Source: Micromonospora inyonensis (GTDB taxonomy: Bacteria > Actinomycetota > Actinomycetes > Mycobacteriales > Micromonosporaceae). From it: a stretch of DNA of 64,000 bases. A program made the translations under genes and the position numbers. Within the stretch, counting starts at the first letter, position 1. The number at the start of each line of letters is the position of its first letter. Shown here piece after piece: positions 1-64,000 of this stretch. The DNA lies in NCBI RefSeq assembly GCF_900091415.1, contig NZ_FMHU01000002.1, positions 2,418,001 to 2,482,000 of the forward strand. The letters run 5' to 3'. Below the pieces are notes generated by a model, which saw only the letters and a list, made by a program, of their open reading frames with translations, was not told the DNA's origin and ran no database searches.

Positions 1-552
1 GTCGTCGTCGAACGATTCCAGGTCGACCGGGGTGCCCACCTCGCTGACCATCACTACCCCGTCGAGCGGCTCCAGCTCGGGAACGTCCAGCGCGCTGAGC
101 GAGCCGTCGCCGCTCTGCAGCAGTTCCAGCACCGCCTCGCCGACGCCCTCGACCGGGGCCGGCTCGTCGTCGGCCGGGGTGCCCTCCCGACGGGCCACCT
201 CCGCGGCGCGGATCAGCGCCGACACGCTCGGAACCCGGTAGTCGCGGCGCTGGCGTACGGAGATCACCTGCGGGTGCGGGTCGGTGGGCTCGGCGCCCTC
301 GCCGTCCGGGCCGAAGTGCGCGTCGGCCTCGTTCGGGTCGATCGACTCCACGTCCCACGGAGTGACCTCGCCGAAGGCGTCGAGGAGCTGCTCGTCGTAG
401 GCGAAGGAGGCGTTGTTCAACTCGACGTACGCCTGCCAGACGTCGTCGTCGTCGACCCGGCCCTGGGCGGCGCGGACCGCGGCCAGGTGCCGGCGGGCCG
501 CGTCGATCACCCGCTCGAGGGCAGCGTCCAGCTCAACGTGCTGGTCGGTCAT
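1..552 (-). CDS. Conserved hypothetical protein, C-terminus cut by window edge
   Basis: An open frame runs leftward from an ATG at 552 to the window edge, giving at least 184 residues without a stop. The visible part is acidic and begins MTDQHVELDAALERV. It contains a helical N-terminus, the segment VDDDDVWQAYVELNNASFAY around residues 38-57, and a later conserved-looking stretch QVISVRQRRDYRVPS. I recognise no domain, signal peptide or membrane segment. It lies 67 bases downstream of the M20 peptidase on the same strand and is probably co-transcribed with it. Codon usage is typical of the window, so it is a real gene. No function can be assigned. Confidence 0.75.
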   Translation of the reverse strand, partial: MTDQHVELDAALERVIDAARRHLAAVRAAQGRVDDDDVWQAYVELNNASFAYDEQLLDAFGEVTPWDVESIDPNEADAHFGPDGEGAEPTDPHPQVISVRQRRDYRVPSVSALIRAAEVARREGTPADDEPAPVEGVGEAVLELLQSGDGSLSALDVPELEPLDGVVMVSEVGTPVDLESFDDD

Positions 553-619
553 GTGAGGAAGTCCCTTTCGCGATGGGGGGAAGAAGCCGTACCGGTGGCG
601 CGTCGCGGCGCGGTGCCGG

Positions 620-1945
620 TCAGCAGGTGCGGAGGAACCGGTCGAGAACCCGCACGCCGAACTGTAGTCCGTCCACCGGAACCCGCTCGTCGATGCCGTG
701 GAAGAGCGCGGAGAAATTCAGGTCGGGCGGGAGCCGGAGCGGGGCGAACCCGAAGCAGCGGATGCCGAGCTGGGCGAACGCCTTGGCGTCGGTGCCGCCG
801 GAGAGCATGTACGGCACCGGCCGGGCCCCCGGGTCCTCGGCGCGCAGCGCGGCGGACATCGCCTCCACCAGCGCCCCGTCGAAGGTGGTCTCCAGGGCGG
901 GCTGGCGCTGGATGTACTCGATGTCGATGCCCGGGCCGACCAGCTCGCGCAGCTGCTGTTCCAGCATCTCGGACTGGCCGGGCAGGCTGCGGCAGTCGAT
1001 GGTGGCGGTGGCCCGGCCGGGGATGACGTTGTCCTTGTAGCCGGCGGCCAGTCGGGTCGGGTTGGCGGTGCTACGGACGGTGGCGCCGATGATGTTGGCG
1101 ATCGGGCCCAGCCGGGCGATCGCGGTCTCCGGGTCGTCCGGGTCGAGCTCGACGCCGAGCACCTCGGAGACCGCCTCCAGGAACGCCCGGACCGTCGGGG
1201 TGACGGTCAGCGGGAAACGGTGTCGACCGATCCGGGCGACCGCCTCGGCGAGCGCGGTGACCGCGTTGTCGTCGTGCACGAACGAGCCGTGCCCGGGACG
1301 CCCCTTGGCGTGCAGCCGCAGCCAGTCGATGCCCTTCTCGGCGGTCTCGATGAGGTAGAGCCGGGTGGCGTCGTCCACGGTGTAGGAGAAGCCACCCACC
1401 TCGCCGACCGCCTCGGTGCAGCCGTCGAAGAGGTCCCGGTGGCGCTCGGCCAGGAAGTGCGCGCCGTAGTCGCTGCCCGCCTCCTCGTCGGCGGTGTAGC
1501 ACAGCACGATGTCCCGGGGCGGCCGGACGCCGGTGCGCTGCCAGTGGCGGACCACGGCCAGCACCATCGCGTCGAAGTCCTTCATGTCGATCGCGCCGCG
1601 CCCCCACAGGTACCCGTCGCGGATCTCGCCGGAGAAGGGGTGCACCGACCACTCGTCGGCGTCGGCGGGGACGACGTCGAGGTGGCCGTGCACCAGCAGG
1701 GCGCCCCGGCCCGGGTCGGCGCCGGGGATCCGGGCGACCAGGTTGGCCCGGCCGGGGGCCGACTCCAGCAGGGTGGCGTCGACGCCGACCTCGGCCAGCT
1801 TCTCCGCGACGTACTCGGCCGCCTGCCGCTCGCCGGCGCTGGTGGCATTGTCGCCGGTGTTGGTGGTGTCGATCCGCAGCAGGTCACGGCAGAGTGCCAC
1901 GACCTCGTCGGTGGGCTCGGGCACGGCGGGTACGGGGTCGGTCAT
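620..1945 (-). CDS. M20/M25/M40 family metallopeptidase (zinc-dependent amidohydrolase)
   Basis: The 441-residue product starts MTDPVPAVPEPTDEVVALC and has the M20 co-catalytic metal signatures: HGHLDVVPAD near residue 85 (first metal His and Asp), WGRGAIDMKD near 118 (bridging Asp), and the EEAGSD catalytic Glu pair near 155. A dimerisation insert and the C-terminal metal-binding lobe follow. Family members hydrolyse dipeptides, N-acyl amino acids or related amides in the cytoplasm, and the true substrate cannot be read from the sequence. I chose the ATG at 1945 because the frame upstream is low-complexity, Arg/Pro-rich and unlike the family. The gene is divergent from the hemerythrin gene and precedes the unknown partial gene. 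Confidence 0.9.
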   Translation of the reverse strand: MTDPVPAVPEPTDEVVALCRDLLRIDTTNTGDNATSAGERQAAEYVAEKLAEVGVDATLLESAPGRANLVARIPGADPGRGALLVHGHLDVVPADADEWSVHPFSGEIRDGYLWGRGAIDMKDFDAMVLAVVRHWQRTGVRPPRDIVLCYTADEEAGSDYGAHFLAERHRDLFDGCTEAVGEVGGFSYTVDDATRLYLIETAEKGIDWLRLHAKGRPGHGSFVHDDNAVTALAEAVARIGRHRFPLTVTPTVRAFLEAVSEVLGVELDPDDPETAIARLGPIANIIGATVRSTANPTRLAAGYKDNVIPGRATATIDCRSLPGQSEMLEQQLRELVGPGIDIEYIQRQPALETTFDGALVEAMSAALRAEDPGARPVPYMLSGGTDAKAFAQLGIRCFGFAPLRLPPDLNFSALFHGIDERVPVDGLQFGVRVLDRFLRTC

Positions 1946-2057
1946 GGCGTTCTTCTTACCAGCCGCACCGCGCCCGCCACGAGACCCGTACGCGCCAGTG
2001 GGCCGGCCGTGAGCGGCGCAGGGCCGTCCACCCGGTCCCGTTGTCGGAGGCGGGCCG

Positions 2058-2083
2058 GTTTCGGACGGCTGCCGGTCGGGTAC
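2058..2083 (+). promoter_or_regulatory. SigB/SigF-type promoter of the hemerythrin gene
   Basis: GTTT (2058-2061), a 16-base spacer and GGGTAC (2078-2083) match the actinobacterial stress sigma consensus GTTT-N15/16-GGGTA. The site is 77 bases upstream of the hemerythrin ATG, in the correct orientation and in non-coding DNA. Confidence 0.65.
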
Positions 2084-2160
2084 CGCCGCTGGCGTCCCGT
2101 ACCGTCCGGCGTCGACGCCGCTCGCCGCCGGTCGGGTCCGCTCCGTGCGAGGAGGCACCT

Positions 2161-2763
2161 ATGAGCGTCCCGCTGCCGCCGTTGCCGCCCGCCGAGGGCG
2201 ACGAGGGGTACCGTCCCGGCGGCCGGAGCGTGGTCGACGTCGTCAACGAGGAACACCGGCGGATCACCGCGCTGGTCGAGGAGCTGGCCGACCCGGCCAC
2301 GGACGCCGACCGGCGACGCGCGGTGGCCGACGTGTTCACCGCCGAGGTGTCCCGGCACCTCTCCGGCGAGGAGCAGTACCTCTACCCGGCGCTGCGCGGC
2401 GCGCTGCCCGACGGCGCGGAACTGGCCGACCGCGACGTCGAGACCGACACGGCCCTGCGGCGGGCCGTCCGGGCGGCCGACCCGGAACACGCCGCCGACG
2501 TACGCCGCCGCTGGCGGCAGCACGTGGCGGCGGTGGAGCCGGCCCTGGCCCGGCTGCGCGGGGTGGCCACCGAGGAGGAGCTGATCCGGCTCGGCAACCG
2601 GTTCGCCATCGCCGAGGAGGCGGCCCCGACCCGTCCGCATCCCGGGACGCCGACCGCTCCACCGTGGAACCGGATCGTCGAGCCGGCGGTCGGGGTGGTC
2701 GACAAGATCCGCGACGCGGTCACCGGCCGCCCGACGTATCCGGCCGACCTCGACCGGGATTGA
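2161..2763 (+). CDS. Hemerythrin (HHE) domain-containing protein
   Basis: This 200-residue cytoplasmic protein has a four-helix HHE cation-binding domain. EEHRRITALVEEL (about residues 38-50) and HLSGEEQYLYPAL (about 67-79) carry the His and Glu residues expected to hold a non-haem diiron centre, and a later RRRWRQHV helix supplies another His. Such proteins bind O2 or NO, or sense redox state. The last 60 residues are Pro-rich and then basic (VGVVDKIRDAVTG). The ATG at 2161 follows a strong GAGGAGG site. A stress-type promoter lies upstream, so induction under oxidative or stationary stress is likely. It is divergent from the M20 gene. Confidence 0.85.
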   Translation: MSVPLPPLPPAEGDEGYRPGGRSVVDVVNEEHRRITALVEELADPATDADRRRAVADVFTAEVSRHLSGEEQYLYPALRGALPDGAELADRDVETDTALRRAVRAADPEHAADVRRRWRQHVAAVEPALARLRGVATEEELIRLGNRFAIAEEAAPTRPHPGTPTAPPWNRIVEPAVGVVDKIRDAVTGRPTYPADLDRD

Positions 2764-2819
2764 CCAGGCCCACTGTCCAGGTTCCGCCATCCATCGGAAC
2801 TCTTCGAAACACGAAAGGT

Positions 2820-2829
2820 CTTCCGGAAG
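2820..2829. promoter_or_regulatory. Candidate LysR operator (CTTCCGGAAG palindrome)
   Basis: A perfect 10-base palindrome, CTTCCGGAAG, sits 27 bases before the LysR start codon in a short AT-richer stretch. LysR regulators usually bind dyads and repress themselves. That this one binds here is inference. Confidence 0.3.
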
Positions 2830-2855
2830 TCCCGACTCGGTCATACCGTCACGTC

Positions 2856-3827
2856 ATGAACCTGGAGTTGCGACATCTCAGGGTGGTCTGCGCGATCGCG
2901 GAGACCGGCAGCGTGACCAAGGCGGCCTCGACCCTCGGACTGGCACAACCGGCGCTCACCGCGCAGCTCCAGCGCATCGAGCGGGCGCTCGGCGGTGCGT
3001 TGTTCGACCGCGACCGGCGCGGCGCCCGGCCGACCGCGCTGGGCGAGCTGGTGCTGGCCCGGGCCCGGGTGCTGCTGCCGGCGATGAAGGGCCTCCAGGA
3101 CGAGGCGGCCCGGCTAACCAGTGCCGGGGACGCGTTGAGCCGGTACCGGTTCGGCGGGGTGAACAGTCCGATCCTGGGCCGGCTGGTGCACCGCATCGCC
3201 GCCGAGCAGCCCGCCGCGCCGATCAGCACGTACGCCTCGTGGTCGGTCGACGAACTGTCCCAGTTGGTCTTCAACGGCAGGCTGGACTACGTGCTGACCG
3301 GGGTGTGCGGCGACGCCGCGCCGTCGGCGGAGTTCGGGCTGAGCTGGCGGGAGGTGGCCGTCGACCCGGTCTTCGTGCTGCTGCCCGAGTCCCACCCGCT
3401 CGCCGACGGCGACGAGGTCCCGCTGGCGAAGCTGCGGCGCGAGCAGTGGGTGGCCGCGCCCGGCGACGGCTGCTTCGGCGACTGCTTCGCCGCCGCGTGC
3501 GCACGCGCCGGCTTCACCCCTCGCAAGGTGTACGAGACGGACGTGCGCGTCTGCATGGACCTGGTCGAGGCGGGTGTGGCGGTGGCGCTGTGCCAGGCCA
3601 CCTTCCGGCCGGTGCCCGGCCTGGTGACCCGCCGGCTGGCCGGCAACCCGCTGCGCTGGCGGCTGCTGCTGGGCTGGCACCCGGAGTCCCCGGCGGCCCG
3701 GTTCGCCAAGGGGGTGCTGGCGACGGCGACGGCCGCGTACACCGACGCCCTCGCGCCGCACCCGGCGTACCTGGAGTGGCTGCTGGACAACCCCGAGTTC
3801 GGGGCGCGGCAGCGTACTCCGGTGTAG
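2856..3827 (+). CDS. LysR-family transcriptional regulator
   Basis: The protein has 323 residues. The N-terminal winged helix-turn-helix is clear: LRHLRVVCAIAETGSVTKAA followed by LGLAQPALTAQLQRIE, the usual DNA-contacting helix. A type 2 periplasmic-binding-like effector domain follows from about residue 90, with the typical DPVFVLLPESHPLADGDEVP segment. The length is normal for LysR. I chose the ATG at 2856 because the domain begins immediately after it. No adjacent divergent target is present, since the upstream neighbour is the co-directional hemerythrin gene, so the regulon is unknown. The effector domain contains an unusual Cys cluster (GDGCFGDCFAAAC, about residues 206-218), which could make it thiol-sensitive. 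That is inference. Confidence 0.9.
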   Translation: MNLELRHLRVVCAIAETGSVTKAASTLGLAQPALTAQLQRIERALGGALFDRDRRGARPTALGELVLARARVLLPAMKGLQDEAARLTSAGDALSRYRFGGVNSPILGRLVHRIAAEQPAAPISTYASWSVDELSQLVFNGRLDYVLTGVCGDAAPSAEFGLSWREVAVDPVFVLLPESHPLADGDEVPLAKLRREQWVAAPGDGCFGDCFAAACARAGFTPRKVYETDVRVCMDLVEAGVAVALCQATFRPVPGLVTRRLAGNPLRWRLLLGWHPESPAARFAKGVLATATAAYTDALAPHPAYLEWLLDNPEFGARQRTPV

Positions 3828-3894
3828 GCCGGGGGCGGGCGGCGGAAGCCGGGCCGCCGGGTGCGAAGTCGCGGCGAACGGGTACAGGGTGGAC

Positions 3895-4131
3895 ATGACC
3901 GACACTGACCGTCCCGGCGACGACCGGGAGACCGCCCGCCGGGCCGCCGCCGCGCACACCGCCGCCGCCCGTGACGTGGAGTCGTTCCTGCGCACCCTGC
4001 CGGCCACCCCCGGTCCGGAGCACGTCGCCGAGTACGCCACCCTGCTCAGTCGGGAGGAGCGCGCCCGCGCCGACCGGCAGGCCGCGGTGGACGCGCTCGG
4101 CCTGGCCGTGGCCAGCATCGAACCGGAGTGA
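3895..4131 (+). CDS. Small hypothetical protein (78 aa)
   Basis: A 78-residue acidic, Ala-rich and mostly helical protein starting MTDTDRPGDDRETARRAA. There is no membrane segment or recognised domain. A GTG two codons upstream (3889) is an alternative start. The third-position GC bias fits a coding frame. It is convergent with the DUF3140 gene, with only 24 bases between the two stops. Function unknown. Confidence 0.6.
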   Translation: MTDTDRPGDDRETARRAAAAHTAAARDVESFLRTLPATPGPEHVAEYATLLSREERARADRQAAVDALGLAVASIEPE

Positions 4132-4155
4132 CCCCGGGTCGACCGGGGGCGGTGG

Positions 4156-4506
4156 TCAGCGCTCCGCGAGCGGGTCGTGTCCCAGGTCGAGCAGGGCGTG
4201 CCGCCACCCGTCGTCGGCGTTGCCGCCGGCCGGCCGGTCCGAGGTCAGGGCGTCGATCCGGGCCACGGCGTCCCGCATGACCCGGATGTCCTCCCCGGTG
4301 AGGTCCACCTTGCGCTTGCGGAGCACGGCGAGGATGTGCCGGCCCGGCTCGGGCAGGTCCAGGTCGGGGTTCGGGCCGAACGCCTCCTCCCCCGAGCCGC
4401 GGGTGAGCAGCCACTGCCGCAACTGCTCCGAGGGCATGTTCACCCGCGCGTGGAAGTCGTCCCAGAGCACTTCCACGTCCGCGTCGACTCGCGTCTCGCG
4501 TGCCAT
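4156..4506 (-). CDS. DUF3140 family protein
   Basis: This 116-residue protein begins MARETRVDADVEVLWDDFHA and has the DUF3140 pattern: an aromatic VLWDDFHARVNM segment, then SEQLRQWL, and a basic HILAVLRKRKVDLTGEDIRV stretch. Members are small actinobacterial and proteobacterial proteins of unknown role, often near stress genes. The ATG at 4506 overlaps the TGA of the preceding 53-residue gene (TGATG), implying translational coupling. It is the last gene of a three-gene set headed by the Clp ATPase. An adjacent in-frame GTG at 4509 is a less likely start. Confidence 0.8.
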   Translation of the reverse strand: MARETRVDADVEVLWDDFHARVNMPSEQLRQWLLTRGSGEEAFGPNPDLDLPEPGRHILAVLRKRKVDLTGEDIRVMRDAVARIDALTSDRPAGGNADDGWRHALLDLGHDPLAER

Positions 4507-4667
4507 CACGCCTCCTCTGCAGGGCCGGGATCGGCCGGTCGCACGTTCTCCGGCAGGGCCGCGGGCCCCTCCGGCGGCACCTGGACCCGGGTCGGGTTCG
4601 CCGTCGGTGGGGCCTCGATGCGTTCGGTGGGCTCCACGTCGTCCTGGCTCTCCTCGGGCTCGCTCAC
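4506..4667 (-). CDS. Small acidic Pro/Glu-rich protein (53 aa)
   Basis: This 53-residue protein starts at GTG 4667 (MSEPEESQDDVEPTERIEAP) and is acidic, Pro-rich and probably disordered. A GGAGG site lies eight bases before the GTG, and the stop overlaps the DUF3140 start as TGATG, so translation is well supported despite the small size. It is 25 bases after the Clp ATPase stop. A disordered acidic peptide in a Clp operon might be an adaptor or substrate, but this is inference and I recognise no family. Confidence 0.6.
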   Translation of the reverse strand: MSEPEESQDDVEPTERIEAPPTANPTRVQVPPEGPAALPENVRPADPGPAEEA

Positions 4668-4692
4668 CGGCGGCCTCCGCTCGTCGGGACGG

Positions 4693-7248
4693 TCATCGGG
4701 GATGGGTGGTCGTCGCCGGCCGGTACCCGCCCCGCTCGCCGGCGGCCACGTCGAAGGCGAGCTCACCGTCCCGGGCGTCCACGGTCACCCGCTGGCCGGG
4801 TGAGATGTCCCCCTCCAGCAGCATCCGGGACAGCCGGTTGTCCAGCTCGCGCTGGATCGTCCGGCGCAGTGGACGGGCCCCGAACTCGGGCTGGTGCCCC
4901 TGCTCGGCGAGCCAGTCGACGCCCGCCTCGGTGACGTCGACGGTGATGTCCTGCGCGTGCAACCGACGCCGGGTCTCCTCCAGCAGCAGGCCCGTGATCT
5001 GCCGCAACTGCTCCGCCTCGAGCCGGCGGAAGACGATGATCTCGTCGATCCGGTTGAGGAACTCCGGACGGAAGTTCTCCTGGAGCCGGCGCATCAGCCG
5101 CTCGCGCAGTTCGTCGGTCTCCTGCGGGCTGCCGGGTTCGCCGGCACCGAAGCCGACGCTGCGGCCGGCCCCGGTGATCAGCTCCGAACCGAGGTTGCTG
5201 GTCATGATCAGCACGGTGTTCCGGAAGTTCACCGTCCGGCCCTGGCTGTCGGTGAGCCGGCCGTCGTCGAGCACCTGGAGCAGGATGTTGAACACGTCCG
5301 GGTGCGCCTTCTCGATCTCGTCCAGCAGCACCACCGCGTACGGGCGACGCCGGACGGCCTCGGTGAGCTGGCCGGCCTCCTCGTACCCGACGTAGCCGGG
5401 GGGCGCGCCGACCAGCCGGGCGACCATGTGCCGTTCCCCGAACTCGCTCATGTCCAGCCGGACCATCCGGTCGGCGTCGCCGAACAGCGCCTCCGCCAGG
5501 GCCCGGCCCAGCTCGGTCTTGCCGACGCCGGTGGGGCCGAGGAAGAGGAAGCTGCCCATCGGCCGGTCCGGATCGGCCAGCCCGGTCCGGGAGCGGCGGA
5601 CCGCCTCGGCGACCGCGTTCACCGCGTCCTCCTGGCCGACCACCCGCTCGTGCAGGTGCCCCTCCAGCCGCAGCAGCCGGTCCCGTTCCTCCTCGGTGAG
5701 CTGGTTGACCGGGATGCCGGTGGCCCGGGAGACCACCTCGGCGATCTCCGCCGGTCCGACCTCGGGCACCTGCGGGGCGTCGGTCTCGCCCCTGGCCACC
5801 CTGATCTGTTCCTCGATCTCCGTCAGCCGGTCCCGCAGCGCGGAGGCGCGCTCGTACTGCTCGTCGGCGACCGCCTGCTCCTTGTCCCGGCGCACCTCGT
5901 CGAGCTGGCGTTCCAGCTCCCGCACGTCCGCCGCCGGCGTCCGGGTCCGCAGCCGCACCCGCGCGCCGGCCTGGTCGATCAGGTCGATCGCCTTGTCCGG
6001 TAGGTAGCGGTCGGTGACGTACCGGTCGGCGAGTTCGGCGGCGGCGACCAGCGACTCGTCGGTGAACCGGACCTGGTGGTGGGCCTCGTACCGGTCGCGC
6101 AGGCCACGCAGGATGGCGACGGTGTCCTCGACGGTGGGCTCCGGCACGAGGACCGGCTGGAAGCGGCGGGCCAGCGCGGCGTCCTTCTCGATGCTGCGCC
6201 GGTACTCGTCCAGCGTGGTCGCGCCGATGACCCGAAGCTCGCCCCGGGCCAGCGCGGGCTTGAGCATGTTGGAGGCGTCCATGCCCCCCTCGCTGCCGGC
6301 CCCACCGGCCCCGACCAGGGTGTGGATCTCGTCCAGGAAGATGATCAGCTCGTCGCGGTGGGCGCGGATCTCGTCGATCACCTTCTTCAGCCGTTCCTCG
6401 AAGTCGCCCCGGTAACGGGTGCCGGCGACCAGTCCCGCCAGGTCGAGCTGGATGACCCGCTTGCCGATCAGCGTCTGCGGCACGTCGCCGTCGCAGATCC
6501 GCTCGGCCAGCCCCTCGACGATCGCGGTCTTGCCGACGCCGGCCTCGCCGATCAGCACCGGGTTGTTCTTGGTACGGCGGGAGAGGATCTCCACTGCCTG
6601 CTCGATCTCGTCGCCGCGGCCGATCACCGGGTCGATCCGGTCGGCCTTGGCGAGGTCGGTCAGGTCCTGGCCGTACTGGTCCAGGGTCGGTGTGCCCCGG
6701 TCCGCTCCTGCGCCACTCATCGGTCCCCGCTCCGTCCCCGCCGCCTGCAGGGACTCCGGTTGGATCCGCCCGGCCGCCAGCATCCGCCCGGCCGGCGACT
6801 CCGGGTTGAGCGGCAGGGCCATGAGGATGTGTTCGGGGCCGATGTAGTTCGCCCCGATCGCCCGGGCGAGCTGGTGGGCGTCGAGCAGTGCCCGCTTGGC
6901 CGCCGGGGTGAGGGAGAGGTTCGGCGGCACCTCGCCGCCGGGCGCCCCGTCGCCCCGGCCCCCGAGTGCGTTGAGCAGGGTGTCCGGATCCGCACCGGCC
7001 CGGCTCATCAGGTCGCGTAGCGCCTGGCGTTGCAGGGCGGCCCAGAGCAGGTGGTCGGTGTCCAGGTCGTTGCTGCGTCGCTGGGCCGCGCGGCGGGCGG
7101 CGTCGGCCAGCAACTCCCGCGCGTCGGCGGTCATCAGACGGGTGATGTCGACCCGGTGCGCGGGTCGGCCACCGCCCTCCCCCCGGCCGAAGTAGCGGGC
7201 CAGGAACTCGTCCCACGGGTCGGCGCCGAAGTCAGCGGGTCCCCACAT
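4693..7248 (-). CDS. ClpC/ClpB-type AAA+ unfoldase (ATP-dependent Clp ATP-binding subunit)
   Basis: An 851-residue double-AAA+ chaperone. It begins [20 protein letters not shown], followed by Clp N-terminal repeats. The first AAA+ module has Walker [10 protein letters not shown] near residue 234 and Walker [14 protein letters not shown] short UVR-like insert, [20 protein letters not shown], replaces the long ClpB middle domain. The second module has GPTGVGKTE near residue 571 and [10 protein letters not shown]. The UVR insert makes it ClpC-like. It is probably an accessory paralogue, because its N-terminus differs from housekeeping ClpC. The ATG at 7248 has a GGGAGG site seven bases upstream. 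A SigB/SigF-type promoter lies just ahead, so stress induction is likely. Two small genes follow it. Confidence 0.9.
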
Positions 7249-7293
7249 GAGCAGTCCTCCCGAGATCGGCGGCGACAGGATCGACACGCAGGG

Positions 7294-7318
7294 CTACCCG
7301 GGGGTGGCCCCGACAAAC
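7294..7318 (-). promoter_or_regulatory. SigB/SigF-type promoter of the Clp operon
   Basis: On the minus strand GTTT (7315-7318), a 15-base spacer and GGGTAG (7294-7299) match the stress sigma consensus. The -10 lies 46 bases upstream of the Clp ATG, in the divergent gap shared with the NYN-like gene. Confidence 0.65.
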
Positions 7319-7343
7319 GCGTCCGGATGGCAGGGTGGGGGAC

Positions 7344-7784
7344 ATGGAGACGACCCCGCTGCTGATCGTGGATGCCGCCAACGTCGTCGGGAGCCGCCCC
7401 GACGGGTGGTGGCGGGACCGGGTCGGCGCCACCACCCGGCTACGGGACAGGCTGGTGCCGGTGGGCGGTCGGGGCGTACCGCCGGAACTGCCGGCACCAG
7501 CCGAGGTGGTGCTGGTGGTCGAGGGGGCCGCCCGGGACGTACCGGCCACCGACGGGGTGCGGGTGGTGGCCGCCGCCGGGTCGGGCGACGACGCGATCGT
7601 GGAACTGGTGGGGGCCGAGACCGGACGCCGGCGGCTGGTGGTGACCGCGGACCGGGTGCTGCGGGAACGGGTCCGGGCACTGGGTGCGGAGGTGTACGGA
7701 CCCCGCTGGCTGCGCGGCGAACGCGACGCGCCGGGACGGGCCACCGCCGTGCCCGTGTCACCGGATCCGACCCGACCGGCCTGA
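7344..7784 (+). CDS. NYN/PIN-like domain protein (putative ribonuclease fold)
   Basis: A 146-residue protein that opens METTPLLIVDAANVVGSRP. The hydrophobic strand ending in an Asp and followed by AxN is the signature start of NYN/PIN-like nuclease folds. A second acidic strand (AEVVLVVEGAA), SGDDAIVELV, and VVTADRVLRERVRALGAEV correspond to the later acidic motifs (D/E, DD and TxD). Homologues are often labelled NTP pyrophosphohydrolase, which the motifs do not support. The ATG at 7344 has GGTGGGGG just upstream, and an in-frame GTG at 7335 is an alternative. Divergent from the Clp operon. Nuclease activity is an inference from fold motifs. Confidence 0.6.
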   Translation: METTPLLIVDAANVVGSRPDGWWRDRVGATTRLRDRLVPVGGRGVPPELPAPAEVVLVVEGAARDVPATDGVRVVAAAGSGDDAIVELVGAETGRRRLVVTADRVLRERVRALGAEVYGPRWLRGERDAPGRATAVPVSPDPTRPA

Positions 7785-7916
7785 CCGTGGCCGACCCCTT
7801 CGGCCCTGACCGGCGGCAAGCGGACAGCGGGGCAGTAACACCCACAGGGCGGATGTTCTCTCCCACACCGGGATAGGCTCTAATGGAGTCCTCCCCGCCC
7901 CCCAGGAGGTTTCACC

Positions 7917-8177
7917 GTGGCGAGCGTCGCCGAGCTCAAGGCCGCCATCGATGTCGCGCTCCAGCAGATCGGTGAAGGTCAGACAGCGGTGCAGGCAGCC
8001 GGTGAGAAGCTGGCCGAGGCACAGCAGACCCTCGCCGGCGCGTTGGAGGGCAGCGGGCACGAGACCGTCGAGGCCGCGCAGGCCTCGCTGACCCAGGCCA
8101 GCCAGGAGTTGGAGGAGTGTCTCGCCGCGACGCTGGTCGCGGTGGAACAGGCGCAGCTCTACGTCTCGACGCTCTGA
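7917..8177 (+). CDS. Small helical protein, first gene of the FtsK-type ATPase operon
   Basis: This 86-residue acidic protein starts at GTG 7917 after a good AGGAGG site. It consists almost entirely of two long amphipathic helices (VAELKAAIDVALQQIGEGQ and VEAAQASLTQASQELEECLA). There is no WxG motif, membrane segment or signal peptide. The size and helical-hairpin character resemble WXG100-like secreted proteins of ESX/type VII systems, but the diagnostic motif is missing, so this is only an analogy. The next gene starts four bases after its stop, and the four genes to 12477 are a single operon. Confidence 0.75.
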   Translation: MASVAELKAAIDVALQQIGEGQTAVQAAGEKLAEAQQTLAGALEGSGHETVEAAQASLTQASQELEECLAATLVAVEQAQLYVSTL

Positions 8178-8181
8178 GCCC

Positions 8182-9138
8182 ATGTCGATCATCGAGGACA
8201 TCGGAGCCCAGGTCCGCGCCGCCTCCGACGAGCTGCCGCTGGCGTCGCTGGCCCAGGCACTGGAGAAGTTCGCCCTGGCCACCGAGCGGCTGCGCTGGGT
8301 CCGGCAGGAGTCGTCGAACCCGATGGGGGTGCCGGAGCTGTCCGCCGCCGTGGAGCACGCCGAATCCGCCGGACACGCCCTACGGGTGGCGCAGGAGCAG
8401 CTCGCCAGCTATCTGGCCGCCATCGGCCTCGGCGCGGACGGCGCCCCGGCGGCGAAGCCGCAGCCCCGCCAGCCGGCGCACGACGCGCCCCGGGACGCCG
8501 CACCGCCGGACGGGGACCCGGCCGGGGACCCGACTCCCGCCCCGGCGGTGCGCCGCTGGTGGGCGGTACGGGTGGCGGAGCTGACCGGCGGCTCGGAGGG
8601 CGAGCCAACCGGCCCGGACGAGCAGGTGACCGACGCCCGGGAGCTGCTGCGCCGGGTGGTCGGCGGGGTGAAGGCCGGCGACCGGACCCGACTGCACACC
8701 GAGTTGCGCCGGGCGCACGCCGACGTCGGTCTGGGCCTGGCCACGGTGACGCCGCCACTGCTGCGGGAGCTGGCCAGCGACCTGCTGGGACACCCGCCCA
8801 AGGCCACCGACCTGCCGAAACTGCGCAACGAGCTGGACGGTCGGGTGCGGGACCTGCTGCCCGGCCTGCCGCCGCCGGTGCTGGAGACCGTGCTGACCCG
8901 GGTCTGTCGGATGCCCCCGCCCCGGCAGCGCTCCGACGACGAGCAGCCGCACCCGGCCGACCCGGCGGTCACCGCCGGGGTGGTGACCGGCCTGCTGCTG
9001 GCCCGGCTCGGCCGGGACCTACCGCCCGAGCGGCCCGACGACGAGCGGCCACCGGCCGGATCCGACCGGGACGCGGGCGCGCCGCCGCCCCGGGCGGCCA
9101 CCGACCCCGCACGCGGCAGGCCCGGTCCACATGGCTGA
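8182..9138 (+). CDS. Hypothetical protein, FtsK-type ATPase operon
   Basis: A 318-residue protein starting MSIIEDIGAQVRAASDELPL. The first 90 residues are helical (an Ala/Leu-rich two-helix region ending EQLASYLAAIGLG) and resemble the small protein encoded just upstream. A disordered Pro/Ala-rich linker follows. A second helical domain (about residues 140-270) contains ELRRAHADVGLGLATVTPPL and LRNELDGRVRDLLPGLPP. The C-terminus is Pro/Asp-rich. There are no membrane segments. It overlaps the ATPase gene by eight bases, indicating coupled translation. I recognise no family. An adaptor or substrate role for the ATPase is inference. Confidence 0.75.
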   Translation: MSIIEDIGAQVRAASDELPLASLAQALEKFALATERLRWVRQESSNPMGVPELSAAVEHAESAGHALRVAQEQLASYLAAIGLGADGAPAAKPQPRQPAHDAPRDAAPPDGDPAGDPTPAPAVRRWWAVRVAELTGGSEGEPTGPDEQVTDARELLRRVVGGVKAGDRTRLHTELRRAHADVGLGLATVTPPLLRELASDLLGHPPKATDLPKLRNELDGRVRDLLPGLPPPVLETVLTRVCRMPPPRQRSDDEQPHPADPAVTAGVVTGLLLARLGRDLPPERPDDERPPAGSDRDAGAPPPRAATDPARGRPGPHG

Positions 9139-11815
9139 CCGTCGGGCCCAGTTGGTGGGGCGGGTCCGGGGCCTGCTCTCCGAGGCGTTGGGCTCGGCCC
9201 GGGGCCGGCTGTCCGCCGCGCGGGGCGAGCTGGACGCCGGGCAGGACCGGTTGGCACGGGTGCGGCGGGCCGCCGCGACGGTGCCGCAACGGGTCGGCAC
9301 CGAACGGGACCGCCGACTCGCCGAGATCGACTCCCGGTACACCGCACGGATCGCGGAGCTGGCCCGGCGGGCCGCCGTCGCCGCCGAGCGGGAGGCCCCG
9401 GGTGCGGCGTCGGCCGACTGGGCGCGGTGGACGCCCACCCCGGCCGGACGGGCCGAACCGCCCGGCGCGGTCCGGATCGGCACCGTCCGGATCCCCGGTG
9501 CGGGACCGGTGCCGGCGCTGGTGCCGCTGCTGGACGCCGGGCACGTCCACCTCTCCGGCGACCACAGCCCCGGCGGCGACGCGGTGGTCTCGGCGCTGCT
9601 GCTGCGCAGCATCGGCCGGGCCGAGCCGGGCACGGTCCGGCTGATCGGGTACGACCCGGAGCACCTCGGCGGCGGCCTGGCCGGATTCGCCCCGCTCGGC
9701 ACCGCCGGGCTGCTCACCTTCGTCGGCCCGGGTGGACTGGCCCGGTTGCTGGACGACCTGGTGGAGCAGATCCGCCGGATCAACGAGACCGTGCTGGCCG
9801 GGGAGCACTCCTCCGTGCGGGAACTGGCCTCGGCGACCGGGCGGCGGCCGGAGCCGTGGCGGGTGGCCGTGCTGCTCGGCGGGGACGAACTGTCCCGACA
9901 CGAGCGCGGCCAGCTCGACCGGGTGGTCCGGACCGGGGCGGCCTGCGGGGTGCACCTGGTGGTCCGGGGCATCCCGCTGCCGGACGACCCGACCGTGCAG
10001 CGGGTCCTGGTCGCCCCCGGCGACGTCCGCATCGGCGGGCCGACCGGGCTGCCGGTCCGCCTCGACCCCCCGCCCCCGGCGCCCCTGGTCACCGAGACGT
10101 GTCGACAGGTGGCCGGCACGGTCGCCGCTGGCCCGGCCCCGACCCCGTTCACCGAGCTGCTCCCGCCGCCGGAGCAGATGTGGAAGGAGGACTCGTCGAC
10201 CGCCCTGGTCGCGCCGATCGGCGAGGGGCCCAGTGGGCGCCCGGTGCTGCTGACCCTCGGCGACTATCCGCCGCACGCCCTGATCGGCGGTCCCTCCGGC
10301 ACCGGCAAGACCAACCTGATCTTCGCCTGGATCGGGGCCCTGGCCTCCCGCTACTCCCCCGCCGAGCTGGAGTTCTACCTGCTCGACTTCAAGGAGGGGG
10401 TGTCCTTCGCCCGGTTCGCGCAGGGGCGGCGGGACCCGAGCTGGCTACCCCACATGCGGCTGGTCGGGATCAACGTCAACACCGACCGGGAGTTCGGCCT
10501 GGCCCTGCTGCGCTTCCTCGCCGAGGAGCTGCGCCGCCGGGCCGACGCCGCCAAGCAGCACGAGGTCACCAAGCTCTCCGAGCTGCGGGCGGTCGACCCG
10601 ACCGGGCACTGGCCCCGGATCGTGGCGGTGGTGGACGAGTTCCAGATGCTGCTCGCCGGCCGGGACGTGGTCGCCCGGGAGGCCGCCGACCTGCTGGAGG
10701 ACCTGGCCCGGCGGGGCCGCTCGCAGGGCATCCACCTGGTGCTCGCCTCGCAGGACGTGCGCGGCATCGAGGCGCTGTGGGGCCGTCCCGCGCTGGTCGC
10801 CCAGTTCACCCTCCGGATCGCGCTGCCGAAGGCGCTGCGCATCCTCGCCGAGCGCAACGACGCCGCCCAGTCCCTGCCCCGGCACCACGCGGTGATCAAC
10901 GCGGAGTCCGGCATGGTGGAGGGCAACCAGGTGGCCCGCATCCCCTCGGCCAGCGAGTGGGAAACCTGGAGCGAGCTCCAGCACCGGCTGTGGCGGATGC
11001 GCCCGCCGGACGCCGCCCCGGCCCGCCTCTTCGACGGCGACGCGATCCCCCGGCTCGCCGACGCCCCCGACTACCGCGCCCTGACCCCGGCCCGGCAGCC
11101 GGGCGGGCCACGCGGCCCGGTCGCCCTGCTCGGGGAGATCATCGACGTGCAGGCCCGGTCGGCGGCGCTGCGGCTGCCCCGGGCACCCGGGCGGAACCTG
11201 GCGGTGCTGGGCACCCGGGTCGACGAGGCGTGCGCGGTGCTCGACGCGGCCGGGCGGTCGCTGGCCCGTCAGCACGAGCCCGGGTCGGCCCGGTTCTCCA
11301 TCGCCTGTCTCGACCCGGACGCCGACCACGCCGCCCGCACCCTCTACTCCGACCTCGCCGACGACGCCGCCTGGTACGACGAGGAGACGGTGCCGGAGCT
11401 GATGGCCGAGACGGCCGAGGCACTCACCGCGCCGGGCACCCCGGCCACCCCGCACTACCTGCTGCTCTACGCGGTCGACGCGGCGTCCGGCCGGCTGGGC
11501 ACGCGGGTAGGCCGGCGAACCGGGCTGGAGCACCTGCGGCAGATCCTGCACGACGGGCCGGAACGGCGTACCCATGTGCTGGCCTGGTGGCGGGGCGTGG
11601 CCCGGATGCGCATCGACCTGGGCGGGCCGGCGTCGCGGACCGACCAGATCGGGGCGTGGGTGGCGCTGGACGTGCAGGGCGGCGAGCTGGGGTCGTCGTT
11701 GTACCCGGGCACCGGTGGTCCGGACTGGTACCCGCGCCCGTGGCGGGGACTCTTCTTCGACCGGGCGGTGCACCGCACCGGGCAGACGATCATCCCCTAT
11801 GGACTTTCCCGATGA
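9131..11815 (+). CDS. FtsK/SpoIIIE-type ATPase with one intact and one degenerate nucleotide-binding domain
   Basis: An 894-residue protein. Residues 1-90 form a coiled coil (SARGRLSAARGELDAGQDRL) with no membrane helices. At about residues 135-330 is an FtsK-like domain whose P-loop position reads GDHSPGGDA, lacking the GKT/S core, so it is probably inactive. A canonical domain follows: Walker A GGPSGTGKTN at about 386 and Walker B RIVAVVDEFQMLL near 497-509. The segment EFYLLDFKEGVSFARF is typical of FtsK/EccC motors. A third alpha/beta region occupies the C-terminus. There is no gamma DNA-reading domain, so it is not the chromosomal FtsK. The architecture is closer to EssC/EccC secretion ATPases. 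It overlaps both neighbouring genes. Confidence 0.85.
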   Translation: MADRRAQLVGRVRGLLSEALGSARGRLSAARGELDAGQDRLARVRRAAATVPQRVGTERDRRLAEIDSRYTARIAELARRAAVAAEREAPGAASADWARWTPTPAGRAEPPGAVRIGTVRIPGAGPVPALVPLLDAGHVHLSGDHSPGGDAVVSALLLRSIGRAEPGTVRLIGYDPEHLGGGLAGFAPLGTAGLLTFVGPGGLARLLDDLVEQIRRINETVLAGEHSSVRELASATGRRPEPWRVAVLLGGDELSRHERGQLDRVVRTGAACGVHLVVRGIPLPDDPTVQRVLVAPGDVRIGGPTGLPVRLDPPPPAPLVTETCRQVAGTVAAGPAPTPFTELLPPPEQMWKEDSSTALVAPIGEGPSGRPVLLTLGDYPPHALIGGPSGTGKTNLIFAWIGALASRYSPAELEFYLLDFKEGVSFARFAQGRRDPSWLPHMRLVGINVNTDREFGLALLRFLAEELRRRADAAKQHEVTKLSELRAVDPTGHWPRIVAVVDEFQMLLAGRDVVAREAADLLEDLARRGRSQGIHLVLASQDVRGIEALWGRPALVAQFTLRIALPKALRILAERNDAAQSLPRHHAVINAESGMVEGNQVARIPSASEWETWSELQHRLWRMRPPDAAPARLFDGDAIPRLADAPDYRALTPARQPGGPRGPVALLGEIIDVQARSAALRLPRAPGRNLAVLGTRVDEACAVLDAAGRSLARQHEPGSARFSIACLDPDADHAARTLYSDLADDAAWYDEETVPELMAETAEALTAPGTPATPHYLLLYAVDAASGRLGTRVGRRTGLEHLRQILHDGPERRTHVLAWWRGVARMRIDLGGPASRTDQIGAWVALDVQGGELGSSLYPGTGGPDWYPRPWRGLFFDRAVHRTGQTIIPYGLSR

Positions 11816-12477
11816 ACGAACCGGTCACCAGTGAGTCGTACGCCGCCTGCCTCCGTCGGCTGGCGGAGCTGACCGCGCGGGCGGCGACGCAGCGCGCCGA
11901 GGCGGAGAGCTGGCACGAGCGGCAGTGCGCCGCCGCCGAACGGGCCGTACGGGAGGCCGCCGAGCAGGTCCGGCGGGCCGAGGCGGAGGTCGCCGAGGCC
12001 ACCGAACTGGTGGAGCGGGTCGACACCGAGGCGAACCACCTGTGGCAGGTGCTGCGCGGCCGGCTGGGTGCCGGGGCCCGTCGCCTGGGTGACCCGCCGG
12101 GGCCGGCGCGGGGTGCCTCGGGTGACCCGACGGTGCTGCTGGACCGGGCGCGCGAGCTGCTGGACCGCACCCGGCAGCCGGGGGACCTGCCCGGGGCGGT
12201 GAACCCGCTGCTGGCGCTCTGCGGGGCCCTGGGCGCGGTGGTGGCGTACGCGGTGGGGGCCGGAGCGCGTGTCGCGGGCGAGCGGTACGGCGGTGACCTG
12301 GCCGTGGGGCTGCCGGTGATCGCGTTGGTGGTCTCGCTGCTCGGGCCGTTGATCGGGCTGGGGCCGGCGAAGCTGCTCGCCGACCGGCGGCACGCCCTGC
12401 TCGGCCCCCGTCCGATGGCGATCGTGCTGGCAGCCGGCCTGGCCACCACCGCGCTGCTGTTCACCGTCGCCCGCTGA
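11812..12477 (+). CDS. Coiled-coil membrane protein, last gene of the FtsK-type ATPase operon
   Basis: A 221-residue protein whose ATG overlaps the ATPase stop (ATGA). Residues 15-75 form a long charged coiled coil (AAAERAVREAAEQVRRAEAE). After a linker there are three hydrophobic segments: NPLLALCGALGAVVAYAVGA (about residues 125-145), LPVIALVVSLLGPLIGLG (about 163-180) and MAIVLAAGLATTALLFTVA at the very C-terminus. It is therefore predicted to be an inner-membrane protein with a cytoplasmic coiled coil that could dock the soluble ATPase. That docking role is inference. I recognise no family. Its stop is 69 bases from the convergent cupin gene. Confidence 0.8.
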   Translation: MNEPVTSESYAACLRRLAELTARAATQRAEAESWHERQCAAAERAVREAAEQVRRAEAEVAEATELVERVDTEANHLWQVLRGRLGAGARRLGDPPGPARGASGDPTVLLDRARELLDRTRQPGDLPGAVNPLLALCGALGAVVAYAVGAGARVAGERYGGDLAVGLPVIALVVSLLGPLIGLGPAKLLADRRHALLGPRPMAIVLAAGLATTALLFTVAR

Positions 12478-12546
12478 CCCGGTCAGCGGGCAGCCGCCAC
12501 GACGCGGTGGACCGGAGCCGGCAGCCGGGCAGGCGGCGGGGCCGGG

Positions 12547-13821
12547 TCAGGCGGCGGGGACCAGCACGGCCTCGCGGAGCAGTCGCCGGGCGAGGACGAG
12601 CCGATCGGCGTCGTCGTCCAGGCCCGGCAGGTCGCCGACGCGCCCGACGGCACCGGTGAGCAGGGCCCGTACCGCCTCGGCGCACTGCGCCGGCAACGAG
12701 ACGGTGCGGTCGAAGACGCGTAGTGCGACCCGTTCCGGGCCGTCCGGGACGAGCTGCCAGCGCAGTCCGGGCCGGACGGTGAGGGTGCTGTCGACGGTCA
12801 GCTCACGGATCGCGGCGGCCTGGGCCAGCGGGCGGATCGGCGCGGGCCGGGCGGCGGGCCAGGCCCGCTGCCGGAGCCGGCCGGCGACCGCCGTCGGGTC
12901 GGCGCGCAGCAGCCAGTCCCGCAGCGCCTCGACCGTCTCGGTCAGTTCCGGTTCGATCGCGTCGGGGTCGGCCAGGTCGACGCCGAACGGAAGGGTGGCC
13001 CGCAGGCGCGGGTCTTCGGCGGCGAGGGCGAGCAACTCCTCGACGATCGCGTACCGGGTGAGCGCCCGGACGCCGATGGTCAGGTGCAGCGAGCTGGACT
13101 CCTGCGCCTGGGCGCTGTGCAGCCAGCCCCGGGGCAGGTAGAGCGCGTCGCCGGGGGCGAGCACCACGTCGAGCGCGGCCGGCCCCTCGGCGGTGGCCGA
13201 GACCTCGTCGGCCCGGCCGCCCCACGGTTGCCGTTCCAGCGGGTCGGGCAGCACCGGCGGGTGGATCCGCCAGCGCTTGCGGCCGTCGACCTGGAGCACG
13301 AAGACGTCATGGGTGTCGTAGTGGGTGGCGAAGCCCTGGTTGCCCGGCGGGGTGAGGTAGGCGTTGACCTGCAACGGCTGACCGACGGCGAGGCCCAGGT
13401 CGCGGGCCAGGTCGATCATCGCCGGCCAGGTGCGGTGCAGCCCCTGGAGGACCAGGGTGGCGCCGTCGGCGTACTGCGCGAGGACGCGTTCGTCGAGGAC
13501 CTGGTCGCCGATCTCGGCGCCGGCCCCACCACCACCGGTCCAGCGCGCCGCCGGCACGAGCTGGCCGTCGCGGGCGATCCGGAGGAAGGGGGTACGCAGC
13601 CCGCGCCGGCTGAGCAGTTCGTCGGCGTCGGCGGGGCTGAACAGGTCGGTGAAGCCGACCGGGTTGGGCAGTTCGTCGGCGCGGGACAGCAGCGGGGTGC
13701 GTCCCCAGTGGGCGGCGGCGAACTTCGCCGGTTCGACGGCAACACACCGGGCGAGCGCGGCGACGGCGGCGGACGGCACCGCCGGGCGACCAGGGCCGCC
13801 CGGCGGGTCGATGTTCGTCAC
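12547..13821 (-). CDS. JmjC-type cupin oxygenase (ribosomal oxygenase-like, 2-oxoglutarate/Fe(II) family)
   Basis: A 424-residue protein. The JmjC/cupin core at about residues 155-260 has the Fe(II) ligands in ATHYDTHDVFVLQVDG (HxD) and a distal His in YLPRGWLHSAQAQ, followed by SLHLTIGV. This is the arrangement seen in bacterial RoxA/YcfD and human MINA53/NO66 protein hydroxylases. A C-terminal winged-helix-like region follows, also typical of that group. Those enzymes hydroxylate Arg or His in ribosomal proteins using 2-oxoglutarate and O2. Here the gene starts (GTG 13821) only six bases after the stop of a repeat protein, which makes that protein a possible dedicated substrate. There is no clear GGAGG before the GTG, so translation probably depends on coupling. 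Confidence 0.85.
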   Translation of the reverse strand: MTNIDPPGGPGRPAVPSAAVAALARCVAVEPAKFAAAHWGRTPLLSRADELPNPVGFTDLFSPADADELLSRRGLRTPFLRIARDGQLVPAARWTGGGGAGAEIGDQVLDERVLAQYADGATLVLQGLHRTWPAMIDLARDLGLAVGQPLQVNAYLTPPGNQGFATHYDTHDVFVLQVDGRKRWRIHPPVLPDPLERQPWGGRADEVSATAEGPAALDVVLAPGDALYLPRGWLHSAQAQESSSLHLTIGVRALTRYAIVEELLALAAEDPRLRATLPFGVDLADPDAIEPELTETVEALRDWLLRADPTAVAGRLRQRAWPAARPAPIRPLAQAAAIRELTVDSTLTVRPGLRWQLVPDGPERVALRVFDRTVSLPAQCAEAVRALLTGAVGRVGDLPGLDDDADRLVLARRLLREAVLVPAA

Positions 13822-13827
13822 TGCCGG

Positions 13828-14133
13828 TTACCGGGCGCCGCCATCGGCGCCACCGTCCTGCTGGCCCGGGGTCGCGCCACCGTCGGCCGGACCCTCCGCG
13901 CCGCCATCGGCACCACCGTCCTGCTGGCCCGGGGTCGCCCCACCGTCGGCCGGACCCTCCGCGCCGCCATCGGCACCACCGTCCTGCTGGCCCGGGGTCG
14001 CCCCACCGTCGGCCGGACCCTCCGCGCCGCCATCGGCACCACCGTCCTGGTGACCGGGGGTGGCACCGCCGTCGGCCGGACCCTCCAGGCCGCCGCCGCT
14101 GGTCGTGTTGATGTCGTCGTCGTTCAGTGCCAT
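13828..14133 (-). CDS. Tandem-repeat Asp/Gly-rich peptide (candidate modified-peptide precursor)
   Basis: A 101-residue protein. A 16-residue leader-like segment, MALNDDDINTTSGGGL, precedes exactly four 21-residue repeats of the form EGPADGG-ATPGQQDGG-ADGGA, then a final Arg. The first repeat has HQD where the others have QQD. It contains no Cys, Lys, Trp, Tyr or Phe, and is strongly acidic and presumably unfolded. The ATG at 14133 has a GAGGGAG site five bases upstream, so it is a real gene. A near-consensus stress promoter lies about 60 bases upstream. It is followed after six bases by the JmjC-type oxygenase. A leader plus repeated core beside a peptide-modifying enzyme resembles RiPP precursors. 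That reading is inference. Confidence 0.75.
   Translation of the reverse strand: MALNDDDINTTSGGGLEGPADGGATPGHQDGGADGGAEGPADGGATPGQQDGGADGGAEGPADGGATPGQQDGGADGGAEGPADGGATPGQQDGGADGGAR
13834..14085 (-). repeat. Four in-frame 63-bp tandem repeats
   Basis: Four head-to-tail 63-base units encode the 21-residue repeats of the Asp/Gly peptide. They are nearly identical at the DNA level, and the first-encoded unit (highest coordinates) differs by a few bases. This suggests recent unequal recombination or slippage, with copy number constrained only to whole codons. Confidence 0.9.
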
Positions 14134-14194
14134 CGGTGCTCCCTCGGAAGTCGCCGCCCCGTCCCGGGGACGGGGTCTCGTCGTGCAGCCGGTG

Positions 14195-14220
14195 GTACCC
14201 GCCGCGCGATCTTCTCTAAC
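14195..14220 (-). promoter_or_regulatory. Weak SigB/SigF-like promoter of the repeat peptide-oxygenase pair
   Basis: On the minus strand GTTA (14217-14220), a 16-base spacer and GGGTAC (14195-14200) differ from the stress consensus by one base in the -35. It lies 61 bases upstream of the repeat-peptide ATG. Confidence 0.4.
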
Positions 14221-14298
14221 CACACGGTAGGTGGCTCCTCCCGGGCGTACCGGCGGTTTCGGTCAACCGGTCGGTGGTCCGGCACGGGATGCCCGGCC

Positions 14299-14330
14299 GG
14301 CCCGACGGCCCAACCGCGGGCCGTCGGGCC
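14299..14330 (-). terminator. Hairpin terminator after the DUF2267 gene
   Basis: GGCCCGACGGCCC (14299-14311) pairs perfectly with GGGCCGTCGGGCC (14318-14330) around a six-base loop, just past the stop at 14343. There is no U-tract, as is usual in high-GC actinobacteria. Confidence 0.6.
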
Positions 14331-14342
14331 GGGCGAGCCGGC

Positions 14343-14771
14343 TCAGGGAATCATCCGGGCCAGGTCGCGGGGCATGGTGGCACGTACGTCGTCCCACTCG
14401 CCCTGGGTGACGTGCCGGCGCAGGGTGTCCAGCACCACCTGCACGACCCGCTCCGGGCCGCCGTCCGTCTCGTACGGGAAGCCCCGCCGGACCTCGTAGA
14501 GGAAGTCGTCCCGGTTGAGCTTGACCGGCACGTTCGACGGGTCCCAGCCGTCGAAGTAGACCCCGCGGACCAGCACCGGCAGCTGCGCGGAGAACTCCAC
14601 GCTCTCCTGCACCGGCATCCGGTCGCGCAGCAGGTGCAGCACCGTGCGCAGGGCCGCGAAGGACTGGTTCCGGCGCTCCTTCGACCAGCCGTAGGCCTGC
14701 TCGATGTCCTTGAGGATCAGATTGGTCTTGTCCAGCGATGACTCGAACACCGAGTTCGGTTCGTTAGCCAT
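14343..14771 (-). CDS. DUF2267 domain-containing protein
   Basis: A 142-residue cytoplasmic protein starting MANEPNSVFESSLDKTNLIL. The DUF2267 pattern is clear: SFAALRTVLHLLRDRMP, then ELGxQLP-like FSAQLPVLVRGVYFDGW and FLYEVRRGFPYE, ending VQVVLDTLRRHVTQGEWDDV. Members are small helical proteins of unknown biochemical role, frequent in stress-gene clusters. The ATG at 14771 has GGGGGTGG upstream, and longer in-frame starts would add a low-complexity Gly/Arg tail. A strong hairpin separates it from the repeat-peptide gene downstream. Confidence 0.85.
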   Translation of the reverse strand: MANEPNSVFESSLDKTNLILKDIEQAYGWSKERRNQSFAALRTVLHLLRDRMPVQESVEFSAQLPVLVRGVYFDGWDPSNVPVKLNRDDFLYEVRRGFPYETDGGPERVVQVVLDTLRRHVTQGEWDDVRATMPRDLARMIP

Positions 14772-14965
14772 GTGCCCACCCCCGTCGGTCGGTCTCCCAC
14801 CGTCCATGGTCGTCGCGCCGTGGCGGCGCGGTCGGGCCCCGCCACTGCCGGGCCGGGCCACCCGCACCGCCACGATCGCCGGGGACCGGGTGAGGTCGCG
14901 TCACCCCCGCCGGGTGAATCGGGCCGGTGACCGGCGTCGTCCCAGGGGTGCGCGGCCGGGGTGGT

Positions 14966-15838
14966 TCAGTCGACGTCGAGCAGCCGGGCCAGCGTGGCCG
15001 CGTTGGTCTGCGCGTAGTCGCGGTAGCAGTTGTTCAGGAGCACGTGCGTGCGCTCGGCCCGCCCGGCCAGTTCGCGCAGCCTCGGCGCCCAGGCGCGCAG
15101 TTCCCGGTCCGAGTAGTGGTAGCCGAACTTCTCGTGGATGTCCTTGCTGGTCCACTTGTCACTGTGGCCGTGGAACCGGACCACGGCCAGGTCGGTGGTG
15201 GCCGCGAGCACCGGTGGGACCGACGAGCGGTGTCCCTGCGGCATGTCCACGCAGACGTACGTCAGCTCGTGCCGGCGCAGGAGGTCGAGGGTCTCGTCGG
15301 CGTTGTCCCCGGCGAACCACGAGGCGTGCCGGAACTCGAAGGCCGGACGCAGTGGCGCACACCGCCGCGCCACCTCCAGCAGGTACTGCTTGTTCTCCCG
15401 CCGGATGGTGAACCAGGGCGGGAACTGGAACAGCAGCGCGCCGAGCCGGCCCGCGGCGACCAGCGGGTCCAGGGCGGTGAGGAACCGGGTCCAGACCTCC
15501 TCGTACGCCTGGGCCGGCAGGTCGCCCGGGTAGAGGTGCCGCTTCTCCGTCTCCGGGCGCAGGTCCCTGTGCAGGGCGGCCACCCGGGTGGGGTGTCCGG
15601 TGAGGAGGCTGAACGCCTTGACGTTGAAGGTGAACCCGGCCGGGGTGCGCTCGGCCCAGAGCCGGGCCGTCCGCTCGGCCGGGGGCGCGTAGTAGGTGGC
15701 GTCCACCTCGACCAGCGGAAACCGGCTGGCGTAGTGGGCCAGCCGCTTCTCCGGGGTGTCCGCGTCCGGCGGGTACCACCCGGATTCGAGCAGGGTCGCG
15801 TCCGTCCAGGAGGCGGTGCCGACCAGGATCCGGCCCAC
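14966..15838 (-). CDS. DUF72 (YecE-like) TIM-barrel protein
   Basis: About 290 residues. The DUF72 hallmarks are all present: VGRILVGTASWTD at the N-terminus, WYPPDADTPEKRLAHYASRF and VEVDATYYAPP, then FTFNVKAFSLLTGH, LLFQFPPWF, AFEFRHASWF, and RFHGHSDKW near the end. The fold is a TIM barrel and the substrate is unknown. I prefer the GTG at 15838 because a GGTGGAG site precedes it. A GTG at 15853 is possible but lies within a strong hairpin. It follows the DksA-like gene on the same strand. Confidence 0.85.
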   Translation of the reverse strand: MGRILVGTASWTDATLLESGWYPPDADTPEKRLAHYASRFPLVEVDATYYAPPAERTARLWAERTPAGFTFNVKAFSLLTGHPTRVAALHRDLRPETEKRHLYPGDLPAQAYEEVWTRFLTALDPLVAAGRLGALLFQFPPWFTIRRENKQYLLEVARRCAPLRPAFEFRHASWFAGDNADETLDLLRRHELTYVCVDMPQGHRSSVPPVLAATTDLAVVRFHGHSDKWTSKDIHEKFGYHYSDRELRAWAPRLRELAGRAERTHVLLNNCYRDYAQTNAATLARLLDVD

Positions 15839-15850
15839 GGCGGTCAACTC

Positions 15851-15880
15851 CACCGCCCCGGCGGTGCGACCGGGGCGGTG
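15851..15880 (-). terminator. Hairpin between the DksA-like and DUF72 genes
   Basis: CACCGCCCCGG (15851-15861) pairs perfectly with CCGGGGCGGTG (15870-15880). It lies 16 bases past the DksA-like stop and 12 bases before the DUF72 start, and its 3' arm contains the DUF72 ribosome binding site. It could end transcription or mask translation of DUF72. Confidence 0.5.
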
Positions 15881-15896
15881 GGTGGCATGACCGGAC

Positions 15897-16295
15897 TCAG
15901 GCGGCCCGCCGTTCCCGGGACTGCTTGCAGCTGACGCACGTGGTGGCGGCGGGGAAGATCTCCAGCCGCTCGACCGGGATCGGGTCGGAGCAGCCCTCGC
16001 AGTGGCCGTACGTGCCCTCCTCCAGCCGGGCCAGGGCGTGCTCGAACTGCGCCCGCCGGTCGAGGATGGTCCGCAGCAGGGACTGCGCGGTGTCCCGCTC
16101 GGCGGTCTTGGTGCCGCTGTCGGCCTGGTCGTCCCCGGCGGTGTCGCCGACCTCCACCAGCCGGAGCACCTGGCTCTCCTGCATGGTCTGCTCGTACTCC
16201 CCGGAGAGTTCGTCGTAGCGGGCCTGCAGGGCGAGCCGGATCCGGTCGATATCCTCCTGGGATCGCCCCGTTCCGACCGTGTCGTGGACGAGCAT
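15897..16295 (-). CDS. DksA/TraR-family zinc-finger protein
   Basis: A 132-residue protein with a long helical hairpin (RIRLALQARYDELSGEYEQT and LLRTILDRRAQFEHALARLE) followed by the DksA-type four-Cys zinc finger: GHCEGCSDPIPVERL and CVSCKQSRE, i.e. C-x2-C-x17-C-x2-C. Family members enter the RNA polymerase secondary channel and modulate transcription, some with ppGpp. The ATG at 16295 has GAGGAAAGG upstream. A consensus stress-sigma promoter lies about 80 bases upstream. An RbpA/CarD-like role is unlikely given the finger type. Confidence 0.85.
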   Translation of the reverse strand: MLVHDTVGTGRSQEDIDRIRLALQARYDELSGEYEQTMQESQVLRLVEVGDTAGDDQADSGTKTAERDTAQSLLRTILDRRAQFEHALARLEEGTYGHCEGCSDPIPVERLEIFPAATTCVSCKQSRERRAA

Positions 16296-16335
16296 CGCTG
16301 TCTGCCTTTCCTCGGGCTCGTCGGACCCCGGGTAA

Positions 16336-16351
16336 CCGGGTGTACACCCGG
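16336..16351. promoter_or_regulatory. Perfect 16-bp palindrome in the DksA-like gene leader
   Basis: CCGGGTGTACACCCGG is a perfect palindrome lying between the stress promoter and the DksA-like start codon. It could be an operator or an RNA hairpin. No regulator is identifiable. Confidence 0.4.
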
Positions 16352-16377
16352 CGACGGTCCGCTTGTGAGCCGGGCGA

Positions 16378-16403
16378 TTACCCAGGCCCACGGAGGGTCA
16401 AAC
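16378..16403 (-). promoter_or_regulatory. SigB/SigF-type promoter of the DksA-like gene
   Basis: On the minus strand GTTT (16400-16403), a 16-base spacer and GGGTAA (16378-16383) match the stress sigma consensus, 82 bases upstream of the start codon. Confidence 0.65.
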
Positions 16404-16514
16404 CGGCGATCTTCCGACCGTCGGGCCGGCGTCGACCCACCCGCTCCACGCCCCGGCCGACGCGGTCCCCGCCGACGGCGGTCCCCCGGCCGGCTCGCCC
16501 CGGACTCCGGCTGC

Positions 16515-17153
16515 TCACCGCGCCGGGGCGGGATCGACCAGTGCCGGGTGCCGGGGGTCGTCCACCCGGACCACCACGTCGGCGAAGGACTCCGGGGCGA
16601 CCTCCTCGGTGTAGCGGGCGAAGGCGGGCAGGGTCCACGCCTGCCCGGGTTCGGTGCGGCGGCGCAGCGCGGCCGGCGAGAGCGCCAGGTGGACGGTGAC
16701 GTCGAACGGGAGCCCGCCGCCGAGCAGCAGCGGGCCGCTGACCAGGACCACCCCACCGGGCGGGAGACGCACGTACCCGACCCGGCTGGCCCGGTCGGTG
16801 CGGGCGTCCCAGAGCGAGGGCAGCAGTTGGCCGGTGCCGTCGGGACCGGCCGGGTCCAGGACCTCGCGGCGCAGCCCGGCCTCGTCGAACCAGCCCAGGT
16901 AGTACGCGTCGGGGTTGGTGCGGCCGTGTTCCAGGCGGACCGAGGCCGGGCGGAGGAAGTCGGCGGTGCGGACGTGCAGCACCGGACGGCCGGCGGCGCG
17001 CAGCGGGTCGACCAGCGCCCCGGCCAGGACGTCCGGTTCGGCGGCGGGCGGGCCGTCCACCGCGACCCGCAACCGGCCGGCGACCGGGGTGCCGACCAGC
17101 CGGTCGGTCAACGCGACGACGAGCCGTTCGGGTGAGATCGGTCGGATCCGCAT
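16515..17153 (-). CDS. Uridine kinase-like protein with a degenerate P-loop
   Basis: A 212-residue protein with the outline of the actinobacterial uridine kinase-like family: PERLVVALTDRLVGTP, the strand LRVAVDGPPAA, VLHVRTADFLRPASVRLEHG, NPDAYYLGWFDEAGLRREVL, VLVSGPLLLG and a basic C-terminal segment. The P-loop position reads VDGPPAAEPDVLAG and lacks the GKT/S core needed to hold ATP phosphates, so kinase activity is doubtful. It may be a binding or regulatory paralogue. The ATG at 17153 begins at the expected N-terminus. It lies between the DksA-like gene and a tandem pair of OmpR-type regulators, all on the same strand. Confidence 0.7.
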   Translation of the reverse strand: MRIRPISPERLVVALTDRLVGTPVAGRLRVAVDGPPAAEPDVLAGALVDPLRAAGRPVLHVRTADFLRPASVRLEHGRTNPDAYYLGWFDEAGLRREVLDPAGPDGTGQLLPSLWDARTDRASRVGYVRLPPGGVVLVSGPLLLGGGLPFDVTVHLALSPAALRRRTEPGQAWTLPAFARYTEEVAPESFADVVVRVDDPRHPALVDPAPAR

Positions 17154-17216
17154 CCGCCCATGGTGCCGGACCGGGCGGAGGCACCGCCCCGGACCGCGCG
17201 ACGGGGCCGGACGGCG

Positions 17217-17825
17217 TCAGCCGGTGCGGTCGACGGTGACCCGCGCGTCGTCGGCGAGCCGGTAACCGACGCCGTAGACCGTGGTGACCAGTGGGACGTC
17301 CACCCCGACCTTGCCGCGCAGCCGCCGGACGTGCACGTCGACGGTGCGCACCCCGGCGTGTTCGTACCCCCAGACGGCGTTGAGCAGCTGCAGCCGGGTG
17401 AAGACCCGCCGGGGGTGGACCACCAGGTGCAGCAGCAGGTCGAACTCCAACCGGGTCAGCGGCAACGGCTCCCCGTCGCGCAGCACCGACCGGGAGGCGG
17501 CGAGGATGTGCAGCGCCGGCACGGTCGGGGCCGCCGGGGGCCGGGACGGCGTCCGCCCGGCCGGAACGGGATCCGGGCGGCGCTCCTGGGCGGGGCCGGT
17601 GGTGACGATCCCCTCCCCCCGTTCCAGTAACTCCCGGGCCGCCTCGAGCAGCCGGCGGGCGGGCGGGGTGAGCGCCTCCTCGGAGGCCAACGGGATGGAC
17701 AGGGTCACGGTGAGGACCGGGGCCGCTGTGCTGGAGGGACGGCGCTGGCCGGCGGGAGGACGACCGGGAACCACGGGCTGGGACGTATGCCATCCGGCGC
17801 GCGACGAGGCGGGGCTGACCGACAT
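17217..17825 (-). CDS. Receiver-less OmpR-type winged-helix regulator (copy 1)
   Basis: A 202-residue protein. The C-terminal 100 residues are an OmpR/PhoB winged helix: LTRLEFDLLLHLVVHPRRVF, LLNAVWGYE, VDVHVRRLRGKVG, VTTVYGVGYRL. The N-terminal half is not a receiver domain. It has PVLTVTLSIPLA, a helix RRLLEAARELLERGEGIVTT and a Pro-rich linker, with no conserved phospho-acceptor Asp pattern. The ATG at 17825 has AAGGAGG upstream. A close paralogue lies 262 bases upstream on the same strand (18088-18648). Regulation by ligand or partner rather than phosphorylation is inference. Confidence 0.8.
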   Translation of the reverse strand: MSVSPASSRAGWHTSQPVVPGRPPAGQRRPSSTAAPVLTVTLSIPLASEEALTPPARRLLEAARELLERGEGIVTTGPAQERRPDPVPAGRTPSRPPAAPTVPALHILAASRSVLRDGEPLPLTRLEFDLLLHLVVHPRRVFTRLQLLNAVWGYEHAGVRTVDVHVRRLRGKVGVDVPLVTTVYGVGYRLADDARVTVDRTG

Positions 17826-17881
17826 GGTCCTCCTTGGCTGGTCCAGTGTCTCCCCACGGCCCGGGAACGCTCCTGTGATCG

Positions 17882-17910
17882 ATATTTCCCGGTCCCTGTA
17901 CGAGAATCAA
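17882..17910 (-). promoter_or_regulatory. Candidate vegetative promoter for OmpR-type copy 1
   Basis: On the minus strand TTGATT (17905-17910), a 17-base spacer and AAATAT (17882-17887) resemble a housekeeping -35/-10 pair. It sits in an unusually AT-rich pocket 57 bases upstream of the start codon. Confidence 0.4.
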
Positions 17911-18087
17911 GGGCGGCCGTGTTGCTGGAATGTGACAATCGGCGAACTCATCGCAGCCGACTGCTCGCTCTGCGTACGGTGCTTGATGATTACAGCAGAA
18001 GGGCCGGGATGATCCGATGCGGGGGTACCTTGCGGCTTTCACATCCTTCTGGCGGCGCTTGGGGCAGATCCGGGGCGGCCGGTGGCC

Positions 18088-18648
18088 TCAGTGGTCGCGG
18101 TCGATGAGCAGAGGGGCGTCGTCGGCGAGCCGGTAACCGACGCCGTGGACGGTGGTCACCAGCGGGACCTCCTCGCCGACCTTGGCGCGCAGCCGGCGGA
18201 CGTGCACGTCCACCGTTCGCGTGACGGAGTGTTCGTGGCCCCAGACGCCGGCCAGCAGTTGCCGCCGGGTGAAGACCCGGCGTGGGTGCTCGGCGAGGAA
18301 GAGCAGCAGGTCGAACTCGATGCGGGTCAGGCCGAGGACCCGGGAGCCCCGGCGCACGTTCCGCGCGGCGACCGAGAGGACCAGCGTGCCCGGCCCGGAC
18401 GGACGGGGTCGGGGCGTCGGCTCCGGGCCGCGCACGGCGACGGGGGCGGCAGCCGACGGACGGTCCGCGCCCTGCACCCGCAGGACCCCCTCGCCGGTGG
18501 CGGCCAACTCGTTGAGCAGCTCGACCAGGCGGGGGGTCACCGCATCGGGTGCGACGTCGACGGTGATGGTCAGGACCGGGGTCACCCGGGGCCGCGGCGG
18601 TGCGACCAGGCGGGGTGCGGGGTGCGCGGACGTGACGAAGACGGACAT
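18088..18648 (-). CDS. Receiver-less OmpR-type winged-helix regulator (copy 2)
   Basis: A 186-residue paralogue of the adjacent downstream gene. The winged helix is almost identical in its recognition region (FTRRQLLAGVWGHEHS, VDVHVRRLRAKVG, VTTVHGVGYRL). The N-terminal half again has a strand-helix-strand unit (PVLTITVDVAP, LVELLNELAATGEGVLRV) instead of a receiver. It starts at ATG 18648, 45 bases after the rhodanese gene, with a weak ribosome site (CAGGGAGG just upstream). It is therefore probably transcribed with the rhodanese and cysteine dioxygenase genes. Near-identical DNA-recognition helices suggest both paralogues bind the same operator. Confidence 0.8.
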   Translation of the reverse strand: MSVFVTSAHPAPRLVAPPRPRVTPVLTITVDVAPDAVTPRLVELLNELAATGEGVLRVQGADRPSAAAPVAVRGPEPTPRPRPSGPGTLVLSVAARNVRRGSRVLGLTRIEFDLLLFLAEHPRRVFTRRQLLAGVWGHEHSVTRTVDVHVRRLRAKVGEEVPLVTTVHGVGYRLADDAPLLIDRDH

Positions 18649-18693
18649 GCTGCCTCCCTGTTCGGGTGCCGCGCGACGCGCCGGGGTCGGCGG

Positions 18694-19260
18694 TCAGTAC
18701 GGCGTGGGTCGGACGGCCACCGGCGCGAGGGTCGACGCGCTGGGCCGCAGGACGGTCGGGCCGAGCGTGGGTAGCCCGGCGATGGACCAGGCGGCGAAGC
18801 CGCCCACGACATCGGTGGCCCGGTGCAGGCCGATGTCCTGCAACGCGGCCGCGGCGAGCGACGAGGTGTAGCCCTCCTGGCACAGGATCACGACCCGCAG
18901 GTCGTAGTCGAGGACCTGCGGCAGCCGCGCGGCGCAGCGCGGGTCGAAACGCCACTCGAGGACGTTGCGTTCGATGGCGAGCGCACCCGGGACGCTGCCG
19001 TGCGCGGCCCGCTGGGCGGCCGGCCGGATGTCGACCAGCAGCGCGCCCCGCCGGTGGGCCAGGTGGGCCCGCTCCGGGTCGAGCCGGTGCAGCCGGGCCC
19101 GGGCGGCGGCGAGGATCTGGTCGATCCCCCGGGAGCCGAGAGGCGGCACAGTGGACGGGCTGGGAGGCGGCACAGTGGACGGGCTGGGAGGCGGCACCGT
19201 GGACGGGCCGGGTGGTGCGGTGACGGACGGGGTGGGTGGACAGTGGCGGGTCGGGTGCAT
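18694..19260 (-). CDS. Rhodanese-domain protein (putative sulfurtransferase)
   Basis: A 188-residue protein starting MHPTRHCPPTPSVTAPPG. The first 50 residues are a Pro/Ser/Thr-rich low-complexity tail with three PSPSTVPP repeats. The rhodanese domain follows: GALLVDIRPAAQRAAHGSVP, ALAIERNVLEWRFDP, and the active-site loop VVILCQEGYTSSLAA with the catalytic Cys, ending DVVGGFAAWSIAGLP. The ATG at 19260 has GGAGG upstream. Its upstream neighbour is cysteine dioxygenase, a partner also found fused to rhodanese in other bacteria, so a role in cysteine-derived sulfur handling is likely. Confidence 0.85.
   Translation of the reverse strand: MHPTRHCPPTPSVTAPPGPSTVPPPSPSTVPPPSPSTVPPLGSRGIDQILAAARARLHRLDPERAHLAHRRGALLVDIRPAAQRAAHGSVPGALAIERNVLEWRFDPRCAARLPQVLDYDLRVVILCQEGYTSSLAAAALQDIGLHRATDVVGGFAAWSIAGLPTLGPTVLRPSASTLAPVAVRPTPY
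19142..19215 (-). repeat. Three in-frame 24-bp repeats in the rhodanese gene
   Basis: Three tandem copies of a 24-base unit (two identical, one diverged) encode the PPSPSTVP octapeptide in the N-terminal tail of the rhodanese protein. Confidence 0.85.
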
Positions 19261-19319
19261 CGTGGGTCCTCCGGGGCAACGGGGGTCGCGGACGCCGAGC
19301 GGGCGACGGGGTCGGGGCC

Positions 19320-19763
19320 TCACCAGGCGACGCCGGCGAGGGCGACCTCGGCGACCCGGAGGCGGCCGTCGGTGAGGTGGTAGCGGGTCATCCGGTGCAG
19401 GGCCGGGCGGTAGACGTGCAGGCTGACCGCCGGCCGGTCGTCCCGGTTGGTCACCCGGTGCACGTGCCGTGGGCCGAACCGACGACCGGCCCCCGCGGCG
19501 AGCAGGTGGGGGCGCAACCGTCCACCGGCGACGACCTCCTCGGTCAGCGCGCCGGAGACCACCAGGAAGGCACCGGCGGAGCCCCCGTGGTCGTGCAGGT
19601 CGGTGCCCTGCCCGGGGAGCCAGGTGAGCAGCCAGACCTCGTGGTCCGGTCCGGACGCGAGTCGGGTGTACCACCGCCGCTCGGGGTCGAACCGCACCGG
19701 CAGGGACGGCACGGCGATCCGGCGGGCGACGGCGAGCAGGTCCGGCTCGTACGGATGGTCCAT
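19320..19763 (-). CDS. Cysteine dioxygenase family protein
   Basis: A 147-residue single-domain cupin starting MDHPYEPDLLAVARRIAVP. The metal-binding residues are visible in TDLHDHGGSAGAFLVVSG (two His of the first cupin motif) and FGPRHVHRVTNR (third His). RWYTRLASGPDHEVWLLTW is typical of bacterial cysteine dioxygenases, which oxidise L-cysteine to cysteine sulfinate with Fe(II) and O2. The ATG at 19763 has GAGGA upstream. It precedes the rhodanese gene by 59 bases. A CCGCTA-N5-TAGCGG dyad lies just upstream in an AT-rich region, so transcription is probably controlled there. Confidence 0.85.
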   Translation of the reverse strand: MDHPYEPDLLAVARRIAVPSLPVRFDPERRWYTRLASGPDHEVWLLTWLPGQGTDLHDHGGSAGAFLVVSGALTEEVVAGGRLRPHLLAAGAGRRFGPRHVHRVTNRDDRPAVSLHVYRPALHRMTRYHLTDGRLRVAEVALAGVAW

Positions 19764-19809
19764 GGCGGGGTCCTCGTGACGCGGGGCGACGGAAGCAGAC
19801 CCAGAATAA

Positions 19810-19826
19810 CCGCTAAAACCTAGCGG
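19810..19826. promoter_or_regulatory. CCGCTA-N5-TAGCGG operator-like dyad before cysteine dioxygenase
   Basis: A perfect inverted repeat with 6-base arms and a 5-base AT-rich centre lies 47 bases upstream of the cysteine dioxygenase start, inside the most AT-rich stretch of the region. Its size and symmetry fit a dimeric repressor site. The regulator is unknown. Confidence 0.5.
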
Positions 19827-19875
19827 ATTAGTATGCTTTCCCGAGGACTGGGACACCGATGGCGGGCACGCCGGC

Positions 19876-20252
19876 TCAGCGCCGGACCGGCGGCTCCACC
19901 CGGTAGCCGGGGACCGAGGGCCAGCGGACCGTGACCAGCACCGACTCCCGCTCGGCGTACCAGGAGTGGTCGACGCCCCGCCCCCAGAGCACGTAGTCAC
20001 CGGGCTCGGTCAGGCGGACCGTCCGGTCCGGCAACTCCACCCGGAACGCCCCGCTGACCAGCACCAGCAGGGCGGTACGACACTCGTCGGTGGCCCACCG
20101 GGACCGGCTCTCCCCGCCCCGTGCACCCCCCACTTCACCTCCACGTCGGTACTGTGGCGCGGGTCGTCGACGGGCATGAAGTGCCCCAGCAGCCAGCCAC
20201 CGTTGCCGGCCCCGTCCGCCCCCGCGTTGCCCACGTACACGGTCTCGCCCAT
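19876..20252 (-). pseudogene. Frameshifted small cupin-like protein
   Basis: A gene beginning at ATG 20252 (MGETVYVGNAGADGAGNGGW, with a GGGAGGG site) reads in one frame as far as VEVKWGVHG. The family then continues in a different frame (ESRSRWATDECRTALLVLVS, FRVELPDRTVRLTEPGDYVL, DHSWYAERESVLVTVRWPS) to a TGA at 19876-19878. The switch lies in the G/C run near 20118-20130 and is explained by a single missing base. Homologues of about 125 residues are usually intact in actinobacteria and sometimes mislabelled signal peptidase. Either the gene is newly broken or this is a sequencing error in a homopolymer. Confidence 0.7.
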
Positions 20253-20310
20253 GTCCAACCCTCCCGTCGTGGCGCAGCAGGCTAACAGCCGCCGTGACTA
20301 GGCTGGCGGG

Positions 20311-20703
20311 GTGACCGACGAACTCGACGACGAGACCCTCGCCTTCGCCCACCGGATGTTCGACCTGGCCCGGGGCGGCGTCACGGAGGAGCTGGCCGGG
20401 CAGGTCGACGCCGGGTTGCCGGTCAACCTGACCAACGGCAAGGGCGACACGCTGCTCATCCTCGCCGCGTACCACGCCCACCCGGAGACGGTCGCCGCCC
20501 TGCTGGCCCGGGGCGCCGACCACGGCCGTACCAACGACCGGGGGCAGACGGCGCTCGCCGCCGCCGTGTTCCGCAAGAACGTCCCCACCGTCCGGGCGCT
20601 GCTCGACGCCGGCGCGGACCCGGACCACGGCACGCCGTCGGCGGCGGAGGTCGCCCGCTTCTTCGACCTGCCGGAGATGCTGGCGCTGCTCGGCCGGGAC
20701 TGA
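20311..20703 (+). CDS. Ankyrin-repeat protein
   Basis: A 130-residue cytoplasmic protein starting at GTG 20311 (MTDELDDETLAFAHRMFDLA). It contains about three ankyrin repeats: GLPVNLTNGKGDTLLILAAY, HPETVAALLARGADHGRTND and RGQTALAAAVFRKNVPTVRA-LLDAGADPDHG. Such single-domain ankyrin proteins mediate protein contacts, and in some bacteria sit with catalase genes, but no such partner is adjacent here. Its start is 58 bases from the divergent start of the frameshifted cupin. Confidence 0.85.
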   Translation: MTDELDDETLAFAHRMFDLARGGVTEELAGQVDAGLPVNLTNGKGDTLLILAAYHAHPETVAALLARGADHGRTNDRGQTALAAAVFRKNVPTVRALLDAGADPDHGTPSAAEVARFFDLPEMLALLGRD

Positions 20704-20753
20704 CCCACCCCGACCGCGGTACGGCGGGGCCCGCAGCCGGTATACAGGAGACC

Positions 20754-21710
20754 GTGGAGGATCCCCTACCCGAACAGATGCGTACCGCCGCCGGGGCGCT
20801 GCTGGCCGCCCTCGACGGCCCGACCCGCGCCCGCGCCGCGCACCCCTTCGACGACGACGCCCGACGCCACCTGGAGTACCGGCCGCGTCCCCGGCCCGGG
20901 GTCTGCCTGGCCGACCTGGACCGGGGCGCCCGCAAGGCCACCCACCGCCTGCTCGCCACCGCGCTGAGCCCGCACGCGTACGCCCAGGCCATGACGATCA
21001 TGGCGCTGGAGGAGGTGCTCGATCGGGCGGAGGGGTGGCGGCGGGGCCGACACAGCGACGACTACTGGGTCGCCGTCTTCGGCGATCCGGCGCGCGACGA
21101 CCGCTGGTCCTGGCGGGTGGAGGGACACCACCTGTCGGTCAGCATGACCGTGGTGGACGACCAGGTCGCCGCCGCCCCGGTCTTCCTCGGCGCGAACCCC
21201 GCCGCCGTCCGCCACGCCGGCCGTACGGTCTCCCGGCCGCTCGCCGCCGAGGAGGACCTGGCGCGGGCCCTGCTGGACGCGATGGGTGCGTCCGCCCGTG
21301 CCGCCGCCGTCGTGGACGCCCGCGCCCCCGACGACATCATCAGCGCCACCCGCCCGACCGCGCCCGGCCGGATCGACCCCCTCGGAGTGCCCGCCAGCCG
21401 GCTCGGGCCGACCGGCCGGGCGCTGCTCGACCAGTTGGTCGCTCTCTACCTGGACCGGCTCCCGCCGGAACTGGCCGCCCGCGAGGCCCGCCGGCTCGAC
21501 GGTGGGGAGCTGCACTTCGCCTGGGCCGGCCCGATCGCGCCCGGGCAACGCCACTACTACCGGGTCCAGGGCGAGGACCTGCTGATCGAGTACGACAACA
21601 CCGCCGCCGACGGCAACCACGCACACACCGTGCTGCGTCGCCCGTCGGCGGACTTCGGCGCGGACCTGCTCGCCGCGCACCACGCCGAGGCCCACCCCCG
21701 CAACCGCTGA
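20754..21710 (+). CDS. DUF3500 domain-containing protein
   Basis: A 318-residue protein starting at GTG 20754 with AGGAG six bases upstream. Recognisable DUF3500 features are AYAQAMTIMALEEVLDRAEG, YWVAVFGDPARDDRWSWRVE, GHHLSVSMTVVDDQVAAAPV-FLGANPA and a C-terminal HYYRVQGEDLLIEYDNTAAD-GNHAHTVLRRP. The GHHLS and DGNHAHTV motifs with clustered His and Asp suggest a metal site. The biochemical role is not established. It follows the ankyrin gene on the same strand by about 50 bases and may be co-transcribed with it. Confidence 0.85.
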   Translation: MEDPLPEQMRTAAGALLAALDGPTRARAAHPFDDDARRHLEYRPRPRPGVCLADLDRGARKATHRLLATALSPHAYAQAMTIMALEEVLDRAEGWRRGRHSDDYWVAVFGDPARDDRWSWRVEGHHLSVSMTVVDDQVAAAPVFLGANPAAVRHAGRTVSRPLAAEEDLARALLDAMGASARAAAVVDARAPDDIISATRPTAPGRIDPLGVPASRLGPTGRALLDQLVALYLDRLPPELAAREARRLDGGELHFAWAGPIAPGQRHYYRVQGEDLLIEYDNTAADGNHAHTVLRRPSADFGADLLAAHHAEAHPRNR

Positions 21711-21811
21711 ACCGTCGGGTCCCCCCGGTCAGCCCGGCGTGACCGCCTCGACCAGGAAGCGCCGGGCGTGGGCGACGAACGACCCCTCGGCCGCCATCCC
21801 CGCGCGGTGGC

Positions 21812-22327
21812 TCACCCGTTGACCGGACGGGGGGAGGGGCGGCGGAGTTCCACGGTGGACCCCGTCACCGCGCCGAGCGACTCCAGCCCGCCCGCCTCGA
21901 CGCGACCTCGGTCGAAGATCCGCACCAGGTGCGCGCCGAGGGCCACCCCGACCGCGCCCACCGCGATCGCGACCAGCTCGGTGACGAACAGCGCGGCGGA
22001 GGGCCCGCGCCGGGGTGCGTCGGCCCGGACCAGGCAGGTCACCACGAAGATCGCCGCCATCGCGACGTTGACCACGTTGAAGCTGATCGCGGTACGCCGG
22101 GTGCGACCGGCCGGCACGTCCCACAGGTCGACCATCCCGGCGACCCCGGCCATCGCGGCGGCGACCAGCGCCGCCACCGACGTCCAGTAACCCACCTCGC
22201 CGAGGAAGGCCGGCCCGCCGGCCAGCTCGAACAGGTCGAACAGGGTGGCGCAGACGAAGAGTCCGAACGGGAACGTCACCAGCATGGGTTGGATCGGGTG
22301 GCCGTGCACCCGCAGTCGGCTCTGCAT
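21812..22327 (-). CDS. DUF2231 four-helix membrane protein
   Basis: A 171-residue integral membrane protein starting MQSRLRVHGHPIQPMLVTFP. The HGHPIQPMLVTFPFGLF opening with its conserved HPxxP-like motif is characteristic of DUF2231. Four hydrophobic segments follow: FPFGLFVCATLFDLFELAG, TSVAALVAAAMAGVAGMVDL, VVNVAMAAIFVVTCLV and LVAIAVGAVGVALGAHLV. A haem- or redox-related role is sometimes proposed but not established. It has an excellent GGGGGAGGG site and a consensus stress-sigma promoter only 36 bases upstream of the ATG. Confidence 0.85.
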   Translation of the reverse strand: MQSRLRVHGHPIQPMLVTFPFGLFVCATLFDLFELAGGPAFLGEVGYWTSVAALVAAAMAGVAGMVDLWDVPAGRTRRTAISFNVVNVAMAAIFVVTCLVRADAPRRGPSAALFVTELVAIAVGAVGVALGAHLVRIFDRGRVEAGGLESLGAVTGSTVELRRPSPRPVNG

Positions 22328-22362
22328 GTACCCTCCCCCGGCCCGGCTGCGACCCGGGGTTG

Positions 22363-22388
22363 CTACCCGGGGCACCGCACGACGAAAC
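22363..22388 (-). promoter_or_regulatory. SigB/SigF-type promoter of the DUF2231 gene
   Basis: On the minus strand GTTT (22385-22388), a 16-base spacer and GGGTAG (22363-22368) match the stress consensus. The site lies immediately after the GAF-ANTAR stop. Confidence 0.65.
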
Positions 22389-22390
22389 GG

Positions 22391-23161
22391 TCAGGACCCC
22401 CGGGACCGGGAGACGGTGACCACCAGCCGCTCGGCGACCTCCCGCAACGGGATGGAGAGTGCCGAGGCGGCGCTGCGCAGCACCTGGAGCGCCTCCGGCG
22501 CGGGACAGCCCCGCTGGGTCATGATGACACCGATGGCCTGCCCGACCACACCCTCCTGGAGAAGAGTTTCGTCGATCTGTTCGACCAGCGCCGTCCGACG
22601 TGCCCGGCCCCGCACCCCGGCCAGCAACAGTCCGGCGTGCTCGGCCAGCAGCATGGCGGTGAGCTGACGTCGCGCGGTCAGGGCGTCCGGCGTGTCGGCG
22701 TACAGGTTGATCACGCCGATGACGTGGTCGTCGACGTCCACCGGCGCGGCGAGCACCCCCCGGACGCCGAGGGCCCGGGCCCGCGCCGTCCAGGCCGGCC
22801 AGCGCTCCTCCGTCGCGAGGTCGGCGGAGAGGACCATCTCCCGGCGGTGGACGGCGCTCATCGCCGGGGAGTCGGGGCCGTGCCCCAGGTCGTCCAGTTC
22901 GGCCAGGCGCGGGTCCGAGGCGGCCACACCGGCCGGTTCGCCGGCCCGCAGCGCGGTGAACCCGCACCAGGTGACCCCGGGCACCGCGTCCCGGGCGACG
23001 GTGACCAGCCGGGTCAGCGCCTCGTCGAAGTCGGTGGTGTCGAGCAGGACCGAGGTCAGCTCGCGGAGCAGTGCCGCGGTCTCCAGCACACCCAGGGTCT
23101 CCGGGACCGGTTCGGACGTCTCCGGGTTCACCGCGACCGGTTTGTGCGTCTCCAGGTTCAC
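22391..23161 (-). CDS. GAF-ANTAR antiterminator/sensor protein
   Basis: Up to 256 residues. A GAF domain (about 30-170: TDFDEALTRLVTVARDAVPG, GVAASDPRLAELDDLGHG, VRGVLAAPVDVDDHVIGVIN-LYA) is followed by a C-terminal ANTAR RNA-binding domain (LLQEGVVGQAIGVIMTQRGC, ALQVLRSAASALSIPLREVA). ANTAR proteins bind paired hairpins in nascent RNA to prevent termination, and the GAF domain supplies the signal. The start is uncertain: GTG 23161 gives the longest form but lacks a clear ribosome site, while GTG 23089, preceded by GGAG, would remove a 24-residue repetitive tail. A stress-sigma promoter lies upstream. Confidence 0.85.
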   Translation of the reverse strand: MNLETHKPVAVNPETSEPVPETLGVLETAALLRELTSVLLDTTDFDEALTRLVTVARDAVPGVTWCGFTALRAGEPAGVAASDPRLAELDDLGHGPDSPAMSAVHRREMVLSADLATEERWPAWTARARALGVRGVLAAPVDVDDHVIGVINLYADTPDALTARRQLTAMLLAEHAGLLLAGVRGRARRTALVEQIDETLLQEGVVGQAIGVIMTQRGCPAPEALQVLRSAASALSIPLREVAERLVVTVSRSRGS

Positions 23162-23257
23162 CGGGGCGAAGCCTCCGTCGTCGCCGCGTCGGACACGGCT
23201 CCCCGCACCGTCAAGATCCCCATGTTCCCCGTCTCCCGCCGTTACGGACCCGCCCTA

Positions 23258-23283
23258 CTACCCGAGGGATCGCACCCCGAAAC
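23258..23283 (-). promoter_or_regulatory. SigB/SigF-type promoter of the GAF-ANTAR gene
   Basis: On the minus strand GTTT (23280-23283), a 16-base spacer and GGGTAG (23258-23263) match the stress consensus, about 97 bases upstream of GTG 23161. Confidence 0.65.
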
Positions 23284-23294
23284 GGGGTGGAGCG

Positions 23295-23331
23295 GGCCCC
23301 TCCCGCCCGTGTGCGCACGACGGGAGGGGCC
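23295..23331 (-). terminator. Hairpin terminator after secA2
   Basis: GGCCCCTCCCG (23295-23305) pairs perfectly with CGGGAGGGGCC (23321-23331), directly past the SecA2 stop at 23339. Confidence 0.6.
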
Positions 23332-23338
23332 TGGACGG

Positions 23339-25633
23339 TCAGCGGGAACCGCTGCTCAGGCGCCGTCCCACCGAGGCGATCAACCGGTCCAGCTCGGAGC
23401 CGAACGGGTTGTCGTGGACGAGGTACGTCCAGGTGGCGCTGGGCCGGACGAGCTGGCCCGCGTCCGGCTCCCAGTCCTCGTCGAACTCGGTCTCGGTGAA
23501 GGTGGCGATGGTCCGCGCCTCGATCTCGGGGATCAGCGCGTTGAACGCCGGTACGGCCGCCCGGTGGAACTCGTCGAGCGGGTCCAGCCGGCCCAGCGCC
23601 CGCAGGTGCACACCCTCGCGGACCTCGGAGAGCTCGGCGAGGTGCTCCGCCCAGAGCCGGTCGGTGTGGTAGAGGGCGATCGACCGGGCGGCCCGGGTGA
23701 GCAGGTCCTCGTCCATCTCGCCGGCCTTCTCCGGTACCCGGTCCAGCAGCATCAGCGCGGCGACCTCAGTGGTGAGCAGCCGCTCGCGCCGCTCGGCGAG
23801 CGCCTTGCGCTGCTGCTCGATCACCACGCTGTACCGCCAGGTGTTGCGGTGGATCTCGTGGTTGACACCCTCGGCGACCCGCTGGGCGTGCTCCACCGCG
23901 TAGTCGACCTGGGGGTCGGTGACCAGGCCGTCGGCGTTCATCCGGGGCGACGGCGGGACGGCGTCACCGGCGTGCCGGACGACCAGGTCGTCCTCCAGGC
24001 TGACGAAGAAGACCGACCCGCCCGGGTCGCCCTGCCGACCGGCCCGGCCCCGGAGCTGGTCGTCGACCCGGCGGCTGTCGTGCCGGCCGCTGCCGATGAC
24101 GTACAGGCCGCCCAGCTCGGCGACCCGTTCCCGGTCGGACTGGTCGCTGCCGCCGAGGCGGATGTCGACGCCCCGGCCAGCCATCTGGGTGGAGACGGTC
24201 ACCGCGCCGTACGCGCCGGCCTCGGCGATGATCGCCGCCTCCTCGTCGTCGTTCTTGGCGTTGAGCACCACGCACGGCACCCCGGCCGCGTTGAGCCCGG
24301 CGGCGAGCTGCTCGGACTCCTTGACGTCGAGGGTGCCGACCAGCACCGGCCGACCCGCCTCGTGGCAGCGCGTGATCTCGTCGATCAGCGCCTCCTCCTT
24401 CTCCGCGCGGGTCGCGTAGATCCGGTCCGGCTCGTCCTCGCGCACGCACGGGGTGTTCGAGGGGATCACCGCGACCTCGAGGGAGAAGAACTCGCGGAGC
24501 TGGTCGCCGACGAGCACGGCGGTGGCGGTCATCCCGCAGACCCTCGGGTAGAGCCCGACGAACGCCTGCACGGTGACGGTGCCGAGCACCTCGCCCTCGG
24601 CCGTGGCGTCCAGTCCCTCCTTCGCCTCCACCGCGGCCTGGAGCCCGTCGGGCCAGCGGCGGCGCTGGGCGACCCGGCCGCGCATCTCGTCGATCAGCTC
24701 GACCGTGCCGTCACGGACGATGTAGTCGACGTCCCGGTGCAGCAACGCGTGCGCGTGCAGCGCCACGTTCACCGCGGAGAGCTGGGCGACGTTCTCCTCG
24801 GCGTACAGGTCGATCCCGCCCATCCGGGCCTCCACCGCGGCCAGGCCGGCGCTGGTGAAGGCGGCGCTGCGGCCGTCCTCGGCGACCGTGTAGTGCTTGC
24901 CCCGGCGCAGGCCGCGCACGATCGCGGCAGCCGCGTGCACCGGGTCCTGCTCGCCCGGCACGGCACCGGCGAGCACCATCGGCACCCGGGCCTCGTCGAT
25001 CAGGATCGAGTCGGCCTCGTCCACGATCGCGGTCCGCAGCGGCGGCTGCACCCGGTCCTCCACGTCGGTGACCAACTGGTCGCGCAGGTAGTCGAAGCCG
25101 GCCTCGCTGACCGAGACGTAGGTGACGTCCCGGGCGTAGGCCTCCCGCCGCTCCTCGGGCGTGGACGCCTCGTTCACCCAGCCGACGGTGAGCCCGAGCA
25201 GGGTGTAGACGGGCTCCATCCACTGCGCGTCCCGGCGGGCCAGGTAGTCGTTGACGGTGAGCACGTGCACCGGGCCGTTGCCGAGCCGGACGTGGCCGTA
25301 CGCGGCGACGGTCGCGGTGAGCGTCTTGCCCTCACCCGTGGCCATCTCGGCGACCTTGCCGGACAGCAGCGCCATCGCACCGAGCAGCTGCACGTCGTAC
25401 GGGCGCTGGTCGAGCCCCCGGCGGGCCGCCTCACGGCCGAGCGCGCAGATCTCGACGTACCCCGAGGCCGCCTGCGCGGCCTCGGTCAGCTCGCCGTCGT
25501 CGAGCGCGGCGAGCTCCTCCTCCCGCGCCTCGATCTGCGGCAGCAGCTTCTCCAGCGGAGCCAGCTCGACCGTGCTGCCCGGACGCTGGAGGAAGCGCCG
25601 GAACCTGCTCTTCAACCGTTGCGACACACCCAT
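23339..25633 (-). CDS. secA2: Accessory Sec translocase ATPase SecA2
   Basis: The product has 764 residues, shorter than housekeeping SecA (about 900 or more) and lacking the C-terminal zinc-binding tail, as is usual for actinobacterial SecA2. Helicase motifs are clear: Walker A AEMATGEGKTLTATVAAYGH near residue 95, HVLTVNDYLARRDAQWM, the DEAD-like box IVDEADSILIDEARVPMVLA, VCGMTATA, and motif VI HDSRRVDDQLRGRAGRQGDP. SecA2 powers export of a limited protein set through SecYEG. The ATG at 25633 gives the expected N-terminus (MGVSQRLKSRFRRFLQRPG). It follows an ABC exporter gene on the same strand and ends in a strong hairpin. Confidence 0.92.
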   Translation of the reverse strand: MGVSQRLKSRFRRFLQRPGSTVELAPLEKLLPQIEAREEELAALDDGELTEAAQAASGYVEICALGREAARRGLDQRPYDVQLLGAMALLSGKVAEMATGEGKTLTATVAAYGHVRLGNGPVHVLTVNDYLARRDAQWMEPVYTLLGLTVGWVNEASTPEERREAYARDVTYVSVSEAGFDYLRDQLVTDVEDRVQPPLRTAIVDEADSILIDEARVPMVLAGAVPGEQDPVHAAAAIVRGLRRGKHYTVAEDGRSAAFTSAGLAAVEARMGGIDLYAEENVAQLSAVNVALHAHALLHRDVDYIVRDGTVELIDEMRGRVAQRRRWPDGLQAAVEAKEGLDATAEGEVLGTVTVQAFVGLYPRVCGMTATAVLVGDQLREFFSLEVAVIPSNTPCVREDEPDRIYATRAEKEEALIDEITRCHEAGRPVLVGTLDVKESEQLAAGLNAAGVPCVVLNAKNDDEEAAIIAEAGAYGAVTVSTQMAGRGVDIRLGGSDQSDRERVAELGGLYVIGSGRHDSRRVDDQLRGRAGRQGDPGGSVFFVSLEDDLVVRHAGDAVPPSPRMNADGLVTDPQVDYAVEHAQRVAEGVNHEIHRNTWRYSVVIEQQRKALAERRERLLTTEVAALMLLDRVPEKAGEMDEDLLTRAARSIALYHTDRLWAEHLAELSEVREGVHLRALGRLDPLDEFHRAAVPAFNALIPEIEARTIATFTETEFDEDWEPDAGQLVRPSATWTYLVHDNPFGSELDRLIASVGRRLSSGSR

Positions 25634-25750
25634 GAGCGGCAACGGTACGCGACCCGCCCCCGCTCGTGCGGCCCGGCCGCCGCGCCCGGCCCCGGTGTGT
25701 CGCCGCACCGACGGCGGGACCGGACATCGACGCTGGTCGGCGCGGTCCGC

Positions 25751-27715
25751 TCAGCTCACCAGGAGCTGGTGGGCGGCCAACTCCCGGTAGAGCGGGCTGC
25801 TGCCGGTCAGCTCGTCGTGGGTGCCGACGGCGACCACCCGGCCGCCCTCCAGGACCACGATCTGGTCGGCGTCGACCACCGTCGAGAGCCGGTGCGCCAC
25901 GATCAGCAGGGTACGCCGGACGGCGACCGCGTCGATGGCCCGACGGAGCGCCGCCTCGTTGCGGGCGTCGAGGTTGCTGGTCGGCTCGTCGAGCAGCAGC
26001 ACCGGTGGCCCGGCCAGCAGGGCCCGGGCGATGGCCAGCCGTTGCCGCTCCCCGCCGGAGAGAAGCACGCCGCCCTCCCCCACCTGCACGTCCAGTCCCT
26101 GCGCCGTCCGGGTCACCAGGTGCCCGAGGTTGACCTCGTCGAGGACCGCCAGCAGCCGCTCGTCGGTGGCGTCCGCGGCGGTGAGCAGCAGGTTCGCCCG
26201 CAGCGTGCCGGCGATCACCGGGGCCTCCTGCTCGACGTAGCCGAGCCGGGACCGCAGCGCGTCGCGGGGCAGGTCACGCACGTCCACCCCGTCCAGCCGC
26301 AGCGTGCCGGTGCTGACCTCGTAGAAGCGTTCGACCAGCGCCAGCAGGGTGGACTTGCCGGCACCGGAGGGACCGACCAGGGCGGTCCGGGTCCCGGCGG
26401 GGACGGCGAAGCTGACCTCGTGCAGCACCGGCGCTGCGCCAGCGGGGTAGCCGAAGCCGACCCGGTCGAACTCGATCGCCGCCGCAACCGGCCGCGAGCC
26501 GTCGGTCACCACCGGCCGCGAGCCGCCGGTCACCACCGGCCGGGACCCGTCGGTCACCACCGGCCGGGACCCGTCGGTCACCACCGGCCGGGACCCGTCG
26601 GTCACCACCGGCCGGGACCCGTCAGCGGCAACCGGACGGCCCGCCCCGCCGGCGGTCGGGCGCCGATCCCCGTCGAGGTCCGGGGCGGGCCCACCGGCGA
26701 CGGCCGGACCCGCCCCCGACACCCCCCGGCGGTGCGCGTCGGTGGCTCCCTCCGCCGGTACGGCGAGGATCTCCTCGATCCGCTGGAGCGCACCGAGACC
26801 GGTCTGGAGCTGGGTGAACGCGCTGAGCGCCTGGCCCAAGGGCAGGACCAGGAAGAAGAGGAACATGATGAAGGCGACCAGGTCGCCGACGCTGAGCGCA
26901 CCGGCGGCCACCCGGGCCCCGCCGACCCCGAGCACCAGCAGGAACGCCCCCTGGACCGTGATCGAGCCGGCCGGGCCGACCACCGCCTGCACCCGGGCGA
27001 CCCGCAGCCCCGCCGCGTACGCCTGCTCGGCGCTGGCCACGACGGTGGTGGTCTCCCGATCCTCGGCCCGACTGGCCCGGATGGTCCGGGCCGCGGAGAT
27101 GGCGCGTTCGACCGCGGAGGTCATCTCGCCGATGCGCTCCTGGGCGGCGCGGGACAGGTCCCGCACCCGCCGGGCCACGGTGAGGGCGAAGCCGAGTCCG
27201 AGCGCCACCCCGGCGAGGGTCACCCCGAACAGCAGCGGGTCCAGCAGGACCATCGCGACGGCCGCGCCAGCCACGGTGACCACCCCGGTCACCAGCTCGA
27301 ACAGCCCCGAGGTGACCACCGCCCGCAGCAGGGTGGTGTCCGAGCCGACCCGGGAGAGCAGGTCACCGGTACGGCGCTGGTCGTACTCGGCGATCGGCAG
27401 TCGCAGCAGGTGACCGGCGAGCCGGCGCCGGGTGGTGAGCACCAGCCCCTCGGCGGTGCGTTGCAGCAGGTAGTCGCGGAAACCGTAGAGGACGGCCCCG
27501 ACCACGAGCGCGGCGACGAGCACACCGACCAGCGGACCCACCGGCCGGGACGCGGAGACCGCGTCGAGCAGCGCCCGGGTGAGCAGCGGCTGGGCGAGCG
27601 CTGATCCGGCTCCGAGCAGCGACAGCACCCCCACTACGACGAGGGTCCCCCGGTGGGTGCGCAGATAGGGCAGGAGGGCGGCGAGTCCGATGCGCGGGGC
27701 GGCTCCGGTGGTCAC
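25751..27715 (-). CDS. ABC transporter, fused permease-ATPase (exporter type)
   Basis: A 654-residue half-transporter. The transmembrane domain (about residues 20-310) begins TLVVVGVLSLLGAGSALAQP. The ATPase domain (about 410-640) has Walker A GPSGAGKSTLL, signature LLSGGERQRLAIARAL, Walker B VLLLDEPTS and the switch His in LIVAHRLSTVVD. It probably works as a homodimeric lipid, peptide or drug exporter. Unusually, a disordered linker of about 95 residues containing six GSRPVVTD-type octapeptide repeats separates the two domains. I chose GTG 27715 (MTTGAAPRIGLAALL). An ATG eight codons upstream has no ribosome site. Confidence 0.9.
   Translation of the reverse strand: MTTGAAPRIGLAALLPYLRTHRGTLVVVGVLSLLGAGSALAQPLLTRALLDAVSASRPVGPLVGVLVAALVVGAVLYGFRDYLLQRTAEGLVLTTRRRLAGHLLRLPIAEYDQRRTGDLLSRVGSDTTLLRAVVTSGLFELVTGVVTVAGAAVAMVLLDPLLFGVTLAGVALGLGFALTVARRVRDLSRAAQERIGEMTSAVERAISAARTIRASRAEDRETTTVVASAEQAYAAGLRVARVQAVVGPAGSITVQGAFLLVLGVGGARVAAGALSVGDLVAFIMFLFFLVLPLGQALSAFTQLQTGLGALQRIEEILAVPAEGATDAHRRGVSGAGPAVAGGPAPDLDGDRRPTAGGAGRPVAADGSRPVVTDGSRPVVTDGSRPVVTDGSRPVVTGGSRPVVTDGSRPVAAAIEFDRVGFGYPAGAAPVLHEVSFAVPAGTRTALVGPSGAGKSTLLALVERFYEVSTGTLRLDGVDVRDLPRDALRSRLGYVEQEAPVIAGTLRANLLLTAADATDERLLAVLDEVNLGHLVTRTAQGLDVQVGEGGVLLSGGERQRLAIARALLAGPPVLLLDEPTSNLDARNEAALRRAIDAVAVRRTLLIVAHRLSTVVDADQIVVLEGGRVVAVGTHDELTGSSPLYRELAAHQLLVS
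26486..26639 (-). repeat. 24-bp in-frame minisatellite in the ABC transporter linker
   Basis: About six tandem copies of a 24-base unit (core CGGTCACCACCGGCCGGGAC), several identical, encode the octapeptide GSRPVVTD between the permease and ATPase domains. Central copies are perfect and the edges diverged, as in a recently expanded minisatellite. Confidence 0.9.
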
Positions 27716-27823
27716 CCGACCACGGTAGCCGCCCTCCACATCCGACCGCGCCGCCCCACCGCCCGCTCCCCGCCACCGCCCGCCACCGCCCGCGCCCGGC
27801 CGCCGCCGCCGGCCTGCCGGCTG

Positions 27824-27883
27824 GGTGGTTGCAGGGGTCCCCTCCTCGTCAAAAAGCGGTAGGAAGGGGCCCCTGCAACCACC
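27824..27883. repeat. 60-bp palindromic element, copy A
   Basis: A 60-base inverted repeat has arms around GGTTGCAGGGG(T/C)CCC and a central CAAAAAGCGGTA. The same element recurs inverted at 52717-52776. Between the copies, changes in the arms are paired (CTCC/GGAAG against CTGC/GCAG), keeping the stem. It lies 66 bases downstream of the oxidoreductase stop and may act as a terminator or a dispersed REP/MITE-like element. Confidence 0.75.
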
Positions 27884-27948
27884 TCAGCCGCGGCAGCGGC
27901 GGCCGGGCAGCGGCGGGCGGGCGGACGGTGGGCGGGGTGTGGGGGTGC

Positions 27949-29037
27949 TCAGCAGGTGAGCACGACCTGGAGTTCCTGGCGGCGTCGCTCGGCCAGGTCG
28001 GTCAAAAGGGTCGGGGCCTCCTCGAACGGGACCGTCGCCGAGACCAGGTGCTTGCGGATCAGGTCGCCCTGCGCCCGCAGCAGGTCGATTGTCTCGGCGG
28101 AGAGCCGCTCCCGGTCCCAGGTCGGGGCGAGCCCGCGCGGCACCCGGCCGATCTGGGCGCAGCGCAACGAGAGCCCGTTGTGGTGGAACTCCTCGCCGAG
28201 TCGGACCTCGTCCGCCCCGGCCTGGTAGAAGGCCAGGTCGACGACCGTGCCCTGGGGGCGCAGCAGGCGCAGGGCGAGGTGCAGCGCCCAGGCCTGTCCC
28301 CGGCACTGGAACACCACGTCGGCACCCCGGTCCCCCGGGCCGTGCGCCCAGCGGGTCTTGAGCACGACCGCCGGGTCGTCGGCGTCCGGGTCGAGGGTCT
28401 CCAGGCCGAGCGCCTCGGCGACCCGCCGGCGCTGCGGCGTCGGGTCGAGCACCACCACCGAGGCGGCGCCGCCCCGCTGGGCGAACAGGGCGGTGAGCAG
28501 GGCCACCACTCCGCTACCGACCACCGCGACCCGTCGTCCGGCCACTCCGTCGCCGAGCGACCGTACGTCGGTGCCGTGCAGGTCGGCGGCGGCGTGCAGC
28601 AGGCCGTTGGCGCAGATCGGGCCCATGTGGGCGACGTAGACGCCGAGCATCGGGTCGAGGTCGTCGGGGAGCGGGACGAACCGCTCGGCGACCGGGTCGG
28701 CGACGTACCCGGTGCGGTGGCCGTAGGTCATCGCACCGACCGCCCCGACCTCGACCGCCGGGGTGGCGCTCTCCACGACCCGGCCGACCTGCATGTAACC
28801 CAGGCGCCGCACCGGGTACGGCGTGCTCGCCCCGCCGGGCTGGAACAGGCCGAGGTCGGCGTTCCAGGTGACGTGCAGGTAGGGGTTGGTGCCCTTGACG
28901 TAGCTCAGCTCGGTGCCGGCCGAGACGCCACTGTAGAGCGTCTCGACCCGGAAGGTGCCGTCCCGCAGTTCCTCGGCGTCCTGCTCGACCAGCTCGACCC
29001 GCCCGGGGCCGTCGACCACCACGATCGTGTCACGCAC
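27949..29037 (-). CDS. Zinc-type alcohol dehydrogenase-like oxidoreductase (MDR superfamily)
   Basis: A 362-residue protein with an N-terminal GroES-like domain (LYSGVSAGTELSYVKGTNPY) and a Rossmann domain beginning GRRVAVVGSGVVALLTALFA near residue 165, the NAD(P)-binding fingerprint. The usual catalytic-zinc Cys of the first motif is replaced by Ser in YSGVSAGTE, a variant common in MDR proteins of sugar and natural-product pathways, so classical zinc alcohol dehydrogenase activity is uncertain. GTG 29037 overlaps the stop of the upstream Gfo/Idh/MocA gene by eight bases, so the two are translated together and probably act on the same substrate. Confidence 0.8.
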   Translation of the reverse strand: MRDTIVVVDGPGRVELVEQDAEELRDGTFRVETLYSGVSAGTELSYVKGTNPYLHVTWNADLGLFQPGGASTPYPVRRLGYMQVGRVVESATPAVEVGAVGAMTYGHRTGYVADPVAERFVPLPDDLDPMLGVYVAHMGPICANGLLHAAADLHGTDVRSLGDGVAGRRVAVVGSGVVALLTALFAQRGGAASVVVLDPTPQRRRVAEALGLETLDPDADDPAVVLKTRWAHGPGDRGADVVFQCRGQAWALHLALRLLRPQGTVVDLAFYQAGADEVRLGEEFHHNGLSLRCAQIGRVPRGLAPTWDRERLSAETIDLLRAQGDLIRKHLVSATVPFEEAPTLLTDLAERRRQELQVVLTC

Positions 29038-30025
29038 CGACGGTCACCCCCATCCGGTCCGGCGTGGGCAGGGCCACCGGCCGCCCGGTGCGCGCGCTCT
29101 CCGCGACCGCGCAGGCGAGCCGCTGGGTGCCGAGCGCCTCGGCGTACGGGACACGGACGTCGTCCCCGACGCCCCGGACCGCGTCGACGAAGGCCCGGTC
29201 GACGGCGACCCGGGCCCCGTCGGGATCGGCCTCGAACCGGCGTTCCCCGTCGGCGTCGCACACCACCAGGCCGTCCTCGGCCAGCGTCAGGGCCAGCCCG
29301 TCGGCGAGGATCTCCAGTCCGGCCCGGTGCTTCCAGCCGAGCACGCAGGCGGCGGTGAGGGTGCCGACCGCACCGTCGGCGAAGCGTGCCGCCGCGACGG
29401 TGACCGAGTCGATGTCCGCCCCGTCGACCGGGGGCGGCGTGCCGTTGCCGTACGCGGTGACCTCGGTGATCTCACCGACCAGGACCCGGATCAGGTCGAG
29501 CACGTGTGCCGCCTGCTCGACGACCGGCCCGCCGGAGCGGTCCCGCCGCGACCACCAGGCCACCGGCGGCACCTTGTCCAGCCAGCTGCCGCTGACCATC
29601 CGCACCGGGCGGTCGGCGAGCAGTTCGCGGGCCTGGTCCACCACGTGCAGATAGCGCCAGTGGTGGCCGACCGCGGTGAGCAGGCCGCGCTCGGCGACGC
29701 GCTCGGCGATCCGCTCGGCGGTGTCCAGGTCGACCGCCACCGGCTTCTCGACGAACATCGGCACCCCGGCGTCGATCACCGCCTCCTCCACCGGCCCGTG
29801 GGCGAACGGCGGCACGCAGACGTACACCGCGTCGCACCCCGCGGCGAGCAGTTCCCCGACGTCGGCGAAGACCTGACCACCGTACCGACCGGCGAGGTCG
29901 CTCGCCGCCTCGTGGGCGACGTCGGTCACCCCGACCAGCTCGACGTCCTCGAAGCCGCTGAGCACCCGGGCGTGTCGCTGTGCGACCCCGCCCGCACCCA
30001 CCAGTCCCACCCGACATCCGACCAT
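29030..30025 (-). CDS. Gfo/Idh/MocA-family oxidoreductase
   Basis: A 331-residue protein with an N-terminal dinucleotide-binding motif (VGLVGAGGVAQRHARVLSGF), the family signature VPMFVEKPVAVDLDTAERIA (EKP with the catalytic Lys) and VGHHWRYLHVVDQARELLA. Members oxidise or reduce sugars, inositols and related compounds with NAD(P). The ATG at 30025 has a GGGAGGG site. It is the first gene of a two-gene operon with the MDR oxidoreductase and is divergent from gpgS. The shared sugar-chemistry context suggests modification of a sugar or cyclitol. Confidence 0.88.
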   Translation of the reverse strand: MVGCRVGLVGAGGVAQRHARVLSGFEDVELVGVTDVAHEAASDLAGRYGGQVFADVGELLAAGCDAVYVCVPPFAHGPVEEAVIDAGVPMFVEKPVAVDLDTAERIAERVAERGLLTAVGHHWRYLHVVDQARELLADRPVRMVSGSWLDKVPPVAWWSRRDRSGGPVVEQAAHVLDLIRVLVGEITEVTAYGNGTPPPVDGADIDSVTVAAARFADGAVGTLTAACVLGWKHRAGLEILADGLALTLAEDGLVVCDADGERRFEADPDGARVAVDRAFVDAVRGVGDDVRVPYAEALGTQRLACAVAESARTGRPVALPTPDRMGVTVGA

Positions 30026-30231
30026 GCGAACCCTCCCGACACGTGTCCGTGCCGCAGGGACTGCCCTGGTGGTCAGTGGTACAAACGTTCACCCGGGGGA
30101 AATCGGGGTGGTTGGGTCCTGAACGAGATCATTGCGGGAATGCGGTTAGCCGGCGGTGGTGATTGGGAAAACTCCTCGCCACGTCCCGCGCACGACCGGA
30201 GCGGACGGCGTCGACTGATGGGGGTTTGCCC

Positions 30232-31248
30232 GTGCGGGATACGGAAGCGGTGGTGTCACCGGTGGTCGAGGCGTGGGCCACGTACCGGACCACCTCGGCG
30301 CAGGAGTGGACGGCACAGCGACTCGTCCGCGCGAAGGGGGACTGCAGGGTCAGCGTGGTGCTGCCGGCACGTAACGAGGAGGCGACGGTCGGCGCGATCG
30401 TGTCGACCATCCGGGAACACCTGGTCGACCGGGTGCCGCTGGTCGACGAGTTGATCGTGGTGGACTCCCGGTCCACCGACCGGACCGCGCGGGTGGCCCG
30501 CGCCGCCGGCGCGGAGGTGGTCAGCCAGGACGAGATGACCCGGTCGCTGCCCCGGCTGACCGGCAAGGGGGACGCGCTCTGGGCGGGGCTGGCCGCCGCG
30601 CGGGGGGACGTGGTGGCGTTCGTCGACGCCGACCTGCGGGAGTTCCGTCCGCACTTCGTGACCGGGCTGCTGGGGCCGCTGCTCACCGATCCCGGCATCG
30701 ACTTCGTCAAGGGCTTCTACCACCGACCGCTGGTCGGCCAGGCGAGCATCGAGCCGGACGGGGGCGGCCGGGTCACCGAGTTGATGGCCCGTCCGCTGCT
30801 CAACCTGTTCTGGCCCGAGCTGGCCGGCTTCGTGCAGCCGCTGGCCGGGGAGTACGCCGGACGTCGGGACGTGCTGTCCCGGGTGCCGTTCGTCTCCGGC
30901 TACGGCGTGGAGACGGCCATGCTGATCGACCTGCTGGACATGGTCGGCCTGGACGCGTTGGCCCAGGTCGACCTGGGTGAGCGCAAGCACCGCCACCAGG
31001 ACACCGCCGCCCTCGGGCGGATGTCGGCGCAGATCATGCTCACGGTCTGGTCCCGGCTGCAACGCCGCGGCTGGGCCAGCCCGGACGTCCGACCGGCCGA
31101 GCTGCTCACCCAGTTCCGACGGGGCGGCTCGGACGCCCTGCCGAACCTCGACCGCGAAATCGTGGTCAACGACGTCTCGATCGAGGAGCGACCGCCCCTG
31201 GCGGAGCTGCGCCACCTCGTCCCCCGTCGCCGCGTGGCCGCGGCGTGA
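30232..31248 (+). CDS. gpgS: Glucosyl-3-phosphoglycerate synthase
   Basis: A 338-residue GT81-family enzyme that transfers glucose from a nucleotide sugar to 3-phosphoglycerate. Signature segments are CRVSVVLPARNEEATVGAIV, ELIVVDSRSTDRTARVARAA, VVAFVDADLREFRPHFV (metal-binding DAD), FVKGFYHRPLV, GGGRVTELMARPLLNLFWPE and QPLAGEYAGRRDVLSRVPFV, all close to mycobacterial GpgS. The product feeds glucosylglycerate or methylglucose polysaccharide synthesis. I chose GTG 30232, preceded by GGGGG at a workable distance. Longer in-frame starts exist back to 30163. It is followed after 37 bases by a GT4-type glycosyltransferase that may extend the product. Confidence 0.88.
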   Translation: MRDTEAVVSPVVEAWATYRTTSAQEWTAQRLVRAKGDCRVSVVLPARNEEATVGAIVSTIREHLVDRVPLVDELIVVDSRSTDRTARVARAAGAEVVSQDEMTRSLPRLTGKGDALWAGLAAARGDVVAFVDADLREFRPHFVTGLLGPLLTDPGIDFVKGFYHRPLVGQASIEPDGGGRVTELMARPLLNLFWPELAGFVQPLAGEYAGRRDVLSRVPFVSGYGVETAMLIDLLDMVGLDALAQVDLGERKHRHQDTAALGRMSAQIMLTVWSRLQRRGWASPDVRPAELLTQFRRGGSDALPNLDREIVVNDVSIEERPPLAELRHLVPRRRVAAA

Positions 31249-31285
31249 CCGCCGGCCGACCCGGCGCCCAGGAGAGGAACCCCGC

Positions 31286-32440
31286 ATGAGCCTGACCGTC
31301 CTGATGAACGCCGGCCCCTGGCTGTCCGTGCCGCCGCCCGGATACGGCGGGATCGAGAACGTGATCGCCACGCTCGTGCCGGAGCTGCGCCGGCTCGGCG
31401 TACGGGTGGTCCTCGCCTCGGTGGGCACCAGCACCCTGCCGGTCGACGAACGGGTCTCGGTCTTCCCCGACGGGCAGTTCTCCGCGCTGCAACGCCCGTA
31501 CAACCAGGTGTGCGGGGTGGCCCAGGCGCACCTCGCCGGGGTGGCCCGCGAGCTGCACTCCCGCGACGACATCGACCTGGTGCACGACCACGTGGAGGCG
31601 GTCGGGCTGGCCACTCTGGCCGCGATGGGCCCCGACGCCCCACCGGCGCTACACACCCTGCACTGGGACCTGGCCAAGCATCCGGCGCTCTACGGTCACC
31701 TCGACGGCGGGAACCGGGTCCGGGTCAACGGCGTCTCCGCCTCGCAGCTGGCCCGGGCTCCGCAGGCGCTGCGCGACCACTCGGTGGGGCACGTGCACCT
31801 GGCGACCCCGCTGGCGGTCGACGCCCACCGCCGGCCCCGTCCACCGAAGGGTCGTCACGTGGTCGTGCTGGGCCGGATCAACCCGGGCAAGGGGCAGGAC
31901 GTCGCCGCCCGGCTGGCCCACCGGTGCCGGTTCCCGCTGGTGCTGGCCGGCCCGGTGGGGCCGTACCACCGGCCGGAGGACCTGGCGGCGGCGGGCGACG
32001 AGGCCCGGCAGAACCCGGACGTGCGGTTCTTCCTCGACGAGGTGGCCCCGCACGTCGACGGCGACCGGGTGCGCTGGGTGGGCACCGTGGCCGGTCAGGA
32101 CCGTGACGACCTGGTGGCCTCCGCCCGCGTCACCCTCTTCCCGCTGCGGTGGGAGGAGCCGGGTGGCACGGCCGTGGTGGAGTCGTTGGCGCTCGGCACC
32201 CCGGTGGTCGCCACCACGCGGGGCTGCCTGCCGGAACTCATCGACCACGGACGCACCGGATTGCTGACCGACGACGAGGAGCAGCTCGGCGAGCTGGTGC
32301 TCGCGGCCGGTCGGATCGACCCGGCCCAGTGCCGACGGGAGGCCGCCACCCGGTTCACCCCGGCGGTGATGGCACAGCGGTACGTCGAGTTGTACGAGCG
32401 GGTCCGGCAGCTCGCCCCGGCCCGGTTGCAGCCGGTCTGA
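31286..32440 (+). CDS. GT4-type retaining glycosyltransferase
   Basis: A 384-residue GT-B enzyme. The N-terminal domain carries VPPPGYGGIENVIATLVPEL, where the Gly-rich loop is typical of GT4 donor/acceptor sites. The C-terminal nucleotide-sugar domain has HVVVLGRINPGKGQDVAARL, the strand VRWVGTVAGQDRDDLVASAR, and the EX7E-type signature EEPGGTAVVESLALGTPVVA. The ATG at 31286 has AGGAGAGG upstream. Pairing with gpgS suggests glucosylglycerate-derived glycans, but the acceptor cannot be read from sequence. Confidence 0.85.
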   Translation: MSLTVLMNAGPWLSVPPPGYGGIENVIATLVPELRRLGVRVVLASVGTSTLPVDERVSVFPDGQFSALQRPYNQVCGVAQAHLAGVARELHSRDDIDLVHDHVEAVGLATLAAMGPDAPPALHTLHWDLAKHPALYGHLDGGNRVRVNGVSASQLARAPQALRDHSVGHVHLATPLAVDAHRRPRPPKGRHVVVLGRINPGKGQDVAARLAHRCRFPLVLAGPVGPYHRPEDLAAAGDEARQNPDVRFFLDEVAPHVDGDRVRWVGTVAGQDRDDLVASARVTLFPLRWEEPGGTAVVESLALGTPVVATTRGCLPELIDHGRTGLLTDDEEQLGELVLAAGRIDPAQCRREAATRFTPAVMAQRYVELYERVRQLAPARLQPV

Positions 32441-32486
32441 TCCCGGCGCCGCCGACGACGGTCACGACGGGCACCCCCGGCCAGGC

Positions 32487-32511
32487 GTTTCGACGTGCTG
32501 GCCGGGGGTAC
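32487..32511 (+). promoter_or_regulatory. SigB/SigF-type promoter of the STAS-ATPase gene
   Basis: GTTT (32487-32490), a 15-base spacer and GGGTAC (32506-32511) match the stress consensus, 49 bases upstream of the ATG. Confidence 0.65.
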
Positions 32512-32560
32512 TTGTCGATCAACCGAGCAACAGCCCCCAGGTACGTACGGAGCGAGGCCC

Positions 32561-33289
32561 ATGTCGAGGCGGATCACCTTCCAGGTGCGCGAGAACTCGC
32601 CCGTGACCGAGGTCCGGCTCGCCGGCACCCTGGACGTGCAGACCATGCGGCCCGTGCACGCCGTGCTGAACCGGTGTCTCACCGCCCAACCCGACGCGCT
32701 CGTCGTCGACCTGGCCGAACTGACCGTCTGCGACCCCCTGGCGCTCGCCGTCTTCGCTGCCGCCGCCCGTCAGGCCGCGGACTGGCCGGCGGTGCCGATG
32801 GTGCTCTGCGCCCCGCCGCCGGAGGCGGCGACCTGGCTCGCCGAGTCCACCGCCTGCCGGGTGCTGCCGGTCTGCCGGGACCGCGCCGAGGCCAGCCGGA
32901 AGGTCGACGCGACCGCCGCGCCCCGGCTGCGGGCCCGGCTCCAGCCGGTCGCGGACGCCTGCCGTCGGGCCCGGGAACTGGCCCGGGACGCCTGCGGACG
33001 GTGGAACCTGCCGGAGCTGGTCGGTCCGACCACGGTGGTGCTCAGCGAACTGGTGGGCAACGTGGTCCGGCACGCCGGCACCCCGATGCAGGTCACGCTG
33101 ACGCTGCGCCGGCCGTACCTGCACGTCGCGGTGGTGGACGGTAGCCGGGCCGCCGCCCGTCCCGCCGATCCGGACCACTGCGCCGAGGGCGGGCGCGGGC
33201 TGCTGCTGGTCCGGGAGCTGACCCAGCGCTGGGGCAGTTCGCCGGCCGGGGACGGCAAGGTGGTCTGGGCGATGCTTCCCGCCGTGTAG
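32561..33289 (+). CDS. STAS domain fused to anti-sigma HATPase domain
   Basis: A 242-residue protein. Residues 1-105 are a STAS domain ([40 protein letters not shown]). Residues 130-242 are a SpoIIAB/RsbW-like HATPase with N-box [16 protein letters not shown], the strand [13 protein letters not shown] and G2-like [16 protein letters not shown]. In standard partner switching, the antagonist (STAS) and anti-sigma kinase (HATPase) are separate proteins. Here they are one chain. The STAS phospho-acceptor Ser position appears to read CDP, so it may not be phosphorylatable. A stress-sigma promoter precedes it, implying feedback. The ATG at 32561 lies nine bases after a GCGAGG-like site. Confidence 0.8.
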
Positions 33290-33319
33290 CCTTACGCCCA
33301 ATTTTTCCCTTCCTGCCTG

Positions 33320-33344
33320 GTTTCATAGGGAGAGTGACGGGTAG
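33320..33344 (+). promoter_or_regulatory. SigB/SigF-type promoter of ctaD
   Basis: GTTT (33320-33323), a 15-base spacer and GGGTAG (33339-33344) match the stress consensus, 43 bases upstream of the ctaD ATG. Confidence 0.65.
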
Positions 33345-33387
33345 CCACGCCCGTCCAATCCGGCATGCGGGCGGGGTGAGAAACGGC

Positions 33388-35391
33388 ATGACGACATCGA
33401 CCACCACGGGGCCGGGTCGGGACCGGGGACCGGCGATCCTCGCGCCGGCCCGGTTCGGCGGTTATCCCGGGCCCGTCCGACCGACGGTGCCGGGCGGGAA
33501 GCTGACCCGGTTCCTCGCCACCACCGACCACAAGCAGATCGGGCTGCTGTACCTGCTCACCTCGTTCGGCTTCTTCCTGGTCGCCGGGGTCCAGGCCATG
33601 CTGATCCGGGGCGAACTGGCCCGGCCGGGAATGCAGTTCCTCGCCCCCGAGCAGTACAACCAGCTCTTCACCTCGCACGGCACGATCATGCTGCTGCTCT
33701 TCGCCACCCCGGCCGCGTTCGGGTTCGGCAACTACCTGGTGCCGATCCAGATCGGCGCGCCGGACGTGTCGTTCCCCCGGCTGAACGCGCTGGCCTACTG
33801 GCTCTACCTGCTGGGCGGGCTGATGGTCCTCGGCGGCTTCTTCAACCCCGGCGGATCGGCCGACTTCGGCTGGACGGCGTACACGCCGTTGAGCCGGGTC
33901 GAGCACTCCCCCGGGGTCGGCGCGAACCTGTGGGTGATCGGCCTGGTGATCTCCGGCCTGGGCACCATCCTCGGCGCGGTCAACCTGGTCACCACCGTGC
34001 TCACCCTGCGCGCCCCGGGCATGACCATGTTCCGGATGCCGATCTTCACATGGAACATGCTGCTCACCAGCGTCCTGGTGATCATGGTCTTCCCGCTGCT
34101 GGCCGCCGCGCTGCTCGCGCTCGCCGCGGACCGGTTGCTCGACGCGCACGTGTTCGACCCGGACACCGGTGGCCCGCTGCTCTGGCAGCACGTGTTCTGG
34201 TTCTTCGGCCACCCCGAGGTGTACATCATCGCGCTGCCGTTCTTCGGCATCATCACCGAGATCATCCCGGTCTTCGCCCGCAAGCCGATCTTCGGCTACA
34301 AGGGACTGGTCGGCGCGACCATCGCGATCACCGTCCTGTCGATGACCGTCTGGGCGCACCACATGTTCGGCACGGGTCAGGTGCTGCTGGCGTTCTTCAG
34401 CATCCTGAGCTACCTGATCGCGGTGCCCACGGGAGTGAAGTTCTTCAACTGGATCGGCACCATGTGGAAGGGTCAGCTCACCTTCGAGACGCCGATGCTG
34501 TTCGCGGTCGGGTTCCTGGTGACGTTCCTGCTCGGCGGGCTGACCGGGGTGCTGGTGGCCTCCCCGCCGGCCGACTTCCACCTCACCGACACCTACTTCG
34601 TGGTGGCCCACTTCCACTACGTGCTGTTCGGCACGGTGGTCTTCGCGCTCTTCGGTGGCTTCTACTTCTGGTGGCCGAAGATGACCGGGCGCCTGATGGA
34701 CGAGCGACTGGGCAAGGCGCACTTCTGGACGATGTTCGTCGGCTTCCACGGCACGTTCCTGGTGCAGCACTGGCTCGGCGCCGAGGGCATGCCCCGCCGG
34801 TACGCCGACTACCTGCCCACCGACGGCTTCACCGTCCTGAACACGGTGTCGACGATCTTCTCCTTCGTCCTCGGCGCCTCCACCCTGTTCTTCGTCTGGA
34901 ACGCCTGGAAGTCCTGGCGGTACGGGGCGATGGTGACCGTCGACGACCCGTGGGGCTTCGGCAACTCGCTGGAGTGGGCCACCACCTGCCCGCCCCCGCT
35001 GCGCAACTTCGACCGGATGCCCCGGATCCGCTCCGAACGTCCCGCCTTCGACGCCAAGTACGGCCCGCTCGTGGCCGACCTCGGCCGTGACCTGCCGCAG
35101 CGCTCCACCCGCCCACCCCAGACGTTCGGCGAGGAGATGCACCACGAACGGCACGTGCCGGAGTCGCCGAGCGCCGCGGGTGCGCACGGGGCGCGGGAGG
35201 CGGCTGCCTACCACCCGGCACCGCAGTCCGGTGCCCGGCCGGTGGACGTGCCGGACCCGGACGAGGTGCTCCGCCCGAGCTTCGAGGAGACCGGTGAGCC
35301 GGAGAACCCGTTCGGCTCGGAACGGGGACCGGACAACAACGACCGCTGGCAGCACCCGCACGGACCGGGCGACCACCCACCGGAGCGCTGA
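33388..35391 (+). CDS. ctaD: Cytochrome c oxidase subunit I (aa3-type)
   Basis: A 667-residue membrane protein with about twelve transmembrane helices. Haem and copper ligands are all visible: [10 protein letters not shown] (low-spin haem His), [13 protein letters not shown] (CuB His and cross-linked Tyr), [11 protein letters not shown] (two CuB His), and [14 protein letters not shown] (haem a3 and haem a His). The proton-channel region [12 protein letters not shown] is also present. The C-terminal 130 residues are a hydrophilic Pro/Glu-rich extension. The ATG at 33388 follows a GGTGAG site. No other oxidase subunit (ctaC/E/F) is adjacent, and the stress promoter suggests this is an alternative or additional copy rather than the main operon copy. 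That is inference. Confidence 0.93.
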
Positions 35392-35412
35392 CGGGTCGGT
35401 GGCGCGGGGCCC

Positions 35413-36552
35413 TCAGCGGCGCGGGACGGTGGGCGCGAGACCGGCGGCGGTGAGCGAGCGCCGCACGGCCGGCTGCGCCCCGGTCAGCCGCAGCGGCACC
35501 CCGCTGCGCTCGGCGGCGTCCCGGCCGGCCATCAACGCGGCGACCCCGCCGGCGTCGACGCCCCCCGCACGGTCCAGCTCCACCACCACCTCACGGGGCT
35601 GGCCGGTCAACGCTCCCAGTACGGCTCGACGCAACTGGTCCGCGCCGTCCCGGTCCACCTCGCCGCCGACCTCCACCACCACCCGGTCACCGGCGTGCCG
35701 CACCGCGATGCGGGTCCGCCCGCTCTCCGCCTCCGCGCCGTTCTGCCACGGCGGTGGGGCGTCGGCGAGCATCGCCTGACGCAGCCAGGTCAGCGCCCGG
35801 GACAGCAGGCGGGAGACGTGCATCTGGGAGATGCCGAACCGCGCCGCGATCTCGGCCTGGGTCTGGTTGCCGTAGAAGCGCATGGCCAGGATCCGCCGCT
35901 CCCGCCAGGGCAGCCGGTGCAGCAGGCCGCTGACCGTGACCCGGTCGTCGACCGACTCCAGCGCGTTGTCCGACTCCCCCACCAGGTCGCCGAACTCGGC
36001 CGAGCTCTCACCGCCGACCGGCGCGTTGAGCGAGGCGGGGCTGTACCCGGCCGCCGACTCGAGGGCGGCGAGGATCTCCTCCTGCGGCGTCTCCAGCCGC
36101 TCGGCCAGCTCCGCCACCGTCGGCGCGCGGGACAGTTCGCTGGTCAGCGCGGAGGTGGCCTGACCGACCTCGAGGATCAGGTCGCGCAGCCGTCGGGGCA
36201 CGTGCACCCCCCAGGTCCGGTCCCGGAAGTGCCGCTTGATCTCTCCCACGATGGTGATCGCCGCGTACGCGGTGAACGAACCGCGCTCCGGGTCGTACCG
36301 GTCGACGGCGTTCACCAGCCCCAGCCGGGCGACCTGCTCCAGGTCCTCCAGCGGCTCCCCCCGTCCCCGGTACCGCCGGGCCAGCCGGCCGGCGAACGGC
36401 AGGGCGAACCGGACCAGGTCGTCCCGGGCCTCCTGCCGCCGTTCGGGCGGGAGCCCCTCGATACGTGCCGCGTAGGCCAGCGCCGCCGCGTCGAGGTCCT
36501 CCAGTCCCCGATCGGTCGGTGACGGGGTGGTTGTGGTGGGCTGTCCGAACAT
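35413..36552 (-). CDS. SigB/SigF-family RNA polymerase sigma factor fused to a C-terminal STAS domain
   Basis: A 379-residue protein. Sigma region 2 is LEDLEQVARLGLVNAVDRYD with GSFTAYAAITIVGEIKRHFR. Region 3 begins HVPRRLRDLILEVGQATSAL, and region 4 is LPWRERRILAMRFYGNQTQA followed by the helix-turn-helix AARFGISQMHVSRLLSRAL. This is the SigB/SigF (group 3) pattern. Normal members stop near residue 260. Here residues 275-379 form a STAS domain (VVVEVGGEVDRDGADQLRRA, GGVDAGGVAALMAGRD) whose usual phospho-acceptor Ser is replaced (DAG). The ATG at 36552 has GAGGGAGG upstream. It probably recognises the GTTT/GGGTA promoters in this window and may be regulated by its own STAS domain. Confidence 0.88.
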   Translation of the reverse strand: MFGQPTTTTPSPTDRGLEDLDAAALAYAARIEGLPPERRQEARDDLVRFALPFAGRLARRYRGRGEPLEDLEQVARLGLVNAVDRYDPERGSFTAYAAITIVGEIKRHFRDRTWGVHVPRRLRDLILEVGQATSALTSELSRAPTVAELAERLETPQEEILAALESAAGYSPASLNAPVGGESSAEFGDLVGESDNALESVDDRVTVSGLLHRLPWRERRILAMRFYGNQTQAEIAARFGISQMHVSRLLSRALTWLRQAMLADAPPPWQNGAEAESGRTRIAVRHAGDRVVVEVGGEVDRDGADQLRRAVLGALTGQPREVVVELDRAGGVDAGGVAALMAGRDAAERSGVPLRLTGAQPAVRRSLTAAGLAPTVPRR

Positions 36553-36881
36553 CCGCGCCTCCCTCGGAAGATCCCCGCCCCGCCCGCACGACGGTCACGG
36601 GCGCGACGAGGCGCCCGCACCGGGTGCGGGAAGGACGGAAGGTGGGGAATGCCGACGAGCGACAACAGCATGCCGCGCGGCCGGTGCCGGCCGGGCCGTC
36701 GCAGCCAGCGGTGTTCCCGCTCTGTAGGTACTCAACCACGGCACCACGGGGTCACGAGGATGTTTCGTCAGGCTGGCCCGGCCGGGTCCGGGTCAGCGGG
36801 GCGACCGGCACCGGCGGGCGTGGCACACGTGGCCCCGGGAGACCGGCGGGACGCGGGAGACGGGCGGGAGCCGGCGCTCCG
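36553..36881. other. Non-coding gap upstream of the sigma-STAS gene
   Basis: This 329-base gap holds the sigma-STAS leader and whatever promoter drives it. I see no GTTT/GGGTA motif oriented toward the sigma gene, no credible small gene and no strong hairpin. Confidence 0.5.
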
Positions 36882-38234
36882 TCAGCCCACCAGCAGGCCC
36901 TGGGCGGTGCCGTTGGCGCGCAACGCGGCCAGCGCCGCGTCCACCGCCAGTGGCGGCGGGACCGGAAGGTCGTACGGCTGGTTGCGGAGCACCTCGGTGG
37001 CCCGGCGGGTGGGCACCGAGGTGACCGGGTAGCCGCGCGCGGCGGTGCGGTCCAGCGCCCGCCGACGGCGGCCGAACGCGGCGACCGCGAGCCACTGCGG
37101 CAAGCCGGCCCACGCCGGTGAGGGCACGCCCGGCGGCTCCGGCAGGACGTCCACCGAGGTGAACGGCTCGCTGCCGGCAAGCCACCACTCGGCGGCGGAG
37201 ACGCCACGCCGGGCCGCGTTCTCGCACCAGTACGGCACCAGCCCGGCCCGGACCACCTGCCACGGGTCGAGCAGCCGGCCGCACTCCACCACCAGCCGGT
37301 CACCGGTCTTGCCGGCGGAGCGCAGCCAGCCCCGGTACAGGTCGGCGGTCGCCGCGCTGAGCACCTCGGGCTGCGGGAACACCACCCGGTGCAGCGGATG
37401 GCCCCGGCGTCCGGTCCATTCCCGGGCACCGAGTTCGAATCCGGCCTCGACGCCGTTCTCGGCCAGGGCGCGGGCGGATGACACGTCCGGCGGATCCCAG
37501 TGGGAACAGTCACCCCCCGCGGAGCGGATCACCTGCCGCAGCGCCGGGCTGTCCGCGTGGAAGTCGACCGGGTCGAGGCCGCTTGCCGGGCAGCCCACCT
37601 GGAAGCTGTGCCCGCCGCCGTCGTCGCGGACCGGCCAGGTGCGGGCGTCCCGCAGCAGCAGCACGGGCGCGTCCGGTTCGAGCCGGGCGGCCAGGAACCG
37701 GGCGTACGCGCACGGCAGGCGCTGCCAGCGCACCGCGAGCGTCACCGTCTCCCCGGCCAGCGCGCCCCGGCTGGCCGGGCAGTGGACCTGGCGGACGTGG
37801 ACGTCGGCGTTGCCGCGCTGCAACCGACCGGCCAGGTTCGCCCCGTGCTCCCGGGCCGCGCGCGGGTGGTCCACCGCGCCGTCGGTCCAGCGTACGGTCA
37901 TCTCGAAGCCGGCGGGCAGCCACGGCACGCCCAGCGCGACCGCGAGGTGCACCGCCGCGCCGTGTGCCGAGCCGAGCACCGCGCCCGGGTACCGGCGCCG
38001 GGGGTACTGGTCGACGAACCAGCGGGCGACCCGCTCGGCGTCCACCTCGGCGGCCTGATCCACCGACAGCGCCACCCGGCCGACGGTCCGTGCCACGGCC
38101 GCCCGGCGCACCGCTTCCGGCGCGCCGGGGAACCGCGCCAGCGTGGGTGGGTGACTGAGGTCGGCGCAGTCCACCCCGCGCAGCGCCCGGGCGGCGGCCG
38201 CCACCAGGACCCGGGCGGTGCTGCCGCTCGTCAC
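36882..38234 (-). CDS. Conserved hypothetical protein (about 450 aa)
   Basis: A large protein with typical codon usage but no domain I recognise. Notable segments include YPGAVLGSAHGAAVHLAVAL (a GxAHG turn reminiscent of an alpha/beta nucleophile elbow but without Ser), VHCPASRGALAGETVTLAVR, GGGHSFQVGCPASGLDPVDF (His/Cys-rich), CSHWDPPDVSSARALAENGV and VPYWCENAARRGVSAAEWWL. No signal peptide or membrane helix. The start is uncertain: GTG 38234 (MTSGSTARVLVAAAARAL) begins at the first ordered region, and GTG 38324 would add a 30-residue low-complexity tail. It stands alone between the sigma-STAS gene and the CDGSH gene. Confidence 0.65.
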   Translation of the reverse strand: MTSGSTARVLVAAAARALRGVDCADLSHPPTLARFPGAPEAVRRAAVARTVGRVALSVDQAAEVDAERVARWFVDQYPRRRYPGAVLGSAHGAAVHLAVALGVPWLPAGFEMTVRWTDGAVDHPRAAREHGANLAGRLQRGNADVHVRQVHCPASRGALAGETVTLAVRWQRLPCAYARFLAARLEPDAPVLLLRDARTWPVRDDGGGHSFQVGCPASGLDPVDFHADSPALRQVIRSAGGDCSHWDPPDVSSARALAENGVEAGFELGAREWTGRRGHPLHRVVFPQPEVLSAATADLYRGWLRSAGKTGDRLVVECGRLLDPWQVVRAGLVPYWCENAARRGVSAAEWWLAGSEPFTSVDVLPEPPGVPSPAWAGLPQWLAVAAFGRRRRALDRTAARGYPVTSVPTRRATEVLRNQPYDLPVPPPLAVDAALAALRANGTAQGLLVG

Positions 38235-38502
38235 CACCCGCTCACCGGCGGGACCGGCGCCGTCGGCCGTGATCCCGGTCCGCGTTCCGCGTCCCGGCCC
38301 GACCGTCCCTCGTTCGCTCACCACGCGGCCCGGCTTCCCGTCCGGATGGGGTTCAAACGGGGCCTCCACCACCGGGCGGGACGAATCAACGGGTGCTGGT
38401 CCTTTGCGGGTCGGCCGCCCCGCAACGGGTGCCCCGCACCCGCCGTCCCGGCTGGTCCCCGGCGGGGGTTTCGGTCCATCCCGCCGGGGCATCCTGCGTC
38501 CC

Positions 38503-38718
38503 ATGTCGCAGGACGAGCAGCCCACCACGGCGGGCACCACCATCACCGCCTACCCGGACGGACCGTTGCTGGTGCGGGGTGATTTCGTCCTGCTCACCCC
38601 GGAGGGACACCCCATCGAGACGCGACGGGGGACGGTGGCGCTGTGCCGGTGCGGACGGTCGGCGTCGAAGCCGTTCTGCGACGGCACCCACAAGGTGGTC
38701 GGCTTCCGCACCGGATGA
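38503..38718 (+). CDS. CDGSH iron-sulfur domain protein
   Basis: A 71-residue protein. The C-terminal CDGSH motif is complete: LCRCGRSASKPFCDGTH, with three Cys and one His binding a 2Fe-2S cluster. Members act in redox sensing or electron transfer and iron-sulfur delivery. The ATG at 38503 is only ten bases after a GTTT-N15-GGGCAT motif resembling a stress promoter, so a near-leaderless transcript is possible. It is convergent with a haem-oxygenase-like diiron protein, a common genomic neighbour of actinobacterial CDGSH genes. Confidence 0.88.
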   Translation: MSQDEQPTTAGTTITAYPDGPLLVRGDFVLLTPEGHPIETRRGTVALCRCGRSASKPFCDGTHKVVGFRTG

Positions 38719-38804
38719 CCGGCGGGGGCACCGGCTGGCGTCGGAGACCTCGCCCACGACGGTCCACCCCGACCGAGGGCGGACGACGAGCGGCCCGGCG
38801 TCGG

Positions 38805-39848
38805 TCAGGCCGCCACGGGCAGCGACCCGACCGACGTCGCGCGCAGCGAACTGCGTCCGGCCGCCCAGCTCGTCAACAGGTGGGTGGCGAAGATCCGGTC
38901 CACGGCCAGGCAGGCCGCCGCGCCGAAGAGCACGTCGGCGGTGAGCGCCGGCTCGGCCCGGACCAGGCCGCCGCAGAGGTCGTACGCGGCGATCTGCTCG
39001 TGCACGGCGTCCGCCTCGACGTGTTCGTCGTAGAAGTCGGTGGCCACCTCGTCGAAGCCGAGCCGGCGCAGCCCGTTGCCGTACCGGCGGTTCGGCAGCG
39101 ACGAGGTCATCTCGAAGGCGGCGAGGTGCCCCACCAGCGCCCCCCGCAGCCGACGGTGCAGGCCGAACAGGGAGATCACGTTGCTGGTCGCCAGGGTCAC
39201 CGCGGGCACCGCGTCGAGGTGCGCGGCGTACCCGGTGTCCAGCCCGAGCCGGCCGAGGGTGCGGCGGAACAGTTCGGCGTGCATGCGGTCCGGCCGGCCG
39301 CCGCCGTACTCGTCCATCTGGATCTCCACCAGGGCGGCCTTGACCGCGCCACCCAGCCGGGGGATGGCCCAGGAGTGCGGGTCGGCCTCCTTGAGGTGGT
39401 AGATCGAGCGGTGCGTGACGAACTCCCGGAACTGCGCCAGGGTGGCCCGCCGGTGCAGGGCGGCGGCCAGCGACGGGCCGTCGTCGGCCCGGGCCAGCGC
39501 GGCCAGTGCCGCCGGCAGGTCGGCCGGTCGCACCGCCGGCAGCGGGCCGACCAGCTGGCGCAGCGCCGCCTCGAACCGTCGCTCGACGCGGGCCCGCAGG
39601 GCCAGCAGCGACGGCTGCCACTCCCACGCCTCGTCCACCCCGGTCCAGCCCCGGTAGTGCAGCTCGTAGCAGAGGAAGAGGGTCAGTTGCAGGTCCTCGT
39701 CGGTGAGCGGCTCCACCGGATCGCAGTCGAGGTGCGTCCGAAGGTCGTGCGGCGGCTCCCGCAACGCGGCGACGAGGGCGGCCGAGACCGGGCCGCGCGG
39801 TCGGGGCAGCGGCGCGGGCCCGTGTGCGCGCGCGGCCGGATCTGACAT
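38805..39848 (-). CDS. Iron-containing redox enzyme family protein (haem-oxygenase-like diiron fold)
   Basis: A 347-residue helical protein starting MSDPAARAHGPAPLPRPRG. Candidate iron ligands lie in LFLCYELHYRGW, YHLKEADPHSWAIPRLG, VEIQMDEYGGGRPDRMHAEL and FYDEHVEADAVHEQIAAYDL, the Glu/His/Asp set seen in haem-oxygenase-like diiron oxidases. Characterised relatives carry out oxidative fragmentations or N-oxygenation. The substrate here is unknown. The ATG at 39848 has a GAGGGAGG site. A GTTT-N15-GGGCAT element lies 30 bases upstream, matching the one ahead of the convergent CDGSH gene. The CDGSH protein might supply electrons or iron. That is inference. Confidence 0.75.
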   Translation of the reverse strand: MSDPAARAHGPAPLPRPRGPVSAALVAALREPPHDLRTHLDCDPVEPLTDEDLQLTLFLCYELHYRGWTGVDEAWEWQPSLLALRARVERRFEAALRQLVGPLPAVRPADLPAALAALARADDGPSLAAALHRRATLAQFREFVTHRSIYHLKEADPHSWAIPRLGGAVKAALVEIQMDEYGGGRPDRMHAELFRRTLGRLGLDTGYAAHLDAVPAVTLATSNVISLFGLHRRLRGALVGHLAAFEMTSSLPNRRYGNGLRRLGFDEVATDFYDEHVEADAVHEQIAAYDLCGGLVRAEPALTADVLFGAAACLAVDRIFATHLLTSWAAGRSSLRATSVGSLPVAA

Positions 39849-40002
39849 GGTGCCTCCCTCGTCGACTGCGCCGGTAGATGCCCCGGCCACCCCCGCCTAA
39901 ACGGCCTGCCCGCCCCGGCGGGCCGCGTGCTCTCCGAGTCCCGGCCACGCATCGCGTGCGGAACCTTCCGCGAGGTGGCCGGTGGACCGGCAGCGGCGCG
40001 CC

Positions 40003-41127
40003 TCAGCCCCCACCGCGCCCCGGCGTGCCGGCGTCGGCGTAGCGCAGCACCGCGCCGACGCCGTCGGTCAGCTCCGGCGCCTCGTCCGGCCCCAGCACCG
40101 TCACCCGGGCGTCGGTGCCGACCAGGGCCCGTACCAGTGCCGCGTCGGCGCGTACCCGCTGGGGATGGTCGACGGCCATGGCGGTGAGCTGACCCGGGTC
40201 GGTGGCGATCTCGGTCGGTTCCGGGCCGATCCAGAGTTCGTCGGTGGAGGACGGGTCGTCGACGATCAGCATCGTGTCGACCTGGTTGCGTTGCAGCGCG
40301 CCGACCACCGCGTCCAGGCCCGCGCCGACGTCCTCCTGGACGCCGAACCGGTCCAGCGTCTCCTGGATGCGCCGGTCGGCCACCTCGGCGACGGCCTGCA
40401 CCGTGACGTCCTCCATGGCCGCGAGATCCGCGCCACCGGCCCGCTTGCCGGCGTCGGTGCGGACCAGCCGGTCCTGCCACCGTGACGGCAGCTGGGCGGC
40501 GATCACCCCGGTGGCCCGGACGTCCCCGGCGAGGACCACCACCTCCGCGCCGACCCGTTCGGCCAGCGCGACCGTGGCCGCCGCCGCGTCGCCCGCGTTG
40601 TGGTGCCAGGCCTCGGTCGCCGCGCGCTGGTAGCGGGACTGGGACCAGCCGCCCGGCTGCACCCGTCGGAGTTGGTGACTTTCCCGACCCCGCACGTGGG
40701 CGCGCCGTGGCACCCCACCGGCGTCGACCGCCACGACGTCGGCACCGGTCCGGTCGGCCAGCACCCGCACCCAGGCGACCTCCTCGCCCCGCTGGGCGAC
40801 CAGCGGCATGGTGTGGGGCAGCGGGCCGTACGCGGCCAGGTCCCGGAGCGGGGGCGCGGAGAGGTACTCGGTGAGCGCGACCCGGCCCCGGTTGGCGAAG
40901 AGGGCGAGTCCGTAGTCCCCGGGCAGCGGGGCGTGCCCCCGGACCATCCGGTCCAGTGCCGCGACGGTCTCCGGGTCCGCCCCCTGTTCGGTGAGGCGAC
41001 CCGCCAGGGCCCGCCACCGCAGGTCCAGAGCGGGGCGTGCGTCCTGGGTGTCCCGGGAGGCGTCCAGGTAGACCGAACACCACGGCCCGGGACGTTCGTA
41101 GAGCGGGCGCAGGAAGGACAGCTCCAT
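40003..41127 (-). CDS. Rv2629-like Vms1/eRF1-type protein (baeRF family)
   Basis: A 374-residue protein opening MELSFLRPLYERPGPWCSVY, closely resembling mycobacterial Rv2629. Key segments are YLDASRDTQDARPALDLRWR, RGRESHQLRRVQPGGWSQSR-YQRAATEAWHHNA (in the eRF1-like catalytic-loop region), VVVLAGDVRATGVIAAQLPS and a C-terminal VDTMLIVDDPSSTDELWIG. The architecture matches the bacterial/archaeal eRF1-like family related to Vms1/ANKZF1 peptidyl-tRNA hydrolases, which release peptides from stalled ribosomes. Rv2629 belongs to the dormancy regulon. Activity of this protein is not proven. The ATG at 41127 has AGGAAGGA upstream. Divergent from a small membrane protein. Confidence 0.8.
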   Translation of the reverse strand: MELSFLRPLYERPGPWCSVYLDASRDTQDARPALDLRWRALAGRLTEQGADPETVAALDRMVRGHAPLPGDYGLALFANRGRVALTEYLSAPPLRDLAAYGPLPHTMPLVAQRGEEVAWVRVLADRTGADVVAVDAGGVPRRAHVRGRESHQLRRVQPGGWSQSRYQRAATEAWHHNAGDAAAATVALAERVGAEVVVLAGDVRATGVIAAQLPSRWQDRLVRTDAGKRAGGADLAAMEDVTVQAVAEVADRRIQETLDRFGVQEDVGAGLDAVVGALQRNQVDTMLIVDDPSSTDELWIGPEPTEIATDPGQLTAMAVDHPQRVRADAALVRALVGTDARVTVLGPDEAPELTDGVGAVLRYADAGTPGRGGG

Positions 41128-41289
41128 GCTCGACCCCTTTCCGGCTCGGCCCCGCGCTTACCCGTACCGGTCGCGTTGTCACCTCGCCCGTCGTACGGTG
41201 GCGGACGCGCCGTGAGCGCGTTCACTCATGTCGCTCAACCCACCCGACCGATACCATCGGTGCACAGAACAGAACTTTCGGTGGTGATG

Positions 41290-41832
41290 ATGGACAGCGA
41301 CCTCCAACGCCCGCGGATCCTCCGCCCGACCGGCAGGATCTTCACCGGGCGGGTGGTCCGCTTCATGGACGGCTACACCCGCGAGATGCGGGTGGGACAG
41401 CCGATCCTGGCGGCGGTGATGACCGCGGCCGCTCTGACCCAGGTGCTGACCCTGCTGGTGCGGACACTGCTCAGGACCGGCGCGGGCGGGCCCGCCCGGC
41501 GCAGCTTCAAGGAACTCAAGAAGGGGCCGGAGTTCCTGGTCACACCGACGCGCCTGCGCGACGCCGACGGTCAGCTCTTCGAGGTCGAACTGCACGGGCA
41601 CCTGGCGCAGAGCGCGGTGCACCCCGGGGACCACGTCCAGCTCACCCTCCGCGACCAGGGCGACCCGGACCTGCCACCGCGGATCGAGCGGATCGTCAAC
41701 ATCACCACCACCCAGTGGCTGACTCCGCGTCCGCCGACGGTCTGGTCCCACCTCGGGCCGCCGCTGCTGCTCCAGGCGTTCGCCGGGGCGCTGGTGCTGG
41801 TGCTGGTACTGGCCTGGGCGATCACGATCTGA
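41290..41832 (+). CDS. Hypothetical two-helix membrane protein
   Basis: A 180-residue protein with a first hydrophobic segment at about residues 38-60 (ILAAVMTAAALTQVLTLLVR) and a C-terminal one (LLLQAFAGALVLVLVLAWAI). Between them lies a soluble beta-rich region, EFLVTPTRLRDADGQLFEVE-LHGHLAQSAVHPGDHVQLTL, that looks like an OB- or SH3-like fold. I chose ATG 41290, with GGTGG five bases upstream. An ATG at 41287 and GTGs at 41281 and 41284 are also in frame. No family recognised. A perfect hairpin terminator follows. Confidence 0.7.
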   Translation: MDSDLQRPRILRPTGRIFTGRVVRFMDGYTREMRVGQPILAAVMTAAALTQVLTLLVRTLLRTGAGGPARRSFKELKKGPEFLVTPTRLRDADGQLFEVELHGHLAQSAVHPGDHVQLTLRDQGDPDLPPRIERIVNITTTQWLTPRPPTVWSHLGPPLLLQAFAGALVLVLVLAWAITI

Positions 41833-41843
41833 GCCGGACGGGT

Positions 41844-41871
41844 TTGCCTGCCCGCGCCCGCGGGCAGGCAA
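41844..41871 (+). terminator. Hairpin terminator after the two-helix membrane protein
   Basis: TTGCCTGCCCG (41844-41854) pairs perfectly with CGGGCAGGCAA (41861-41871), starting 11 bases after the stop codon. Confidence 0.65.
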
Positions 41872-41899
41872 CCGGAGCACGTTTCCCGGTTCACCCTGA

Positions 41900-41994
41900 C
41901 CGCCGTACTCGAAGCGGGCCGGGGCCGGCGACGTGGTGGCGCTGATGCGGCACCTCGGGCACGAACGCTTCGCCGTGGTCGGGCACGACCGGGG
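41900..41994 (+). pseudogene. Remnant of an alpha/beta hydrolase (haloacetate dehalogenase-like)
   Basis: A stop-flanked frame encodes SKRAGAGDVVALMRHLGHER followed by FAVVGHDRGQPTG. The GHDRG nucleophile elbow (Asp nucleophile) with the preceding SKRA and DVVALMRHLG helix is diagnostic of fluoroacetate/haloacetate dehalogenase-type hydrolases, normally about 290-300 residues. Only some 30 residues survive. Everything upstream and downstream is gone, and the fragment abuts the 3' end of the DUF3817 gene. It is a deletion scar rather than a gene. Confidence 0.65.
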
Positions 41995-42333
41995 TCAGCC
42001 CACCGGGGTCGGGGTACGGGTCGGCGCGACGGCCGGCGCGAGCCTGCCCCGGCGGTGGGCCCACCGCTCGAAGGCCAGCGTCGCGAACGGCGGAACCGCG
42101 CAGGCCAGGGCCACCAGCGTGATCCCCCAACCCCACCGCTGCTGGCGGGCGACCAGCAGCGCCAGCAGGCCGTACGCCATGAAGAGCGCGCCGTGGACTG
42201 GCCCGAAGATCTGCACGCCGATCTCGTTGCCGGGTGGCCCGTACTTGACCGCCATCCCGACCAGCAGGCCCAGCCAGGAGCACGCCTCGGCGATGGCCAC
42301 CACCACGAACCACCGGGTCACCTTGTCGCGCAC
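41995..42333 (-). CDS. DUF3817 integral membrane protein
   Basis: A 112-residue protein starting at GTG 42333 (MRDKVTRWFVVVAIAEACSW) with GGGGAG seven bases upstream. Three membrane segments are visible: WFVVVAIAEACSWLGLLVGM, FGPVHGALFMAYGLLALLVA and WGITLVALACAVPPFATLAF. The YGPPGNEIGVQIFGPVHG loop with a central His is characteristic of DUF3817. Function unknown. The C-terminus (APAVAPTRTPTPVG) runs directly into the hydrolase remnant on the other strand, so its 3' end may have been created by the same deletion. Confidence 0.82.
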   Translation of the reverse strand: MRDKVTRWFVVVAIAEACSWLGLLVGMAVKYGPPGNEIGVQIFGPVHGALFMAYGLLALLVARQQRWGWGITLVALACAVPPFATLAFERWAHRRGRLAPAVAPTRTPTPVG

Positions 42334-42517
42334 GTGCTCTCCCCTCTCGTGTCGGGCAATGTTAGGGGCCGCAGTGGGTACAACGAACCACGGGTGACCG
42401 GCGGCGCGAGCCGGATCACGTCGAACGACGGTGGACGGGAAAGGGACCTCCGACCTCTTCCCCGCGTCGCCGGCACGTGCGAGGTTGAAGACACCAGCGG
42501 TGACAGGGTGGTGACCC

Positions 42518-43996
42518 ATGGGTGAGGACGTCGGGGTACGGAACTTCACGCGGGAGGACCGGGCCCGGTACCGGGAGAAGGTCCGTCGCTGTCTCGACGT
42601 CTTCGCCGAGATGCTCCGGGAGTCCCGGTTCGAGTCAGAGCGCCCGACGACCGGGCTGGAGATCGAGCTGAACCTGGTGGACGACCGGTCGATGCCGGCG
42701 ATGCGCAACGCCGACGTGCTCGCCGCCATCGCCGACCCGAGCTTCCAGACCGAACTGGGCCAGTTCAACGTGGAGATCAACGTCCCGCCCCGACGGCTCG
42801 CCGGCAACGGCACCGCCGAGTTCGAGGAGACCGTCCGTGCCAGCCTGAACGCGGCGGAGGAGAAGGCCCGGACGGTCGGCGCGCACATGGTGATGATCGG
42901 GATCCTCCCGACGCTGCGGCCGGAGCACCTCACCGGCGAGGCCCTCTCGGCGAACCCCCGCTACCGGCTGCTCAACGAGCAGATCTTCGCCGCCCGGGGC
43001 GAGGACCTGCCGATCGCGATCAGCGGCGTGGAGCGGCTGGCGACCACCGCCGACACCATCACCCCGGAGGCCGCCTGCACCAGCACCCAGTTCCACCTCC
43101 AGGTCAGCCCGGCCCGGTTCGCCGACTACTGGAACGCCGCCCAGGCCGTCGCCGGGGTGCAGGTGGCCCTCGGGGCCAACGCGCCGCTGCTGTTCGGCCG
43201 GGAACTGTGGCGGGAGACCCGGATCCCGCTGTTCGAGCAGGCCACCGACACCCGGGCCGAGGAGATCAAGGCCCAGGGCGTACGCCCCCGCGTGTGGTTC
43301 GGGGAACGCTGGATCACCAGCGTCTTCGACCTGTTCGAGGAGAACGTGCGCTACTACCCCGCGCTGCTGCCGATCTGCGACCCGGAGGACCCGGCCGAGG
43401 CGCTCGCCGCCGGGGAGGTGCCCAAGCTGGCCGAGCTGCGGCTGCACAACGGCACCATCTACCGCTGGAACCGACCGGTCTACGACGTGTTCCGGGGCCG
43501 GCCCCACCTGCGGGTGGAGAACCGCGTCCTACCTGCCGGGCCGACCGTGCTGGACACCGTCGCCAACGGCGCGTTCTACTTCGGACTGGTCCGGGCGCTC
43601 GCCGAGTCGGACCGGCCGCTGTGGTCGCAGATGTCGTTCAGCGCGGCCGAGGAGAACTTCCAGAGCTGTGCCCGGCACGGCATCGACGCGCAGGTGTTCT
43701 GGCCGGGGCTGGGCTACCTTCCGGTCACCGAGCTGGTGCTGCGCCGGTTACTGCCCCTGGCCCACCACGGTCTGGACCTGTGGGGGCTGGAGCCGACGGA
43801 GCGGGACCGGCTGCTCGGCGTCATCGAGGGCCGCTGCCTGACCGGACGCAACGGCGCCACCTGGCAGGTGGCCACCCTGCACCGGTTCGAGGCCGAGGAC
43901 CACGTGGACCGGCCGGAGGCGCTGCGCCGGATGCTCGGCCACTACGTCGACCTGATGCACAGCAACCGGCCCGTCCACGAGTGGCCACTGCCCTGA
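42518..43996 (+). CDS. Glutamate-cysteine ligase family protein (GCS2-like)
   Basis: A 492-residue protein related to bacterial carboxylate-amine/glutamate-cysteine ligases. SERPTTGLEIELNLVDDRSM contains the substrate-binding ExE motif. FNVEINVPPRRLAGNG, ACTSTQFHLQVSPARFADYW, ALGANAPLLFGRELWRETRI and RVENRVLPAGPTVLDTVANG follow the family order. The expected reaction is ATP-dependent joining of a gamma-carboxyl to an amine. Because Micromonospora relatives make mycothiol, gamma-glutamylcysteine may serve ergothioneine or another thiol. That is inference. Codon 411 is a rare TTA (43748-43750), which could make translation depend on the bldA tRNA. ATG 42518 is divergent from DUF3817. Confidence 0.8.
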   Translation: MGEDVGVRNFTREDRARYREKVRRCLDVFAEMLRESRFESERPTTGLEIELNLVDDRSMPAMRNADVLAAIADPSFQTELGQFNVEINVPPRRLAGNGTAEFEETVRASLNAAEEKARTVGAHMVMIGILPTLRPEHLTGEALSANPRYRLLNEQIFAARGEDLPIAISGVERLATTADTITPEAACTSTQFHLQVSPARFADYWNAAQAVAGVQVALGANAPLLFGRELWRETRIPLFEQATDTRAEEIKAQGVRPRVWFGERWITSVFDLFEENVRYYPALLPICDPEDPAEALAAGEVPKLAELRLHNGTIYRWNRPVYDVFRGRPHLRVENRVLPAGPTVLDTVANGAFYFGLVRALAESDRPLWSQMSFSAAEENFQSCARHGIDAQVFWPGLGYLPVTELVLRRLLPLAHHGLDLWGLEPTERDRLLGVIEGRCLTGRNGATWQVATLHRFEAEDHVDRPEALRRMLGHYVDLMHSNRPVHEWPLP

Positions 43997-44074
43997 GCAC
44001 GCCCGGAGCGGGGGTAGGCGACGAGAGACGGACGACCCGCAGGCCGCAGGGTGGACGACCGGGGCCAGCCGGCG

Positions 44075-44683
44075 TCACCAGGGGGACGGGTCGTCGCGGA
44101 GCCGGCTGTAGAGATATCCGTCGCGCCACTGGCCGGCCCGGAACTCGCAGGCCCGGACGACGCCCTCGAACTGGAAACCCGCCCTGGTCAGAGCCGCCTG
44201 CTCGGCGACGTTCTCCGGCTGGGTGCCGGCCTGGACACGCTGGACCGGAGTGTGGCTGAACAGGTAGTCGCAGAGCATCGCCTGCGCCCGCCAGCCGACG
44301 CCACGCCCCCGCCACTCGGGCAGCAGGGCGATGCCGATCTCCCAGTGCCGGGCGGACCCTCCGTAGGAGCCGGCCAGGAAACTGACGAAACCGGCCGCCA
44401 CCCGTCCCCCGTCGCCGGTCCCGCCGGCGTCCGCCGGCTGGTCGTCCGACGCGTCGTCGGGTTCCCTGCCCGGCCGTCCACGGTCGACCTCGACCGTCAG
44501 CCGGCCGTCGTCCGCGCCGAGGTAGCCGTCGGCGGCGAACCGCCGGGCCGGCTCTCCGGCGTCCCGGAACCCGGCCCAGTCCGGGCCGATGAGCCCCGGC
44601 TCGGTGAGGAACCGGCGGAACATGGCCAGATCGGCCTCGACGACCGGGCGGAGCCGGACGCCGAGCCAACCGGAGCCGCTCAC
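44075..44683 (-). CDS. GNAT-family acetyltransferase (RimJ/RimL-like)
   Basis: A 202-residue protein starting at GTG 44683 (MSGSGWLGVRLRPVVEADLA). The acetyl-CoA binding signature is ALLPEWRGRGVGWRAQAMLC (R/Q-x-x-G-x-G). HWEIGIALLPEW and VQAGTQPENVAEQAALTRAG FQFEGVVR match the RimJ/RimL-type subgroup that acetylates protein N-termini or small molecules. An acidic, disordered insert of about 25 residues (EPDDASDDQPADAGGTGDGG) interrupts the domain between its second and third strands. The start has no strong ribosome site. It lies downstream of treZ on the same strand, 118 bases away. Confidence 0.82.
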   Translation of the reverse strand: MSGSGWLGVRLRPVVEADLAMFRRFLTEPGLIGPDWAGFRDAGEPARRFAADGYLGADDGRLTVEVDRGRPGREPDDASDDQPADAGGTGDGGRVAAGFVSFLAGSYGGSARHWEIGIALLPEWRGRGVGWRAQAMLCDYLFSHTPVQRVQAGTQPENVAEQAALTRAGFQFEGVVRACEFRAGQWRDGYLYSRLRDDPSPW

Positions 44684-44801
44684 CGGGCGTGACCGTCGGC
44701 CGCCTGGAGCACCTGACCGGTGCTCCGGCGCGCCTGACGGGAGGCGGGGAAGACCATGCCGCCCATCCTCGCATCCGGCAGGACCGGGCCGGGACCGGTG
44801 G

Positions 44802-46535
44802 TCACAGCGCGACGATCGCCGCCGTCTCGGGGGGCAGTTCCACGCCGTCCCGCATCACGGTGACGCCGGTGCCGGTGGCGAGCAGCACCTGCCGGACCAC
44901 GCCGGGCAGGTTGACCCGCTGCGCCTTGTCGGCCAGGTTCGCCACCACCAGGCACTCCCCCCGCCGTACCACCAGGAACCGGTCGCCGTGGCGGACGTCG
45001 ACCCGGTCCAGGCGGGGGTCGGAGAGGTCGGGCCGGGCCTTGCGCAGCGCGATCAGCCGGCGGTGGAACTCCAGCATCTCCCGGTGCTCGGGCTTGTCCA
45101 GTTCCGCCCAGTCCAGCCGGGACCGGGCGAAGGTCTCCGGATCCTGCGGGTCGGGGACCTCCCCCTCCGGCCAACCGTGGGCGGCGAACTCCCGCCGGCG
45201 GCCGGTGGCGACCGCGGCGGCCAGCTCCGGCTCCGGGTGACTGGTGAAGAACTGCCACGGGGTCCGGGCGCCCCACTCCTCTCCCATGAACAGCATCGGG
45301 GTGAACGGCGCGGTGAGCAGCAGCGTCGCGCCGACCCGCAGCAGCGCCGGGGAGAGCGTGGTGGAGATCCGGTCACCGGTGGCGCGGTTGCCGATCTGGT
45401 CGTGGTTCTGCAGGTACGCGACGAACCGGTGCCCCGGCACCCGCTGCCGGTCGACCGGCCGCCCGTGGGTGCGGTCGCGGAAGCTGGACCAGGTGCCGGC
45501 GTGGAAGAACGCCCCGGTGAGCACCGCCTCCAGGCAGTCCAGCGAGCCGAAGTCGGCGTAGTAGCCCTGCCGTTCCCCGGTGAGCAGGGTGTGCAGGGCG
45601 TGGTGGGCGTCGTCGTTCCACTGCGCGTGCAGCCCCGTGCCACCCGCCTCCCGCGGGGTGATCAGCCGGGGGTCGTTCAGGTCGGACTCGGCGATCAGCG
45701 ACAGCGGTCGCCCCAGGTGGGTGGCGAGCGACTCCACCTCGACGGCCAGGTCCTCCAGCAGCGGCACCGCCCGGTCGTCGGCGAACGCGTGCACCGCGTC
45801 CAGTCGCAACCCGTCGACGTGGTAGTCGCGCAGCCACATCCGCACGCTGTCGACGATGTAGCGGCGCACCTCGTCGGAGTGCGGCCCGTCCAGGTTGACC
45901 GAACGCCCCCAGGTGTTGCTGCCCTCGGACAGGTACGGCCCGAACAGCGGCGCGTACGCCCCGGAGGGGCCGAAATGGTTGTAGACGACGTCGAGGATCA
46001 CCCCCAGTCCCCGGCGGTGCGCCGCGTCGACCAGCCGCTTCAGCCCGTCCGGGCCGCCGTAGGCGTGGTGCGGTGCGTACCAGCACACGCCGTCGTAGCC
46101 CCAGTTGTACTCGCCGTTGAAGGCGTTGACCGGGAGCAGTTCGATCAGGTCCACGCCGAGGTCGACCAGGTGGTCCAGGCGGTCGATCACCGCGTCGAAC
46201 GTGCCCTCCGGGGTGAACGTGCCGACGTGCAGCTCGTAGAGGACGCTGCCGGGCAGCTGCCGGCCGGTCCACGCCTGGTCCCGCCACTCGAAGGCGGCGT
46301 GGTCGTAGACCCGGCTCGGGCCGTGCACCCCCGCCGGCTGCCAGGGCGACCGCGGGTCGGGCAGGGCACGGTCGTCGTCGTCGAGCAGGAACGCGTAGTC
46401 GGTGCCCGGACCGGCGTCGGGCACCTCGGCCCGCCACCAGCCGCCCGGCGCGGCGGCCATCTCCCGGTCGCCACCACCGTCGATCCGCAGCCGGACCCGC
46501 TCGGCCTGCGGCGCCCACACGGTGAAATCGGTCAT
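44802..46535 (-). CDS. treZ: Maltooligosyltrehalose trehalohydrolase
   Basis: A 577-residue GH13 enzyme that releases trehalose from maltooligosyltrehalose. An N-terminal CBM48-like domain (TDFTVWAPQAERVRLRIDGG) precedes the barrel. Catalytic residues lie in DGLRLDAVHAF (nucleophile Asp), LSLIAESDLND (acid/base Glu) and YLQNHDQIGNR (transition-state Asp). LELLPVNAF-type region I is LIELLPVNAFNGEYNWGYDG. The ATG at 46535 overlaps the treY TGA (TGATG), with GGGGAGG upstream. It is the third gene of treX-treY-treZ, converting glycogen to trehalose, a stress protectant. Confidence 0.93.
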   Translation of the reverse strand: MTDFTVWAPQAERVRLRIDGGGDREMAAAPGGWWRAEVPDAGPGTDYAFLLDDDDRALPDPRSPWQPAGVHGPSRVYDHAAFEWRDQAWTGRQLPGSVLYELHVGTFTPEGTFDAVIDRLDHLVDLGVDLIELLPVNAFNGEYNWGYDGVCWYAPHHAYGGPDGLKRLVDAAHRRGLGVILDVVYNHFGPSGAYAPLFGPYLSEGSNTWGRSVNLDGPHSDEVRRYIVDSVRMWLRDYHVDGLRLDAVHAFADDRAVPLLEDLAVEVESLATHLGRPLSLIAESDLNDPRLITPREAGGTGLHAQWNDDAHHALHTLLTGERQGYYADFGSLDCLEAVLTGAFFHAGTWSSFRDRTHGRPVDRQRVPGHRFVAYLQNHDQIGNRATGDRISTTLSPALLRVGATLLLTAPFTPMLFMGEEWGARTPWQFFTSHPEPELAAAVATGRRREFAAHGWPEGEVPDPQDPETFARSRLDWAELDKPEHREMLEFHRRLIALRKARPDLSDPRLDRVDVRHGDRFLVVRRGECLVVANLADKAQRVNLPGVVRQVLLATGTGVTVMRDGVELPPETAAIVAL

Positions 46536-48876
46536 CACGCCTCCCCGGGCCCGGTGGGAGCCAGCAACGCGACGGGATAGGTGCCGAGCAGGTCGCCCAG
46601 GAACACCCGTGGACCAGCGTAGACCCGCCCGGTGAACAGGTCGGTCATCTCGTGAACGGAAAGCGACACACTCGTGTCCCCCCAACCGCCCCGCCGGCCC
46701 AGCCCGACCGGGAGCCGGGTGGCCAGCGCGAGCGTGCCGCCGGTGTCGAAGCAGACAGCGTGCGCGGCGGCCGGGCCGTGTGCCGGCACCGGCCGGTGGT
46801 CACCGAAGCACTCCGGCCGGTCCCGGCGCAGCCGCAGGGTCCGGGAGACCACCAGCAGCTTCGCCGCGCCGCCCGCGTCGACCGGGGGCCGCCAGCCGGC
46901 GTCGAGACGGGCCAGCAGGTCCCGGCGGACGGCGAAGTCGACCGGACGACGGTTGTCCGGGTCGACCAGGGAGTTGTCCCACAGCTCGGTGCCCTGGTAG
47001 GTGTCGGGGACACCGGGCATGGCGAGCTGGACGAGCTTCTGCCCCAGCGCGTTCGACCAGCCGGGCCGGGTGATCTCCTCGGCGAACCCGGTGATCGAGG
47101 CATGCAGTCCCGGGTCGTCGTACATCCGGTCGACCAGGGCGTGCAGGGTCCGCTCGAAGACCGGGTCCGGGTCGGCCCAGCTGGTCGAGGCGGCGGCCTC
47201 CCGGGCGGCCTTCTCCACGTACGCGTGCAGCCGCTCGCGTTCGATCGGCCAGGCGCCGACCACGGTCTGCCAGAGCAGGTGGGCGAAGGCCGGGTCGGGC
47301 AGTGGTGCCTCGGTCATCCACCGGCCGACCTGCTCGGCCCAGCGGTGCGGCAGCTCGGCCAGGACGGCGAGCCGGGCCCGCACGTCCTCGCCGCGCTTGG
47401 TGTCGTGGGTGGAGAGCGTGGTCATCGCGGCGGGCCAGCGGCGCTGCCGGTCGACGGCGAAGCGGTGGAACTCCTCCGGCGGGGTGCCGAAGTGGACCGG
47501 GCTGCCGCCCACCTCGTTGAGCGCGACGAACCGGCTCCACCGGTAGTAGGCGGTGTCCTCCACCCCCTTGGCCATCACCGCGCCGGTGAGCTGCGGGAAG
47601 CGTTGGCCGAGTTCGTCGTCCGGATCGCGCAGCCGGGCGGTGAGCGCGTCCAGGGCGGCGGTCAGGTCGGGTCGGCGACGGCCGGCCTCGGCGCGGGCGG
47701 CGGCGAGGTGCCGGGCACCCTCGGGCGGGTAGCCCCGGTAGACCGGGAAGCAGGCCGCCAGCTCGGCCAGGGCGGCGCGGGCCTCCGTCGGGTCGACCTC
47801 GGGGGCGAGCGCGGCCAGCCGGGTCAGCTCGGCGGCGAGCAGCCGGGTGGCGGCGGCCAGTTTGGTGGCGTGGATCAGCTCGGGCCAGGAGGTCGTGGTG
47901 CCGGTCAGCCGGGTGTCCAGGACGGTGAAATCGCCTTCCGCCCGCCCGTCGACGAAGAGACCGCAGACCGGGGCGAGCGCCTCGTAGCCGGTGGTGCCGT
48001 CGACCGGCCACTCCGGCAGTTCCTCGCCGTACTCGAGGATCTTCTCCACCACGAGCCAGGCTGCGGGGGCGGCGGCCCGGAGCCGGGCCAGGTAGGCGGC
48101 CGGGTCGCGCAGCCCGTCGGGGTGGTCGACCCGGATGCCGTCGACCTCCCCGGCCGCGACCCAGCGGAGGACCTCGGCGTGCGTGGCGTCGAAGACCTCC
48201 GGGTCCTCCACCCGCAGCCCGGCCAGGTCGGAGACGGCGAAGAAGCGCCGGTACGTCAGTTCCGCGTCGCCGCGCCGCCAGGAAACCAGCTCGTAGTGCT
48301 GCCGGTCGTGGACCTCCTGCGGGCTCCCGTCGCCGGTGCCGTCGGCGACCGGGAAGCGGTGCTCGTGGTAGCGCAGCTCCCCGTCGACGAGCTTGAGGTC
48401 ACCGAGGGCGTCCGGGGTGTCGGCGAGCACCGGCAGCAGTAGTCGGCCGGCGTCCCAGTCGATGTCGAACCAACGTGCGTACGCCGAGTCGCGTCCGCGC
48501 CGCAGCACGTCCCACCAGGCCGGGTTCGCCTCCGGCCGGGCCACCCCGGCGTGGTTGGGGACGATGTCCACGACCAGACCGAGCCCGGCGTCACGCAGCG
48601 CGGCCACCAGCCGCCGCCGGGCGGCCTCGCCGCCGAGTTCGGGGTTGACCGCGCGGTGGTCGACCACGTCGTAGCCGTGCGCGGAACCCGGCGTGGCGGT
48701 CAGCAGCGGCGCGCTGTAGAGGTGGGTGACGCCCAGGTCGGCGAGGTAGCCGGCGAGGCCGGCGGTGGCGTCCAGGTCGAAACCGGGGCGGACCTGCACG
48801 CGGTAGGTGGCGCCGACGCGGCGGCCGGGCGGCGCGCCCTCCGGCGACGTCGCGGGACGTTCGGGGGTCACCGACA

Positions 48877-48877
<1 letters not shown>
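46535..48877 (-). CDS. treY: Maltooligosyltrehalose synthase
   Basis: A 780-residue GH13 enzyme that isomerises the reducing-end alpha-1,4 bond of maltooligosaccharides to alpha,alpha-1,1. The TreY opening GATYRVQVRPGFDLDATAGL and DLGVTHLYSAPLLTATPGSA-HGYDV are diagnostic. Catalytic segments are VDGIRVDHPDGL (nucleophile Asp), WLVVEKILEYGEELP (acid/base Glu) and TLSTHDTKRGEDVRARLAVL. The C-terminal PDTYQGTELWDNSLVDPDNR matches the family. It overlaps treX upstream and treZ downstream through TGATG junctions, so the three proteins are translationally coupled. Confidence 0.94.
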
Positions 48878-50994
<2,117 letters not shown>

Positions 50995-51316
50995 GTCGCT
51001 CCTTCGGGCATGGTTCGTCGGCGGCGTCGCAGGCGGAACCTGTCGGCGCGCACGCGGGTATTGCCCCGCCGCATCCCTCGCCAATCCACCCGGTCAGCCG
51101 AGTGTCCCGAATACACCCGGACTGCGCGGCTTAAACCGTCAGGTGTCCCTCGTCACCTTCCGCCCGCTCGGGATGCGAGTTCCCGGCCCATGCCTTTTCC
51201 TTGGTGCGGGCGCGCGCGACCCGCGCGCCCGCACCCGGCCGTTCGGCCCCACCACCATCCACCTTCCGCCGCCACCGACATCGGCGTGTGCCCTGCTGCC
51301 TGGACGGAGAACCACT
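50995..51316. other. Divergent control region between treX and the GT4 gene
   Basis: A 322-base non-coding gap holding both leaders. On the minus strand GTTT (51133-51136), 14 bases and GGGTGT (51113-51118) weakly resemble a stress promoter for treX. A strong hairpin lies on the GT4 side. I see no small gene. Confidence 0.5.
51204..51234 (+). promoter_or_regulatory. Strong leader hairpin upstream of the GT4 gene
   Basis: GTGCGGGCGCGCG (51204-51216) pairs perfectly with CGCGCGCCCGCAC (51222-51234) with a five-base loop. It lies 83 bases before the GTG start, inside the divergent promoter region, so it is more likely a transcript leader structure (attenuator or stability element) than the terminator of a gene. 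Confidence 0.45.
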
Positions 51317-52714
51317 GTGACGACCCCGCGGGTCGGCGACCTCGCGAGCCCCTCGGACCGGCCCTGCCGGCCCACCCTCACCTCCCGCCCTGCGATCCCC
51401 CAGCCCGCCGGCTCGACATCCCGTCCGCGCCGGATCCTGATGCTCTCCTGGGAGTACCCCCCGGTGCTCGTCGGCGGCCTCGGCCGCCACGTACACGCCC
51501 TGTCGGTGGCCCTGGTCGCCGCCGGGCACGAGGTCACCGTGGTCACCCGCCACGCCGAGGGCGCGCCGCTGGAGGAGTACGCCGACGGGGTACGGATCGT
51601 CCGGGCGGCCGAGGACCCGGTGACCTTCCCGCTGGCCACCGGTTCGCTACTGGCCTGGACGATGGCGTTCAACCACACCCTCACCCGGGCCGCGCTGCGC
51701 GCCGCCGAGTCCGGCGGCTACGACGTCGTCCACGCCCACGACTGGCTGGTCGCGCACACCGCGATGACCCTGCGCGAGCACCTGGACGTGCCGCTGGTGA
51801 GCACGATCCACGCCACCGAGGCGGGACGGCACCAGGGCTGGCTGCCGGAGGAGATGAACCGCACCATCCACGCGGTCGAGCACTGGCTCAGCAACGAGTC
51901 CGGCCGGGTGATCGTCTGCTCCCGGTACATGCGCGACGAGGTGACCGGGCTGTTCGGCGTACCGGCCGGGCGGGTCGACGTGGTGCCCAACGGGGTCGAG
52001 CCGCACCGCTGGAAGGCCCCGGTGGCGGCGGTGGCCGCCGCCCGCCGGCGGTTCGCCGGGGACGGCCCGCTGGTCACCTTCGCCGGCCGGCTGGTCTACG
52101 AGAAGGGCGTACAGCACCTCCTCGCCGGGCTGCCCCGGCTGCGGGACCGGCACCCGGGCCTGCGGGCGGTGATCGTCGGCGACGGCCCCTACCGGGGTGA
52201 ACTGGAGGCCGAGGTGCACCGGCTCGGCCTGGGCGGCACGGTCAGCCTGCCGGGCTTCCTCGGCGGTACCGACCTGCCCGCGGTGATGGCCGCCTCGGAT
52301 TGCTTCGCGGTACCCAGCATCTACGAGCCGTTCGGCATGGTGGCACTGGAGGGGGCGGCGGCCGGCGCGCCGCTGGCGGTCGCCGCGACCGGTGGCCTCG
52401 CCGAGATCGTCGAGCCGGGGGTCACCGGCATGACCTTCCGCCCGCAGGACCCGGAGGGGCTCAGCGAGGCGGTGCACGCGCTGCTGTCGGACACCGAGCA
52501 CGCCCGGGTGCTGGCCCGCCGCGCCCGGGCCATGGTGCACGAGCGGTACGGCTGGGCGGCCATCGCCCAGCGGACCGCCGCCACCTACGCCACCGCCATC
52601 GCCGGGTCGTCGTCCTTCACCACCGAGCAGGCCGGCCTGCGGATGGCGATCGGCCGCCCGGCCGCGCCACCGGTGCACGAGGGCAACCTGCTCGTCGCCG
52701 CCGGCCTGCGCTGA
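51317..52714 (+). CDS. GT4-family glycosyltransferase (glycogen synthase-like)
   Basis: A 465-residue GT-B enzyme starting at GTG 51317 with GGAG seven bases upstream. The N-terminal ILMLSWEYPPVLVGGLGRHV-HALSVALVAAGHEV carries the Gly-rich donor loop. VVHAHDWLVAHTAM, HATEAGRHQGWLPEEMNRTI and CSRYMRDEVTGLFGVPAGRV follow. The C-terminal domain has VTFAGRLVYEKGVQHLLAGL and the EX7E motif YEPFGMVALEGAAAGAPLAV. This pattern is shared by actinobacterial GT4 enzymes such as maltose-1-phosphate/glycogen synthases. Divergence from treXYZ supports a role in alpha-glucan metabolism, but the acceptor is unproven. A palindromic repeat begins two bases after its stop. Confidence 0.85.
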   Translation: MTTPRVGDLASPSDRPCRPTLTSRPAIPQPAGSTSRPRRILMLSWEYPPVLVGGLGRHVHALSVALVAAGHEVTVVTRHAEGAPLEEYADGVRIVRAAEDPVTFPLATGSLLAWTMAFNHTLTRAALRAAESGGYDVVHAHDWLVAHTAMTLREHLDVPLVSTIHATEAGRHQGWLPEEMNRTIHAVEHWLSNESGRVIVCSRYMRDEVTGLFGVPAGRVDVVPNGVEPHRWKAPVAAVAAARRRFAGDGPLVTFAGRLVYEKGVQHLLAGLPRLRDRHPGLRAVIVGDGPYRGELEAEVHRLGLGGTVSLPGFLGGTDLPAVMAASDCFAVPSIYEPFGMVALEGAAAGAPLAVAATGGLAEIVEPGVTGMTFRPQDPEGLSEAVHALLSDTEHARVLARRARAMVHERYGWAAIAQRTAATYATAIAGSSSFTTEQAGLRMAIGRPAAPPVHEGNLLVAAGLR

Positions 52715-52716
52715 GG

Positions 52717-52776
52717 TGGAAGCAGGGGTCCCCTGCTACCGCTTTTTGGCGAGCAGGGGACCCCTGCAACCACCCA
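52717..52776. repeat. 60-bp palindromic element, copy B
   Basis: The reverse complement of this 60-base inverted repeat aligns along its whole length with 27824-27883, including the central CAAAAAGCGGTA. The arms form a near-perfect hairpin. It begins two bases after the GT4 stop, so it could act as that gene's terminator. Confidence 0.75.
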
Positions 52777-52835
52777 CCGCAACCAGCGACCCCAGCACCC
52801 ACCGCACCCACCGCACCCACCGCTAGCGCAGAGAA

Positions 52836-52881
52836 CGCGACGGGCCGCCAGCCCCCGGAAGGGGGGTGGCGGCCCGTCGCG
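52836..52881. terminator. Long hairpin terminator between the GT4 gene and gltA
   Basis: A 21-base stem with one mismatch (arms 52836-52856 and 52861-52881, loop GGAA) lies 16 bases past the gltA stop. It can act in both directions for the two convergent genes. Confidence 0.7.
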
Positions 52882-52897
52882 TGCGGGGTCGGAGCCG

Positions 52898-54181
<1,284 letters not shown>

Positions 54182-54606
54182 CTGTCCCTCGCTTCGCCGG
54201 CAGAATCTACGTTGAAGAAGCCTCCGCTTTTTGACGAAGGTGCCTTCGCTTTTACCGTAAACGTGTTCCCTGTGACACCGCCCGTCGTGGCTGAGCGGTG
54301 AGGGATGCGTCACCCGATTCCCTATCGGCCGACTCGGAAACCCCGCCGTGCAGGGGCGAAGGGGACGGGCGGCGGCGATCGGGTGGGTTGCGGCAGTGAC
54401 GACGGATGACGAGTGGAAATCATCCGAAACCATCCCGACATCGACGGTGATCAGCCGTCCACGGGTTGCGGTCGCGCCGTCGGCGGCCCGGGGTGGGTGT
54501 CGATGGCCGCGGCAGCGGCAGGCGACGACACGTGGGCGAAATCACTCGACCGCATCGGCCGACGCCCCCACCGCCGGGCGGTTTCGCCGGCGCGACCGCG
54601 GGCCGA
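54182..54606. other. Non-coding leader region upstream of gltA
   Basis: A 425-base gap. The part nearest gltA is AT-rich for this genome, with CAACGTAGATT as a possible -10, a small GAAGGTGCCTTC palindrome near 54236-54247 and a TCCGCTTTTTGACGAAG segment resembling the centre of the 60-bp palindromic element. A GTTT-N15-GGGAAT near 54320-54341 is a one-mismatch stress-promoter match. Short frames in the distal half lack convincing starts and codon bias. Confidence 0.5.
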
Positions 54607-56649
54607 TCAGTCGACGGGGGTGAGCCGGCGCAGCGACCCGTCCGGAGCCACCCGGTGAACGTCGAGCCGGTTCGGTCCGGCCCGGAAGAGTGCGTCGTCG
54701 GTCAGCAGCGCGGCGAAGCGCCGTCCCTGCGGATCGGGTGGCACCACGGGCACGACCGCGCCGACCCGGCCGTTGACCGCCACGGCCAGCAGCGTGCCGT
54801 CGGGCACCCGGTCCGGCACGGTTCCCCAGACCATCGCGGGCAACCGGCCGGCGGCCGGGTCCACGGCGCGGAACGCGTCGAGGTTGGCCACCCGGACCGT
54901 GCCGCCGGTCGGCCGGTCGCCGACCGTGGTGCCCACCAGCGGGTGGGGTGCGGGCGGCGCCGGCGCGGGTACCCCGCCGGACAGGGTCAGGGGCTGCCCC
55001 GGCCGGTCGTAGAAGCGCTTGTCGGCGCCTCCGCGGGGCCCCTGGCGCGCCGACCGCCCGTCGACCCGCCAGGGCAACCGGACCCGGGCCAGGTCGGCCA
55101 TGGTCGGCAGCAGGTCGACGTGCTCCCAGTTCCGGTCGTCGACCCGTCCGGCCCGCTGGCCGGGCTCCTTGACGAACGTCGGCACCCAGGCCACCTCGCC
55201 CGGGGACCGGCGGATCGCGTCCAGGCCCCGGCCCTGGTAGCCGGTCGTGAAGCTGACCCCGTGGTCGGCGGTGACCACCAGCAGCGCCTGGTCGTAGAGA
55301 CCCGTGGCGCGCAGCGTCCGCAGCGTCTCGCCGATCAGCCGGTCGGTGTAGCCGAGCTGGGCCAGGTGCCGCTGCCGGCCCAGGTCGGCCCAGCCGGCGC
55401 CGTCGTCCGGCAGGTCGTCCGGGGCCTCGTACCGCGCCCCGGAAGGCAGGTACGCCCACGGGCTGTGCGGCATGAGCAGGTGCAGGAAGTGCAGCGTGGG
55501 CCGCGCGGCGGGGCGCAGGCCGGCCAGGAAACCGGTGAACCGGGCCGGCTGGTGGTCGTCCAGGCTGTCCCAGCGGAACTTCGGGTCGGTCGGGGGCGGC
55601 TCGGCCGCGTCCAGTCCCGCCTCGGCGGCGGTCGGTTCCCGGTAGCTCGCCTCCGGGTCGACCCGGCTCTCCACCGGTGCGACGAGCTGGCGCAGCAGGT
55701 CGACGCTGGAGCGGACCAGCACCCCGAGCCCCTGCTCCGGGCCGACCGGCTGGTCGCAGCGGCTCGGCGGGCAGAGCCGGGTGATGCTCTCCTGCGCGCG
55801 GATGTCGTAGAGACCGCCGAAGGCGGTGAAGAGGTTCTCCGGGTACCGGGAGTGGTGCGGGGCGTCCGGCCGGGCCGGATACCGACCGGTCAGCATCGCC
55901 GGCAGCGCGTAGGGGGTCCAGCCGCTGACGCCGGTGGCGTTGCGGTACCAGGTCGACCCGGCTGCCAGTTCGGCGAAGTGCGGGAACCGGGTCGCGTCGA
56001 TCCGCCCGTCCGGGCCGAGCAGCGAGACCAGCGGCAGTTCGTCGAGGACGAGCAGCACCAGCGGCGGGTGCCCGCCGGGTCCGGCCGCCATCCCCGCGCC
56101 CGCGTCCTCGGCGCGGGGCAGCACCACCGCCGAGGCGGGCGAGACGAGGACGAACAGGGCGACGAAGACCGGTGGGCCGACCGCTGCCGCCCGGAGCACC
56201 CGGCCGGGCGCCTGCCAGCGCCGGTGCGCCACCGCGCCCCCCACGCCCGCCGCGCCGGCCAGCAGCAGCAGCGGTACGCCCCGCAGTGGGGTGACCTCCC
56301 GCCCCACCTGGACGGCGAGGAGACCGAGCAGCAGGGCCACGAGCAGCCGGTGCACCGCCAGCCGGGCCCGGTGACCGGCCAGCCGGGTCAGCGCGCCGAG
56401 CCCGGCCAACGCCACGGTGGGCCCCAGTGCGACCAGGGCGACCAGCGTCCCGACCTGAGCGGGGGTGGCCCGGTGGAACAGGAAGAAGTCCGGGCTGCGA
56501 CCGAGTGCGTCCAGCAGCGGCTGGGTGACGGCCAGGCCGACCAGGGCGGCCACCTCCAGCACCAGTCCGCCCTCGGCCCGCCAGGGCGGCGGCGTGCGCG
56601 CGGGTGCCGGGGCGGCGACAGCCGGGGGCGCGATCGTCCGCTCAGCCAC
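54607..56649 (-). CDS. Membrane-anchored sulfatase/phosphotransferase-like protein (alkaline phosphatase superfamily)
   Basis: A 680-residue protein. The N-terminal 190 residues hold about five hydrophobic segments (VLEVAALVGLAVTQPLL, VGTLVALVALGPTVALAG, LLVALLLGLLAVQVG, VPLLLLAGAAGVGGAV, PPVFVALFVLVSPASAVVL). A large extracellular domain follows with metal sites VLLVLDELPLVS and LLVVTADHGVSFTTGYQG. The nucleophile region reads GWTPYALPAMLTGRYP, with Thr rather than the Cys/Ser of true sulfatases, as in LtaS/EptA-type phosphotransferases. Substrate unknown, probably a surface glycan or lipid. GTG 56649 overlaps the methyltransferase stop by eight bases, so the two are coupled. Confidence 0.8.
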   Translation of the reverse strand: MAERTIAPPAVAAPAPARTPPPWRAEGGLVLEVAALVGLAVTQPLLDALGRSPDFFLFHRATPAQVGTLVALVALGPTVALAGLGALTRLAGHRARLAVHRLLVALLLGLLAVQVGREVTPLRGVPLLLLAGAAGVGGAVAHRRWQAPGRVLRAAAVGPPVFVALFVLVSPASAVVLPRAEDAGAGMAAGPGGHPPLVLLVLDELPLVSLLGPDGRIDATRFPHFAELAAGSTWYRNATGVSGWTPYALPAMLTGRYPARPDAPHHSRYPENLFTAFGGLYDIRAQESITRLCPPSRCDQPVGPEQGLGVLVRSSVDLLRQLVAPVESRVDPEASYREPTAAEAGLDAAEPPPTDPKFRWDSLDDHQPARFTGFLAGLRPAARPTLHFLHLLMPHSPWAYLPSGARYEAPDDLPDDGAGWADLGRQRHLAQLGYTDRLIGETLRTLRATGLYDQALLVVTADHGVSFTTGYQGRGLDAIRRSPGEVAWVPTFVKEPGQRAGRVDDRNWEHVDLLPTMADLARVRLPWRVDGRSARQGPRGGADKRFYDRPGQPLTLSGGVPAPAPPAPHPLVGTTVGDRPTGGTVRVANLDAFRAVDPAAGRLPAMVWGTVPDRVPDGTLLAVAVNGRVGAVVPVVPPDPQGRRFAALLTDDALFRAGPNRLDVHRVAPDGSLRRLTPVD

Positions 56650-58057
56650 CCACGGTCCCGAGGTACAGCGTCCGGGTGCCGGAGGGCAGGTCGAGCCGGC
56701 GGGCGATCCGGCACCGCGCGCCGAGCAGCCGCTCGAAGACCTCCGGACGGTAGTCCGGGAAGAGGCCCACCGGCTTGTTCGCCAGCAGCCGCCGCGCCAT
56801 CGGGTCGCGGGGGTGCACGAACTCCACCACGAGCCGTCCACCGGGACGGGTCAGCCCGACCAGGGCGTCGACCACCTCCGGCAGGGGCACGTTGCGCCCG
56901 ATGGCCAGGTGGTGCACGACCGCGAGGGCGAGCACGGCGTCAGCGGTGGCCCGGGCCGTGAACGAGGCCCGCTCGACCCCGCGCCAGCCGCCACCGGGCG
57001 ACGGGTCGGCGAGGTCCATGACCAGGGGCAGGATCCGTCGTTCCCGTTCGGCGCGCAGCCGCCGGTAGAGCCGGTCGGCCACCGCCGGGTCCTCCTCGAC
57101 GGCGACCACCTGGTCGGCGTACCGGGCGGCGACGAGGGCGTACCGGCCGTCGTTGGCCCCCAGGTCGAGCACGAGCCGGGGGCGCGGCCCGGTCGCCAGC
57201 GCGGCCTCGACGAAGCGTTCCTTACCGGCCCGGTCCTCCGCGGAGTAGCCGCAGGTGCGCTGGTAGTCGGCCCAGTGGCTCTCCGGCGGAAGGCGGTCCA
57301 GCCGACCGACCAGCCGCTCGATGCCCCGGACGGTGGCCAGGGCCAGGTCCCGGGAGTACCCGGCGGCCCGGAGCTGGTCGCGGACGTCGGTGGTGGTGGC
57401 GGTGGCGTGCCGCCGTTGCATCGCCCCGTGCAGGTGCACGTGGGTCGGTACGCCGGGCAGCAGGCGACGTACGCCCTTGAACAGCGGCCGGAGCTGGTCG
57501 GCCTCGATGCCGTCCACGCGGGAGCGCAGCCAGGGCTGGAAGTCCACGCCGAGGTGGGCCTGGAGCAGCAGCGGATAGAGCAGCGTCTGGCAGAACTGCC
57601 GGTAACCCGCCCAGGGTTCGCCCTCGCAGGCCGGCTCGAACGAGCCCACGTCGATGAAGACCGGGGCGACGCCGCGCCACTGCACGTTGTACGCCGACCC
57701 GTCCTTGAGGGTGAACCCGTGGGTCAGGGCGGTGCGCAGGATCTCCAGGTGCAGCAGCGCGGCGTCGCGCAGCATGCCGAACGACCACTCGTACGGGTGG
57801 GAGACGAAGGGGATCCGCTCGTGCCGCAGCACGACCGTCCAGGGCGTGCCGGGCACCGGCTCGACCGGTTCGCTGCCGCAGACCTTGCCGGCGGCGAGCA
57901 GGGCGCGGAAGAACTCCGTGCCGGCCAGCGCCCGGTAGTCGCGGGCGGCCTGCTCGTCGAGACCGCGCAGGACGTCGCCGTCGCGGTGGAACACCCGGTT
58001 CGCCGGGTCGCGGAACGAGCCCGGCTCGGCCCGGAGCCCAATGTCGGGGATCGTCAT
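56642..58057 (-). CDS. Class I SAM-dependent methyltransferase with an N-terminal accessory domain
   Basis: A 471-residue protein. Residues 1-280 are an accessory region (FVSHPYEWSFGMLRDAALLH, TLKDGSAYNVQWRGVAPVFI-DVGSFEP) with a kinase-like flavour but no clear catalytic motif. Residues 295-471 are a Rossmann methyltransferase: RLVLDLGANDGRYALVAARY (SAM motif I), VVAVEEDPAVADRLYRRL, ADAVLALAVVHHLAIGRNVP, RPGGRLVVEFVHPRDPMARR. ATG 58057 has GGAG upstream, located inside the preceding small gene. The methyltransferase is five bases from a 48-residue membrane peptide gene and overlaps the sulfatase-like gene, forming a three-gene unit. It may methylate a surface glycan or its lipid carrier, which is inference. 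Confidence 0.82.
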   Translation of the reverse strand: MTIPDIGLRAEPGSFRDPANRVFHRDGDVLRGLDEQAARDYRALAGTEFFRALLAAGKVCGSEPVEPVPGTPWTVVLRHERIPFVSHPYEWSFGMLRDAALLHLEILRTALTHGFTLKDGSAYNVQWRGVAPVFIDVGSFEPACEGEPWAGYRQFCQTLLYPLLLQAHLGVDFQPWLRSRVDGIEADQLRPLFKGVRRLLPGVPTHVHLHGAMQRRHATATTTDVRDQLRAAGYSRDLALATVRGIERLVGRLDRLPPESHWADYQRTCGYSAEDRAGKERFVEAALATGPRPRLVLDLGANDGRYALVAARYADQVVAVEEDPAVADRLYRRLRAERERRILPLVMDLADPSPGGGWRGVERASFTARATADAVLALAVVHHLAIGRNVPLPEVVDALVGLTRPGGRLVVEFVHPRDPMARRLLANKPVGLFPDYRPEVFERLLGARCRIARRLDLPSGTRTLYLGTVGG

Positions 58058-58062
58058 GCCGG

Positions 58063-58209
58063 TCAGCTCCGGTCGGTGCGCTGCCGCCGGAACCGGTCGG
58101 TCAGCCGACGCCAGTAGAGTTTGGCGGCCACCGCCGCCCCGGCCACGCCGCCCACCACCGCCTGCACGATCAGGCTGCCGGATCCCGCGTCCAGGTAGGC
58201 CAGGTGCAT
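58063..58209 (-). CDS. Small single-helix membrane protein (48 aa, YLDxGSGS type)
   Basis: A 48-residue protein: MHLAYLDAGSGSLIVQAVVG, then GVAGAAVAAKLYWRRLTDRF and a basic tail. It has one transmembrane helix and a positively charged cytoplasmic end. The YLDxGSGSxxxQ motif recurs, as far as I recall, in short proteins encoded beside membrane sulfatases and methyltransferases in many bacteria. ATG 58209 (or GTG 58212) follows a GGAAGGGAG site. It heads the operon with the methyltransferase and sulfatase-like genes. It may anchor or assemble the complex. Confidence 0.7.
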   Translation of the reverse strand: MHLAYLDAGSGSLIVQAVVGGVAGAAVAAKLYWRRLTDRFRRQRTDRS

Positions 58210-58474
58210 CACCGACCCGCTCCCTTCCCTCGCCGTCGTGACGTACGCCCGGCCGAGCCACATGGGTGATTCATCCCGTAAAGCCGGACTTATCTTCAGC
58301 CACCGTACGCCGTGATCCGCCCGTGCGGGGCCACACCGGGCAGCCGGTCGGACGCGGTGCCCCGGCCCCGGATTCCGGGGACGTCCACCCGCTCGGACCG
58401 GCCCCGGCACCCGCACGGGGCAGGGTCCGATCGGTTCAAGACGACCGGCGGGAGGGCCGTCTACGGTCGCGGGT

Positions 58475-58888
58475 ATGACACCTCGCTTCGACCTGGTCGG
58501 GATGGTCGCCACGGACCTGCCCCGGACCCTGGACTTCTACCGCCGCCTCGGGGTCGACGTGCCGCCCGGCGCGGAGCACGAACCGCACGTGGAGGTGGCC
58601 CTGCCGGGCGGTCTCCGGCTGGCCTGGGACACCGTGGAGACCATCCGCTCGTTCGACCCGGACTGGCAGCCGGGCAGCGGTGGGCCACGGGTCAGCCTGG
58701 CGTTCCGGTGCGCCGACCCGGCCGAGGTCGACCGGTACTACGCCGAGCTGACCGGGGCGGGTTTCACCGGGCACCGCCCGCCGTGGGACGCCTTCTGGGG
58801 ACAGCGGTACGCCGTCCTGCACGACCCGGAGGGCACCGGCGTCGACCTCTACGCCCCGCTCCCGGAACGGCCGTCACCCCCGGGCTGA
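58475..58888 (+). CDS. VOC (glyoxalase/bleomycin resistance-type) family protein
   Basis: A 137-residue protein with two beta-alpha-beta-beta-beta modules: FDLVGMVATDLPRTLDFYRR and VSLAFRCADPAEVDRYYAEL. The C-terminal RYAVLHDPEGTGVDLYAPL holds the Glu/Asp metal-ligand position typical of VOC proteins. Single-domain members dimerise to form metal-dependent isomerases, dioxygenases or antibiotic-binding proteins. The specific role cannot be inferred. ATG 58475 is supported by GGGAGGG some 20 bases upstream, only weakly placed. It is convergent with the GT2/GtrA gene, 22 bases away. Confidence 0.85.
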   Translation: MTPRFDLVGMVATDLPRTLDFYRRLGVDVPPGAEHEPHVEVALPGGLRLAWDTVETIRSFDPDWQPGSGGPRVSLAFRCADPAEVDRYYAELTGAGFTGHRPPWDAFWGQRYAVLHDPEGTGVDLYAPLPERPSPPG

Positions 58889-58910
58889 CCCACGCCGGCC
58901 GCTGCCACGG

Positions 58911-60137
58911 TCAGCGCCGGTGGTGCAGCGCGGCGCGGAGCAGCACGAACCGCAGCACCGTGGCGGCCAGGTTCGCCGCGATCAGGACCACCAGTTCCAC
59001 CGGTCGGGCCGGGGCGGCGGTCACGGCGTGCAGCGTGGCGAGCGACCCGCTGGTCAGCGCCAGCCCCAGCGCGAAGGCGGCCAGGCCCTGGAGGTGGTGC
59101 CGGCCGGCGTGCCGACGACCGCTGATCCCGAAGGTCAACCGCCGGTTCGCGGCCGTGTTCGCGACCGCCGTGAGCAGCAGGGCGAGCAGGTTCGCCGGCT
59201 GGGCGCCGAGCGTCCCCCGGGCGAGCATGAAGATCACCAGATAGGCGAGGGTGCTGGCCACCCCGACCGCGGCGAACCGGGCGAGTTGCCGGGGCAGCCC
59301 GAGCGGCACCCGCTCCGGCGGCGGGCGCAGTGGGGCCCGACCGAGCTGTTCGCGCAACTCGGCCAGGGGCAGCGCGCCGGTGAACAGGGCCCGACCGAGC
59401 CGCCCGATGCCGCGCAGGTCGGCCACGGCGGTGGACACGATGTCCACCCGACTGTCCGGGTCGTCGATCCAGTCCACCGGCACCTCGTGAATGCGCAGCC
59501 CGGCCCGTTCGGCGAGCACCAGCAGCTCGGTGTCGAAGAACCAGCCGGTGTCCTCGACCAGCGGCAGCAGCCGCTGCGCGACGTCGGACCGGATGGCCTT
59601 GAACCCGCACTGCGCGTCGGAGAACCGGGCCGCCAACGTGCCACGCAGCAGCAGGTTGTAGCCCCGGGAGATGACTTCCCGCTTCGGACCCCGGACCACC
59701 CGCGAGCCCCGCGCCAGCCGGGTGCCGACCGCCAGGTCGGAGTGCCCCGAGACCAGCGGCGCGACCAGCGGCAGCAGCGCGGCCAGGTCGGTGGAGAGGT
59801 CCACGTCCAGGTAGGCCAGGACCGAGCCGGGCGAGGCGGACCAGGCGGCCCGCAGCGCCCGACCGCGCCCCTTGGCGTCCAGGTGCCGCACCACGACGTG
59901 GGGCAGTTCGGCGGCGAGCCGTTCGGCCACCGCCAGGGTGCCGTCGGAACTGGCGTTGTCCGCGATGGTGATCCGGAACGGGTACGGCACGTGCGCGGTG
60001 AGGTGGGCGTACAGCCGCCGGACGCAGGGACCGAGGTCGACCTCCTCGTTGTGGACGGGAACGACCACGTCGAGGAGGGTCGGTGGGGCGTCCGGGCGGG
60101 TCGATGCGACCGGTCCGGCCTGCGGGGAGTACGTCAT
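58911..60137 (-). CDS. Fused GT2 glycosyltransferase-GtrA family membrane protein
   Basis: A 408-residue protein. Residues 1-260 are a GT2 domain of the dolichol/polyprenol-phosphate sugar synthase type: LLDVVVPVHNEEVDLGPCVR, ITIADNASSDGTLAVAERLA, VLAYLDVDLSTDLAALLPLV (DVD metal site), DAQCGFKAIRSDVAQRLLPL. Residues 275-408 are a GtrA-like four-helix domain (LARFAAVGVASTLAYLVIFM, LLALLLTAVANTAANRRLTF). The combination loads a sugar on a polyprenol carrier and helps flip it outward. Its ATG overlaps the stop of the GT39 gene (ATGA), so the GT39 enzyme is the likely user of the lipid-linked sugar. Confidence 0.9.
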   Translation of the reverse strand: MTYSPQAGPVASTRPDAPPTLLDVVVPVHNEEVDLGPCVRRLYAHLTAHVPYPFRITIADNASSDGTLAVAERLAAELPHVVVRHLDAKGRGRALRAAWSASPGSVLAYLDVDLSTDLAALLPLVAPLVSGHSDLAVGTRLARGSRVVRGPKREVISRGYNLLLRGTLAARFSDAQCGFKAIRSDVAQRLLPLVEDTGWFFDTELLVLAERAGLRIHEVPVDWIDDPDSRVDIVSTAVADLRGIGRLGRALFTGALPLAELREQLGRAPLRPPPERVPLGLPRQLARFAAVGVASTLAYLVIFMLARGTLGAQPANLLALLLTAVANTAANRRLTFGISGRRHAGRHHLQGLAAFALGLALTSGSLATLHAVTAAPARPVELVVLIAANLAATVLRFVLLRAALHHRR

Positions 60138-62314
60138 GCCGGCCCCTGCCTTCCACTGCTCAGGTCGTAGACGGTGACCCCGTCCACGGTTCGCGACTCG
60201 AAGGTCCCGGCCACCCAGCTGGCGATCTCCCGGGAGGCGTCGCTGCCGCCGTTGGCCCGGAGGCCGCCGCCGCCGACGAACCAGTGGATCCGCCCGTCGG
60301 CGACGTACCGCTGGAACTGGGCGAGGGTGGGCGACGGGTCGCTGCCGTTGAAGCCGCCGACCGCCATCACCGGCTCGCCGGTGGCGAGCTGGTAGCCGGA
60401 GGCGTTGTTGGAACCGACCGTGGCGGCGACCCAGGTGTACGCCTCGCTGTCGCTCTCCAGCAGGGCGCGCAGCTCGGCGCTCGGCTCGCGGGCGTCGAGC
60501 AGCCCCGCCACGCCGCCCAGCCTGTTCCCGCCACCGGGAAGCCGGCCGCCGCCTCGGAGACCCGGAAGCTGGCCGAGGACCGGTCCGGTCCGGTCGTCGG
60601 CCCCCGCACCGGGGAGGTCGGGGACCAGGCCCCCGCCGGGCAGTTCGGCGCCAGCGCGCAGCCGGGTCCGGAGGCCGCCACCGCCGAGCCCGCCCTGGAC
60701 CGCCGGGCCCGCGCTCGGGATGGCGCCGGTGTGCGGTGTCGCGGCGGTCCGCACCGAGTACGCCAGCGGACCGGCGAGCCCGACCAGCACGCCCACGGCC
60801 AGCGCCACCGCCACCAACGGTCCACGCCGGAACCGTCCGGCGAGCCCCACCAGCAGCGCGCCGGCCAGCCCGGCGACCAGCACCACCGTGCGCAGCCACG
60901 GGTACCAGTCGGGGCTGCGACCGAGCAGCCGCCAGGACCACCAGGCGGTGACGCCGAGCGCCAGGGCCAGCGCGCCGGTGGCGAACCAGCCCCACCGGCC
61001 CGGGGGCCCTCCCCCCGGCTTGCCGGCCACGCCGGAGGCGGCACCGGCGCGGCGCCAGAGCAGGGTGGCCCCGATGCCGACCAGTGCGCCGACCGCCGGG
61101 GCGAGGGCGACCGTGTAGTACGCGTGGAAGATCCCGCTCATGAAGCTGAACACGACGCCGGTGACCACCAGCCAGCCGCCCCAGAGCAGCAGGCCGGCGC
61201 GGGTCCGGTCGGTACGCCCCGCCCGACCGGCCAGCACCAGGCCGGCGACCAGCAGGATCAGCGCGGCCGGGAGCAGCCAGGAGACCTGCCCGCCGACCTC
61301 GGTGCCGAACATCCGCAACGGACCGCTCTGGGCGGAGAACGGACCGCCACCACGCGGACCGACGCTGCCCACCTCGTCGCCGGTGAGCCGGCCGAGACCG
61401 TTGTAGCCGAGGGTCAGCTCCAGGACGCTGTTGGTCTGCGAGCCGCCGACGTACGGGCGCGCGCCGGCCGGGACCAGTTCGACGATCGCCACCCACCAGC
61501 CGGCGGCGGCCACCAGACCCGCCCCGGCGAGCAGGAGCTGCCGGATCCGCCGCCACAGCCCGGTGGGAGCGGCGACGAGGTACACGCCGGCGAGGACCGG
61601 CACCACCAGGAACGCCTGGAGCATCTTGGTCAGGAAGCCAAAGCCGACCAGCACCCCGGCCAGCGCGATCCACCGGGTCGAGGCGGTCTCCAGGGCCCGC
61701 ACGGTGGCGTACGCGGCAGCGGTGAGCAGGAGCGCCAGCAGGGCGTCCGGGTTGTTGAACCGGAACATCAGGGTGGCGACCGGGGTGAGCGCGAGCACCG
61801 CCCCGGCGACCAGCCCGGCGGCCGGGCCGTGCCAGCGGCGCACGGTCGCGTACAGCACACCGACCGTCGCGACACCGAGCAGCGCCTGCGGCACGAGGAT
61901 CGACCAGGAGGTGAGGCCGAACACGCGGACGGAGAGCGCCATCAGCCAGAGCGAGGCGGGGGTCTTGTCCACCGTGATCGAGTTGGCCGCGTCGGAGGAG
62001 CCGTAGAAGAAGGCCGTCCAGTTCTCCGAGCCGGCCTGCGCGGCTGCCGAGTAGTAGGCGTTGGCCCAGCCCGACCCGCCGAGCCCCCACAGGTAGAGCA
62101 ACCCGGTGCCGAGCAGCAGCACCGCCAGCGCCGGCCGGACCCACCCGGGCCGGTCCGGATCGGGCCGGTGCGGTGGCCGGCGGTCGACGGGAACGTCGGC
62201 AGCCGGCCCGGAGCCCGCAGGGACTTCCGCGGGCGGCCCGGAGCCGGCGGGAACGTCGGCGGTCGGGCCGGATCCGGGGTCGGACGTGGTCGGCAGGGTC
62301 TCGGTTCTCTCCAT
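60134..62314 (-). CDS. GT39/ArnT-like membrane glycosyltransferase
   Basis: A 726-residue polytopic protein. After a Pro-rich N-terminal tail with SGPxAEVPAG-type repeats come about eleven transmembrane helices. The first periplasmic loop has NAYYSAAAQAGSENWTAFFY and ANSITVDKTPASLWLMALSV, the catalytic-Asp region of ArnT/PMT-type enzymes. RFNNPDALLALLLTAAAYAT follows. The C-terminal 200 residues are extracytoplasmic (NNASGYQLATGEPVMAVGGF, VADGRIHWFVGGGG). It uses a polyprenol-linked sugar from the coupled GT2/GtrA protein and transfers it to an envelope acceptor. The downstream gene overlaps by four bases. The histidine kinase gene lies 45 bases upstream, so the system probably controls it. 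Confidence 0.88.
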   Translation of the reverse strand: MERTETLPTTSDPGSGPTADVPAGSGPPAEVPAGSGPAADVPVDRRPPHRPDPDRPGWVRPALAVLLLGTGLLYLWGLGGSGWANAYYSAAAQAGSENWTAFFYGSSDAANSITVDKTPASLWLMALSVRVFGLTSWSILVPQALLGVATVGVLYATVRRWHGPAAGLVAGAVLALTPVATLMFRFNNPDALLALLLTAAAYATVRALETASTRWIALAGVLVGFGFLTKMLQAFLVVPVLAGVYLVAAPTGLWRRIRQLLLAGAGLVAAAGWWVAIVELVPAGARPYVGGSQTNSVLELTLGYNGLGRLTGDEVGSVGPRGGGPFSAQSGPLRMFGTEVGGQVSWLLPAALILLVAGLVLAGRAGRTDRTRAGLLLWGGWLVVTGVVFSFMSGIFHAYYTVALAPAVGALVGIGATLLWRRAGAASGVAGKPGGGPPGRWGWFATGALALALGVTAWWSWRLLGRSPDWYPWLRTVVLVAGLAGALLVGLAGRFRRGPLVAVALAVGVLVGLAGPLAYSVRTAATPHTGAIPSAGPAVQGGLGGGGLRTRLRAGAELPGGGLVPDLPGAGADDRTGPVLGQLPGLRGGGRLPGGGNRLGGVAGLLDAREPSAELRALLESDSEAYTWVAATVGSNNASGYQLATGEPVMAVGGFNGSDPSPTLAQFQRYVADGRIHWFVGGGGLRANGGSDASREIASWVAGTFESRTVDGVTVYDLSSGRQGPA

Positions 62315-62359
62315 GCCGCAAAGCCTGGACGGCGTCGCTGGCCCGGCCCCGTGAGACGG

Positions 62360-63862
62360 CTATGCGTCCGCTGTGTGCCTGGTGTGACGCGGCAGACGGA
62401 CGGTGAACACGGTCCGCCCGGGTCGGCTGTCCACGTCGACCCGGCCGTGGTGGGCGTCCACCACGGCGACCACGATGGCCAGGCCCAGTCCGGTGCTCCC
62501 CTGCGCCCGGGAGCGCGAGCTGTCCCCCCGGGCGAACCGCTCGAAGACCTCCGGCAGCAGCTCGGCCGGGATGCCCGGCCCGTCGTCGGCGACGGTGAGG
62601 ACGGCGTCGTCCGGGCCGGCCCGCAACGTGGTCGTGACCGTACGGCCGGCCGGGGTGTGCACCCGCGCGTTGGTCAGCAGGTTCGTCACCACCTGGTGCA
62701 GCCGGGCGGCGTCGCCCGGCACCTCGACCGCCTCGTCGGGCAGGTCGAGCTGCCAGCGGTGCTCCGCGCCGGCGACGTGTGCGTCGCTGACCGCGTCGAC
62801 CACCAGCGCGGACAGGTCCACCGGTTCGGCCACCAGCGGTCGGCCCGAGTCGAGCCGGGCCAGCAGCAGCAGGTCGTCGACGAGGCTGGTCATCCGGATG
62901 CTCTCCGACTCCACCCGGCGCAGCGCGTGCGCCACGTCGGGCGGGGCCTGCGCCCGTCCCCGGCGGGCCACCTCCGCGTACCCCCGGATGGCAGCGAGCG
63001 GGGTACGCAGCTCGTGGCTGGCGTCGGCGACGAACTGGCGTACCCGGGTCTCGCTGGCCTGGCGGGCGGCGAGTGCGGCAGCGACGTGCCCGAGCATCCG
63101 GTTGAGCGCGGCACCGACCTGGCCGACCTCGGTGCGCGGGTCGGTGTCGGTGGCCGGCACCCGGACCGACAGGGCGACCTCGCCCCGGTCCAGCGGCAGC
63201 TCGGTGACCCGGGTGGCGGTGGCGGCGACCCGGCGCAGCGGGCGCAACGTCGCCTGGACGATCAGCGCGCCGGCCGAACCGGCGAGCAGGAGCCCGACGG
63301 CGGCGATGCCGGCCTGCGCGGCGATCATCCACCAGACGGTCTCCTGCACGTCGGCCAGGGGCAGACCGAGCACCCGGACGGTGCCGTCCGGGTAACCCCG
63401 GCCCACGAACCGGTAGTCCCCCCGCTCGCCGAGGTCGACGGTGCGGGGGCGGTTGTCGGCGGTCAGCCCCGCCACCGGGACGACCTCGGCCGGGGCGACC
63501 GCCTCCTCGGTCCGGCCGGTGGTCAGCGTCCGGGCGGCGACGACCCGCCCGTCGGTGACCTGCGCGACGATCGTGCCGGTCGGGAACCCGGGCGGGATCC
63601 GCAGGGACCGCAGGTCGGGTGGGTCGGGCCCCGGGGCCAGCGCGCCGGACCACCACCGCGGCTGGTACGTCGGCACCAGCTGGTCGTCGACCTGGGCGAT
63701 CAGGAAGTGCCGCAGCGCCACCGTGGTCACCCCGCCGACCCCGACGCTGACCAGGGCGAGCAGCGCCACCACGGTGGTCACCAGCCGGGCCCGCAGCGAC
63801 CGGCCGGCCAGCCAGCGGCGCACCGAGCCGCGGCCGGGCTCAGTCGGCCGACTTGAGGACAT
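62360..63862 (-). CDS. Sensor histidine kinase (HAMP-HisKA-HATPase)
   Basis: A 500-residue membrane kinase. TM1 (LVTTVVALLALVSVGVGGVT), an extracellular region of about 130 residues, TM2 (IAAVGLLLAGSAGALIVQA), a HAMP domain, then HisKA with FVADASHELRTPLAAIRGYA (phospho-acceptor His), N-box LHQVVTNLLTNARVHTPAG, G1 VADDGPGIP and G2 STGLGLAIVVAV. ATG 63862 overlaps the response regulator gene by 23 bases and follows a GGGGCGGGG site. A GTG at 63874 is an alternative. It pairs with the OmpR-type regulator cut by the window edge and lies just upstream of two envelope glycosyltransferases, its probable targets. Confidence 0.92.
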   Translation of the reverse strand: MSSSRPTEPGRGSVRRWLAGRSLRARLVTTVVALLALVSVGVGGVTTVALRHFLIAQVDDQLVPTYQPRWWSGALAPGPDPPDLRSLRIPPGFPTGTIVAQVTDGRVVAARTLTTGRTEEAVAPAEVVPVAGLTADNRPRTVDLGERGDYRFVGRGYPDGTVRVLGLPLADVQETVWWMIAAQAGIAAVGLLLAGSAGALIVQATLRPLRRVAATATRVTELPLDRGEVALSVRVPATDTDPRTEVGQVGAALNRMLGHVAAALAARQASETRVRQFVADASHELRTPLAAIRGYAEVARRGRAQAPPDVAHALRRVESESIRMTSLVDDLLLLARLDSGRPLVAEPVDLSALVVDAVSDAHVAGAEHRWQLDLPDEAVEVPGDAARLHQVVTNLLTNARVHTPAGRTVTTTLRAGPDDAVLTVADDGPGIPAELLPEVFERFARGDSSRSRAQGSTGLGLAIVVAVVDAHHGRVDVDSRPGRTVFTVRLPRHTRHTADA

Positions 63863-64000
63863 ACCCCGCCCCACGCAACGTGTGGATCATCGGCGTCCGC
63901 CCGACGTCGATCTTCTTCCGCAGGTACGAGATGTACAGCTCGACCACGTTCGCCTGGCCGCCGAAGTCGTAGTTCCAGACATGGTCGAGGATCTGCGCCT
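63840..64000 (-). CDS. OmpR-family response regulator (C-terminal part, cut by window edge)
   Basis: Only the last 53 residues are in the window. They form the end of an OmpR/PhoB winged helix: AQILDHVWNYDFGGQANVVE, then LYISYLRKKIDVGRTPMIHT and LRGAGYVLKSAD. The receiver domain lies beyond the right edge. The stop overlaps the histidine kinase start, the usual arrangement for a two-component pair. Confidence 0.9.
   Translation of the reverse strand, partial: AQILDHVWNYDFGGQANVVELYISYLRKKIDVGRTPMIHTLRGAGYVLKSAD

Follow-up and report, generated by a model that had tools for sequence, protein, structure and literature searches.

Factor inhibiting HIF (FIH) is a JmjC protein hydroxylase that beta-hydroxylates Asn and Asp in repeats, while bufferins, which are ribosomal peptide metallophores, are modified by MNIO iron enzymes. 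The JmjC enzymes NO66, MINA53 and YcfD are described as hydroxylating ribosomal proteins (PMC6006756), and NO66 and MINA53 are reported to act on C3 of histidine (PMC9994133). Ribosomally made peptides are on record as substrates or predicted substrates: PbsQ and BpmG (biphenomycin) are given as JmjC/cupin-fold hydroxylases that modify, or are predicted to modify, a ribosomal precursor (PMC12257519). In addition, the 2025 RRE-Finder paper reports RRE-like folds in some PF08007 JmjC proteins and RiPP-like contexts for the closest bacterial homologues (~30% identity; PMC12710340).

A repeat peptide gene coupled to a JmjC oxygenase gene

The locus described here comes from Micromonospora inyonensis (GCF_900091415.1, contig NZ_FMHU01000002.1, positions 2,418,001-2,482,000). 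The window is this whole stretch of 64,000 nt, and its own numbering is used below. A peptide gene and an oxygenase gene follow each other on the same (minus) strand, the peptide gene first, and the nearest relatives of the locus in the named-genome collection are Micromonospora. Its features are as follows.

13828..14133, minus strand: gene for the Asp/Gly repeat peptide (101 aa and stop codon), putative oxygenase substrate (ORF, relatives, profile search)
14086..14133, minus strand: leader-like N-terminus of 16 residues, MALNDDDINTTSGGGL (sequence; 75/75 complete Micromonosporaceae peptides)
13834..14085, minus strand: four 21-residue repeats, EGPADGGATPG(H/Q)QDGGADGGA (DNA repeat and codon-position entropies)
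14023-14085, 13960-14022, 13897-13959 and 13834-13896, minus strand: the single repeats, 63 nt each
12547..13821, minus strand: NO66-like JmjC (JmjC_2) 2-oxoglutarate oxygenase, 424 aa, GTG start
13057..13374, minus strand: JmjC_2 domain, residues 150-255 (Pfam)
12550..12834, minus strand: RRE-like winged-helix domain at the C-terminus (residues 330-424), a candidate for peptide binding (AF2 model, structure comparison)
14139..14145, minus strand: GAGGGAG, probable ribosome site of the peptide ORF (by eye)
14208..14221, minus strand: GGTTAGAGAAGATC, promoter-like stretch 5' of the peptide gene (12-mers in 49/76 upstream regions)

The original prediction had described a 101-residue protein with a 16-residue leader-like start, four 21-residue repeats and no Cys, Lys or aromatic residues, and the ORF translation agrees: the peptide consists of MALNDDDINTTSGGGL (16 residues), 4 x 21 residues and a final Arg, has a single His and is devoid of Cys, Lys, Phe, Tyr and Trp. 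At the DNA level, this is a tandem repeat with a period of 63, 4.1 copies, 94% matches and a score of 450, and the peptide is found in one place in the 6.9-Mb genome. The coordinates likewise bear out an oxygenase gene starting six bases further on, the gap between the peptide stop (13828-13830) and the oxygenase GTG (13819-13821), and inspection of the window by eye revealed nothing similar to GAGGGAG before this GTG, as had been claimed. Further upstream, at 14189-14221, there is a GGGTACCACC element close to GGTTAGAGAAGATC; GGGTACCACCCG is found in 50/76 upstream regions, the window differing from it by one base. Elsewhere in the window, positions 9131-11815 hold a large ORF that by eye resembles an FtsK/EssC-type ATPase (P-loop GGPSGTGKTN).

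The oxygenase matches Pfam JmjC_2 (PF08007, E 8.1e-29) and has no NCBIfam match. Its predicted iron ligands (H167, D169 and H235) and predicted 2-oxoglutarate lysine (K182) align with those of NO66 and are kept in 101/101 aligned enzymes, showing the putative catalytic residues to be intact. Both a JmjC_2 domain with HxD...H and the 2-oxoglutarate lysine and a C-terminal winged-helix domain are present, which places the enzyme in the JmjC ribosomal oxygenase (ROX) fold family, and its closest relatives of solved structure are NO66, MINA53 and YcfD; a structure of FIH with an Asp-substrate peptide is also among the structure matches. The C-terminal domain (residues 330-424, AF2 mean pLDDT 92.0) matches MINA53/NO66 first and, less closely, the RREs of PqqD, TbiB1, PbtF, lasso B1 and TruD. 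Annotated bacterial JmjC enzymes of the set are labelled 'cupin domain-containing protein'. A second, weaker JmjC_2 match (56.7 bits) lies in the same genome (G000:C2:181881-182270, L257), with no Asp peptide found upstream of it.

Conservation of the pair in Micromonosporaceae

Scanning named genomes with the oxygenase as query yielded 353 relatives, the best 80 of which (71-87% identity), all of them presumably Micromonosporaceae, were taken. A DGGADG/GPADGG peptide lies directly upstream in 80/80 of these loci, 75 of the peptides being complete, four cut by a contig start and one interrupted by N. The first oxygenase residue matched lies 9 nt from the peptide stop in 42/75, the commonest distance, and at most 207 nt from it. 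The number of repeats varies from 2 to 6 DGGAD[GS] units. The prediction of a dedicated repetitive peptide that is coupled to a JmjC enzyme and recurs beside its orthologues is therefore upheld well beyond one genome.

The leader reads MxLxDDD[IM], with L3 and D5-D7 invariant in 75/75 complete peptides, the pick-up pattern having required D7, L/M at position 3, D/E at 5 and D/N at 6, by which no complete peptide of the 80 loci was lost. As a general feature the 16-residue leader did not hold: DDD[IM] is missing, for example, from Streptomyces and Aeromicrobium database peptides carrying the same type of repeat (P0109, P0090 and P0092). In several Micromonosporaceae peptides (L007, L015, L022 and others) a RGADRGAERGADQGADQGA-like block is inserted between repeats. 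In one database protein (P0053) a short DGGADG peptide is joined in frame to the oxygenase N-terminus, after which the sequence looks frame-shifted, suggestive of a deletion or an assembly fusion.

Mean codon-position entropies over 248 distinct 63-nt units, chosen by overall likeness with no residue required (the set being identical at 9, 11 and 13 of 21 identities), are 0.143, 0.145 and 1.003 bits at the first, second and third positions, i.e. almost all the variation is third-position, and a chance tandem repeat is ruled out by these values. Since repeats and leader are conserved and variation is biased to the third position in Micromonosporaceae, the nucleotide data show the peptide to be a translated protein under purifying selection. 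Taken together, the 80/80 adjacency and the codon entropies mean that the pairing is more than chance.

Unit-by-unit conservation also singles out the constant residue, which is Asp and not Gln or His: Asp occupies unit positions 5, 14 and 18 in 248, 248 and 247 of 248 units, respectively, Glu and Asn never being found there, and the variable positions are 12-13 (mostly Q/H/K/R) and 20. When the last 40 residues were compared in 45 of 53 peptides sought, all of which had originally been selected as Asp-rich, Asp and Ala alone were present in 45/45, followed by Gly in 44, whereas Gln was absent from 37/45, His from 24/45 and Pro from 18/45. This narrows the earlier proposal that Asp, Gln/His or Pro would be hydroxylated, in that Asp stands as the constant candidate and Gln, His and Pro, being absent from so many C-termini, are unlikely common targets. 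The composition is ~18% Asp, 31% Gly and 18% Ala (45 sequences, some with starts called over-long).

Pfam had no match for the window peptide or five other peptides scanned, and NCBIfam had none for the window peptide, five database relatives or the five others. The 'BatC protein' label carried by at least two database relatives, to which the Pfam and NCBIfam scans lend no support, looks like an annotation artefact. A role in anti-phage defence was discarded, since PADLOC matched neither the peptide nor the oxygenase, nor the one Suc_Fer protein submitted to it.

Distribution and diversification of the peptides

A peptide profile built from 24 database relatives and searched without regard to the oxygenase matched 36/296 class genomes, the window's own included, in 20/114 genera, while PF08007 had a match in 109/296 and none in the other 187. 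In 36/36 of the peptide genomes a same-strand JmjC_2 match follows at 529-996 nt, measured from the low coordinate of one match to that of the other. In a phylum sample, 9/246 genomes had a peptide match, eight of them beside a JmjC_2 match, and the ninth (G225) is a match of 23.5 bits over 21 profile positions in a 3-kb locus without the repeat. A short encoded candidate precursor adjoining a dedicated putative modifying enzyme, one of the marks of a RiPP system, is what is found here. Plasmid spread was discarded on the basis of a tblastn search of 72,556 plasmid records with two oxygenases associated with this peptide (families f4 and f2), which returned nothing at >=60% identity.

A tree of 101 enzymes was computed by a quick method with SH-aLRT support and no bootstrap from the window oxygenase and 100 JmjC_2 loci taken from the class and phylum PF08007 matches; the main Micromonospora rows (G000, G012 and G026), most weak or fragmentary rows and some middling-score rows (e.g. 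G486, G571, G546:C20 and G647) were left out of the 100. A DGGADGG peptide (type I) is present in 42/100 loci, which with the window makes 43 rows in 17 families, and all 43 fall in one oxygenase clade of 45 rows (SH-aLRT 96), the two others being L194 and L199, weak cases with other Asp-containing ORFs. Mapped on the tree, the type-I label requires 2 changes versus a shuffled mean of 32.6. Repeats also expand to pure DGGA arrays. A second type of Asp-rich repeat (DATDGDA-like, type II) was found in nine loci on neighbouring, weakly resolved branches, and several of these peptides have an LxDDD[IM]xT-like leader as in type I.

The remaining 47 loci were scanned for small ORFs with a ribosome site just upstream, type counts being made by eye. 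A clade of 16 loci, probably Nocardiopsaceae, has a small peptide (EVEVEDLAEVTSRDITAGGDSDGTDSSSDFI) in 15/16, the exception lying at a contig start. Names in family f78 point to Nocardiopsis, Streptomonospora and Haloactinospora. Two further clades have a DLVVAVEDI...SDGGGTGRSDTND peptide in 9/11 loci and a DLVVAVENLADVQDRYDAEHSDSDGSDG peptide in 10/10, respectively, and the last 10 loci have no small peptide upstream by the criteria used. Overall, an Asp-bearing small peptide lies upstream in 87/100 loci (85 without L194 and L199), and a mechanical rule, set after inspection of the data, finds one in 80/100 loci versus 4/500 control positions. Peptide type is shown to follow oxygenase clade. 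On a Streptomyces clavuligerus plasmid, a gene labelled 'cupin domain-containing protein' is preceded by an ORF for an Asp/Pro-rich peptide of 48 aa (L280:2760-2906), which may represent a further peptide type; genes for an ABC transporter and an S9 peptidase lie close by.

Accessory genes

Directly downstream of the oxygenase, on the same strand, 35/42 type-I and 9/9 type-II loci have a Suc_Fer-like gene, whose L205 copy matches PF06999 with E 3.8e-21, in all 44/51 repeat-peptide loci outside Micromonosporaceae, the match beginning 39-110 nt past the oxygenase stop. Seven Cys/His columns are kept in 43-44 of the 44 copies, and the protein is predicted to hold a [2Fe-2S] cluster. No such gene directly follows the oxygenase in L194, L199 or any of the 47 other JmjC_2 loci, in five of which a Suc_Fer-like stretch lies on the opposite strand at a distance of 0.6-2.6 kb. 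In the 80 Micromonosporaceae loci the sole match is weak and more than 6 kb from the oxygenase (in L080), and PF06999 has no match in the window's genome. The two-gene system originally envisaged thus holds in Micromonosporaceae, but most other lineages have a Suc_Fer-like third gene.

Other oxygenase clades have neighbours of their own. A gene for an aldo/keto reductase lies downstream of JmjC_2 in 9/10 and 8/10 loci of two other clades, across families (the set having 10 of the first clade's 11 loci), and an APH-family gene, identified in one copy, is a neighbour in 10/10 loci. A prolyl oligopeptidase gene precedes the peptide gene on the same strand in 15/16 loci of one JmjC_2 clade, probably Nocardiopsaceae, and possibly encodes a maturation protease. 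A gene for an FhuF-like [2Fe-2S] protein, a second Fe-S protein near JmjC_2, is found near the oxygenase in 14/16 loci of one family. The copies identified are as follows.

L197:6387-7364 and L237:6439-7368: aldo/keto reductase genes
L234:6589-9447, minus strand: prolyl oligopeptidase gene
L226:4299-5264: FhuF-like [2Fe-2S] protein gene

Proposed mechanism and alternatives

A pan-actinobacterial RiPP-like class is the best reading of these data, in which pairing and selection are observed and from which we infer substrate, chemistry and product function. The two genes would form one coupled unit yielding a ribosomal Asp-Gly repeat peptide and a dedicated ribosomal-oxygenase-type JmjC enzyme that probably oxidizes it, most likely by beta-hydroxylation of Asp. 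The peptide, acidic and probably disordered, would be the substrate of the oxygenase. The winged-helix (RRE-like) domain at the C-terminus of the enzyme would bind it together with the catalytic pocket, and it would undergo repeated oxidation at the Fe(II)/2-oxoglutarate centre. Asp flanked by small residues (DGGADGG) is the presumed target; beta-hydroxylation is the most likely chemistry because Asp and Ala occur in all 45 C-termini and C3 of histidine is the site hydroxylated by the related NO66 and MINA53. The Suc_Fer-like [2Fe-2S] protein may add a redox function in most of the other actinobacterial lineages sampled, one which Micromonosporaceae seem to have lost. Since the sequence is Asp-rich and has an Fe-S neighbour, one guess is that the product binds a metal, perhaps iron or calcium.

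The main rival, an unlikely one, is that the enzyme is an ordinary ribosomal oxygenase with a ribosomal protein as its substrate, and that the peptide, itself left unmodified, regulates it as an acidic pseudo-substrate or chaperone, tuning the enzyme or making it more stable. This would be in line with the ribosomal substrates described for the closest solved relatives, NO66, MINA53 and YcfD (PMC6006756), and with a C-terminal domain that the oxygenase has in common with NO66 and MINA53. However, the type of peptide differs from one oxygenase clade to the next and repeats grow to pure DGGA arrays, an inhibitor has no obvious need for many identical sites, and the absence of a JmjC_2 match from 187/296 class genomes does not suggest an indispensable ribosome modifier. 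Somewhat more doubtful still is the view of the peptide as a stress or metal-buffering hydrophilic protein whose Asp-Gly stretches bind Ca2+ or Fe, with which the oxygenase and the [2Fe-2S] protein would share only regulation or iron physiology: the Asp-, Gly- and Ala-rich composition and an Fe-S protein as third gene in 44/51 loci would suit it, but the peptide adjoins a JmjC_2 gene in 36/36 class genomes and in 8/9 of the phylum-sample matches, the ninth (G225) having no repeat in its locus. That the short ORF is a translational leader, coupling translation to the oxygenase and making a product without a role, is very improbable, for although the window's gap of six bases, which lacks a ribosome site, and the nearest possible oxygenase starts, which as putatively placed overlap the peptide gene or lie within a few bases of it in many loci, are what it would predict, it is at odds with the strong amino-acid-level constraint in the repeats, the presence of the peptide in 17 families of the tree and repeat numbers that shift while the protein repeat stays.

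Oxidation of the peptide by its own JmjC enzyme being the preferred reading, a wider one can be put forward tentatively, at somewhat less than even chances: at least five clade-specific Asp-bearing precursors (DGGADGG and DATDGDA repeats, GGDSDGTDSSSD, SDGGGTGRSDTND and SDSDGSDG) would each be oxidized at Asp by a JmjC enzyme with a built-in RRE-like domain, giving poly-beta-hydroxyaspartate peptides with metal-binding or signalling roles, in a pan-actinobacterial RiPP class. By extension, NO66 and MINA53 may have a common ancestor with peptide-modifying enzymes in which the winged-helix domain is an RRE. If true, this would provide a defined peptide substrate for a large group of orphan bacterial JmjC enzymes and a new class-defining enzyme for RiPP biology, and would make it directly testable whether the winged-helix domain of ribosomal oxygenases is a peptide-recognition element. 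The assay would be convenient: with three constant Asp per repeat, hence 12 on a chain of 101 residues, a +16 Da ladder would be expected.

Comparison with known systems

FIH is only distantly similar to the oxygenase (Foldseek E about 2e-8). Bufferins are likewise small peptides with a metal role, as guessed here, but their enzyme family differs and there is no Cys in the present core. The pairing of an Asp-repeat peptide with a ribosomal-oxygenase-type JmjC enzyme was not found described in the open-licence literature searched. A 2025 study by Xia et al. reportedly deals with macrocyclization by 2-oxoglutarate dioxygenases in RiPPs and may bear on this pairing, so that a related system may be described there.

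NO66/RIOX1, MINA53/RIOX2 and YcfD (PF08007) have the same fold, the same Fe/2-oxoglutarate residues and the C-terminal winged-helix domain, yet the substrates given for them are ribosomal proteins (PMC6006756), whereas here a small peptide gene lies directly upstream, each enzyme clade having its own. For the RRE-JmjC fusions, section 6 of PMC12710340 names no precursor, repeat peptide or Suc_Fer partner. In the PbsQ/BpmG clusters, as described, the hydroxylase stands alongside an MNIO and a B12-rSAM enzyme, whereas in the two-gene cassette of the window no modifying enzyme other than the JmjC enzyme was seen and the peptide is an Asp-Gly repeat. JmjC/cupin hydroxylases in RiPP clusters are thus already known (PMC12257519), and it is ROX-type JmjC enzymes paired with Asp-repeat peptides that represent a candidate RiPP class.
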